IMG/VR virus record: IMGVR_UViG_3300007554_000010
Location: 1-34,240 of that record
From: a virus
Reading direction: 5' to 3' (one strand)
DNA: 34,240 nucleotides
Shown here one piece after another: positions 1-34,240 of this stretch (the stretch's first letter is position 1; each line of letters begins with the position of its first letter). The notes below the pieces were generated by a model. It had not been told where the DNA came from. It saw only the letters and a program-made list of their open reading frames with translations, and ran no database searches. The position numbers and the translations under genes are program-made.

Positions 1-503
1 AAACCAAATGATTCGTTCACACGCTTTAATTCAGCGTTTTCAAAACCAGGATCAGCTACTAAATCATAGGTGAATAATTGCTTAATCTTTACTTGTCCAT
101 TAGATTCAACTGCACCTGCAGCTCTTGATGAGATTTGCAATGGAACTCCAGCATCAACTAAAGCTTTAGCCTGACGACCTGCATCTGTATCTAATAATCT
201 GATTCGACCTCTGATTTGTTTATTTTCCTTATCGTAAGTGATTTCTTCAATAATGTGAGAAACATTCTTTAAGGATACATCAAAATTTTGTGGGTGATCT
301 AATTCACCTAAAAGCTTTGATGCTTTAATTTTATCTTGTAGTGCTTCAATTTGTGGTAAGTATTCTTCAGCTGAATAGATGCGATTATTTCTGTTCTTCT
401 TATCTAATTCACCAAAAATACCTTCTAAAACATAAGCACCGCCATCTGATTTAAATGTTAATTCAGATGAAGATCTTTCCAAGATTAGTAAATCTTTGTT
501 CAT
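1..503 (-). CDS. 21: Prohead core protease gp21 (N-terminal part, cut by window edge)
   Basis: The first 167 residues are visible; the C-terminus lies beyond base 1. T4 gp21 (peptidase family S80) is the maturation protease that cuts scaffold, internal proteins and capsid protein inside the prohead, usually after (L/I)-x-E. The reading shows the family signatures: an early EGIFGELDKKNRNNRIY stretch, then GELDHP with the candidate catalytic His near residue 86, and LQISSRA with the candidate catalytic Ser near residue 142. These match the T4 GELNHP and GVSSRG positions. The start is the ATG at 501-503, with a TATAAATA late-promoter box just upstream and no ribosome binding site. It follows a small acidic core-like gene and the portal, as in the T4 order 20-67-68-21. 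Identification is strong; only the length is unknown. Confidence 0.9.
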   Translation of the reverse strand, partial: MNKDLLILERSSSELTFKSDGGAYVLEGIFGELDKKNRNNRIYSAEEYLPQIEALQDKIKASKLLGELDHPQNFDVSLKNVSHIIEEITYDKENKQIRGRIRLLDTDAGRQAKALVDAGVPLQISSRAAGAVESNGQVKIKQLFTYDLVADPGFENAELKRVNESFG

Positions 504-513
504 ACTATGATAT

Positions 514-521
514 TATTTATA
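514..521 (-). promoter_or_regulatory. Late promoter -10 box TATAAATA before gp21
   Basis: The minus strand reads TATAAATA, identical to the T4 late-promoter consensus recognised by gp55-RNA polymerase. It ends 10 bases before the gp21 ATG, so the transcript would have almost no leader. The phage encodes its own gp55, which supports use of such boxes. The start site is not proven. Confidence 0.55.
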
Positions 522-536
522 TTTGTTAATATATAT

Positions 537-571
537 CCTATTAAAAAATAGGGTTTTTTCAAAAAAGTTTT
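537..571 (-). other. Hairpin-rich spacer between the core-protein gene and gp21
   Basis: Just after the stop of the 114-aa gene the minus strand reads AAAACTTTTTTGAAAAAA, then a perfect 6-bp hairpin CCTATT-TTTT-AATAGG (537-552). The first 18 bases recur exactly at 22284-22301, again directly behind a stop codon. It could be a weak terminator or RNA-stability element; there is no clean U-tract after the second hairpin. Confidence 0.35.
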
Positions 572-572
572 T

Positions 573-917
573 TTAAAGGCCAGCAAGAGGATCATCTCCT
601 CCTTCTTCTTCTTTTTTCTTAGCTTCTTCCTCTTCAGTTTCTTTAGCAGTGACTTCTTCTAAATAATCATTAAAATACTTTACTAAAGATGCTATATCGG
701 CTTCTGTGAATGCTGTCATGCTGTATTGATTATAGAAATAATCTAAAAATTCATCTTCTGATTCACAAGATACCATTGCTCCTACGATTTCAGTTGATTT
801 AATTTCTAAACCACTATCACATGTATAATCATCTACAGTAACCTTAGAATCTTTAGGTGTCATTGCTTCTTCTTTTAAAGATTCAATAAATTCTTCGTAT
901 AATTTGATTCTTTTCAT
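573..917 (-). CDS. Small acidic prohead-core-like protein (gp67/gp68 position) with capsid-targeting-like N-terminus
   Basis: A 114-residue protein between portal gp20 and protease gp21, where T4 encodes the prohead core proteins gp67 and gp68. The N-terminus, MKRIKLYEEFIESLKEEA, has the [LT]-[FY]-[EQ]-x-F pattern followed by an L-x-E site. That is the layout of T4 internal-protein targeting peptides cut by gp21. The C-terminus is very acidic (EEEE, EEE runs) and ends in DDPLAGL, echoing the portal's C-terminal DPMGGLGF. A role as a scaffold/core component degraded during head maturation is inferred from position and composition, not from a clear sequence match. It sits 17 bases after the gp20 stop and is probably co-transcribed with it. 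Confidence 0.6.
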   Translation of the reverse strand: MKRIKLYEEFIESLKEEAMTPKDSKVTVDDYTCDSGLEIKSTEIVGAMVSCESEDEFLDYFYNQYSMTAFTEADIASLVKYFNDYLEEVTAKETEEEEAKKKEEEGGDDPLAGL

Positions 918-934
918 ATTATTAAACTATTCTT

Positions 935-2533
935 TTAAAATCCTAAACCGCCCATTGGGTCTGCTTCAGGCTCTTGAGCGTCTTTTGCTGCTTTACGAGC
1001 TTTATACGCTGCGTTTCTTTGTTTATCATCATCAGACAATTTCAAGTAACGATCAACAAGGAATTCCATATCAAAATAATAGTTTTCCTCCATTGTTACA
1101 GGGTCTGTCTCCATTAATGAATCTTTCAATGAACCGATAAATTCAATTCTACGTTCCATGATTTCCATATTCTTTAATTCAGCAAACATGTTCTCTTCTT
1201 GGAATTGCAGAGAAATTTGTGTTTTGAATGCTGGATCGTTCTCGAAATCAGGGAACTTTAAGCACATTTGAATATAAAGTGGCTTAACTAAAATCTCTTG
1301 GAATGTAGATCTTAAACGTTTGATAAATTTAGCAAACTTGATTTCGTCACGAATCATACCATCAGCTGCTAAGTTAAATTCGCCGCCGCCGTCTTCATAT
1401 AAGAATCTATTGAATGGAATCTTAGAAACTGCCTTTAATTTATCAGAGAAGTATTTAAGTGCTTCTGTATCTGATAATTCTGGACCTTCACCACCGAGTG
1501 TTTCGATTTCTGGTGATTCGCCGTCTTTAGAAGGTAACCAATATTCCTTATTAAATTGAAGCATTGGTCGGCCATTAGTATTAAGAGAAGCTGAATCCCA
1601 ATCAAAGTCTACAACTTCTTTATAGTTACTCATCAATTGTGCAAGAGATTGTTTTGCTCTTGTTTTAGATTTACCGCCTACAGGAATAATGAACTTCATT
1701 CTGTAAGATGAGTTTGTTACCGCCCAAATAACTCTTGTATGCTCCATAATGCGAAGCAAGTTAAATGCTCTAACAAGTCTCTCTAAGTATGAAACTCTTG
1801 ATGCTGTAGTAATTGATGAATAAGAAATATAAATGATCTGAGAATCATATAATGTTCTCTCCTTCATTGGATTATCCTTAAACTGAGTCCAAACTTTCTT
1901 ACCATCTTCTTTATTATAACCTGGTACAAGTGTAATTGGATCAATTTCTTTAAAGCCAATAATTTCAGTTTGTTCTGGATTGTAGATAATTTCAAACGCA
2001 AGATAACCATCAATTAAGAACTTTCTAAAGTAGTACCATGCTGATTGATCTTGTGTAAAACCAAAGTATTGATAGATTTGCTTAAATGCTTTTTGTAAAT
2101 ACTTATCAACTTCTTCTGGAACATCCATTCCAATTAATTCAGGTGAAGCAATAAAATTTTTGTTATCATATACAATTGACTCATCACAAAGAATATCAAG
2201 AATATCTTCAATCTCGTCGTATGTTGAGAATGCTCTAAGCTCTTCACGCTTGGATTCATAATTTTTATCGAAGAACGGAATATTCTTACGCATGTTGGTA
2301 TCTGACATCGATAGAGCTGCAAATGCACCCCATAGATCATCATTATCAACACCCATTTGGTTCATCATTCCATAACCGATTGCGTCCTCAATTGGACCAA
2401 TTGCTTGAGATTGACGTAATACTAAGTCATCATAGAACATACCAAAAGAGCTCAACTTTTTAAGTTGATCCCTTAGTGTGAATGGTCTTTTGCCCGTACT
2501 GAATGGGCCATTTCTTTCTACAAATCCTGCCAT
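935..2533 (-). CDS. 20: Portal vertex protein gp20
   Basis: A 532-residue protein close to the 524 residues of T4 gp20. It would form the dodecameric portal through which DNA is packaged and to which the neck and tail attach. The sequence has the T4-like portal features: a mixed alpha/beta body, LEQ-like wing segments such as LRIMEHTRVIWAVTNSSYRMKF split by helical regions, and an NRFLYEDGG region near residue 380. Identification rests on overall resemblance plus its place just before a core-like gene and gp21. The C-terminus is charged and ends in DPMGGLGF. The start ATG at 2531-2533 lies 19 bases downstream of a TATAAACA late-type box. Confidence is high. Confidence 0.9.
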   Translation of the reverse strand: MAGFVERNGPFSTGKRPFTLRDQLKKLSSFGMFYDDLVLRQSQAIGPIEDAIGYGMMNQMGVDNDDLWGAFAALSMSDTNMRKNIPFFDKNYESKREELRAFSTYDEIEDILDILCDESIVYDNKNFIASPELIGMDVPEEVDKYLQKAFKQIYQYFGFTQDQSAWYYFRKFLIDGYLAFEIIYNPEQTEIIGFKEIDPITLVPGYNKEDGKKVWTQFKDNPMKERTLYDSQIIYISYSSITTASRVSYLERLVRAFNLLRIMEHTRVIWAVTNSSYRMKFIIPVGGKSKTRAKQSLAQLMSNYKEVVDFDWDSASLNTNGRPMLQFNKEYWLPSKDGESPEIETLGGEGPELSDTEALKYFSDKLKAVSKIPFNRFLYEDGGGEFNLAADGMIRDEIKFAKFIKRLRSTFQEILVKPLYIQMCLKFPDFENDPAFKTQISLQFQEENMFAELKNMEIMERRIEFIGSLKDSLMETDPVTMEENYYFDMEFLVDRYLKLSDDDKQRNAAYKARKAAKDAQEPEADPMGGLGF

Positions 2534-2552
2534 TATAATATGGTATTAATTT

Positions 2553-2560
2553 TGTTTATA
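2553..2560 (-). promoter_or_regulatory. Late-type -10 box TATAAACA before gp20
   Basis: The minus strand reads TATAAACA, 7 of 8 matches to the T4 late box TATAAATA. It lies 19 bases upstream of the gp20 ATG, in the short gap after the previous gene. Spacing is nearly the same as for the box before the 338-aa gene (20 bases). Confidence 0.45.
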
Positions 2561-2568
2561 TATTCCAT

Positions 2569-3156
2569 TTATCTTCGATTAAATAATCGTCTTATTTGGT
2601 TTACTGTTGCTCCATTTAACTGAATAAAATCGCAAAGTGCTATTTCTGGCCATTTATTATAACTTACTACAGTCTGCTGGCTCTTTCGACTTGGTATATA
2701 TTGCCTAATTGCAAAATCATATCCATATCTTTGTAGATATGATTTCATACCGTCGTATGTTAATCTAAGTGGTCGTTGTGTATTTGCATTGGTCTCACGA
2801 GCACCTGTCGTTGCTGATTTAATTTGACCACCAAATCTAGAATACAAATCATCTAACAATTGTTCTTTTAGCATAATCGGTATCAAATTAAGATTTACAC
2901 CCAAGTCATTACCATCGACCTGTTCAATTGCTAAAACAACTGGATTTTGATCGAACCATGGCAGATTTTCCGTAGCTGGATTATATCTAAAAACATAAAT
3001 CTTGCCGGGTTCGAATCTATCTCTAGTTTGATAAACTTCATTTTCGCGTACTGATCGCTTAGTTTCATTATACCAAAGTTCAGCCCGTCTTCTAGCAGTA
3101 GCCTTAGACCCTGATTCTTTGATTAATTCTCTAATACGACTTTTAACGTAACCCAT
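2569..3156 (-). CDS. Putative head-completion/DNA-end-protector protein (gp2-like, tentative)
   Basis: A 195-residue protein with a basic N-terminal helix (about residues 1-45) and then a conserved-looking block starting FEPGKIYVFRYNPATE and continuing through LPWFDQNPVVLAIE, DLGVNLNLIP and LLDDLYSRFGG. I associate this Y-x-F-x-Y ... PW-D-x-P-x-V-L ... LG-x-N-L-x-x-P pattern with a family common in T4-like phages, but I cannot confirm its formal name. It overlaps the end of gp4 by 14 bases. In T4 genes 2 and 4 are adjacent, and gp2 caps DNA ends and completes the head. The gp2 call is therefore context-driven. The alternative is another head or tail completion protein. Confidence 0.45.
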   Translation of the reverse strand: MGYVKSRIRELIKESGSKATARRRAELWYNETKRSVRENEVYQTRDRFEPGKIYVFRYNPATENLPWFDQNPVVLAIEQVDGNDLGVNLNLIPIMLKEQLLDDLYSRFGGQIKSATTGARETNANTQRPLRLTYDGMKSYLQRYGYDFAIRQYIPSRKSQQTVVSYNKWPEIALCDFIQLNGATVNQIRRLFNRR

Positions 3157-3631
3157 TCTTGATAGTTTCCTCGGTTAGGATAATAAAATTCCAGCCGCGG
3201 CTGGTTGCATATTCCTTAGCGGCATTATATTTATCCATATTTTTAACGTACTGCTCAGCCAAGAATTTAAATGAATCGAGTGCTTTTTTAGATTTGGTCT
3301 TTGGCATTTCTGGAGGTTGAATCTGCGATTTTGGTTTGATCTCAACCAAGTATTCTTTTTCAGTTCCATCCTGTTGGAGCTGTTTAAAATAAAAGTCTGG
3401 ATAATAGTTATGAGCTTTATTATCCTTTCTGTACCAATATTTAATTTCAACAGGTTCACTTGACCACTTTAAAACTTTATCATTCTTGTCGCACCAAATC
3501 ATAAACTTATGCTCCCATGAACTCCTATAGATAATTGGAGTTGGGCCAATATATTTTTCAGGAAATTGAGGATTGAAATATCCTTGATTGAATCCTGAGT
3601 TTTTGGTTGGTTTGACATTCTTTATTGACAT
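3143..3631 (-). CDS. 4: Head completion protein gp4 (PD-(D/E)XK-fold)
   Basis: A 162-residue protein that resembles T4 gp4 (about 150 aa) along its length. It has YRSSWEHKFMIWCDKN near residues 35-50 (T4 YRSNWEKFFFEWLDKN), then NYYPDFYF, and YLVEIKPKSQIQPP near 94-107 (T4 FFIEIKPKKETQPP). E40, D79 and E97-I-K99 match the E...D...ExK pattern of PD-(D/E)XK nucleases. T4 gp4 acts after packaging to make heads competent for tail joining. The start codon overlaps the gp55 stop (TAATG), indicating translational coupling to the late sigma factor. Confidence 0.88.
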   Translation of the reverse strand: MSIKNVKPTKNSGFNQGYFNPQFPEKYIGPTPIIYRSSWEHKFMIWCDKNDKVLKWSSEPVEIKYWYRKDNKAHNYYPDFYFKQLQQDGTEKEYLVEIKPKSQIQPPEMPKTKSKKALDSFKFLAEQYVKNMDKYNAAKEYATSRGWNFIILTEETIKNGLR

Positions 3632-4005
3632 TATAAACTATAGATACCGCTATGATCGTCTTCTCCGCCACCGCCACCGGTGATTGAGATAGTTCCTTTA
3701 TATTTTACTGGATGAATTTTATTCCAACCTTTAGCATAACCTCGTTTGGCAATTTCAGTAAAGTATGCAAATGCATTTGGGTATTTTGGATTAAAGTTTC
3801 TCCAATATTTCAAAAGATCTAGAATAGCAAATTGTAAACAATCAAGACGATCATCTTCATTAACGTACTTCATTTTATTAATAGCCCTTTCAGCCAAGAG
3901 AATAAGCATTTTCTCGGCATTTGAAGTCAGTTTATCCTGATCCAATGATAGGACCATCTCGTCATACAGATCCTTATTATTTAAATAATTCTTTTTTCTA
4001 GCCAT
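3631..4005 (-). CDS. 55: Late-transcription sigma factor gp55
   Basis: A 124-residue protein resembling the N-terminal and central parts of T4 gp55. YLNNKDLYDEMVLSL aligns with T4 YVNNKELLQAIIDW, and NFNPKYPNAFAYFTEIAKRGYAKGWNKI aligns with T4's [28 protein letters not shown] region. gp55 is a minimal sigma-family protein that directs host RNA polymerase to TATAAATA promoters together with gp33 and the gp45 clamp. The protein is clearly shorter than T4 gp55 (185 aa). It ends in a glycine/acidic stretch and IYSL, which may replace the T4 C-terminal clamp-binding tail (SLDFLYE). It is the first gene after a strong terminator and has its own (T/C)(G/T)AAAC-type early promoter (here TTAAAC), consistent with expression before the late genes. 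Confidence 0.8.
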   Translation of the reverse strand: MARKKNYLNNKDLYDEMVLSLDQDKLTSNAEKMLILLAERAINKMKYVNEDDRLDCLQFAILDLLKYWRNFNPKYPNAFAYFTEIAKRGYAKGWNKIHPVKYKGTISITGGGGGEDDHSGIYSL

Positions 4006-4024
4006 ATTTTCTAGTTAGTTTAAG

Positions 4025-4053
4025 ATTATACTGAAAAAGTAAAATTTGTTTAA
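4025..4053 (-). promoter_or_regulatory. Promoter TTAAAC-N17-TATAAT before gp55
   Basis: The minus strand has TTAAAC (4048-4053), exactly 17 bases, then TATAAT (4025-4030), 19 bases before the gp55 ATG. The same arrangement occurs at four other places in this window. The -35 element lies directly behind the U-tract of the upstream terminator. Confidence 0.65.
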
Positions 4054-4060
4054 AAACAAA

Positions 4061-4084
4061 ATAAGGGAACCGAAGTTCCCTTAT
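4061..4084 (-). terminator. Rho-independent terminator with UUCG tetraloop
   Basis: The minus strand forms a perfect 10-bp stem ATAAGGGAAC / GTTCCCTTAT closed by TTCG in a C(UUCG)G context, followed by TTTTGTTTTT. It ends the transcription unit containing the 338-aa gene and gp15 and insulates gp55. Confidence 0.9.
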
Positions 4085-4114
4085 CTCTTAGTCGAATTTG
4101 TGTGTAGTTTGGTG

Positions 4115-4193
4115 TTATGCTAAAATAGTAGCAATCTTTTGCTCCCAAACTTTGATCTCTTCACTGATTAACGTATCAGCTGCCTTGATCTCT
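4115..4193 (-). pseudogene. Frameshifted tail: extra copy of an internal segment of the 338-aa protein
   Basis: Immediately after the stop of the 338-aa gene, the +1 frame is open and reads YEEIKAADTLISEEIKVWEQ then KIATILA before a stop at 4115-4117. It closely matches residues around 225-250 of the 338-aa protein (IEEIKAADSLISGEIKMWEN). DNA of the two copies is clearly related but diverged. There is no start codon for a separate product. It is either a C-terminal extension lost by an indel, a remnant of a duplicated gene, or a tail reached by +1 frameshifting. Confidence 0.7.
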
Positions 4194-5210
4194 TCATAAA
4201 CCTTTCTTATTCATATTGAAATATTCCTTAGCAACCTGACCATTTAATTTCATCATATCGTAGTATTCTTGAGTTGGTGGTTCTGTGTAATATTTATTAT
4301 GAATAAAATGGCCAACCTCGTCTTTTAAATAAGAAATTTTACTCTTATCTGTCTCCGTTGAGGCCATGATATTTTGAATTAAAGATGGTAACACTTTTTC
4401 TGTTGGAACAAATGCTGCAAATTCTTTAGCCAAATCTTTAACAATTTTGCTCTCATTTAACACATTAAAAATCTTGTTTTCCCACATTTTAATCTCGCCA
4501 GAAATTAAAGAATCTGCAGCTTTGATTTCTTCGATTGATTTATCTGCTTCAGCTAATAAACCTCTCTGATCTTTTAAGAAAGCAATCATATCTTCATATT
4601 TCTCGATTAAAGCTGCTTTTTCGGCTAATTCTTTAGCCTCACCCTCCAATAATTCTGCTAAGAATTTTGTTGCGTCTTGACCTGTTTGTTCTTTTACTAA
4701 TTCTAAAGCAGCGTTTGCATTTTCAGCTCTATAGAATTTAGCCATTTTAGTGTTTGCATTATACTTAGAAACGTATATGCTTTCGTTTACTTTAAATAAG
4801 TCAATTGAAACATTCTTGCTTTCAAAAGAAGCAGCAAAATCTAATACAATAAAATTTTGTAGCAATGAAGGAATAGATTCAAAAAGATCAGCTACATTTT
4901 TATGACCGTATCTTACTGTACCAGCCGCTAAAACGTGATCTGTGAAAGTATTACCTTCAATTAACATGTTATTGTGCATAAATACGCCTTCTGATAAATC
5001 ATAAACGAATTTAACAGCACCATGATACCATTTAACTGAGTTTGTTGTGAATTCGAAAGATTCAAACGCTTGAATTGCTTTTCTAAGCGATGGTTCAATA
5101 GTTTCTACCTCTTCGATAATTGAACCAGTCATTTCGAAAACTCTGCCGTTAACATAGAATTTTACTGACTCTTCTAATTTAATAATTGGAGCTAAAATAT
5201 TAGTCTTCAT
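4194..5210 (-). CDS. Unrecognised 338-aa late protein with coiled-coil centre
   Basis: I do not recognise this protein. The N-terminal half (about 1-165) looks globular and beta-rich. Residues about 180-250 are strongly helical, rich in E, K, A and L (ELLEGEAKELAEKAALIEKY onward), and likely coiled coil. The C-terminal part contains aromatic-rich helices and ends in YFNMNKKGL. A copy of the segment at about residues 225-250 follows in another frame just past the stop codon. It lies between gp15 and the terminator before gp55. A TATAAAAA late-type box sits 20 bases upstream of its ATG, so a structural or morphogenesis role expressed late is the most reasonable inference. The start at 5210 is the first ATG after that box. 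Confidence 0.75.
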   Translation of the reverse strand: MKTNILAPIIKLEESVKFYVNGRVFEMTGSIIEEVETIEPSLRKAIQAFESFEFTTNSVKWYHGAVKFVYDLSEGVFMHNNMLIEGNTFTDHVLAAGTVRYGHKNVADLFESIPSLLQNFIVLDFAASFESKNVSIDLFKVNESIYVSKYNANTKMAKFYRAENANAALELVKEQTGQDATKFLAELLEGEAKELAEKAALIEKYEDMIAFLKDQRGLLAEADKSIEEIKAADSLISGEIKMWENKIFNVLNESKIVKDLAKEFAAFVPTEKVLPSLIQNIMASTETDKSKISYLKDEVGHFIHNKYYTEPPTQEYYDMMKLNGQVAKEYFNMNKKGL

Positions 5211-5230
5211 ACTTTTTAAATATTATTTTC

Positions 5231-5238
5231 TTTTTATA
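5231..5238 (-). promoter_or_regulatory. Late-type -10 box TATAAAAA before the 338-aa gene
   Basis: TATAAAAA on the minus strand matches 7 of 8 bases of the T4 late box and lies 20 bases before the ATG, in the only spacer between gp15 and this gene. The surrounding sequence is a longer TA-rich run, so the exact box is uncertain. Confidence 0.4.
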
Positions 5239-5250
5239 TATATTCAATGA

Positions 5251-6042
5251 TTATAAATCATTTTCATCAATTACATTCTTATCAACTACCTCATTAACTC
5301 CAGGCTCTGTTGTTGGAGTAAGATTTGAATTGATTTCAAACATACGATTTCCAATATGTCTTTCAGTATCCCATTCAAATGATGGAATAAATGATTTGAT
5401 TTCTAGTGAGAATGCAATCTTATATTTGTCCTTATCTTCAAATGTAAAATCAATTGGTTTTTGAACGTCTAAGTCTTCAGGGAATTGATAATATGAAGGT
5501 AATCTATATGTGCCCTCGTTTAAGTGACCAACCTCAACTGAATATTGATTTGATTTATACAATTTTTTAATCATGGACTCAGAGATCTTTAATGCATCCA
5601 ACATTGAAGTAACTAATACCTCAACCGTTACTGAAACTGTGATTGGAATAGCCTCAAATTCAGCCGTATAACCTTCCATTGCGCCGTTTGAATTCATCTT
5701 AGTGTATTCTCCCATATTGCGCTTATTCACCAAAGAACCTGAATCAATTGAGAATGAATCAAGATTTACCACCCCTCTTGGAACTACATCGTAATTACCA
5801 TCTGCATAAGCCTTATCTGGGTGACAATCTGGGCCGCTAGCTGTTGAGAATAAAAAATTATCTCTTAGGAATTGGTCATCACCAGTAATTGCATAATAGA
5901 ATGGAATATCAATTGCCACTCTTTCAGAGTTACTGATTTGACGATAAAAGAACAATTTATTATTCAAATCTGCCAATAATCCGACAATAATATGTCGAAT
6001 CACTGAATCATCTGAGTTGTATTTTAAATTATAACTTGCCAT
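5251..6042 (-). CDS. 15: Proximal tail sheath stabilisation protein gp15
   Basis: A 263-residue protein, close to the 272 of T4 gp15, which caps the tail tube and sheath so the tail can join the head. Several blocks follow the T4 layout: RHIIVGLLADLNNKLFFYRQ then VAIDIPFYYAITGDDQFLRD (T4 ATLMGDLFSNIQIKRQ ... VPITYASKEHFM), a central VSVTVEVLVTSMLDALKISE (T4 ELSIFTRYEDDMFQIVEQ), and a late IAFSLEIKSFIPSFEWD (T4 WSLTFEVNGWMYPP). Similarity is distant but in the right order. It starts 15 bases after the gp46 stop, with a GGATATATACCC sequence in the gap. A structural gene directly behind recombination genes implies a switch to late expression here. Confidence 0.75.
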   Translation of the reverse strand: MASYNLKYNSDDSVIRHIIVGLLADLNNKLFFYRQISNSERVAIDIPFYYAITGDDQFLRDNFLFSTASGPDCHPDKAYADGNYDVVPRGVVNLDSFSIDSGSLVNKRNMGEYTKMNSNGAMEGYTAEFEAIPITVSVTVEVLVTSMLDALKISESMIKKLYKSNQYSVEVGHLNEGTYRLPSYYQFPEDLDVQKPIDFTFEDKDKYKIAFSLEIKSFIPSFEWDTERHIGNRMFEINSNLTPTTEPGVNEVVDKNVIDENDL

Positions 6043-6057
6043 AGGGTATATATCCCA

Positions 6058-7731
6058 TTATTCTATTGATTCAATCTCAAACTTAGAGAATCCATTCTCA
6101 CGATAGATTTGAATCTTCTTGTCAAATAATTCGTGTGGAAGTACTGTGTGATTAATAACAAATGTGTTGATATTACTCTCTTTAATTACTTGTGAAAGAA
6201 TCTTAAGAATGTTATGAACACCATCAGCATCAACTGAGCTTAATAATTCATCAAGGAATAATAAGTTCAATTGAGGAAAACGTAGCTTTAAGATCTTAAT
6301 GATTGCAATAATAACAATAAAATCAGCCTTCTTACGTTCACCTGTTGAAAGGGTCAATGGATTAATCTCTTCTCCTAAATGATTAATGATACAATCAAAT
6401 TTATCATTGAATCTGATATGGAATGGCAAGTGCATGGTCTGACCCATTGCTGCAACATTAGCGTTCAATCCAGGAAGGATTGTTTGAATTGCTAAGTTCT
6501 TAACACCATCTTCGCCAAGAATCTCCTCAAGTGCTTCTAAGAAGTTATATTCACCTGATATTTTAGTATTGTCTTGAACCTTTGTTTTTTCTTGCTCTTC
6601 AAAGTCCTTAATGATTTGCGTTAAATGGTCAAAATCATTACCATTATTTAGGTTATCATTAATCTTAATCAATTCTTGTTTCAGAGATGTGATTGTAGTA
6701 TTCATTGAAGAAACTCGATCTCGAACGGTGCGATCTTTTTCTCGCATTTCCCTGATCCTAGTTTGAATAGCGTCAATATCAACAGAAGCTTCTTTAATCT
6801 TATCAGGTATTGATTGGATTTTAGCTTCTAATTCTTTTTTACGCTCTTGATGGAAATCACCAGTCAATGGAGATTCACAAGTTGGGCATGCATTACTTTC
6901 GTATAGGGCTACTTTTTTACGCAAAGATTCCAATTCAAATTCAAGTTGAGATTTGTCATGCTGCTTTGTTCCAAGATCTTCGTTAAATGTTCCTAAACTT
7001 GCAGTGATCTTTTCTTGCGCTTCAGATAGTTTCTTTTTATCCTCAGCTAAACTTGTTAAACGATCTTTTAATTCCTGAATTTGAGCCTTATTCTTTTCGT
7101 TTGATTCAGCCTTTAGTTGATTCAACTTCATATTAACTGAAACAATATTCTCATTAATTTGTTTCAGCTCGCGATCATACACATCCAAATCAATCTTAAG
7201 ATTCTTACGCGCCTCTTTTACAGAGCGTTGCATATCATTCAAGATTGAGAATCCAAACATTCTATCAATGATTTGTTTTTTATCAGAATTTGTCATTGTT
7301 AAGAATGATTTAAAATCATTAACACTTAAGATGATAATGTTTTTAAATACATGGTATGGAATACCAAAGATCTCTTCTTCTAAATATTCTTGAACTGAGC
7401 GTTTACCTGCTTTATCAAATTCTACGCCATTTAAACGAACTTCAAATTTAGATGGAGCCAGACCACGCTCAATTTCAACCTCAGTATTTTTACACTTTAA
7501 ATTAATCTTAACCCAAAGTTCTTTATTAATACGGTTTGGTAGGTCAGTTAATTTAACACCTTCAATTTTACCGTATAACGCAAATACAATTGCATTGGCA
7601 ATAGTGGTCTTACCATGACCATTCTTACCAAGTGTTAGGAATAATTCAGAAGCACCTTCAGTAAATTCAAGACGCTGAACCTGATTTCCATAACTTGCAA
7701 AATTCTTAAACTCTACTGACTTAATCTCCAT
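6058..7731 (-). CDS. 46: Recombination endonuclease subunit gp46 (Rad50/SbcC-like ATPase)
   Basis: 557 residues (T4: 560). The N-terminal ATPase half has a Walker A motif GKNGHGKT at 35-42. The middle is a long antiparallel coiled coil interrupted by a zinc hook CPTC near residues 281-284. The C-terminal half carries the ABC signature LSTGERKKADF and Walker B with D-loop, LLFLDELLSSVD, near residue 495. With gp47 it forms the Mre11-Rad50-like complex that resects DNA ends for recombination-dependent replication and helps degrade host DNA. Its start codon overlaps the gp47 stop, indicating coupled translation of complex partners. No missing key motif is visible. Confidence 0.95.
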   Translation of the reverse strand: MEIKSVEFKNFASYGNQVQRLEFTEGASELFLTLGKNGHGKTTIANAIVFALYGKIEGVKLTDLPNRINKELWVKINLKCKNTEVEIERGLAPSKFEVRLNGVEFDKAGKRSVQEYLEEEIFGIPYHVFKNIIILSVNDFKSFLTMTNSDKKQIIDRMFGFSILNDMQRSVKEARKNLKIDLDVYDRELKQINENIVSVNMKLNQLKAESNEKNKAQIQELKDRLTSLAEDKKKLSEAQEKITASLGTFNEDLGTKQHDKSQLEFELESLRKKVALYESNACPTCESPLTGDFHQERKKELEAKIQSIPDKIKEASVDIDAIQTRIREMREKDRTVRDRVSSMNTTITSLKQELIKINDNLNNGNDFDHLTQIIKDFEEQEKTKVQDNTKISGEYNFLEALEEILGEDGVKNLAIQTILPGLNANVAAMGQTMHLPFHIRFNDKFDCIINHLGEEINPLTLSTGERKKADFIVIIAIIKILKLRFPQLNLLFLDELLSSVDADGVHNILKILSQVIKESNINTFVINHTVLPHELFDKKIQIYRENGFSKFEIESIE

Positions 7732-8843
7732 TAATCGTTATCGTAATTATATGCACATTGATCGTGCAAGTTCTTTATTTTACTCTTAATAAGTGCCTTA
7801 GTTTCATCGTCTTTTTGCATACCATCAATATACATATTACATAGATGGAGAATGTTATAATTTTTATACAGATCCTCAATCTCATCCATGTCATATAGAT
7901 CCTTATCTACAAAGGTTTCCTGCTCATAGATATTTGGTTCAATTTTACGACCAATTTCTTGTATAGTATTAATAAATTTACTTAATGCATTTGAAGCTGC
8001 AATATGAGATGGAACATATAGATCTACAAAGTTATTACGAATCTCATTTTTAAATTCACCTAGAGGTACATTATAGAGACTTGTAAGATAGGTCTTAATA
8101 AACTTAGGTGATATTGTATTTTCAAAGAAAGTTTCCTGCATGGTCTCTAAATCAACCAGGTCAAATCCTTTGGAATTGTTCATATCACTTCTTGTCAATT
8201 GATATGGAACTCCAACCATTCTCAATTTGCCACGTTGTTGGCGATAGTGAATGTGACCTGAATAAACTGATATAAACTTATCATACGAGTTTGCTTCAAC
8301 ACCATGCTCGTTAGTTACTTTAGCATTCAATTTAATTCCACGAACTTCAGAGTGACAAAATACAATGTTTGCTTTTGGGTATTCTGCAAGTGTTTCAACT
8401 TCATGCTCTGCATCTTTTCTCCACGGCATTAAGAGAACATTCTTACCAGACCAATTGTATTGTGCGCATTCTTTATAAATTTGCACGTTTGGAATCCATT
8501 TAAGAGAATCAATTGAAGTAATTTCATTACTCTTTTTTGCCCAAATATCGTGATTACCTGCGATCACATGGACTGGTAGGATTTGACCAAGTCTTTCAAA
8601 AAGATCTACAGCATAGTGTAAAACTTTAAGGTTGATTGATTGTCTATTATCAAAAGAATCTCCAACCTGAACTAGCACATCACCTTCTTGGACGTGCTCT
8701 TTCAAGGTTGGAATAAACTGATTCTCATAAAAATCTTTTTGGATTTCAAGCCATTCCATTGAGTTAGCTCTAATGCCTAAGTGCATATCACCTAGAATCC
8801 AAATTCGTTTTACCGGTTTGGCTAGTGTTTTTGCATCAATCAT
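7731..8843 (-). CDS. 47: Recombination endonuclease subunit gp47 (Mre11/SbcD-like nuclease)
   Basis: 370 residues, a little longer than T4 gp47 (339). The metallophosphoesterase motifs appear in order: LGDMHLGIR (D19, H21), VGDSFDNRQ, AGNHDIW near residue 95, CHSEVRG, and SGHIHYRQ. These residues bind the two metal ions of the nuclease centre. The C-terminal third is the domain that contacts gp46. The protein is the 3'-5' exo/endonuclease partner of gp46. It lies two bases after the preceding 147-aa gene and overlaps gp46 downstream, forming one recombination operon with gp41. Confidence 0.95.
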   Translation of the reverse strand: MIDAKTLAKPVKRIWILGDMHLGIRANSMEWLEIQKDFYENQFIPTLKEHVQEGDVLVQVGDSFDNRQSINLKVLHYAVDLFERLGQILPVHVIAGNHDIWAKKSNEITSIDSLKWIPNVQIYKECAQYNWSGKNVLLMPWRKDAEHEVETLAEYPKANIVFCHSEVRGIKLNAKVTNEHGVEANSYDKFISVYSGHIHYRQQRGKLRMVGVPYQLTRSDMNNSKGFDLVDLETMQETFFENTISPKFIKTYLTSLYNVPLGEFKNEIRNNFVDLYVPSHIAASNALSKFINTIQEIGRKIEPNIYEQETFVDKDLYDMDEIEDLYKNYNILHLCNMYIDGMQKDDETKALIKSKIKNLHDQCAYNYDND

Positions 8844-8845
8844 AA

Positions 8846-9289
8846 TTAAAACAATCTGTTAATATTCTTACGCTTCAGTATTCCTGTTCTTTGATCTAAT
8901 TCTTCAATTAGTTCTTCTTTAAATTTATTACCGAGTGACTGATAAAATTTAGTTGGATTAATGTTAAAGTAATCGCACAATTCTGAAAATATATCAACTA
9001 TAGAATGTTTTTGGCGCATTTCATCGCTAATGTATTCATACACTTGATTAATGTCAAGTTTTTTTAACTTATCTACTTGCTGAAATTCATCAATTTCATT
9101 AAACTTTTTGAATCTAGACTTTTGAATTAATTCATGGATCTGAGCTGCAATTAATTTAGCTTCAATCTTATCTTCTTCATCGCGATCGTCAATCGCAGTT
9201 GGAGAAATATTGAAACTCATACCAGCATCAAACTCATACTCTGTTTCTTCAAAAGTATTATCAAATATTTTATCTCTTTTTGTTCTCAT
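8846..9289 (-). CDS. Putative late-promoter co-activator, gp33-like
   Basis: A 147-residue acidic/helical protein. The C-terminal two thirds resemble T4 gp33 in layout: a helix around SIVDIFSELCDYFNINPTKF (T4 MSYLEATTAFLEENSIPETQF), then a second helix, then a short tail ending in NINRLF, where T4 gp33 ends in the clamp-binding LDFLL. gp33 bridges the gp45 clamp and RNA polymerase in late transcription with gp55. The match is by pattern only and the N-terminal 60 residues have no T4 counterpart. The alternative is an unrelated replication accessory protein, since it lies between gp41 and gp47. Its start overlaps the gp41 stop. Confidence 0.5.
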   Translation of the reverse strand: MRTKRDKIFDNTFEETEYEFDAGMSFNISPTAIDDRDEEDKIEAKLIAAQIHELIQKSRFKKFNEIDEFQQVDKLKKLDINQVYEYISDEMRQKHSIVDIFSELCDYFNINPTKFYQSLGNKFKEELIEELDQRTGILKRKNINRLF

Positions 9290-10602
9290 TATAAAGCATG
9301 TATGTTAGAGTTGGTAACTTCATCGGTTTCTGTAAGGCGCATATAATCATAATTAATCATCAGTTTACATTTTGTGCCCTTACCTTCTCCATCTCTAATT
9401 TTTAAAATCTTCAACCAGTACTCGTTACTAGCGTGCATCAATTGGTCTTGAATAATACCTAACATCATATCTGCTGTGTGGGAAAGACCTGAAGATTCTG
9501 CAACGTCACCCATTGTAATATCACTCGAATTGTAATTATTACGATTGATCTGGGTTGCTGTAACGATTAACCATTTATTACGTATACCCATAGCTCTAAG
9601 ATCTTCTGCAATTTGCTTAATCTTCAAATAAGTATTCTCAGAGTTTGGGTTTCTATAATTAGCTAGGATGTTAATATAGTCAATAACAACACAACCTAAT
9701 TTAATCTTTCTCTCTTCTTCAATCTGCTTTAAGTAAGCTTCAATGTCATTAACCGTTGCTTGTGAAGTCGGGAATTGTTTAACAAACAAATTACCAGGAG
9801 GGGTAAATCCATCACCAACATTCTCCAATTTACGTTTAATCAATTCAACGTTCTTAGATTTTTCATCATATTCATGAATTGGAATTGAGAGCAAGTTTGC
9901 ACCTAAACGTTTTACAACTTTCTTAGCCGCCATCTCCGCTGAAATGAATGCAGTATTAACTCCCATTTTAACAAAGGTTGCCGCATCATTTGCTAAGTAG
10001 ATTGATTTACCGATGTTTTGTTCACCAACGTAAACAACTAATGAACCATCTTTATCATATCCACCATTAAGTACTCGATCTAGAAATTGATAGCCACTGC
10101 TTACTTTAGAAGAAGAATCTGGAATGTGATCTGTTGGATTAAAGAAATCTAATCCAATATCTGAATTAAATACAATAGAGTTTCTATCGTTAATCAGTGT
10201 TTTAACTTTAGATACAATATCATCTACATTCTCTGGGGTAACCTCGGTTGTTTTAACGAACTCGATAGTATCCATCAACGTAGAATCAAATGTTCTCCAT
10301 TTAATCCATGATTCTATTGTAGATTGTAACCATTCCTCATCGTATGTGCTAATGTCAACTCCATAAACCAGATCAATAATATCTTCATCGATTTTATGCT
10401 TAACCTTAGGGCTATTGCTGAGAGCAATCATTTGCTCTCGGCTTGGAGTTTCCTTAAACTTCTCATGAAACTTAACTGCCAAGTATTGCATTGAATCAAT
10501 ATCTTCAGAGGTGTAATATCCTCTCTTGATTGATTGTAAATACTTTGGCTTAAGTAGAGAAAGCTTAAAGAATATTTTTTCGAATTCTTGTCCGAATTTC
10601 AT
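9289..10602 (-). CDS. 41: Replicative DNA helicase gp41 (DnaB family)
   Basis: 437 residues (T4 gp41: 475). The N-terminal 150 residues are helical, as in DnaB-type helicases. The RecA-like core follows: Walker A GEQNIGKS at 193-200, an AEMAAKKV switch, Walker B in LGCVVIDYINIL near residue 300, and TATQINR as the DnaB H3/H4 region. It would form the hexameric 5'-3' helicase of the replisome and work with a primase (not in this window) and the gp43/gp45 complex. It begins a new transcription unit: a TGAAAC-N17-TATAAT promoter lies 19 bases upstream of the ATG. Confidence 0.92.
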   Translation of the reverse strand: MKFGQEFEKIFFKLSLLKPKYLQSIKRGYYTSEDIDSMQYLAVKFHEKFKETPSREQMIALSNSPKVKHKIDEDIIDLVYGVDISTYDEEWLQSTIESWIKWRTFDSTLMDTIEFVKTTEVTPENVDDIVSKVKTLINDRNSIVFNSDIGLDFFNPTDHIPDSSSKVSSGYQFLDRVLNGGYDKDGSLVVYVGEQNIGKSIYLANDAATFVKMGVNTAFISAEMAAKKVVKRLGANLLSIPIHEYDEKSKNVELIKRKLENVGDGFTPPGNLFVKQFPTSQATVNDIEAYLKQIEEERKIKLGCVVIDYINILANYRNPNSENTYLKIKQIAEDLRAMGIRNKWLIVTATQINRNNYNSSDITMGDVAESSGLSHTADMMLGIIQDQLMHASNEYWLKILKIRDGEGKGTKCKLMINYDYMRLTETDEVTNSNIHAL

Positions 10603-10621
10603 TAGCGTAGTTATTTGTTAT

Positions 10622-10650
10622 ATTATAAAGATAATATAGAGCTTGTTTCA
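10622..10650 (-). promoter_or_regulatory. Promoter TGAAAC-N17-TATAAT before gp41
   Basis: TGAAAC (10645-10650), exactly 17 bases, TATAAT (10622-10627), then 19 bases to the gp41 ATG. It fills the only gap between the oxygenase gene and gp41. The hexamers and spacing are identical to the sites at 14979 and 24728. Confidence 0.75.
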
Positions 10651-11223
10651 CTATTGGAGCTCAATAAATCCTTGCCCAACTGACCAAGGCTCCTGTGCCC
10701 ATACATTAATTGCAATGCCGCGGCGGGTACCAGTCAATACTTTGGTAACACCATGTACTACTTCTCCTGGATTGAAAATAACTAATCGGTTTGGAAGGGC
10801 TTTAACCAATTCGGGTTCTTCTTGCTCGCCGCTTGTGTAAATTGCAAGATCTCCACCAGTAAACTCAGAACCAATTGGATAATAAACACATCCCATAATT
10901 GGAAACATTCTATCACCGGTTTGTTTTCTATAATTTACATCATCATCGAAGTGTAATTCCAAATAATCTCTGCGGCCTTCAATTTCAGCACTCTGAATAC
11001 CTGTCCAGTATTCAAATCCATCTGCCTCAATTAACATTGCCAATGGGAAATTGTCTCCCCAGATATATTGAGCTAATTTCTGGCCAATATTAGAAGCTGG
11101 TTTAGTCCACCAACCTTTCCAATATTTGTATTTACCGGTTTCGCCAAATAATTCTTGTTCTGCTTGAGCAATTTCATTTAAAAGTTGCTCATCTTTAATA
11201 AAGTTATCAAATACTGCTATCAT
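10651..11223 (-). CDS. 2-oxoglutarate/Fe(II)-dependent oxygenase (prolyl-4-hydroxylase-like)
   Basis: 190 residues. The double-stranded beta-helix iron site is visible: H91-x-D93 in LELHFDDD, the distal H157 in NPGEVVHGVTKV, and the co-substrate-binding Arg of GTRRGIAINVW near 167-168. This family hydroxylates protein side chains, nucleic-acid bases or small molecules using 2-oxoglutarate and oxygen. Such genes are common in marine T4-like phages, usually with unknown substrate. Here it sits among replication genes between a 102-aa gene (4-base overlap) and gp41. That leaves open a role in DNA-base or protein modification; the sequence does not decide the substrate. Confidence 0.85.
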   Translation of the reverse strand: MIAVFDNFIKDEQLLNEIAQAEQELFGETGKYKYWKGWWTKPASNIGQKLAQYIWGDNFPLAMLIEADGFEYWTGIQSAEIEGRRDYLELHFDDDVNYRKQTGDRMFPIMGCVYYPIGSEFTGGDLAIYTSGEQEEPELVKALPNRLVIFNPGEVVHGVTKVLTGTRRGIAINVWAQEPWSVGQGFIELQ

Positions 11224-11528
11224 ATAAAAGGATTTATTTTAATTTCATAGGTTTCTTTACCTGGTTCTTCTTTAATTTGTTCAATCAGCCCGAGCTGAAT
11301 AGCCTTTTTTAATCCTTCCATTGCATTCTCAGTATTTCCTTTTGAGTAATATTTTAACAATGCATGTTGTGTGAAAGTTTCTTTTTGGCGATCAGGGCGT
11401 CTAATTGCTGCATTAATGAAAATATACAATATGTCAAAGGCATCTGGAAAAGCTTCCAATTGTTCTTGGATGCCTAATACATATTTAATAGGCAATTTAT
11501 CCTCGTTAATATTGTGAATATCTACCAT
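11220..11528 (-). CDS. Small protein of unknown function, possibly winged-helix
   Basis: 102 residues, not recognised. It is mostly helical up to residue 80, followed by two short strand-like segments (GLIEQIKEE, ETYEIKINPF). That helix-helix-strand-strand end is reminiscent of a winged-helix fold. No catalytic motif or membrane segment is present. Its start overlaps the uvsX stop and its end overlaps the oxygenase start, so it is tightly coupled to both. It could be an accessory protein to UvsX or gp41, but I see no resemblance to T4 UvsY or gp59. Confidence 0.65.
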   Translation of the reverse strand: MVDIHNINEDKLPIKYVLGIQEQLEAFPDAFDILYIFINAAIRRPDRQKETFTQHALLKYYSKGNTENAMEGLKKAIQLGLIEQIKEEPGKETYEIKINPFI

Positions 11529-12634
11529 TATTCTACAGTGTCAAAGATTTCTTCGATGTCCATATCCTCTGCCTCTGTATTATAATTAAATAGAGGTTGA
11601 ATCTTCTTATCGATCTTTTCTAAAACTTCACGAGTAAATACTTTCTCAGTAAAGAATTCTGCATTGGTTACGGTTTCATCAAGGTGTTTACAGATCCAGT
11701 TACGTGCAGATGATTTAGGGATCTTTTCTCCTTTTTCAATAACTCCACGCGTAATTCCAATATCCTCCCACTCAATGTATTGCTCTAAACCAACGTAAGG
11801 ATTCATACCTTTAGTGTAATGTAAATGGAATTTGATTGGATTTGGTTTTGCAAAACGATTCTTGTTTGGCTTTGCGGTTACAACAATACCTGTTTTCTCT
11901 GCACCTTCTTTCAATTGAGCCTTATTCAAGAATAGAACAATTGAAGCCGCATATTCAGGACCGGTACCACCACCAGCAACTTGACGTGCAATAAAATCTT
12001 GAGTCATGTAGGTGTGGTTCGTAAAGATGAATGGAATCTTAAGATCTGCCATTGGTGTCATAATGATACGGAAGATTGACTTAAGAATCTTTGAACGTGT
12101 CATATCACTCTTATCAGATCCAGAAACTGCATCATCAATCTCCTTTTGAGTTGCAAGGTTACCTGCTGAATCAAGGATAATCATTATCTTTGGTAATTCA
12201 GAGCCGGCTCGCTTTGCGTCTTGCATCTTTTTAGTTAACGTTGTGACTGATTGGCGGAAATCTTGAACTGTATTAACTGGTTGATAGTTTACTTTAGAAA
12301 CATCAATACCAAATTTAATCATTTGCTCTCGATCTACAGCCGCTTCAGAATCGTAATATACAACATTATAACCCATATTGATTGCTTCACGCACTGAATT
12401 AAGGGTCAAGAATGTTTTACCAGTTCCAGATGGACCAGCAATGGAACATGAACGGTTGTTTGGCCAACCACCAAATAGAGAGCCGCTCAGACACGCATTT
12501 AAGTGATAATTACCAGTGTGAATCCACTCAGTAACTTCACTAAAGTTTGATTGCTCCATAACTGACCCAAGCGGATTGAGACTTGCCAATTCCGCGTTTA
12601 AGTCGTCGAATGTAAATTGTTTACCTTTAGCCAT
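11528..12634 (-). CDS. uvsX: Recombinase UvsX (RecA-like)
   Basis: 368 residues (T4 UvsX: 391). It has Walker A GPSGTGKT at 67-74, Walker B in IMIILDSAGNLATQ near residues 150-160, a serine/threonine-rich loop with DKSDMTRSKILKSIF, and a glycine-rich loop RQVAGGGTGPEYAAS corresponding to the DNA-binding loop region. UvsX coats single-stranded DNA and drives strand exchange in recombination-dependent replication, acting with gp46/gp47, gp32 and UvsY. The C-terminus is acidic (EAEDMDIEEIFD), as is typical. It follows two tiny genes after gp43B and overlaps the next gene by one base. Confidence 0.93.
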   Translation of the reverse strand: MAKGKQFTFDDLNAELASLNPLGSVMEQSNFSEVTEWIHTGNYHLNACLSGSLFGGWPNNRSCSIAGPSGTGKTFLTLNSVREAINMGYNVVYYDSEAAVDREQMIKFGIDVSKVNYQPVNTVQDFRQSVTTLTKKMQDAKRAGSELPKIMIILDSAGNLATQKEIDDAVSGSDKSDMTRSKILKSIFRIIMTPMADLKIPFIFTNHTYMTQDFIARQVAGGGTGPEYAASIVLFLNKAQLKEGAEKTGIVVTAKPNKNRFAKPNPIKFHLHYTKGMNPYVGLEQYIEWEDIGITRGVIEKGEKIPKSSARNWICKHLDETVTNAEFFTEKVFTREVLEKIDKKIQPLFNYNTEAEDMDIEEIFDTVE

Positions 12635-12645
12635 TATTTTCGTTA

Positions 12646-12828
12646 TTATCTTTTTTGTCTTAGTTTTTCAAGGTTCTCAATCAGTTCATGGGTCTCTTCC
12701 TGAATCTCAGCCATTTGAGATTTCAAGATTCTGAGACGAGTATGAATCATTTGATATTCCTTAATTTTTTCTCGTTGCTCTTGTGTTAAAGATTCTAAAT
12801 CTTTTTCTGAAAATGTTTCAAAGTCCAT
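12646..12828 (-). CDS. 60-aa coiled-coil protein
   Basis: The product is a short, highly charged, almost wholly helical protein with regular leucine/isoleucine spacing (MIHTRLRILKSQMAEIQEET and onward), likely a coiled coil. I chose the ATG at 12826-12828 because the preceding gene's TAA lies one base before it (TAATATG), the same junction as between gp45 and gp43B. An upstream in-frame ATG at 12855 would overlap the previous gene. Function is unknown. Its place between gp43B and uvsX suggests a replication or recombination accessory. Confidence 0.7.
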   Translation of the reverse strand: MDFETFSEKDLESLTQEQREKIKEYQMIHTRLRILKSQMAEIQEETHELIENLEKLRQKR

Positions 12829-12829
12829 A

Positions 12830-12997
12830 TTACTTTTCTTTTTTTGTTTCAGCAATTAATTGATCCAATGTAATTTGTCTGGGATCAACTTTTACCTCAT
12901 TGATTTTAGCATTCTTCCAATATAATTGTCTAACTGCTGCACCGAGTTCAATGTCATTTGACGTGTTCTCTACTAATCTTTTGATTTGCTCTTCCAT
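12830..12997 (-). CDS. 55-aa protein of unknown function
   Basis: This small gene exactly fills the gap between gp43B and the coiled-coil gene. The translation begins MEEQIKRLVENTSNDIELGA, continues through AAVRQLYWKNAKINEVKVD and ends LIAETKKEK. It starts 2 bases after the gp43B TAA and ends with TAA one base before the next ATG, so junctions on both sides argue that it is real. It is predicted to be mostly helical, with no motif I recognise. Confidence 0.7.
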   Translation of the reverse strand: MEEQIKRLVENTSNDIELGAAVRQLYWKNAKINEVKVDPRQITLDQLIAETKKEK

Positions 12998-12999
12998 AA

Positions 13000-14199
13000 T
13001 TAAAATAATGATGTTGAATAAATTAAGTTTCTGTTTAGTGTTTGTAATCCAACTGCAACCAGAACTCGATTCAATGGATCAATAACACTCTTTTCAAATT
13101 GAGTTTCATAATCGATTTCAGGTGCAATTTCGTATGGGTGATCGCCTGGCATATATGCAAACATATCACTAAGTGCATGCTTACAATGATACAACTTCAA
13201 TTTCTCTCCGTTACCAATCATCTTATATTTGTTTTTATATTTAGGTGATTGATTCATTAAGTAATTGTAGAATCCAGCCGCCTTCACGTTAGGAGGACAT
13301 TTAGATCCAATCTGGAATTCAATTGTATCGTCAACAATATATTTTTCAATATTGTTTGTACGTTTATTAAACGAGATCTGATCGATATCTGCAAGCACGA
13401 ATTCTTTCTTACCTTTCTTTAGATAATCAACCAGTTTTTTAAGAAGAGAAGCTGTTGGTTTTTCAGATAAAACAATCTTAATAGCTTCGGTCAAGTGTTT
13501 ACGTGCAAGAGCTGGTGTTGAAGATTGAATAGTATCAAATCCAATTGTTTTAATCTTTTTAAGGGTTGGATATCGGTCATCAATATCTAATTTATCTTCC
13601 CATGCAATGTTTTGCAAATACTTTTTCTTTGCCAACCAGATTCCAGAGTATGCGATTGTTTCCAATTCAAATACTAAGAAGTTATCCGTATTCATTACTT
13701 GAGCATACTTCTCCATTGCTTTTACAATATATTCATTCAATCTGAATTTGTAAAGCTTCATAATGAATTGGTCAATTGACATTGATTCTCCGAGCCATTG
13801 AATAGATTCATACATTTCTTCAAACTGAACGTAACATGAATCTGTATCAATGTAAACAACTGCTGGTTTTACAGGAGCTTTAGAGACTTTAATGTTAAAA
13901 TATTCATGCACTTGAGTATCTTTAATCCAGAAGTCTTGAAAATATTTGTTTAAGATCTTCTCAGAATAGAGAATAGCGCTTTGACCTTGAAGGGTAATTG
14001 ATTCAGCAATATTAATATTAAAGAAATGGAACCACTTGTTACCGAATGCACCATAGATCGAGTTCAATGTAACTTTAACTGCTTGTTCATAAGCAGTATA
14101 TTTGGCACTCATAGTTTCATAATAATCTATGAGTGCCTTCATTTCTTGAGCCGTTAATTCTTCTTCCGGCTTATTAATTAATTGTTGAATATCTGTCAT
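13000..14199 (-). CDS. 43B: DNA polymerase gp43B (C-terminal piece: palm motifs B and C, thumb)
   Basis: A 399-residue C-terminal piece of a family B polymerase. It has motif B in KVTLNSIYGAFGNKW, motif C YIDTDSCYV with the catalytic aspartates, a KKKYLQ motif and the thumb. It ends in STSLF, a plausible clamp-binding tail. Exonuclease and motif A are missing; they lie in gp43A at 18129-19535, about 4 kb upstream in transcription. I chose the ATG at 14197-14199, one base after the gp45 TAA. A longer start at 14226 would overlap gp45. The break falls in the fingers between motifs A and B, where some T4-like phages (such as Aeh1) also split gp43. The two parts are expected to assemble into one enzyme. 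Confidence 0.92.
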   Translation of the reverse strand: MTDIQQLINKPEEELTAQEMKALIDYYETMSAKYTAYEQAVKVTLNSIYGAFGNKWFHFFNINIAESITLQGQSAILYSEKILNKYFQDFWIKDTQVHEYFNIKVSKAPVKPAVVYIDTDSCYVQFEEMYESIQWLGESMSIDQFIMKLYKFRLNEYIVKAMEKYAQVMNTDNFLVFELETIAYSGIWLAKKKYLQNIAWEDKLDIDDRYPTLKKIKTIGFDTIQSSTPALARKHLTEAIKIVLSEKPTASLLKKLVDYLKKGKKEFVLADIDQISFNKRTNNIEKYIVDDTIEFQIGSKCPPNVKAAGFYNYLMNQSPKYKNKYKMIGNGEKLKLYHCKHALSDMFAYMPGDHPYEIAPEIDYETQFEKSVIDPLNRVLVAVGLQTLNRNLIYSTSLF

Positions 14200-14200
14200 A

Positions 14201-14953
14201 TTATTCAGCTGTTTCGCAAGTTGCAATCGTTAGTAATGTTTCTGAGTCTAGTGAACGCAGAACTACTCGATTTGCCAACACGTGAGCTGTATAATCTTCT
14301 TTATCAAGAAGGTTCAAGTATTTTTTGAATAGTGTAACTTTGGTTCCTTGTTGTCCATCATAATCTGGAGTAACCAACATGTTGTAAGTAGAACCTGTCA
14401 ACTTAACACCTTTACCATTTGCTTCGATTGAGAATGTTTCTTCTTTATCCAAACCAAAGAGTGATTTAACCTTAGTAATGGTTGTGAAATCCATGTCGAA
14501 TTTGCAAGATGCTCCGTCAGTATTGAAGATACCTTGGATTTGAGTGTCTGTCAAATCTTTGTAACCCAATGAAGGATCTGAACATGCCAATGTAATTTCC
14601 AATTCGTCATTGAAGATGCGGAATGTAGTTGCTACGAAATCTTCTTCATTCTCAATAAATGAAATTTCTGCTTGAATTGAATCATACTCAAATTGCTTAA
14701 AAGCTTCTGTCAATTTAGAAGCATCAAAGAAAGCAACTTTAAGTTCTTTTGTTACCTCTGTCATGTTTTCAATTTGAAAAACTTGAGTAAGAGGAATTCG
14801 GTGGTGCTTTACGGCATCACGCTGTGGAAGATAAGCCGAAGAGATAACAATACCGTCTTTGATCTTAAAATACACAAATGAATCGATCAATTTAAGACGA
14901 TTCACAAAACCAATAAAATTATTTTGGTCTACTTTGTTGATTGTAATATTCAT
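14201..14953 (-). CDS. 45: Sliding clamp gp45
   Basis: 250 residues (T4 gp45: 228). The protein shows the two-domain beta-alpha-beta pattern of phage clamps, with a T4-like N-terminus (LKLIDSFVYFKIKDGIVIS). Later segments include LFGLDKEETFSIEANGKGVK and the final LRSLDSETLLTIATCE strand. The trimeric clamp tethers gp43 to DNA and also activates late transcription through gp55/gp33. It is the first gene after a terminator, driven by a TGAAAC-N17-TATAAT promoter 25 bases upstream, and is followed at one base by gp43B. Confidence 0.9.
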   Translation of the reverse strand: MNITINKVDQNNFIGFVNRLKLIDSFVYFKIKDGIVISSAYLPQRDAVKHHRIPLTQVFQIENMTEVTKELKVAFFDASKLTEAFKQFEYDSIQAEISFIENEEDFVATTFRIFNDELEITLACSDPSLGYKDLTDTQIQGIFNTDGASCKFDMDFTTITKVKSLFGLDKEETFSIEANGKGVKLTGSTYNMLVTPDYDGQQGTKVTLFKKYLNLLDKEDYTAHVLANRVVLRSLDSETLLTIATCETAE

Positions 14954-14978
14954 ACACTTATTAATTAAACATTTAGGT

Positions 14979-15007
14979 ATTATAACGTGATATGAATAAA
15001 AGTTTCA
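14979..15007 (-). promoter_or_regulatory. Promoter TGAAAC-N17-TATAAT before gp45
   Basis: TGAAAC (15002-15007), exactly 17 bases, TATAAT (14979-14984), then 25 bases to the gp45 ATG. The -35 box is embedded directly behind the U-tract of the terminator at 15016-15039. Confidence 0.75.
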
Positions 15008-15015
15008 AAAAGAAA

Positions 15016-15039
15016 AAGCCAGCTGGGGAGAGCTGGCTT
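15016..15039 (-). terminator. Rho-independent terminator between nrdA and gp45
   Basis: A perfect 9-bp stem AAGCCAGCT / AGCTGGCTT with a 6-base loop, followed on the minus strand by TTTTTCTTTTT. It closes the nrdB-nrdA transcript and the structured RNA behind it. Confidence 0.9.
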
Positions 15040-15099
15040 AACACCTCTTTCTAGGAGGCGGTTGATTTAGTATAACAACCTATGTTGTATATATCCAAA

Positions 15100-15186
15100 A
15101 AAAGTGAAGCCGGGAGTAGCGAATCCCCCGGCCTCTTTCCGTTACCAGTGAACGGTCCTAAGAGTGGCCATCACAGCCACACCTTC
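15100..15186 (-). ncRNA. Candidate structured RNA, cloverleaf-like four-way junction, 3' of nrdA
   Basis: A GC-rich island in an AT-rich genome, starting 1-2 bases after the nrdA stop. On the minus strand it can fold as follows: P1 GAAGGTG/CACTTTT (15180-15186 with 15100-15106, two G-U pairs); H1 GTGGC/GCCAC with a 7-base loop (15164-15180); H2 CCGTT/AACGG with a 7-base loop (15139-15155), extended by TCTT/AAGA; H3 GCCGGG/CCCGGC (15109-15132). Then comes a T7 run. The size and cloverleaf order are tRNA-like, but U33, the D-loop GG, the T-loop and CCA are missing. It could be a small RNA, a 3'-end protector or part of an elaborate terminator. Confidence 0.45.
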
Positions 15187-15187
15187 T

Positions 15188-16972
15188 TTATCCGTCGCAG
15201 CTTAAGCAATCTGGATCCATTGCTCTCGCAGCAATATCTCCTCTTAATACTGACTCGGTTCTCATATAATAGAGAGTTTTAATCCCTAATTCATACGCTT
15301 CTAAGTGAACTTGGTTAATGAATTTTGGTTCTGCCTCCTTTGGGAAAGCCAAATTCAATGAAACTGCTTGATCAACATATTGTTGTCTAACACCAGCTTG
15401 ACGAACCAATTCCATTTGATTAATTTCTTTAAATGTTTTAAATACATCTTTTACCCAATCAATCTCTTTATTATCAATTGAAGATTGCGGAATATCTTTA
15501 ATGTTTAATAATTTACCATTAACATATCCCCAATTATCTAATTCATTGACATCTTGTACTGATCCTCCGTCTTCAAGAATTTTATCCCAAGTTGCTTTAT
15601 TATTAATTCCAATCTTCTTGAATACTTTTTCCAATTCTGGATTTTTACGAATGAATGTACCTTTTGCAGTTTGCTCTGTAAAGATATTAGCCGCCCATGG
15701 CTCAATACCTGGAGAAACGTTACCTGCCAATTTAGAATTTGATACTGTTGGTGCAATAGCTCTTAAGTGAGTGTTTCGCATTCCAGTTCCTACACACCAT
15801 AGTGGTTCTCCCATTTCTTTTGCCATATCGCGAGAAGCTCTTTCAGATTCAATCTTAATTTGTGAAAAGATCTTACGGGTTTCAAACTGAGCTGGCAAAG
15901 AATCAAATATAATTCCACGTTCTTGTAAATATGTGTGCCATCCTAGAACTCCAAGTCCAAGTGCTCTTCCTTTTTCAGCTGAACGTACTGAGTTCTCAAA
16001 TCCACGCATATATTTTGCACGTTGGATAAATTCCTCCAATACTCCGTCAAGGAACCAAGTTGCTGTGTAAATAAGATCAGTATCTTTCCATTCATCGTAC
16101 TTTGCTAAATTCACAGAAGAAAGACAGCATACAAATGAGTGGTTCTCATCTGTATGAAGGGCAATTTCAGAGCAAATGTTTGTCATATAAACTTTCAGCC
16201 CGTTCTGCTTATACGCATCTGGATTTGCTCTGTTAATATTACCCTTAAATACGATATAAGGTTCACCAGTTGCTCTACGCTTTCTAAGTACTGCAGCCCA
16301 ACGCTTACGTGCCTCTTTATCACCATCTTTAACTTTTTGCATGAAGCCATCAGAAACAATAATTGATTGGTGCATATTCAAGGATTGACGGTTAACATCA
16401 CCCTTTGGTTCGCGAATCTCTAACCATTCCCAGAAATCACCATGCTCAATATCAATGTTTACTGAAGCTGCTCCTCTACGAACTGAACCTTGGTTGGTGG
16501 CCAAAATTGATGAGTCGTAAATTTTAATGAATGGAACTACACCATCAGAAGTTCCATTTTGATTAATTTTAGCACCAGCAGGACGGATCATATTTACCCC
16601 AATACCTACGCCGCCGCCGTGCTTTGCCAATAACATCAATTCGCGGTTCTTTGTTCCAATTTCATCAATTGAATCGCCTACATCAATACCAAAACATGAG
16701 ATTGGCAAGCCTCTTTCAGTTCCAGTATTTGAAAGAACTGGTGTTGCTAAATTTAACCAGCCTTTCCAGATATAATCAAAGAATTTTGATGCCATTTCTG
16801 GCTTTTGTAATCTTTTTGCAACTGTTGTCGCTACTCTCCAGTATGCATCTTTTGGAGTTTCCCCCTTTAATAAGTATCCCTTAGAGACTGTTTTAACATA
16901 GGTTTCTGTATTTCCCCAGATAGGAAAATCGACACCAAGTTCCCAGCCTAACTGTTCTCCATGATTCGTCAT
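15188..16972 (-). CDS. nrdA: Ribonucleotide reductase class Ia large subunit NrdA (no ATP-cone)
   Basis: 594 residues; T4 NrdA is 754. Catalytic features are present: C93 in ISCFGIDV; N265, C267 and E269 in TNICSEI; partner cysteines C282/C283; the radical-transfer tyrosines Y568-Y569 (LYYMRTES); and the C-terminal CLSC pair at 589-592 for reduction by glutaredoxin or thioredoxin. The protein begins only about 90 residues before the first active-site cysteine, so the N-terminal ATP-cone that senses ATP/dATP in many class Ia enzymes is absent. Specificity-site elements may remain. It reduces nucleoside diphosphates for phage DNA synthesis. It follows nrdB by 18 bases, lies inside the split-polymerase region, and is followed by a structured RNA and terminator. 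Confidence 0.93.
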   Translation of the reverse strand: MTNHGEQLGWELGVDFPIWGNTETYVKTVSKGYLLKGETPKDAYWRVATTVAKRLQKPEMASKFFDYIWKGWLNLATPVLSNTGTERGLPISCFGIDVGDSIDEIGTKNRELMLLAKHGGGVGIGVNMIRPAGAKINQNGTSDGVVPFIKIYDSSILATNQGSVRRGAASVNIDIEHGDFWEWLEIREPKGDVNRQSLNMHQSIIVSDGFMQKVKDGDKEARKRWAAVLRKRRATGEPYIVFKGNINRANPDAYKQNGLKVYMTNICSEIALHTDENHSFVCCLSSVNLAKYDEWKDTDLIYTATWFLDGVLEEFIQRAKYMRGFENSVRSAEKGRALGLGVLGWHTYLQERGIIFDSLPAQFETRKIFSQIKIESERASRDMAKEMGEPLWCVGTGMRNTHLRAIAPTVSNSKLAGNVSPGIEPWAANIFTEQTAKGTFIRKNPELEKVFKKIGINNKATWDKILEDGGSVQDVNELDNWGYVNGKLLNIKDIPQSSIDNKEIDWVKDVFKTFKEINQMELVRQAGVRQQYVDQAVSLNLAFPKEAEPKFINQVHLEAYELGIKTLYYMRTESVLRGDIAARAMDPDCLSCDG

Positions 16973-16990
16973 ATAACTCTTAATTTTTAA

Positions 16991-18007
16991 TTAACTAAAT
17001 AAATCGTCTTCATCCCAGTTTTCACCTTCACCCGCTTTAGAATAATCTGTAGGTCTTACTGCAAAGAAGTCAGTGTGGGTGTGACCGCCTGTTAAGTGAT
17101 AGAACCAATCCAATTCTGATGCCATTTTGTCATCAAATTTAAATGCTGGTTCGTAACCTAACTCAGCAAGTTTTTCATTAGCTCTCTTCTTAATAAATTC
17201 TTTTAAGTCGGCTGCTTTTAAATTCTCAAGGTCTCCCATTTCAAACATCTTATCGATGAATTTGAATTCCATTTCAACCATTAATTCTGCGGCTTCATAT
17301 ATATGCGAGCGTGCTTGGGCATGCAATTCTGGATATTCAGAAACCATGTGACGAAACAATTGACATCCCATTTTAGAGTGGAGTGATTCGTCACGAACTG
17401 ACCATTTCATTTGTTGACCAATGCCCTTTAAAAGGTTACGCATTTGGAATGAATATAAAACAGCAAATGATGAATATAGTGAAACACCTTCAGCGAATGC
17501 TGAAAAAATAGCTAGTGATTTTGCAACATCTTTTCTTGCTTCGGCATAAAGGGCCAAATCTGCATGTGAGTAATCATTTTCTACGCCAACAAGATATTCA
17601 AACTTTTCTGCAATTGAAGGTTCGTGTAAAAACGCTGAAAAATCTTCAAGACCTAATGTCTCGTTTAAATATGAATATGCTGTTGCGTGAATAGTTTCTT
17701 GAGAACCAAAGGCCATGGCCATTTGCTTAATCTCATGTTTTGGAAACCAATGTGTAACCATACCAGTCCAATAGTCTGAAACTGCGCATTCAGTTTGTGC
17801 AAATCCTAATAAAATGTTACCGACTAAATTCTTTTCTGACTCGTTTAAGTTTTCGTTCCAATCCTTAACATCTCCTTGCATTGAGATCTCAGTATGCAAC
17901 CAAAACGCCTGCATTTGTTTTAACCATCCTTCCGTATAATATTCCGGATATTCGAATGGTTTGTATTCTACTCTTTCTTTAAATAATTTAGAATTTAATT
18001 TTTCCAT
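16991..18007 (-). CDS. nrdB: Ribonucleotide reductase class Ia small subunit NrdB
   Basis: 338 residues. The di-iron/tyrosyl-radical site is readable: E104, H107 and Y111 in SQETIHATAY match E. coli ETIHSRSY (E115, H118, Y122). A carboxylate near E73 stands where the first ligand is expected, and AFAEG then RDESLHSKM give the second-half Glu, Glu and His ligands. This indicates a normal radical-tyrosine enzyme rather than a Tyr-less variant. It makes the radical used by NrdA. It is the first gene after the terminator that ends gp43A. I see no good copy of the window's TGAAAC/TATAAT promoter before it; an AT-rich stretch with TTATAGAATAATTG precedes the ATG. Confidence 0.95.
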   Translation of the reverse strand: MEKLNSKLFKERVEYKPFEYPEYYTEGWLKQMQAFWLHTEISMQGDVKDWNENLNESEKNLVGNILLGFAQTECAVSDYWTGMVTHWFPKHEIKQMAMAFGSQETIHATAYSYLNETLGLEDFSAFLHEPSIAEKFEYLVGVENDYSHADLALYAEARKDVAKSLAIFSAFAEGVSLYSSFAVLYSFQMRNLLKGIGQQMKWSVRDESLHSKMGCQLFRHMVSEYPELHAQARSHIYEAAELMVEMEFKFIDKMFEMGDLENLKAADLKEFIKKRANEKLAELGYEPAFKFDDKMASELDWFYHLTGGHTHTDFFAVRPTDYSKAGEGENWDEDDLFS

Positions 18008-18044
18008 TTTTTCAATTATTCTATAATTTCAGTTAAGACTTAAA

Positions 18045-18067
18045 AAGGCCTTCTGTTAAGAGGCCTT
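18045..18067 (-). terminator. Rho-independent terminator after gp43A
   Basis: Stem AAGGCC/GGCCTT, extended by three more pairs around a bulged base, with a short loop, followed by TTTTTAAG on the minus strand. It lies between the gp43A stop and the nrdB start. The 60 bases between the gp43A stop and this hairpin are very AT-rich and hold nothing else I can name. Confidence 0.85.
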
Positions 18068-18128
18068 ACTAATATAATAAATATATAGTCTATATATTTT
18101 GGTATTAGTTTTGGCAAGCATTTTTAGG

Positions 18129-19535
18129 CTAAGATATTAACTTAATCTTTTTCTTCAAATGATCTGCTTTACTGAAATAATCATACGATATTTTCTTATA
18201 TTGTTTCCTCTGGTCGTACAGATCTGACAATATTTTTTTTAAGATTGAATCTTCTTTTTTGTACACTACACCATTATCGCATACAATTACATCTTTATCT
18301 TTTCGACGTTCTTTTATTTGATCTCCAAATACTTGTTCAACATAAGCATCTGGTGAAATATTAAATTGTCGCATGATTGAGGGGTATAGAGATGCAAAGT
18401 CAAATGCTGTAACACCTTCATAAAATCCAACGTTTGGTTCTTTAACAAATGCTCCTACATATTGTCCATCTTTTTGGCCATCTTCGCGTTGTTCTGACGC
18501 AATTCTCATGTTTTGTTCTGCCAATTTTCTAGCCATAAGGGCTTCAGTAACTGCCACTGGCGAACTAGCTTTATAGAGTGGCATTTTCGTAATGTTTGCA
18601 AGCGTCATAATTACTTCCATTGATTTAAGTTTTTGGTCAATATAATAAACCAACACAGAGTCAACTACGTTGTAATAAACATACTTAGTAAAGTTGTCTC
18701 TATAGAGATCCTGGAGTGATCCTGTGTATTTAATCTTATTTAGATTAAGAACTTGTCCAGAAACATAATCAAGTGAATTAGACTCTTTTACTTTAACTGT
18801 GCGATCATACTTATCATACAACTGCATGTAATCGAGAATACCCATGTGGAGTGGACGGCTATCTGTTTTGTCCAAGCTTTGGGTCATGCTTGCATCAGAA
18901 ATATCAATCTGTAGGCGTTTGCAACGGTTAACAATATATTGCCAGTCATAGTTGATAAAGTTCCATCCTGTCATCATTGGAAATTTAGGCATAAACTTCA
19001 TTAAGAAAGTGTATACCATATCATATTCACTCTTAAACTTGTGATATTTAAATTCCCAATCCGTATTTAATGATTTAAAATACTCATTAGTATCGTCTTC
19101 AATCTTTTTAATCTGATCCGCCGAAAGATCTTCTAATCCAAGAACAATTGCCTTACGCTCTGGGGTAATAATTGAAAAGGTTAAGATGCGTGATTTAGCT
19201 TCTTCAGCTTTAGGAAAACCATCAACAATCTCAGTCTCAATATCGACAAAGTATGTACGTGGCATATTGTACGCTAAGATCTCTTCACGATCACGCTCTG
19301 GTAAACCATCAATGAAATATACTAGTGAGAATTTATTAAAGTTACGAGCAGGACCTAATTTAATAGGCCTGCCGTCCCAATTGCGGTATTGATGACTAAC
19401 ACCGCGCTCTTTAGCATCGCAAATATACCAATTTTTAAATTGATCAATTGGGTATTGTTTAAATGCGACATTTCCTTCTTTGTCATAGTATGAAACTATA
19501 ACATCCTTATCTCGTTGTTCAATATCTAGAATCAT
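18129..19535 (-). CDS. 43A: DNA polymerase gp43A (N-terminal piece: exonuclease and palm motif A)
   Basis: 468 residues of a family B polymerase. The 3'-5' exonuclease motifs are YFVDIETE (Exo I), GWNFINYDWQY (Exo II) and YYNVVDSVLVYY (Exo III, YxxxD). Polymerase motif A is AFDFASLYPSIM. The protein stops shortly afterwards in the fingers helix (LYDQRKQYKKISYDYF to KKKIKLIS). Motifs B and C are in gp43B at 13000-14199. It is followed by its own terminator, so the two pieces are made from different transcripts. There is no intein-like N-terminal Cys/Ser block at the break, and no homing endonuclease between the parts; instead nrdB, nrdA and gp45 lie between them. It overlaps the dUTPase gene by one base. 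Confidence 0.92.
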   Translation of the reverse strand: MILDIEQRDKDVIVSYYDKEGNVAFKQYPIDQFKNWYICDAKERGVSHQYRNWDGRPIKLGPARNFNKFSLVYFIDGLPERDREEILAYNMPRTYFVDIETEIVDGFPKAEEAKSRILTFSIITPERKAIVLGLEDLSADQIKKIEDDTNEYFKSLNTDWEFKYHKFKSEYDMVYTFLMKFMPKFPMMTGWNFINYDWQYIVNRCKRLQIDISDASMTQSLDKTDSRPLHMGILDYMQLYDKYDRTVKVKESNSLDYVSGQVLNLNKIKYTGSLQDLYRDNFTKYVYYNVVDSVLVYYIDQKLKSMEVIMTLANITKMPLYKASSPVAVTEALMARKLAEQNMRIASEQREDGQKDGQYVGAFVKEPNVGFYEGVTAFDFASLYPSIMRQFNISPDAYVEQVFGDQIKERRKDKDVIVCDNGVVYKKEDSILKKILSDLYDQRKQYKKISYDYFSKADHLKKKIKLIS

Positions 19536-19999
19536 TAATATCCTCGGTTTTGACGGTCATGATTCTCTGCGTTCTTTGCCATATATAGATTAACAATATC
19601 TTTACTGGTCATACCGATTGAAATTGCAAAGTTCATATAGAAATGCAATCCATCAATCCATTCATAGTACAATTCTAAACGATCCTCTTCTGAAAGATCA
19701 GCAATTGTCATATCAGCTGCTTTTACATTGTCTTTTTTCCAGTATTTCCAAGCTGCAGAGGCAATACCATCATTAATACCACCAAGTGCGTCAAACATTT
19801 CATTTAATTCGTCTGACATTGCATGTTTATTAACCATCCAAAAATCAGCGATCTGCTTCAATGTCCAACCTGTGAAATCAAATCCTAAACGTTCTTGTAA
19901 TTCTTTTTGTTTGTTGTAAACTAGACCAAGGGTGTCCTCGACACCGGTGTAGAAATCTTCTACATTAAGGTCTGCGCATTTGTTATCTGAGTTTGCCAT
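19535..19999 (-). CDS. dUTP diphosphatase, dimeric all-alpha (MazG-like NTP-PPase) type
   Basis: 154 residues, almost entirely helical. The metal-binding motifs of the dimeric dUTPase family appear: DELNEMFDALGG, then ELYYEWIDGLHF, and the C-terminal block YMAKNAENHDRQNRGY, which is highly typical of this family. The enzyme hydrolyses dUTP to dUMP, preventing uracil incorporation and feeding dTMP synthesis. That fits its position directly ahead of the polymerase and ribonucleotide reductase genes. This is not the trimeric beta-type dUTPase. The start is three bases from the preceding gene. Confidence 0.85.
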   Translation of the reverse strand: MANSDNKCADLNVEDFYTGVEDTLGLVYNKQKELQERLGFDFTGWTLKQIADFWMVNKHAMSDELNEMFDALGGINDGIASAAWKYWKKDNVKAADMTIADLSEEDRLELYYEWIDGLHFYMNFAISIGMTSKDIVNLYMAKNAENHDRQNRGY

Positions 20000-20002
20000 A
20001 AT

Positions 20003-20197
20003 TTAATATTTATTACCTATTCTTTGATATGCGTCAGCTAGTAAAAGCTGAGCATCTTCTATTAATCTTCTTTCTTCTGTTTCTAATTTAAAAACTGGAT
20101 GTTGTATCAAGTGATCGTCAATCATACATGTTATAATATGCAATCGATCCAAAGCTTCATGGTAGTGAAAATTATCAAGCTTTGGTTTATCGGCCAT
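20003..20197 (-). CDS. 64-aa protein of unknown function
   Basis: A short helical protein (MADKPKLDNFHYHEALDRLH and onward) ending in AYQRIGNKY. No motif is recognised. I chose the ATG at 20195-20197, which overlaps the stop of the preceding gene by 11 bases; an alternative in-frame ATG at 20206 adds three residues. It resembles the small helical phage proteins often encoded beside nucleotide-metabolism genes. Confidence 0.6.
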   Translation of the reverse strand: MADKPKLDNFHYHEALDRLHIITCMIDDHLIQHPVFKLETEERRLIEDAQLLLADAYQRIGNKY

Positions 20198-20462
20198 TAT
20201 TTTCATTGATATAGTTTTCCAATCCTTGAATATATGCTACTGCATCGAGTAGATTATCTCGCTTATGATTATAACTTTCACGTGAAAACTTAAGAGCAAC
20301 AAGAGCCATAAACATTTCACGCCCAGTTACATTAAGACCGGTCATTCCATTAAAAATCATAGCAGCTCGATCCATGCCTTCTGAAAAAGGACCATACGCT
20401 CGATCTTTTTCTTCGCTACGATTATTTACAATTTCATTTGCTTCTTCAAGTATACTTTTCAT
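20187..20462 (-). CDS. DUF6378-like small helical protein
   Basis: 91 residues. The layout SILEEANEIVNNRSEEKDRA, YGPFSEGMDRAA, MFMALVALKFSRE and DNLLDAVAYIQGLENY matches a very widespread phage family that I believe is called DUF6378. Its helical core with conserved acidic and lysine residues resembles all-alpha NTP pyrophosphatases, but catalysis is unproven. It has its own promoter, CTAAAC-N17-TATAAT, 16 bases before the ATG, and heads a short unit leading to dUTPase and gp43A. Confidence 0.65.
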   Translation of the reverse strand: MKSILEEANEIVNNRSEEKDRAYGPFSEGMDRAAMIFNGMTGLNVTGREMFMALVALKFSRESYNHKRDNLLDAVAYIQGLENYINENNGR

Positions 20463-20478
20463 TGTAGAGATTTTACTT

Positions 20479-20507
20479 ATTATATATGCTTTTCTATTTT
20501 TGTTTAG
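20479..20507 (-). promoter_or_regulatory. Promoter CTAAAC-N17-TATAAT before the 91-aa gene
   Basis: CTAAAC (20502-20507), exactly 17 bases, TATAAT (20479-20484), then 16 bases to the ATG at 20462. The -35 part lies inside the end of the upstream gene. It shares the AAAC-N17-TATAAT core with four other sites. Confidence 0.6.
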
Positions 20508-20766
20508 TAAATTGTGGGCCGCGAGTTTTATCTCTTAATGGGGTTGTTTCGTCTACCCATTCTTCGCGGCCAACAGAAACTCCCATAATCTTAACGAATT
20601 TAGCGCCATTATTAACTGCAATAATCTCAGTCTTTTGAATAGCATGCTGAATATCTGTTGCCATTACACAGCATACAAAATCTTGAGGCTTAGAACTACG
20701 CTCAAAAAAGCGTTCATCTTCGTATGGTAAATAATATACAACGTATGGTTTACTGTTCGATTCCAT
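20494..20766 (-). CDS. 90-aa protein of unknown function
   Basis: Starting at MESNSKPYVVYY, the protein has alternating strands and one central helix (TDIQHAIQKTEIIAVNNGAK) and ends in a basic, probably flexible tail. The alpha/beta pattern is compact, but I recognise no family. I chose the ATG at 20764-20766, which overlaps the previous stop by 17 bases; ATGs at 20772 and 20796 are alternatives. It is the last gene of the unit that begins at 22208. Confidence 0.6.
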   Translation of the reverse strand: MESNSKPYVVYYLPYEDERFFERSSKPQDFVCCVMATDIQHAIQKTEIIAVNNGAKFVKIMGVSVGREEWVDETTPLRDKTRGPQFTKQK

Positions 20767-21346
20767 AAGCATTCCAAATTTTATAACGTTTAACAACTTG
20801 CTCCCAAATTGGAAAATACTGTCGGTGTTCGCGACGTAAAATATGTCGAGGCTGCTGAGGTTGACTTAACGGGAATTTAAGTAGATCATCTTCAGTTGGA
20901 ATTGAGCGTCCTTGAGAAATAGCCCGAAGAGCATAGTAGAGATGTCTGGTGGTCCCGTCAAAAGTTTCCATAAATTCTAACACAAATTCCTTATCTAGTG
21001 AGAATTCACTCGAGAGGGCTTCTGCCAAATTATTCAAAGTTTCTTGTTCTTTGATTAAATGGCGCTCCATCATAATGCCAATCCGTTTATTTTTCAACTT
21101 ACGACGTTCTATGATTCTTTCATCGATAGCTTCTTGACTGGATCGCTTTAATTCTTCTTTAATCTGCTCACATTCTAATTCAAAGATTCTTTCTTCCAGT
21201 TTAGTTTGTTCGCTCAATTGGTCATATTCAAATTCACCCCATTCAATTCGTTGGAGTAACTCGGAATAGCCTTTCCACTTATTTTCTTTAGGTAACTTTA
21301 TTGTGGTGTGGAACCTGCGCCACCATGTAAAAACTCTATGACTCAT
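20750..21346 (-). CDS. 198-aa charged helical protein of unknown function
   Basis: A basic, tryptophan- and arginine-rich N-terminus (SHRVFTWWRRFHTTIK) is followed by a long charged helical region, about residues 45-115 (KLEERIFELECEQIKEELKR and onward), likely coiled coil. The C-terminal part has PTEDDLLKFPLSQPQQPRHI and aromatic residues. No enzyme motif or membrane segment is visible. The start overlaps the stop of the preceding nuclease-like gene by one base. The function is open; a role as a partner of the neighbouring nuclease-like protein is only a guess. Confidence 0.6.
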   Translation of the reverse strand: MSHRVFTWWRRFHTTIKLPKENKWKGYSELLQRIEWGEFEYDQLSEQTKLEERIFELECEQIKEELKRSSQEAIDERIIERRKLKNKRIGIMMERHLIKEQETLNNLAEALSSEFSLDKEFVLEFMETFDGTTRHLYYALRAISQGRSIPTEDDLLKFPLSQPQQPRHILRREHRQYFPIWEQVVKRYKIWNAYGIEQ

Positions 21347-21831
21347 TATACGTATTTTTTAAAAATGTCAGTAAGATCAATTGCATAATCTTTAAGAGCA
21401 AGCTGTCCTTTCTTATCAAACACGGGTTGCTTGCCTTTGCGTTCTTTCAAATTTTCAAGAACAATATTAGTCGGATATACTAGTACTGATTCAATTTGAC
21501 TTTTATCTTCTAAATTAAACCAAATACATGCAATTTTATCAGAAGCTCCTTTATTTTTAAGTGCTCCAATATCTCGAACTTTAGAAACTGTAGTTTTAAC
21601 TTCAATCTTTTCTCCAGTCTCTTCACATCTAATGTCCCAACCCTTGGTTGAAGCAACTTCAACTACATATTTACGGCCAGTATATTCAGTCATCACATCA
21701 GCCATAATATCCTCAGATAACTGTGGAATTGTTTTCATATTGGTTGACCATCCACGTAAACGACCTTGGTCCTCAATGTATTGAACAAGTTTGAGTAGGT
21801 CTGCGTTGGTTGCTTTTTTAGGAAGATTCAT
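21346..21831 (-). CDS. PD-(D/E)XK nuclease-like protein
   Basis: 161 residues. After an N-terminal helical part with acidic residues (SEDIMADVMTEYTG, about 39-52) comes GWDIRCEETGEKIEVKTTVS. D66 and E77-V-K79 give the D...ExK signature of the restriction-endonuclease-like fold, and an upstream helix glutamate (E40 or E49) completes the pattern. The remaining strands (IACIWFNLED, ESVLVYPTNIV) fit the fold core. It could cut DNA during infection or act in repair; specificity is not visible. Both ends overlap neighbouring genes by one base. Confidence 0.6.
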   Translation of the reverse strand: MNLPKKATNADLLKLVQYIEDQGRLRGWSTNMKTIPQLSEDIMADVMTEYTGRKYVVEVASTKGWDIRCEETGEKIEVKTTVSKVRDIGALKNKGASDKIACIWFNLEDKSQIESVLVYPTNIVLENLKERKGKQPVFDKKGQLALKDYAIDLTDIFKKYV

Positions 21832-22208
21832 TAGATGTATAGCATTTCTTCTTGGTTAAACTTAACGGCCGCACCAAGATCAAAACCTGAGTTTCTCCAA
21901 CAAAACTCATTTAAGCCTAAGCGGTGGCGCCGGCCATGATCTTTTCCGTACATTTTATAGGGCTCTTCAATTGTAACTCCTTTATCTGAGATTTGAATGA
22001 TTTTACCAAGGTATCGTAGGTTGTAAGAACCATATTCAGCAGTGTCTCCAATGTTGAAGCTTGCGGTTTCAATACCATTTTCAAGGATTGCAATGTAGCT
22101 ATTACGCTTCAAGGCTACTTGATATTTGGTAGGCTGCGCTGGATAAACTTTACCATAACGCTTGAAAGACTTAGTGAAGACTTGTTGGGTTTGGATTGAT
22201 TCGATCAT
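21831..22208 (-). CDS. 125-aa beta-rich protein of unknown function
   Basis: A protein dominated by short strands and turns (KYQVALKRNSYIAILENG, IIQISDKGVTIEEPYK) with a histidine/arginine cluster GKDHGRRHRLGLNEFCWRN near residues 89-107. The size and pattern suggest a small beta-barrel, but no family is recognised. It is the first gene after a strong terminator. A TATAAT sequence 22 bases before the ATG may be its promoter. Confidence 0.6.
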   Translation of the reverse strand: MIESIQTQQVFTKSFKRYGKVYPAQPTKYQVALKRNSYIAILENGIETASFNIGDTAEYGSYNLRYLGKIIQISDKGVTIEEPYKMYGKDHGRRHRLGLNEFCWRNSGFDLGAAVKFNQEEMLYI

Positions 22209-22230
22209 TGTGTTTTTGTTTTAGCTTTTA

Positions 22231-22236
22231 ATTATA
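22231..22236 (-). promoter_or_regulatory. Possible promoter -10 (TATAAT) before the 125-aa gene
   Basis: TATAAT lies 22 bases upstream of the ATG at 22208 in the only spacer after the terminator. The position 17 bases further upstream reads GGGTTT, so it lacks the AAAC-type -35 found at five other sites. Confidence 0.35.
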
Positions 22237-22256
22237 GTATAAATATAATAAAAAAA

Positions 22257-22278
22257 CCCGACATAAAAAAATGTCGGG
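22257..22278 (-). terminator. Rho-independent terminator after the rmlB/71-aa unit
   Basis: A perfect 8-bp stem CCCGACAT/ATGTCGGG with a 6-base loop, followed by TTTTTTT on the minus strand. A second weak hairpin, CTTTTTTGAAAAAAG (about 22283-22298), precedes it after the stop codon. Confidence 0.92.
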
Positions 22279-22302
22279 CCAACTTTTTTCAAAAAAGTTT
22301 TA

Positions 22303-22518
22303 CTAAACTTGCTCTGGGAAGTATTTATCGAGTGCTTCCAATTTATCGTCAGCGTCAACTAACATTTGAAGAGCCTCTTCAGCATTATTATAAAAATCAG
22401 CAGTTGAGTGATCCCCAATACCTACTGCTTTGTTTCCTAAAAGGTCAAGAGAAAGAAGTGCTTTTGCTTTCTGTGCCTCTGCACTCGTTTTGAGCATTTG
22501 AATTAATTTAGTGTTCAT
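22303..22518 (-). CDS. 71-aa protein of unknown function
   Basis: A small helical protein, MNTKLIQMLKTSAEAQKAKA to EALDKYFPEQV, with two helices flanking a short glycine-containing linker (GNKAVGIGDHST). No family is recognised. It overlaps the end of the dTDP-glucose dehydratase gene by four bases (ATGA) and is the last gene of that unit. Confidence 0.65.
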   Translation of the reverse strand: MNTKLIQMLKTSAEAQKAKALLSLDLLGNKAVGIGDHSTADFYNNAEEALQMLVDADDKLEALDKYFPEQV

Positions 22519-23450
22519 ACGTTTTCTTTTTCAGTTTTAAATTCGCTTACTTGTTCTCTTAAATATTCTACGAATGAAAGTGGAATCCATTCTGGCACTA
22601 ACTCTCTAACTTTAGTAGAATCAAGTGCATATTTTCTATCATGACCTAGGCGATCCTTAACAAACTCGTATTTAGGAGTTTTACCAAGCATTTCCCCAAT
22701 CATGTTTACAATCTCAATATTTTCATAACGTTCTCCAGAGCCAATGTTGAATACTTCACCCTCTTGGTCTGATAACATTAATTCAAAAATGATTTGCGCA
22801 TTATCCTCAGCATCAATCCATTCGCGAACTTGGCGACCATCGCCATACACTGGGATTGGTTGGTCATTCGCAATTGAACGCATAATTGTTGGAATAAACT
22901 TTTCACGGTTTTGATGAGCTCCATAATTGTTGCAGGTTCTTGTGATCAAATATGGAACATCAAAAGTTCTACCAGCTGCTTGGACAAGTAGATCACTTGC
23001 CGCTTTTGATGCTGAATAGTATGAAGATCCATGTAAACTAAATCTTTCATTTGCTTCAACTTCCATGCTAATATCTGCCATGTCGCCATAAACTTCATCG
23101 GTAGAAATATGGATAAATTTCTTAAGATATGGATTTTGCTTTGCGCACTCTAACAGGTTAAATGTACCTTCAACGTTTGTGCGGATAAATGGACGGCCAT
23201 CTTTAATTGAGTTATCAACATGACTTTCAGCTGCAAAATGCACGATATAATCATAAGTACCCAATTGATCTGAGTTAACATCACAGATATCCTCTTTAAT
23301 TAATTTAACGGGTACTTTCACATTATTGACATCTGCTGCGTATGTCAATTTATCAAGGACTACAATTTCAGCAGTTGGAAGTCTACGACCTAAAAGGTTT
23401 ACGAATGATGAGCCAATAAAGCCAAATCCGCCAGTTACAATAATTCTCAT
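22515..23450 (-). CDS. rmlB: dTDP-glucose 4,6-dehydratase-like enzyme (RmlB family, extended SDR)
   Basis: 311 residues. The NAD-binding motif TGGFGFIG is at 6-13. HFAAESHVDNSI (about 71-82) is typical of RmlB. The catalytic T117-D118-E119 in STDEVYG matches E. coli T134-D135-E136, and Y145-x-x-x-K149 is in YYSASK. TRTCNNYGAHQNREKFIPT is the substrate-side block. D and E at the TDE motif support dehydration at C4/C6 rather than simple epimerisation. Its product is a 4-keto-6-deoxy sugar nucleotide, a precursor for rhamnose, amino sugars or branched sugars. It lies with two cytidylyltransferase-like genes (4-base overlap), suggesting a sugar- or polyol-nucleotide pathway acting on the host envelope, phage DNA or virion proteins. 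Confidence 0.88.
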   Translation of the reverse strand: MRIIVTGGFGFIGSSFVNLLGRRLPTAEIVVLDKLTYAADVNNVKVPVKLIKEDICDVNSDQLGTYDYIVHFAAESHVDNSIKDGRPFIRTNVEGTFNLLECAKQNPYLKKFIHISTDEVYGDMADISMEVEANERFSLHGSSYYSASKAASDLLVQAAGRTFDVPYLITRTCNNYGAHQNREKFIPTIMRSIANDQPIPVYGDGRQVREWIDAEDNAQIIFELMLSDQEGEVFNIGSGERYENIEIVNMIGEMLGKTPKYEFVKDRLGHDRKYALDSTKVRELVPEWIPLSFVEYLREQVSEFKTEKENV

Positions 23451-24025
23451 GCGTCTTCTAATAATTCTTTAATTGCGTTTTTATATTGTTCTTCAGTTAA
23501 GTTTCCTTCAGCATGTTGTGCAATTTGATCTCGAATTGCCAACATCAATCGTTGAGCTGAAGAAGTTGTTGTTTCATTTTTAGCTCGATCTACAATTTCA
23601 GGATTTTGTTTAATTGTTTGAATTGCAATCAAGTCTTTTAATTTAGTAGTTGACCAATCATGTGAACGGGTAGTGTAAACTACCTCAATTGGTAGATTAT
23701 CACCAGTGAATCGCTTGCCAATGTAATCTTCACCAAGGATGCGAATGTCTGGCTTATAGAATTCCATCAACTTTACCAATTCTTCTTCAGTTTGATAACA
23801 AATAACCTCATCAACGTATTTGATTGACATCAAGGTCTTGTATCGCTCATACAATGGAATAACTGGTTTATATTTAGTAAAGCGCGTTTCTGATGGATCC
23901 ATTTGTAAGAACACCATGAAGTAATCACAATGCTGTTTTGCTGTTTCAAATGTGTAAATATAACCTGGATGTAGTAGGTCAAAGTTACCAGCAGTAAATC
24001 CAATTTTACCCTTCGTTGGATGCAT
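23447..24025 (-). CDS. Cytidylyltransferase-like nucleotidyltransferase (TagD/RfaE type, HPGY variant)
   Basis: 192 residues. FTAGNFDLLHPGY at 10-22 is the first nucleotide-binding motif. The usual HxGH has Tyr in place of the second His here, an odd substitution. RYKTLMSIKYVDEVI and DIRILGEDYIGKRFT match the family body, and WSTTKLKDL (about 140-148) is the ISSTxxR-type motif with Lys for Arg. The last 45 residues are an extra helical extension. Relatives activate glycerol-3-phosphate, ribitol-phosphate or heptose-phosphate with CTP/ATP. The changed motif residues could mean a different substrate or reduced activity. It overlaps the 84-aa gene upstream and rmlB downstream. Confidence 0.8.
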   Translation of the reverse strand: MHPTKGKIGFTAGNFDLLHPGYIYTFETAKQHCDYFMVFLQMDPSETRFTKYKPVIPLYERYKTLMSIKYVDEVICYQTEEELVKLMEFYKPDIRILGEDYIGKRFTGDNLPIEVVYTTRSHDWSTTKLKDLIAIQTIKQNPEIVDRAKNETTTSSAQRLMLAIRDQIAQHAEGNLTEEQYKNAIKELLEDA

Positions 24026-24260
24026 AATTTAAAGTTGATTTAGTTATATTAAGATACAAGTATAGTTGTTTTGAAATGAATTGAATATCCTCATCATCAA
24101 AATCGTCATTCAATAGAAGAATAATAATAAAATTATCGATCATCTTTTTAGCAGTGTCCATGTGGTCATCTGTAATACAAGAATCAACTGTTTTAATAAT
24201 CTTTTGAATACCGGTTTCAATATACGATTCGTAATTGTTTGGCTTTAAGAAGTAATTCAT
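24006..24260 (-). CDS. 84-aa helical protein between two cytidylyltransferase genes
   Basis: It is a compact acidic helical protein (MNYFLKPNNYESYIETGIQK, FIIILLLNDDFDDEDIQF), with one hydrophobic stretch too short and too flanked by charge to be a convincing membrane helix. No family is recognised. It overlaps both neighbours (20 bases with the 192-aa gene, 4 bases with the 146-aa gene), so it is translationally coupled to the two nucleotidyltransferases. Confidence 0.6.
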   Translation of the reverse strand: MNYFLKPNNYESYIETGIQKIIKTVDSCITDDHMDTAKKMIDNFIIILLLNDDFDDEDIQFISKQLYLYLNITKSTLNYASNEG

Positions 24261-24697
24261 ATTAAGGTTTGTTTTGTCTTGTTGTTATATTCAGCTCGAT
24301 AAGTTCGATCTCTTAAATCTGATGATGAAAATCTGTGATCTCTTTTATTATAATAAATTTCAATATTACGATCTTCGCAAATATCTTTAGCTGTAAAATT
24401 CTTATTGCGATATTCTGCGCCAATAATTCTAACATCTAATTTAAAGGATGCGAAGATATCTTCAAGATCTTGCTCAGTTACATACGGGACGATCTCATCA
24501 ACCCATTCGCATGCTGAAACTTGAATATAGCGTTCAACGATTGTTTGGACTGGTTTATTCTTTTCAGGTCGATCCAGGGTTGGATCAACTTGAAGAGCAA
24601 CAATCAAATAATCACATTGTCCTTTTGCCTCCTCAAGCATCTTAACGTGACCTGCGTGAAATAGATCAAATGTTGATGCTGTAATTCCTACTTTCAT
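24257..24697 (-). CDS. Glycerol-3-phosphate cytidylyltransferase-like enzyme (TagD type)
   Basis: 146 residues, close to the roughly 130 of TagD. ITASTFDLFHAGHVKML carries an intact HxGH (H15, H18). ERYIQVSACEWVDEIVPY and DVRIIGAEYRNKNFT are family blocks, and RFSSSDLRDR is the second signature motif. The reaction would be CTP plus a sugar- or polyol-phosphate giving a CDP-linked product. It heads the transcription unit with the second, variant cytidylyltransferase and rmlB. Its promoter overlaps the terminator of the gene block upstream. Substrate cannot be read from sequence; glycerol-3-phosphate is only the best-known case. Confidence 0.85.
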   Translation of the reverse strand: MKVGITASTFDLFHAGHVKMLEEAKGQCDYLIVALQVDPTLDRPEKNKPVQTIVERYIQVSACEWVDEIVPYVTEQDLEDIFASFKLDVRIIGAEYRNKNFTAKDICEDRNIEIYYNKRDHRFSSSDLRDRTYRAEYNNKTKQTLI

Positions 24698-24718
24698 AAA
24701 TACTGTTTAAAATAAAAA

Positions 24719-24740
24719 AGCTTAGTAATTATACCAAGCT
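24719..24740 (-). terminator. Terminator of the head-protein block, overlapping the next promoter
   Basis: A 9-bp stem (one G-U pair) AGCTTGGTA/TACTAAGCT with a 4-base loop, followed by TTTTTT on the minus strand. The TATAAT of the next promoter occupies the loop and upper stem. Confidence 0.85.
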
Positions 24741-24756
24741 CTTTTAAAATGTTTCA
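24728..24756 (-). promoter_or_regulatory. Promoter TGAAAC-N17-TATAAT embedded in a terminator
   Basis: TGAAAC (24751-24756), exactly 17 bases, TATAAT (24728-24733), 30 bases before the ATG of the cytidylyltransferase gene. The -10 box is the loop and upper stem of the terminator hairpin at 24719-24740. Confidence 0.7.
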
Positions 24757-24774
24757 ATATTTAATTATGTATGA

Positions 24775-25323
24775 TCAGAGTCTAGTATCTAGATTAACAT
24801 TATTCATATATTTTTCACGCATAGCATATAACTCTTTATCCGCGTGTTTAATATTTTGCATATCCTTCTTTTTCATCTTGGCTAAAACCTTAGCGATAGC
24901 ACCATCAGCTATTCTCATTAGTTTTTCAGTAGACTGCAATCTAGATTCTAATTTAACCTTGCTAACATACGCCTTAAGTGTATCATTCTCCTGACCAATT
25001 TCATCCATCATACCAATTAACTCTTCTTCTAGATCTTCTAGGAGTTTAATTTTATCTTCATGTGGATTATCATCATTTGATCTATGAGATCTAGAAGATG
25101 TATATGAGTCTGATTTATCCTCTAATTCGTTTTCAAAATCTTCAATCGGATCACCCTCAAGTTTTAATTTACCAATATCAACTCTAGTTGCCGTCAATTT
25201 AGCTGATAATTGATCCAATTTACGTTTTTGAGCAGGATTTTTAAATAAACCTTTTAAAAAACTAAATAACCCTTCATCTAATTGAGAGCTATTAAAGCTT
25301 TCGAACGTTTGGATATATTTCAT
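24775..25323 (-). CDS. Putative head-packaged protein with capsid-targeting-like N-terminus (182 aa)
   Basis: The N-terminus MKYIQTFESFNSSQLDEG has the TFExF targeting-like pattern, followed by L-D-E/G, a fitting gp21-type cleavage site. After it comes a short hydrophobic/basic segment (LFSFLKGLFKNPAQKRK), an acidic serine-rich stretch (DKSDSYTSSRSHRSNDD) and a long helical, coiled-coil-like region to the end. Function is unknown. It is the last gene before the terminator at 24719. If the targeting reading is right, the protein would enter the prohead core, lose about 17 residues during maturation and could be ejected with DNA. Confidence 0.65.
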   Translation of the reverse strand: MKYIQTFESFNSSQLDEGLFSFLKGLFKNPAQKRKLDQLSAKLTATRVDIGKLKLEGDPIEDFENELEDKSDSYTSSRSHRSNDDNPHEDKIKLLEDLEEELIGMMDEIGQENDTLKAYVSKVKLESRLQSTEKLMRIADGAIAKVLAKMKKKDMQNIKHADKELYAMREKYMNNVNLDTRL

Positions 25324-25330
25324 TTTATTA

Positions 25331-26911
25331 TTATTTGATTGTCATATCAAATGGTAAATCTTCTGGGCCATAGTATCCATCGTCCATGTGTAGGCCGTAC
25401 CATTTTCTACCGTCGGTGAAATAGAACCAACCATGAACTGGATCGTGAACTACATCAAATGGTCTTTGCCATAGTTCAAATTTAACTGGCTTTGCTTTAC
25501 CACGAGCTAAATACTTTAATACTGGAACATCATCATCCCACATTTGAGTAGTTGTAGTTGCAGTAATTGTAGCAGATTTGCCTTTTAGTTTTGCTGTATA
25601 TAATTCACCAGCAATTTCATCAGCTAATTTCTGAGAAGCAGATTCTGTAACAATTGATTCAGCCGCTAATTCAGCGTCCACATCTTTAATGCTAACTGCT
25701 GCATCTAATTCAGCTTCAAGCTTTTTCTTTTGTGTAGTTAAATCTTTTAATTTAGCAAGTAATTTATCTTTATCTTTACCTTCAGCTTCTTTCCAAGCGT
25801 CCACGGTAACTTTCATATCTGAAGTAATTTTACCCCAATCTTTTTGGATTTTGTTGATTGAACGAGCTTCATTAACTTCGGTAGACTCATTAACTTTCTT
25901 CTTTAAGTACTTATTAGGCTCTCTAAGAATAAACTCTTGTGAATCGCCATCAACTCTAGCAACTACATCGCCATTTGATTTGATATCGGTAATTTCAACA
26001 GTCTTGTTTCCATCGACGTGTTTCCATTCCCATTTGTCGCCGGCTTTGAATTTAGCTTCATTAACCACCGATTCTGCTAATTTAGAAAAGAAATCTTTAG
26101 CTAATTTATTATATTCTTTCTTTTCATCGTTATCTAGATAGCGTAATGATTTTGTATAATTATATTTTAAATCTTCAAAATAATTCTTTGCACCTTTACC
26201 TTCATTAACCACTGATTCAGCCAATCTCATCTCAAGCTTGTTTCTCTTAGCAATAAGCTTTTGAATCTCATCTTCAATCTTGTTTAGCTGATCGCCATAT
26301 TCATCGGCAATTGGACCACCTTCAGCTTCAGCCTCTTCTTCCATATCGATTAGCATTTGACCTCTATCAGAATAAAGATCTTTTAGATCTTGGCTAATAT
26401 CCCATAGATCATCTTCAGCTTTTAGTCTCTCTTTACCGTAAAGTGGCTTACGCTTTGGTTTAGCAAGCTCTTTTTCGCGCTTCATTTTAGCAGCTCTAAA
26501 AGCCATTAAAACAGGATCGTTAAGATCTGATTCTGTAATTAATGACTCGCTAAAAAATGCTTCAAAAGTAGGAATAAATGATGTTTTCATTTCTTTAATT
26601 TCTTTTTCATCTTCGTCTTCTTCAGATTTTCTACCCTTTGGTATATCACCTGATCCAACTTCAGTTTCGGTTGGGAATGAAATGTCTCCCATTCCTCCAA
26701 TATTTGACGGTGTAATATTTTCAGCAACTTCAGGTAAACCTTTATGCGGAGTAGATGCAAAGTCTTTAAGATCCTTTAGTGACATACCGTCAACCAACTC
26801 TTTAACTTTATCTCTATAAGCCGCATCAACGTCAGAAAGTTGCATATCGCCAGATTTTACGGCGTATGCAACTCCCATTAAACGTTGTTGTGATTTACTA
26901 GTGCTTGGCAT
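25331..26911 (-). CDS. Modular DUF3008-like protein with repeated protease-site cassettes (526 aa)
   Basis: Residues 1-60 (SKSQQRLMGVAYAVKSG ... DFASTPHKGLPE) match a small phage domain I know as DUF3008. Around residue 108 comes an internal MKTSFIPTFEAFFSESLITE, a targeting-like segment with its own ATG. After that the protein is a chain of different short modules separated by near-identical cassettes: AESVVNEG (231-238), AESVVNEA (279-286), VNESTEVNEA (340-349) and AESIVTES (417-424). Each ends in V/I-x-E followed by a small residue, the gp21 cleavage layout. The final module (about 425-526) is aromatic-rich (VHGWFYFTDGRKWYGLHMDD). I infer a polyprotein of head-packaged peptides; no enzymatic motif is visible. 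Confidence 0.7.
   Translation of the reverse strand: MPSTSKSQQRLMGVAYAVKSGDMQLSDVDAAYRDKVKELVDGMSLKDLKDFASTPHKGLPEVAENITPSNIGGMGDISFPTETEVGSGDIPKGRKSEEDEDEKEIKEMKTSFIPTFEAFFSESLITESDLNDPVLMAFRAAKMKREKELAKPKRKPLYGKERLKAEDDLWDISQDLKDLYSDRGQMLIDMEEEAEAEGGPIADEYGDQLNKIEDEIQKLIAKRNKLEMRLAESVVNEGKGAKNYFEDLKYNYTKSLRYLDNDEKKEYNKLAKDFFSKLAESVVNEAKFKAGDKWEWKHVDGNKTVEITDIKSNGDVVARVDGDSQEFILREPNKYLKKKVNESTEVNEARSINKIQKDWGKITSDMKVTVDAWKEAEGKDKDKLLAKLKDLTTQKKKLEAELDAAVSIKDVDAELAAESIVTESASQKLADEIAGELYTAKLKGKSATITATTTTQMWDDDVPVLKYLARGKAKPVKFELWQRPFDVVHDPVHGWFYFTDGRKWYGLHMDDGYYGPEDLPFDMTIK
26057..26219 (-). repeat. DNA-level repeat encoding the ESVVNE cassette
   Basis: TTCATTAACCACTGATTCA (plus-strand reading) occurs at 26201-26219 and exactly again at 28555-28573 in another gene. 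A 17/19 match is at 26057-26075. All three encode ESVVNE in the same frame. Near-identical codons in two genes suggest recent shuffling of the cassette rather than only protein-level convergence. Confidence 0.75.
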
Positions 26912-26920
26912 ATTTAAATA

Positions 26921-27259
26921 TTATTCTGCAGAAGCTTGAGCAGCTTTAGCAGCAGCTTGAACAACCTTAGTATATAATCCAAATACCTGGCCAATTGTCA
27001 TACCATCTTTCCAAGTAGCTACAGTTTTATCACCTAAAACAATATCACTTCCGTCAAAATATACTTGTCTAGGTAATTTATCAGCACCTGACGCAATTTT
27101 GAAAAGTTTTTGAGTAGGATAATCACCTAAGTATCCAGAATATGAGAATTTGTTATCAGCATTAGCTTGAATATATTTCATTGCGTTTGCTGGTGAAATT
27201 TCTCTAGCTTCATTAACATTCGATTCTACGAATTGTTCAAATAATTTTACGTGTTTCAT
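26921..27259 (-). CDS. Putative head-packaged protein with capsid-targeting-like N-terminus (112 aa)
   Basis: I chose the ATG at 27257-27259 because it gives MKHVKLFEQFVESNVNEARE, matching the N-termini of several neighbours; the longer in-frame start at 27313 overlaps the upstream gene. LFEQF is followed by V-N-E/A, a likely gp21-type cut after about residue 17. The mature part (about 18-112) is a small alpha/beta domain (YIQANADNKFSYSGYLGD, QVYFDGSDIVLGDKTVATWK) ending in an alanine-rich helix. No function is recognised. The segment before the ATG is similar to that before the internal start in the 671-aa gene. Confidence 0.65.
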   Translation of the reverse strand: MKHVKLFEQFVESNVNEAREISPANAMKYIQANADNKFSYSGYLGDYPTQKLFKIASGADKLPRQVYFDGSDIVLGDKTVATWKDGMTIGQVFGLYTKVVQAAAKAAQASAE

Positions 27260-27306
27260 AATTTTGATTATTTTTTTTGTTTTTGATTTATTTAAATTAA
27301 TTTTAA

Positions 27307-29322
27307 TTACCAAGCGTAATCCATATCTTTTACTTTCTTCACTTTATCAGAAACGTATTTAGCATATTGCTTGGCTTCTCTTTCATAGTAGCCTGAAGAA
27401 TAACCTCCTGCTTTTTCTTTCTCAACGTTTACCATGTGTGAAACATATCTATCATAATCGCTTAAGATACCTGACATCATATTAGATGCGTCAGTAAGTT
27501 TAATCTCTTGACCGCGGCTGTTTTGACCAATTTTAATTTCACCATATTTAGTCTTTTCACCTGATTTAAGTGCATTAGAGATTTGCTTAGTTAATTCATT
27601 AATAGCATCTTCAACCATTTTATCTAATGGTAAGCTAGAAGCTTTAGTTGCTAAAATATCTCTATATCTTTGTGTGTTTGCTTTCTTAAAGTCAGCTGCT
27701 GATGTGAACGCAATTGCACCAGATTTAGCATCAGATCTAGATTGAATAAGATCCCTTGAAGATTCACCACCTGTATTAATGTTAAATATAATTGCTCTAT
27801 CAGCTAATTCAGCCGCTCTCTTGATTGAAGCAATACCTGATGCATCGTAACCTCTATATACTTTATTTCCACCAACTGTGGTGCTGCCGTCTGATTTACC
27901 AAGAGTGTATTGGTTCTTTTTATTAACGTTAGGTGTTTTTGCATATCCCTTATAATCAACTCCTAAGAAATCTTTACCTCTTGAAAGAGCTAAAATACCA
28001 GGACTTAAAATTGGTTGTCTATAAGAAGATCGATCTGCATACGGATTTTCCTTTTCATTATCTACAATATAGAATACTAAATAGTCTCTATTATTTGCAT
28101 AAGTTTTGTATGCTGTATTTGCATCTGTATCAACTAATGCAGAATCTTCAATTTGATCAAGTTTGATTTTAGTTAAACCATAAATGGCAGATGCTAGATT
28201 CTTAGTACCGTACCAGTTTGCATCAACACCAGAATTTTTCATAGCCAATAAGTTTTGTAACTTAGAAGACTTAAATGCTTCATTTAATGGTCTGAATTCT
28301 TCAACAATTTGAATTGATTCTTCAATGTATTCTGCTAATTCCTCATCGCACCATCCATAATCACAATCAGCTAATACATTTTCAAGATCTTTTCTCTTAC
28401 CTTGCATTACAATGACTGGGTGACCTCCACCTGGACCGTCCATCATTTTATCAATGATAGTAACCTTATGCTTCTTTAAGAATTTTAAGAAGTCTTTGTC
28501 ATCTGGATCCATTGCGTCCATTTCAACAGTTGCTTCAAATAATTGCTCATTCTCTTCATTAACCACTGATTCAAACGCTGGAACTAATTCTCTATCACCA
28601 TAAACATCTACCATGTACCATTTCTTATCTGATTCATCGTATAAGTAAATATATTCAGCACCGCCGTCATTAGCAGCTAATTTAATAAACTTATCCATGT
28701 CTGATTTTTTACCAGCCATTGGAGCTCTACCATCATTGTAGAAGTTCATTTTATCAAGAGCATCTAATCCTGAGTTATCACCCTTTGCAATAACATCTTG
28801 AATTGCTTTTGCATTTTTATAATTCTTCTTAATTGTAGGAAGCATATGCTCTGGGTAAGAATCGTAGTGGGTATAAACTGACTGGATGTTACCTTTTTTG
28901 TCGATGATACCGAATTGACCTCTTGTACCTTCATTAATCATTTCAGTATTTTCATTCAATGAACCAATGAATTCTGAGAATGATTCAAATACAAAGTTCT
29001 TTTTCATTTGATTATTTTCGTTTATTTTGATTTGATTTAAAATTCTTGCTCCAAATTTAGATAGGGTAATACCATCCTCAGAAACGTTAAAATATTTAGA
29101 GTTACGTCTCATCCATCTGGTAGAATCAGTAGAAAGCTCAGAAAGAATCTGATTAAATTCTTCTTGAGTCATTGAGCCATCAGCAATTGCTTCAAGCATT
29201 TTGTTTCTAATACGAGCCTCCTTACCTGCTGTAAGAGCTGGATAGTTTTCAGTGTAACGTCTTTTAAATGTTACTTTATTTTCATTTAATCTATTTGATT
29301 GATCAAAATGATTCTTTTCCAT
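27307..29322 (-). CDS. Large modular protein with internal targeting-like segment (671 aa)
   Basis: Residues 1-105 form a helical module (NENKVTFKRRYTENYPALTA ... SEDGITLSKFGARIL). Residue 106 begins MKKNFVFESFSEFIGSLNEN, a complete targeting-like segment with a possible internal start at 29007, followed by INE/G at 129-132. Next come a GTRGQFGIIDKKGNIQSVY module (about 132-250), the FESVVNEE cassette (250-257), a module with MDGPGGGHPVIVMQGKRKDL (about 270-335), and after FRPLNEAFKSSKL a 320-residue C-terminal region containing IIFNINTGGESSRDLIQSRS. I recognise the modules only as recurring phage segments of unknown role. A polyprotein of injected or core proteins is the best inference. Confidence 0.7.
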   Translation of the reverse strand: MEKNHFDQSNRLNENKVTFKRRYTENYPALTAGKEARIRNKMLEAIADGSMTQEEFNQILSELSTDSTRWMRRNSKYFNVSEDGITLSKFGARILNQIKINENNQMKKNFVFESFSEFIGSLNENTEMINEGTRGQFGIIDKKGNIQSVYTHYDSYPEHMLPTIKKNYKNAKAIQDVIAKGDNSGLDALDKMNFYNDGRAPMAGKKSDMDKFIKLAANDGGAEYIYLYDESDKKWYMVDVYGDRELVPAFESVVNEENEQLFEATVEMDAMDPDDKDFLKFLKKHKVTIIDKMMDGPGGGHPVIVMQGKRKDLENVLADCDYGWCDEELAEYIEESIQIVEEFRPLNEAFKSSKLQNLLAMKNSGVDANWYGTKNLASAIYGLTKIKLDQIEDSALVDTDANTAYKTYANNRDYLVFYIVDNEKENPYADRSSYRQPILSPGILALSRGKDFLGVDYKGYAKTPNVNKKNQYTLGKSDGSTTVGGNKVYRGYDASGIASIKRAAELADRAIIFNINTGGESSRDLIQSRSDAKSGAIAFTSAADFKKANTQRYRDILATKASSLPLDKMVEDAINELTKQISNALKSGEKTKYGEIKIGQNSRGQEIKLTDASNMMSGILSDYDRYVSHMVNVEKEKAGGYSSGYYEREAKQYAKYVSDKVKKVKDMDYAW
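28555..28573 (-). repeat. Second exact copy of the ESVVNE-encoding 19-mer
   Basis: TTCATTAACCACTGATTCA, identical to 26201-26219, lies in frame in the 671-aa gene and encodes the junction between two modules at residues 250-256. Confidence 0.75.
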
Positions 29323-29358
29323 ATCTAAATTTTATATTATATTATTAGATTATATATC

Positions 29359-30351
29359 TTACGCTTTAACCTTAACTTGAATACTTCCTCCAGTCCAAGA
29401 TGAAATTAAAGTTTCACCAACATTGCTGGAAATATTGTCTTTAAATAATACTCCACCAAACTTTTTGCTAGAATTTGTTTGTACAAATACAAACTTTTCT
29501 TTAATTGAGCCAAAACCAGCAACTAAATCTCTTTCAATCTCAGAATAAGATTTTAATTGAATTTGATTCTGACCAGATATCATATTTTTAATAGCTTGAA
29601 TGGTTTTATTATTTGAGATAGATCCAATTTGTTCTCCACCTGTTTTAGAAACAATTAATTCTCCTTCTGGGGAGAGTGACATACTAAAAGTTAATGGTGA
29701 TGTTACAATTACTGGATCAAGATCCTTAACAATATTAAGGAATTTTGCGCCTTCATCTCTTGCAACTTTATTCTGAATATCTTTACCTTCAGCTGTATTT
29801 GGATTTAATTCTGGTAAAATATCCTTTAAACCCATATACAGATTTTTCAACTCTTGTTTGGCAGTTTCAATAATTGATCTGTGCTTAGCACCAGTTCTCC
29901 AGCCGTAAAGATATCCATCCTTACTTGTCTTAACCTCTTTACATTCTGCTTGGTCTAAAATTCCACCATTATCATTATAAAGCGTTAAATCAATATCAAC
30001 TGAACCACCGCCAATACCGCAGTTTTCAATAATATAGGCCATCATAATTTCGCCGCGGCCAATACCAACTACATCAGCTCCTAAATTAACTAGAGTAGTT
30101 GCTGCACCTTTATTACTAGAAAGAATCTTATTTACTTTAGCCATATTAGCTGAAGAAAAAGAATCTAATTTAATTCTCTGGAATGGCGCTTTACCCTTAA
30201 ATTCATTAGTATTAATTAAATTGTATAACATCTCCTTATCATTCTTATTAGAAGATTGGGCTAATGCCATATAATTTCTTTGAGAGCTTTCATTAATCTG
30301 ATTATTTAAAGCTCCTTCAAATCTGGTTCTGATGTCATTAAAATCTGCCAT
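29359..30351 (-). CDS. Putative PD-(D/E)XK-fold protein in the head-protein block (330 aa)
   Basis: 330 residues. E101 in GRGEIMMAYIIEN, D119/D121 in SVDIDLTLY and E136-C-K138 in AECKEVKTS give the E...D...ExK order of PD-(D/E)XK nucleases with normal spacing; GWRTGAKHRSIIETAKQEL follows as the next helix. The N-terminus FNDIRTRFEGALNNQINESS has an I-N-E/S site that could be a maturation cut, but not the full F-E-x-F pattern. It would be a candidate DNA-cutting protein, perhaps acting on host DNA early if packaged. Catalytic activity is unproven. Its start codon overlaps the stop of the 627-aa gene upstream. Confidence 0.6.
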   Translation of the reverse strand: MADFNDIRTRFEGALNNQINESSQRNYMALAQSSNKNDKEMLYNLINTNEFKGKAPFQRIKLDSFSSANMAKVNKILSSNKGAATTLVNLGADVVGIGRGEIMMAYIIENCGIGGGSVDIDLTLYNDNGGILDQAECKEVKTSKDGYLYGWRTGAKHRSIIETAKQELKNLYMGLKDILPELNPNTAEGKDIQNKVARDEGAKFLNIVKDLDPVIVTSPLTFSMSLSPEGELIVSKTGGEQIGSISNNKTIQAIKNMISGQNQIQLKSYSEIERDLVAGFGSIKEKFVFVQTNSSKKFGGVLFKDNISSNVGETLISSWTGGSIQVKVKA

Positions 30352-32234
30352 TATCCTTTTAATTTATTCATGAATTGTTCGAATGTCATTAAACCTTCTG
30401 GTTGTACTTTAGAAGCATTAACCACTGACATTGACTTTTCTAATTCTGATTTTAATGTTGGATACATTTTATGTAATGCTTTAGGTGTCATTAATTTGAA
30501 AGACTTTTCGTCCCCATCTAACATTGCATTACGTACTTTAGTTGCTGAAATAGCTTCATCATCTCTTGGGATTTCATATAGAGCAAAATCAGATCTAACA
30601 TTTAATTGATCCCTGTATGAATCGTTATTAACTTGGTATCCATAAGCCTGCATTCTATCAGTTCCTGTTCCCCATAGAACTGGCTCGTATTTTGGTCTTA
30701 GTGCATTAAACATCTGGTCAATTGCAGCACTTGGAAGAACAATGATCTCCTTTAAGAATTTATACTGCTTCTGAACCTCTTTAAACATTTTGACCTGTAA
30801 ATCTTCTGAGTATGGTCTTGAAAATTCATCACCTTTCTTTTGTGTCTTAGACTTAATTAAGAATACAATTACATCATGCCCATTTTGCTTGTGAATTGTC
30901 TCTAACACTTTAGCGTGGCCCAATGTAAACGGTTGGAAACGGCCAACAAAAATATTTACAGGCTCTTTGCCTTGCTCTGTGTGATTAACCTTTAGTGCCT
31001 CATTTAAATCCATACTCGATACAATTTTATTATGTAACATAAAATTATTGAAATCATAAATTGAGAGATTATCATTCATCTCCATTAGGACGACTCCATT
31101 AATTTTTTCAATTGTGCTATTTAAGTTTTCAATCATATCATCTGTTAAAATATCAGATGCTTTAGTACGCTTTTTTCTGAATGAACCTACTGTAATTTTA
31201 AATAGTTCAGAAAGAATTTCATTTGAAACGTACTTTAATGTTTTTTCATTCTTGATAAAATTAGTATTTAATCTAAATGAAGGTGCATGTGCAAAATCAG
31301 CACTTTCAAAATTAACACCAATATATTTAGAAGAATTCTTTTGAATATAATCGTTAAATACAACTGACATTAACTCAATGTATCTTTCATCAGCCGATGA
31401 TTCCATTAGTTGAATCTCAGAAAAATCGTATGTTGAAATATATTCTAATAAATCTGCAATTGTGATTTGATAAATATGAGAACTCTCTCTATTTTCAATA
31501 ACCAGCTGTCTTGCAAAATCTTCTAACTTGAATGAATGAATCTTCTTACCTTCTGCAAAGTTTAAAATAAGTCCATCAATCTCTTTTTCAAGATTCTCTT
31601 GTAACATTGATTTAGTTGCATTTGGATTAAAGATTCTATAAATCTCTTTAGTAAAAGAAACCATTTTATCCGTTTCTTCTAAATAGTCATAATTGCTAGA
31701 GAATTCTTTTGAATTCATTTGCAATAATTTAACCAATTTATCTTTTTGTTGTGAATCCATAATACCATCAAAAACCGGCTCTTGAGATTGAACATCAAGA
31801 ATTTTAGCCCATTTTTTAATGATTACTGGATCAATGATAGTTTTCTTTGAATTACCGTTTTCAGTGATTTGTTGAATATGTGTAAGAATTAAATTATTAT
31901 ATGGTAATTCAGTATATTCGTAATTTGAAACTTTTAATTCTGGTAAATAATCAAAACCAAATTTAAAATCAATAGGCAATTTAGCTTTAGCTTCTGTTGA
32001 TAAACTCTGCATGTGTTTAATAGCAACCTCATAAAGAGACATCATAGTACGATCTACCATTGTAAGCTTTTCTCCATTTGAAGATTTATAGAATTCGAAC
32101 TTATCATTAATTCGACGAACATAAAAAGATGGTGCTGAAATTTTTTCAACAACCATTACTCTATTATCAAGCATTCCTACGAATGTATTGATGTTGGTCT
32201 CTTCAAAATGTTGTTTTAATTTTTTAAGTGCCAT
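30351..32234 (-). CDS. Large protein with C-terminal HxGH nucleotidyltransferase domain (627 aa)
   Basis: Residues 1 to about 415 are unrecognised, largely helical. From about 428, VNIFVGRFQPFTLGHAKVLE carries the HxGH-type motif of NMN adenylyltransferases and related enzymes. FLIKSKTQKKGDEFSRPYS follows, and ISATKVRNAMLDGD (about 560-573) is the ISSTxxR motif. The GRFQPFTLGH form is closest to the NadR/NadM-like and cytidylyltransferase group, so NAD synthesis or a related nucleotidyl transfer is possible. The last residues, GLMTFEQFMNKLKG, resemble the TFEQF targeting motif of neighbouring proteins but at the C-terminus. It lies two bases after the ligase-like gene and overlaps the PD-(D/E)XK-like gene. 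Confidence 0.75.
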   Translation of the reverse strand: MALKKLKQHFEETNINTFVGMLDNRVMVVEKISAPSFYVRRINDKFEFYKSSNGEKLTMVDRTMMSLYEVAIKHMQSLSTEAKAKLPIDFKFGFDYLPELKVSNYEYTELPYNNLILTHIQQITENGNSKKTIIDPVIIKKWAKILDVQSQEPVFDGIMDSQQKDKLVKLLQMNSKEFSSNYDYLEETDKMVSFTKEIYRIFNPNATKSMLQENLEKEIDGLILNFAEGKKIHSFKLEDFARQLVIENRESSHIYQITIADLLEYISTYDFSEIQLMESSADERYIELMSVVFNDYIQKNSSKYIGVNFESADFAHAPSFRLNTNFIKNEKTLKYVSNEILSELFKITVGSFRKKRTKASDILTDDMIENLNSTIEKINGVVLMEMNDNLSIYDFNNFMLHNKIVSSMDLNEALKVNHTEQGKEPVNIFVGRFQPFTLGHAKVLETIHKQNGHDVIVFLIKSKTQKKGDEFSRPYSEDLQVKMFKEVQKQYKFLKEIIVLPSAAIDQMFNALRPKYEPVLWGTGTDRMQAYGYQVNNDSYRDQLNVRSDFALYEIPRDDEAISATKVRNAMLDGDEKSFKLMTPKALHKMYPTLKSELEKSMSVVNASKVQPEGLMTFEQFMNKLKG

Positions 32235-32235
32235 T

Positions 32236-33513
32236 TTATCTTCCGTATTTAATAATGCCCATTAACTGATTAATAGCAGCAAATGTGCCTGTTAGTTTCA
32301 TTACCTTACCTTTGTAACGGAATACTAAACCTTCAGTTGGAATGATAGATTCAACTCCACCAATGCGCTCCAATCTTTCAAGTTCTGCCATTACTTTAGC
32401 AATTTGTTTCTCATCTCCACCTTTCTTAACCTTTTCAGCTTCAGTGCGGATTTGATTATGTAGTCTTTGCATCTCTTTATCAGGTGATGCAGCGACAAAA
32501 TTACTTGCATTTTTAAGAATAATAGAACCTAATTCTAAGAATAAATCCTCAAAAGGTCTAATATTCTCTTTATACAATTTGCCAGCATTCTTATCGAACT
32601 CCTTAACTTTAGCGGCTCCATCTTTGCCAATCTCTTTGTCAAGTGCTCGCATATTTAATGCTGTTTTATTATCATAAGCCCAACGTAATAACATTCCTTC
32701 TTTCATATCTTGTGGAACTGTTGGGAAATTCTTTTCAATTTGTTCTCTCCACCAAGCTTCATGATACTTTGTTACCTCATCAGAGTCTGATAAATTATAT
32801 CTATCTCTAAGAGTATCAACCTGTTTAATGAACTTTGCTTTGTTCTGATCAAAATTGATGTCTTTACCAATTTGAATAATCTGTGGAGGGATAACTGTAA
32901 ATACGCTACCAATGTGTGCGTTTACTTGTGCTAATGCCGCTGGAATAGATTTTGCAGGTTTTGTATCTTCACCTATAATATTGCCTTCGCCATCAGTTAA
33001 TTTAATACCATGGAATTGAATCAAGTTTCTATCATAATGAATCACATTTGGATTCTTAGAGTAGATCAATTCCATATTCATAAAGTTTTTACCATTACCA
33101 AATACTTCTAAATCTTTTGGAGAAAGTCTTGGTAAGGCAGCTGCTAAATCTTCAGCTGCTAAGTGGAATGTTTCTTCTACCATTTTAGAAGGGTGACCAG
33201 CGAACTTATCTTTAAAAGTTTGTAAGTTCATTGGGTTTTTTAATTCTGTCTTATTACGAGCAAATTTAACCTCACCATCTTGAACAGTTGCAAATACATT
33301 TTGACCATCTGTCTTTTCAGTTGGATCTTCTTCAAATCTTAAATTGCCTTGTAAGCCGGCTTCAATGATCTTTTTAAAATCGCCAAATGTCAAATCTTTT
33401 TCGTCAAATGGATGCGACATGTGGCCAGCTGCACCACCTTCCATAATCAGATCAGATTGTGGAGCCTCGTATCTTTCAACTAAAAACTGCTGGTATGTGA
33501 GTAATTTTTTCAT
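32236..33513 (-). CDS. Ligase-like covalent nucleotidyltransferase with capsid-targeting-like N-terminus (425 aa)
   Basis: The motifs of covalent nucleotidyltransferases (DNA/RNA ligases, capping enzymes) appear in order: motif I E66-K67-T68-D69-G70 in TEKTDGQNVFA, a basic RNK nearby, NFMNMELIY as a motif III-like strand, EGLVFRYKG (from E394) as motif IV, and KVMKLTG (403-409) as motif V. K67 would carry AMP or GMP. The N-terminus MKKLLTYQQFLVERYE closely resembles T4 IPIII MKTYQEFIAEA, and a further IME/GG site follows at 23-27. I believe related T4-like proteins are labelled DUF6267, without known function. A head-packaged nucleic-acid ligase or nucleotidylating protein is inferred. It overlaps the 163-aa gene by one base. 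Confidence 0.7.
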   Translation of the reverse strand: MKKLLTYQQFLVERYEAPQSDLIMEGGAAGHMSHPFDEKDLTFGDFKKIIEAGLQGNLRFEEDPTEKTDGQNVFATVQDGEVKFARNKTELKNPMNLQTFKDKFAGHPSKMVEETFHLAAEDLAAALPRLSPKDLEVFGNGKNFMNMELIYSKNPNVIHYDRNLIQFHGIKLTDGEGNIIGEDTKPAKSIPAALAQVNAHIGSVFTVIPPQIIQIGKDINFDQNKAKFIKQVDTLRDRYNLSDSDEVTKYHEAWWREQIEKNFPTVPQDMKEGMLLRWAYDNKTALNMRALDKEIGKDGAAKVKEFDKNAGKLYKENIRPFEDLFLELGSIILKNASNFVAASPDKEMQRLHNQIRTEAEKVKKGGDEKQIAKVMAELERLERIGGVESIIPTEGLVFRYKGKVMKLTGTFAAINQLMGIIKYGR

Positions 33514-34004
33514 TATCTATAATTCTTTTTAAGCCACTCTTCGATGTGTTTTACAGTTGAATCAAATACTCTACTTCTGTTGTAATCCATACCAAAGTTT
33601 TTAAAGTATTCTTTAGCCTCATAATAAGCCGGTTCAACTTCTTCGTTATTATTAATTTTATCTTCAATGAATGAAATAATTTCTGAAGCATAATACTTTG
33701 CTTTCATATATAAGTTATCATACCCTCCGTTAAATACATCATAAAAATCTGAACCGTAAAACTTTTTAACATTTGGTCCAAATTTCTCCATGTTGGTCCA
33801 AGAACCGTCATTAAAGATAAGCCATAAATGTGCAAATGTTAATCTATTCTCATCGGCCAATCCATAACGCTTCATCTTTTTAGCAGCTTGAATAACCTCA
33901 GCTGGAAAAGGTAATTTACCATTATCTTTCTCCCAACCAACAATATCGCGCTCTGTTACAAAGCGCTCGTTTAAGAATTGCTCAAATAGTTTAACGTATT
34001 TCAT
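33513..34004 (-). CDS. Putative head-packaged protein with capsid-targeting-like N-terminus (163 aa)
   Basis: MKYVKLFEQFLNERFVTERD has the LFEQF pattern followed by two candidate gp21-type sites (LNE/R, VTE/R). The rest is an alpha-helical, aromatic-rich domain (WEKDNGKLPFPAEVIQAAKK, LTFAHLWLIFNDGSWTNMEK). No enzymatic signature is visible. It is 13 bases downstream of the partial gene at the window edge and overlaps the ligase-like gene. The upstream sequence is A-rich with no Shine-Dalgarno. Confidence 0.65.
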   Translation of the reverse strand: MKYVKLFEQFLNERFVTERDIVGWEKDNGKLPFPAEVIQAAKKMKRYGLADENRLTFAHLWLIFNDGSWTNMEKFGPNVKKFYGSDFYDVFNGGYDNLYMKAKYYASEIISFIEDKINNNEEVEPAYYEAKEYFKNFGMDYNRSRVFDSTVKHIEEWLKKNYR

Positions 34005-34017
34005 TTTGTTTTTGTTA

Positions 34018-34240
34018 TTATTTCTTAATCTTTGCTAGAGAGCCGTTTGTTTCTTCATACAGGAATGAAAACTTAGACTTTGCATAAAGAGTTCCCATTG
34101 AGAATGATATTAATACGCCGTCTGGTTTTTTCATAGCAGTATTGTATGCATCTGTTGCAGCGGCCTCGTCGTCAAATATACCAATATATTGTTTTGAGCC
34201 AGCAGAACCAATTGTATATCCTGCTTCTAATCTAATTCTT
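34018..34240 (-). CDS. C-terminal end of an unrecognised gene (5' part outside window)
   Basis: An open frame enters from the right edge and ends at TAA (34018-34020), giving 73 residues. It reads RIRLEAGYTIGSAGSKQYIG, passes a short helix (FDDEAAATDAYNTAM), then strands (GVLISFSMGTLYAKSKFSFL), and ends LAKIKK. The beta-alpha-beta pattern suggests a small globular domain; I recognise no family. It is probably co-transcribed with the head-protein block. Confidence 0.7.
   Translation of the reverse strand, partial: RIRLEAGYTIGSAGSKQYIGIFDDEAAATDAYNTAMKKPDGVLISFSMGTLYAKSKFSFLYEETNGSLAKIKK

Follow-up and report, generated by a model that had tools for sequence, protein, structure and literature searches.

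In phage T4, the prohead protease gp21 cuts after L/I-X-E, and in the ten-residue targeting peptide residues 4 and 7 serve targeting and residues 8 and 10 processing (PMC9026906). The internal proteins IPI-III and Alt are small, diverse packaged modules that carry a motif of 10–20 amino acids with F at P4 and [ILV]-x-E at its end, and are cut by gp21 after this Glu (PMC9026906, PMC3012670); the internal proteins have one module per gene and one N-terminal cut. Several cuts in one chain are also known. Specifically, cleavage of T4 gp22, gp67 and gp68 gives several fragments (PMC9026906) and propeptides of SPN3US and phiKZ are cut several times (PMC5694885, PMC10052503), the pieces being scaffold or propeptide debris that is mostly cleared from the head. 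Polyvalent proteins, in turn, combine several unlike domains in one chain with extensive mosaicism; they are believed to be packed into the head and delivered along with the DNA, and the authors who described them compare them to polyproteins (Iyer et al. 2017, PMC5512222). They carry enzyme domains, which, where the chain is processed, are thought to be released by the protein's own embedded metallopeptidase (PMC5512222).

Here we consider a 526-aa protein encoded in a fragment of an uncultured marine T4-like phage; "the window" denotes the whole stretch of DNA that was analysed, 34,240 bases with 34% G+C. From comparison of sequences, we regard it as likely that this protein is packaged as a cargo precursor and that the prohead protease cuts it, giving about six products. 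It recalls the T4 internal proteins and Alt in a targeting-type motif, which here lies inside the chain, and in small diverse modules that would be packaged and cut after Glu; unlike the internal proteins, the chain holds several unlike modules, its internal sites are targeting-deficient, and recombination has occurred at these sites. As in gp22, gp67, gp68 and the SPN3US and phiKZ propeptides, the prohead protease would cut one chain several times, but the pieces look like folded cargo domains rather than debris, and they also exist as separate genes. The initial annotation held that T4 internal proteins are cut once and that a multi-cut precursor would be new. This overstated the case, since core proteins and propeptides are known to be cut several times; the arrangement that it proposed is nevertheless supported in outline. 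In the open-access literature we found no account of a prohead protease cutting a mosaic cargo polyprotein with several unlike, shufflable modules, and one that is cut at remnants of targeting sequences appears to be undescribed.

Polyvalent proteins are the nearest idea, sharing the several unlike domains per chain, the extensive mosaicism and, if our reading is correct, the packaging. In contrast to them, no effector-enzyme or metallopeptidase domain was found here, the modules are tiny, and a head-maturation protease would process repeated sites. The 526-aa protein would work like a polyvalent protein and is not classed as a member, because Pfam recognises DUF3008 alone in it (and no family in most of the long polyproteins related to it) and PADLOC matches no anti-defence family, searches that a divergent domain could escape. 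The proposed arrangement also resembles the polyproteins of eukaryotic RNA viruses and retroviral Gag, in that one precursor with repeated short sites would be cut by a viral protease during particle maturation. It differs from them in that there is no homology, the virus is a double-stranded DNA phage, the products would be cargo and not core machinery, and the sites seem to derive from targeting peptides.

Cassettes and modules of the 526-aa protein

The reading frame was confirmed on the minus strand, with an ATG at 26911 and a stop at 25331, and the repeated cassettes that had first drawn attention to it are where they were reported, ending at SESLITE↓127, AESVVNE↓237, AESVVNE↓285, KKVNE↓342, STEVNE↓348 and AESIVTE↓423 (the arrow marks the cassette end). 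There are six [VIL][NT]E triplets in this protein against a mean of 0.79 in 5000 shuffles, none of which reached six, and the tighter form S-x(1-3)-[VIL][NT]E occurs six times against 0.13 in shuffles. Across the window, the cargo-type proteins hold 18 triplets per 2124 aa and the remaining genes 24 per 8587 aa. The looser pattern [VIL]-x-E occurs 13 times in the protein, six of these being the cassettes and the others lying inside modules, so accessibility must matter for any cutting. The gene recurs unchanged in another contig (L001), and a third (L002) matches it over the first 207 aa, which rules out an assembly artefact. A simple sequence repeat or a single duplicated domain is likewise ruled out, as the modules are unlike and only the joints repeat. 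The DUF3008 domain at the front of the chain scores 40.2 bits against a Pfam cut-off of 24. A V-x-E just past this domain is kept in 23 of 25 distinct DUF3008 proteins, with K, V, A, P, D, G or E at P2, and E64 is probably a seventh cut site.

Table 1. Features of the 526-aa gene and of related genes in the window
Feature	Coordinates	Strand	Basis or remarks
Putative mosaic cargo polyprotein gene (precursor), 526 aa	25331..26911	-	ORF; identical gene in L001; modules shuffled in relatives
DUF3008 domain, residues 4-61	26729..26902	-	Pfam PF11450, E 3.8e-10
P1 Glu64 codon, probable extra cut site (V-x-E) just past DUF3008	26720..26722	-	comparison
Internal capsid-targeting-like sequence MKTSFIPTFEAFFSESLITE, residues 108-127, ending in first cassette	26531..26590	-	equivalent place in relatives
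M1, residues 128-237, 110 aa, helical, ends in AESVVNE	26201..26530	-	found after other [x]NE joints in L003/L004, L005, L007
M2, residues 238-285, 48 aa, ends in AESVVNE	26057..26200	-	missing from relatives
M3, residues 286-348, small beta domain, ends in VNESTEVNE	25868..26056	-	standalone copy in L170; predicted beta strands
M4, residues 349-423, helical, ends in AESIVTE	25643..25867	-	16 distinct internal upstream contexts
M5, residues 424-526, alpha/beta domain	25334..25642	-	standalone copies in L010, L089; AlphaFold
671-aa polyprotein of like kind; cassettes 124/131 SLNE..MINE, 256 FESVVNE, 348 FRPLNE	27307..29322	-	
Single-module neighbour, N-terminal MKHVKLFEQFVESNVNE↓A	26921..27259	-	
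Single-module neighbour, N-terminal MKYIQTFESFNSSQLDE↓G, DUF7201-like	24775..25323	-	
Small acidic core protein with targeting sequence, T4 gp67/68 position	573..917	-	
Cytidylyltransferase/NMNAT-like protein, ends in targeting-like motif MTFEQFMNKLKG	30351..32234	-	

A scan of IMG/VR with the whole protein retrieved 27 loci and three further scans raised the number to more than 160; one locus-gathering scan used a composite query, a typical targeting sequence joined to M4, for retrieval only. The relatives are mosaics: the modules recur in different combinations in polyproteins as long as about 1075 aa. Among 945 complete, non-redundant ORFs, 77 proteins from 65 loci have at least two internal ES..[NTSD]E cassettes, the longest of these proteins being 1075 aa. 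M1 is preceded by SESLITE here, by STSKEAVNE in L003 and by FFEGKVNE in L005 and L007, and in L083 it starts one residue later, after FDSFLNEA. Relatives join M1 directly to M3, and M2 has so far been found only in this protein. M3, which here follows LAESVVNE, is a complete 69-aa gene in L170 (3663-3872; MKKVKLYEDFVNE↓SKFKVNDT). Likewise M5, which here follows AESIVTE, is a 119-aa gene in L010 (8634-8993; MKHIKLFESFINE↓MDSDAAITLAD) and a 105-aa gene in L089 (8681-8998; MKHIKLFEAFVNE↓SAIDALAS), and lies mid-chain in a 720-aa protein of L003. Standalone M3 and M5 start directly behind a targeting sequence: in these single-gene copies, the classic N-terminal form (MKHIKLFE-x-F-[VI]-NE↓) ends exactly at the position equivalent to the cassette end. 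Elsewhere, one polyprotein (L010:5467-7983) contains a tandem module duplication (..VNEAVNASAFIKAGKLGYND.. / ..VNEAVNPAAYVKAGKLGYND..), and the same module is a separate gene with an N-terminal targeting sequence in L009. No relatives of M1–M5 were found among 50,697 annotated phage records. For the M5 fold, Foldseek against the PDB gave no match at E≤0.001, and the best VIA-align Z was 3.2, mostly to SH3b-like chains, which is not interpretable. Most modules could be assigned no function, a point that weighs against the reading as cargo.

Structure prediction had been proposed as a check on whether the cassettes fall in linkers, and for four of the five joints the models place them in low-confidence, linker-like stretches. 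The full-length AlphaFold model has a mean pLDDT of 55 from a thin alignment of 14 rows, and low pLDDT is a proxy for disorder only; it falls below 50 at residues 54–143, 234–245, 342–349 and 410–526, so the joints at 127, 237, 342/348 and 423 are predicted to lie in poorly ordered regions. The joint at 285 sits at the end of a predicted helix of middling confidence and is not clearly a disordered linker. Residues 410–526 are uninformative in the full-length model because M5 has no aligned relatives there, and a separate model of M5 (8 rows; pLDDT 91) replaces them; in it the cassette is outside the predicted fold and the first helix starts two residues past the cassette.

Targeting sequences, joints and the prohead protease

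An N-terminal motif of the targeting type occurs in 222 unique ORFs of the related loci, with the consensus MKHIKLFEQFINE↓ followed by A, G or S. It closely resembles the T4 targeting peptide, MKTYQEFIAE↓A, in which residue 7 corresponds by position to P4, residue 8 to P3 and residue 10 to P1. When sites are chosen by the triplet only, Phe stands at P4 in 72% of N-terminal and 8% of internal sites. Since Phe is mostly missing at P4 of the internal sites and the processing residues are kept, the cassettes look like targeting sequences minus the targeting residue, and the comparison supports the view that they descend, in shortened form, from targeting sequences that stood at the N termini of formerly separate genes. 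The initial annotation had likened them to the segment before the predicted cut in single-domain neighbours, and they prove to be the positional equivalents of this N-terminal targeting and cleavage sequence. Each polyprotein tends to retain one complete motif. Here the T4-type internal-protein motif MK-x-F-E-x-F-[ILV]-x-E, N-terminal in the neighbours, is internal (M108-KTSFIPTFEAFFSESLITE-127), with counterparts at the equivalent place in L010 (MKHLKNFESFVNE) and L009 (MKHVKTFESF). In the DUF3008 proteins of L012, L077, L187 and the cultured phage S-SCSM1, a similar motif forms the C terminus.

The joints were also examined as recombination boundaries. All complete ORFs of at least 60 aa were compared pairwise and non-collinear homology starts were collected, after merging boundaries that lay close together and removing redundancy at 85% identity. 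Of 579 starts at 35% identity or more, 204 fall at [VIL][NT]E; positions drawn at random from these proteins would give 63, and none of 1000 simulations exceeded 88. At 65% or more, the figures are 100 of 214 against 25. This is three to four times chance, with counts that are indicative, since relatedness among the sequences makes the events non-independent. The permuted triplet [NT][VIL]E gave a slight excess at 35% or more (23 against 15 expected) and little or none at 50% (12 against 10) and 65% (5 against 5). The reversed triplet, in turn, gave a modest excess at boundaries, which counts against the reading as a cut precursor. An earlier test with loose settings gave a weaker signal than the stricter version.

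Furthermore, when anchors are picked downstream of the joint only, leaving the upstream residues free, a consensus emerges. Glu occupies P1 in all 16 distinct contexts of M4, in all 37 of the module that ends the neighbouring 671-aa polyprotein and in all 13 of the GRAF module, while P3 is V, I, L or M in 16/16, 37/37 and 12/13, against background frequencies of 9% for Glu and 21% for VILM. P2 and P4–P8 vary across these contexts; before M4, P2 can be N, D, V, S or T. Registration by pattern is ambiguous for the TLKR and M5 anchors, and the EMDAMDPD module has no Glu at the tested position; the consensus draws on none of these three. The gp21-type cleavage consensus [L/I/V]-x-E is present after the motif, as LITE↓S at 127, and at the internal cassettes; P3 is V-rich here while the T4 consensus is stated as L/I, a point that again counts against cutting as we propose it. 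Taken as sequence patterns, these results support the conclusion that the cassettes mark module boundaries and that the joints follow the T4 gp21 rule with a free P2.

The window ends before the expected position of gene 21, and the protease was read from related contigs. Six of 13 carry the major capsid gene gp23, and the same six carry the gp21 Peptidase_S77 domain (PF03420), which forms the front of an ORF of about 620–720 aa whose remainder is coiled coil and acidic, a protease-scaffold fusion. In T4, genes 21 and 22 are separate, whereas the two are fused in one reading frame in L029-L034 and L204:21724-23622. In L031:1-1908 (minus strand), the acidic portion of this fusion also contains the GRAF..FDGKTYPVTVKE module otherwise found in the cargo polyproteins. 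Over 41 kb of the 462-kb phage LR756500 (portal 59% identical), the protease-scaffold fusion is present but no such polyprotein.

In the mechanism that we favour, the precursor would be drawn into the prohead scaffold core through its one intact targeting motif, at residues 108–127. The gp21-homologue prohead protease, scaffold-fused in relatives, would then cut after the cassette Glu at 127, 237, 285, 342/348 and 423, and perhaps at 64, releasing about six small modules of about 50–110 aa, the size of mature T4 IPI. The expected products are 1–127 (perhaps split at 64), 128–237, 238–285, 286–342 or 286–348, 349–423 and 424–526. These would remain in the head with the DNA and would probably be ejected into the host. 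After gene fusion, most cassettes would have lost the targeting Phe and retained the processing residues, and joints that are protease sites would allow the phages to gain, lose and exchange cargo modules within a single reading frame.

Alternative readings and wider occurrence

It is possible that the cassettes are uncleaved linkers and recombination joints, and that an intact multidomain chain is packaged like the uncut polyvalent proteins. The fusion origin of the cassettes is well supported, the N4 virion RNA polymerase is packaged uncut (PMC5512222), and two cassettes of the gene have a 13-nt stretch, GTGGTTAATGAAG, in common, so that DNA homology could guide recombination. Nonetheless, we consider this reading improbable: a mere scar would drift, yet P1 is Glu in 66/66 and P3 aliphatic in 65/66 contexts while P2 and P4–P8 vary, a protease of such specificity acts in T4-type proheads, and it is the targeting Phe that was lost at internal sites and not the processing residues. 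It is hardly credible that the ORF is artefactual, or that it consists of decaying fused genes which share no function. The confinement of M2 to this protein would fit it, but an identical gene in another assembly and 77 non-redundant multi-cassette proteins in 65 loci, with frames open up to 1075 aa, would not.

Two further readings are unlikely. The precursor may work in the scaffold core like T4 gp22, gp67 and gp68, its pieces being mostly expelled, with no injected cargo; the T4 core proteins are indeed cut several times and mostly removed (PMC9026906), and the GRAF-type polyprotein module found within the scaffold part of the L031 protease-scaffold protein points the same way. Against this, the modules are mutually unlike and predicted to be folded (pLDDT 91 for M5), their single-module versions carry the N-terminal motif used in T4 for internal proteins that are retained and ejected, and the DUF3008 protein of S-SCSM1, though without appended modules, is annotated as a virion protein. 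The gene might also have a dual start, with its second half made separately from the internal ATG at residue 108. Most relatives have an internal Met before the motif, the A-rich DNA upstream of the Met resembles that upstream of other genes in the window, and T4 gp21 has an internal start (PMC9026906); on the other side, the genome offers no Shine-Dalgarno-like signal to test, L187 lacks the Met, and the Met may be a fusion relic only. A dual start is in any case compatible with a packaged precursor cut by the prohead protease.

It is also worth considering the cultured cyanophages. NMNAT-like proteins occur in cyanophage virions, and in S-SCSM1 mass spectrometry identified 45 virion proteins including NMNAT, some of them possibly carry-over (PMC9602691). 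The annotation of S-SCSM1 lists the syntenic DUF3008 and NMNAT proteins, and those beside them, as virion proteins. Six cultured cyanophages likewise have a mosaic neighbouring protein, with a module beginning RTRYAKETGKD (RTRFAKETGKD in one) that is preceded by ELDE, ELDE, QFDE, SIYE, ELDE and ELYE, so that P1 is again Glu and P3 aliphatic or aromatic. Because these phages have a similar layout, the arrangement is testable now. In Kyanoviridae (L205-L209, L028), mosaic structural proteins with joints at [LIF]-x-E lie beside DUF3008/cytidylyltransferase genes.

We hesitate over a more general proposal, to which we give roughly equal weight for and against: that a marine T4-like clade, perhaps including cultured cyanophages, stores injected proteins as exchangeable cassettes in polyproteins cut by the prohead protease, with the head protease as the releasing enzyme and the targeting and cut peptide as the recombination joint for cargo capture. 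Were this true, T4-like head maturation would not only clear scaffold but would also release numerous small packaged proteins from a single precursor, operating much as RNA-virus polyproteins do, and it would provide a natural template for placing several cargo domains in T4-type heads. It would also provide a rule for candidate injected proteins of marine phages, most of them now nameless, as those that follow [FY]E-x-F-[ILV]-x-E or are flanked by [VIL]-x-E cassettes.

Other genes of the window

The window also holds a portal gene (935-2533) and genes for recombination, replication, ribonucleotide reductase and a split polymerase, the names being taken partly from reading of the sequences. 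The small acidic core gene has the portal gene on one side and, in relatives, the protease gene on the other. The 671-aa polyprotein ends in a module with 37 distinct internal upstream contexts, all ending in [LVI]-x-E, and no relative of this conserved module was found in bacterial genomes; the module at residues 132–244 of the same protein (phrog_1987) has its relatives (E about 1e-9) in prophages of Streptococcus, a long way from marine phages. For the single-module gene at 26921-27259, the start was set at an internal ATG because the listed TTG puts the motif 18 residues in, and the counterpart of the DUF7201-like protein is fused into a 741-aa polyprotein in L026. Relatives of the NMNAT-like protein likewise end in a targeting-like motif, which suggests that this protein may be targeted from its C terminus. 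The DNA polymerase is apparently split in two genes (18129-19535 and 13000-14226, minus strand), between which sit nrdA, nrdB and a sliding-clamp-like gene.
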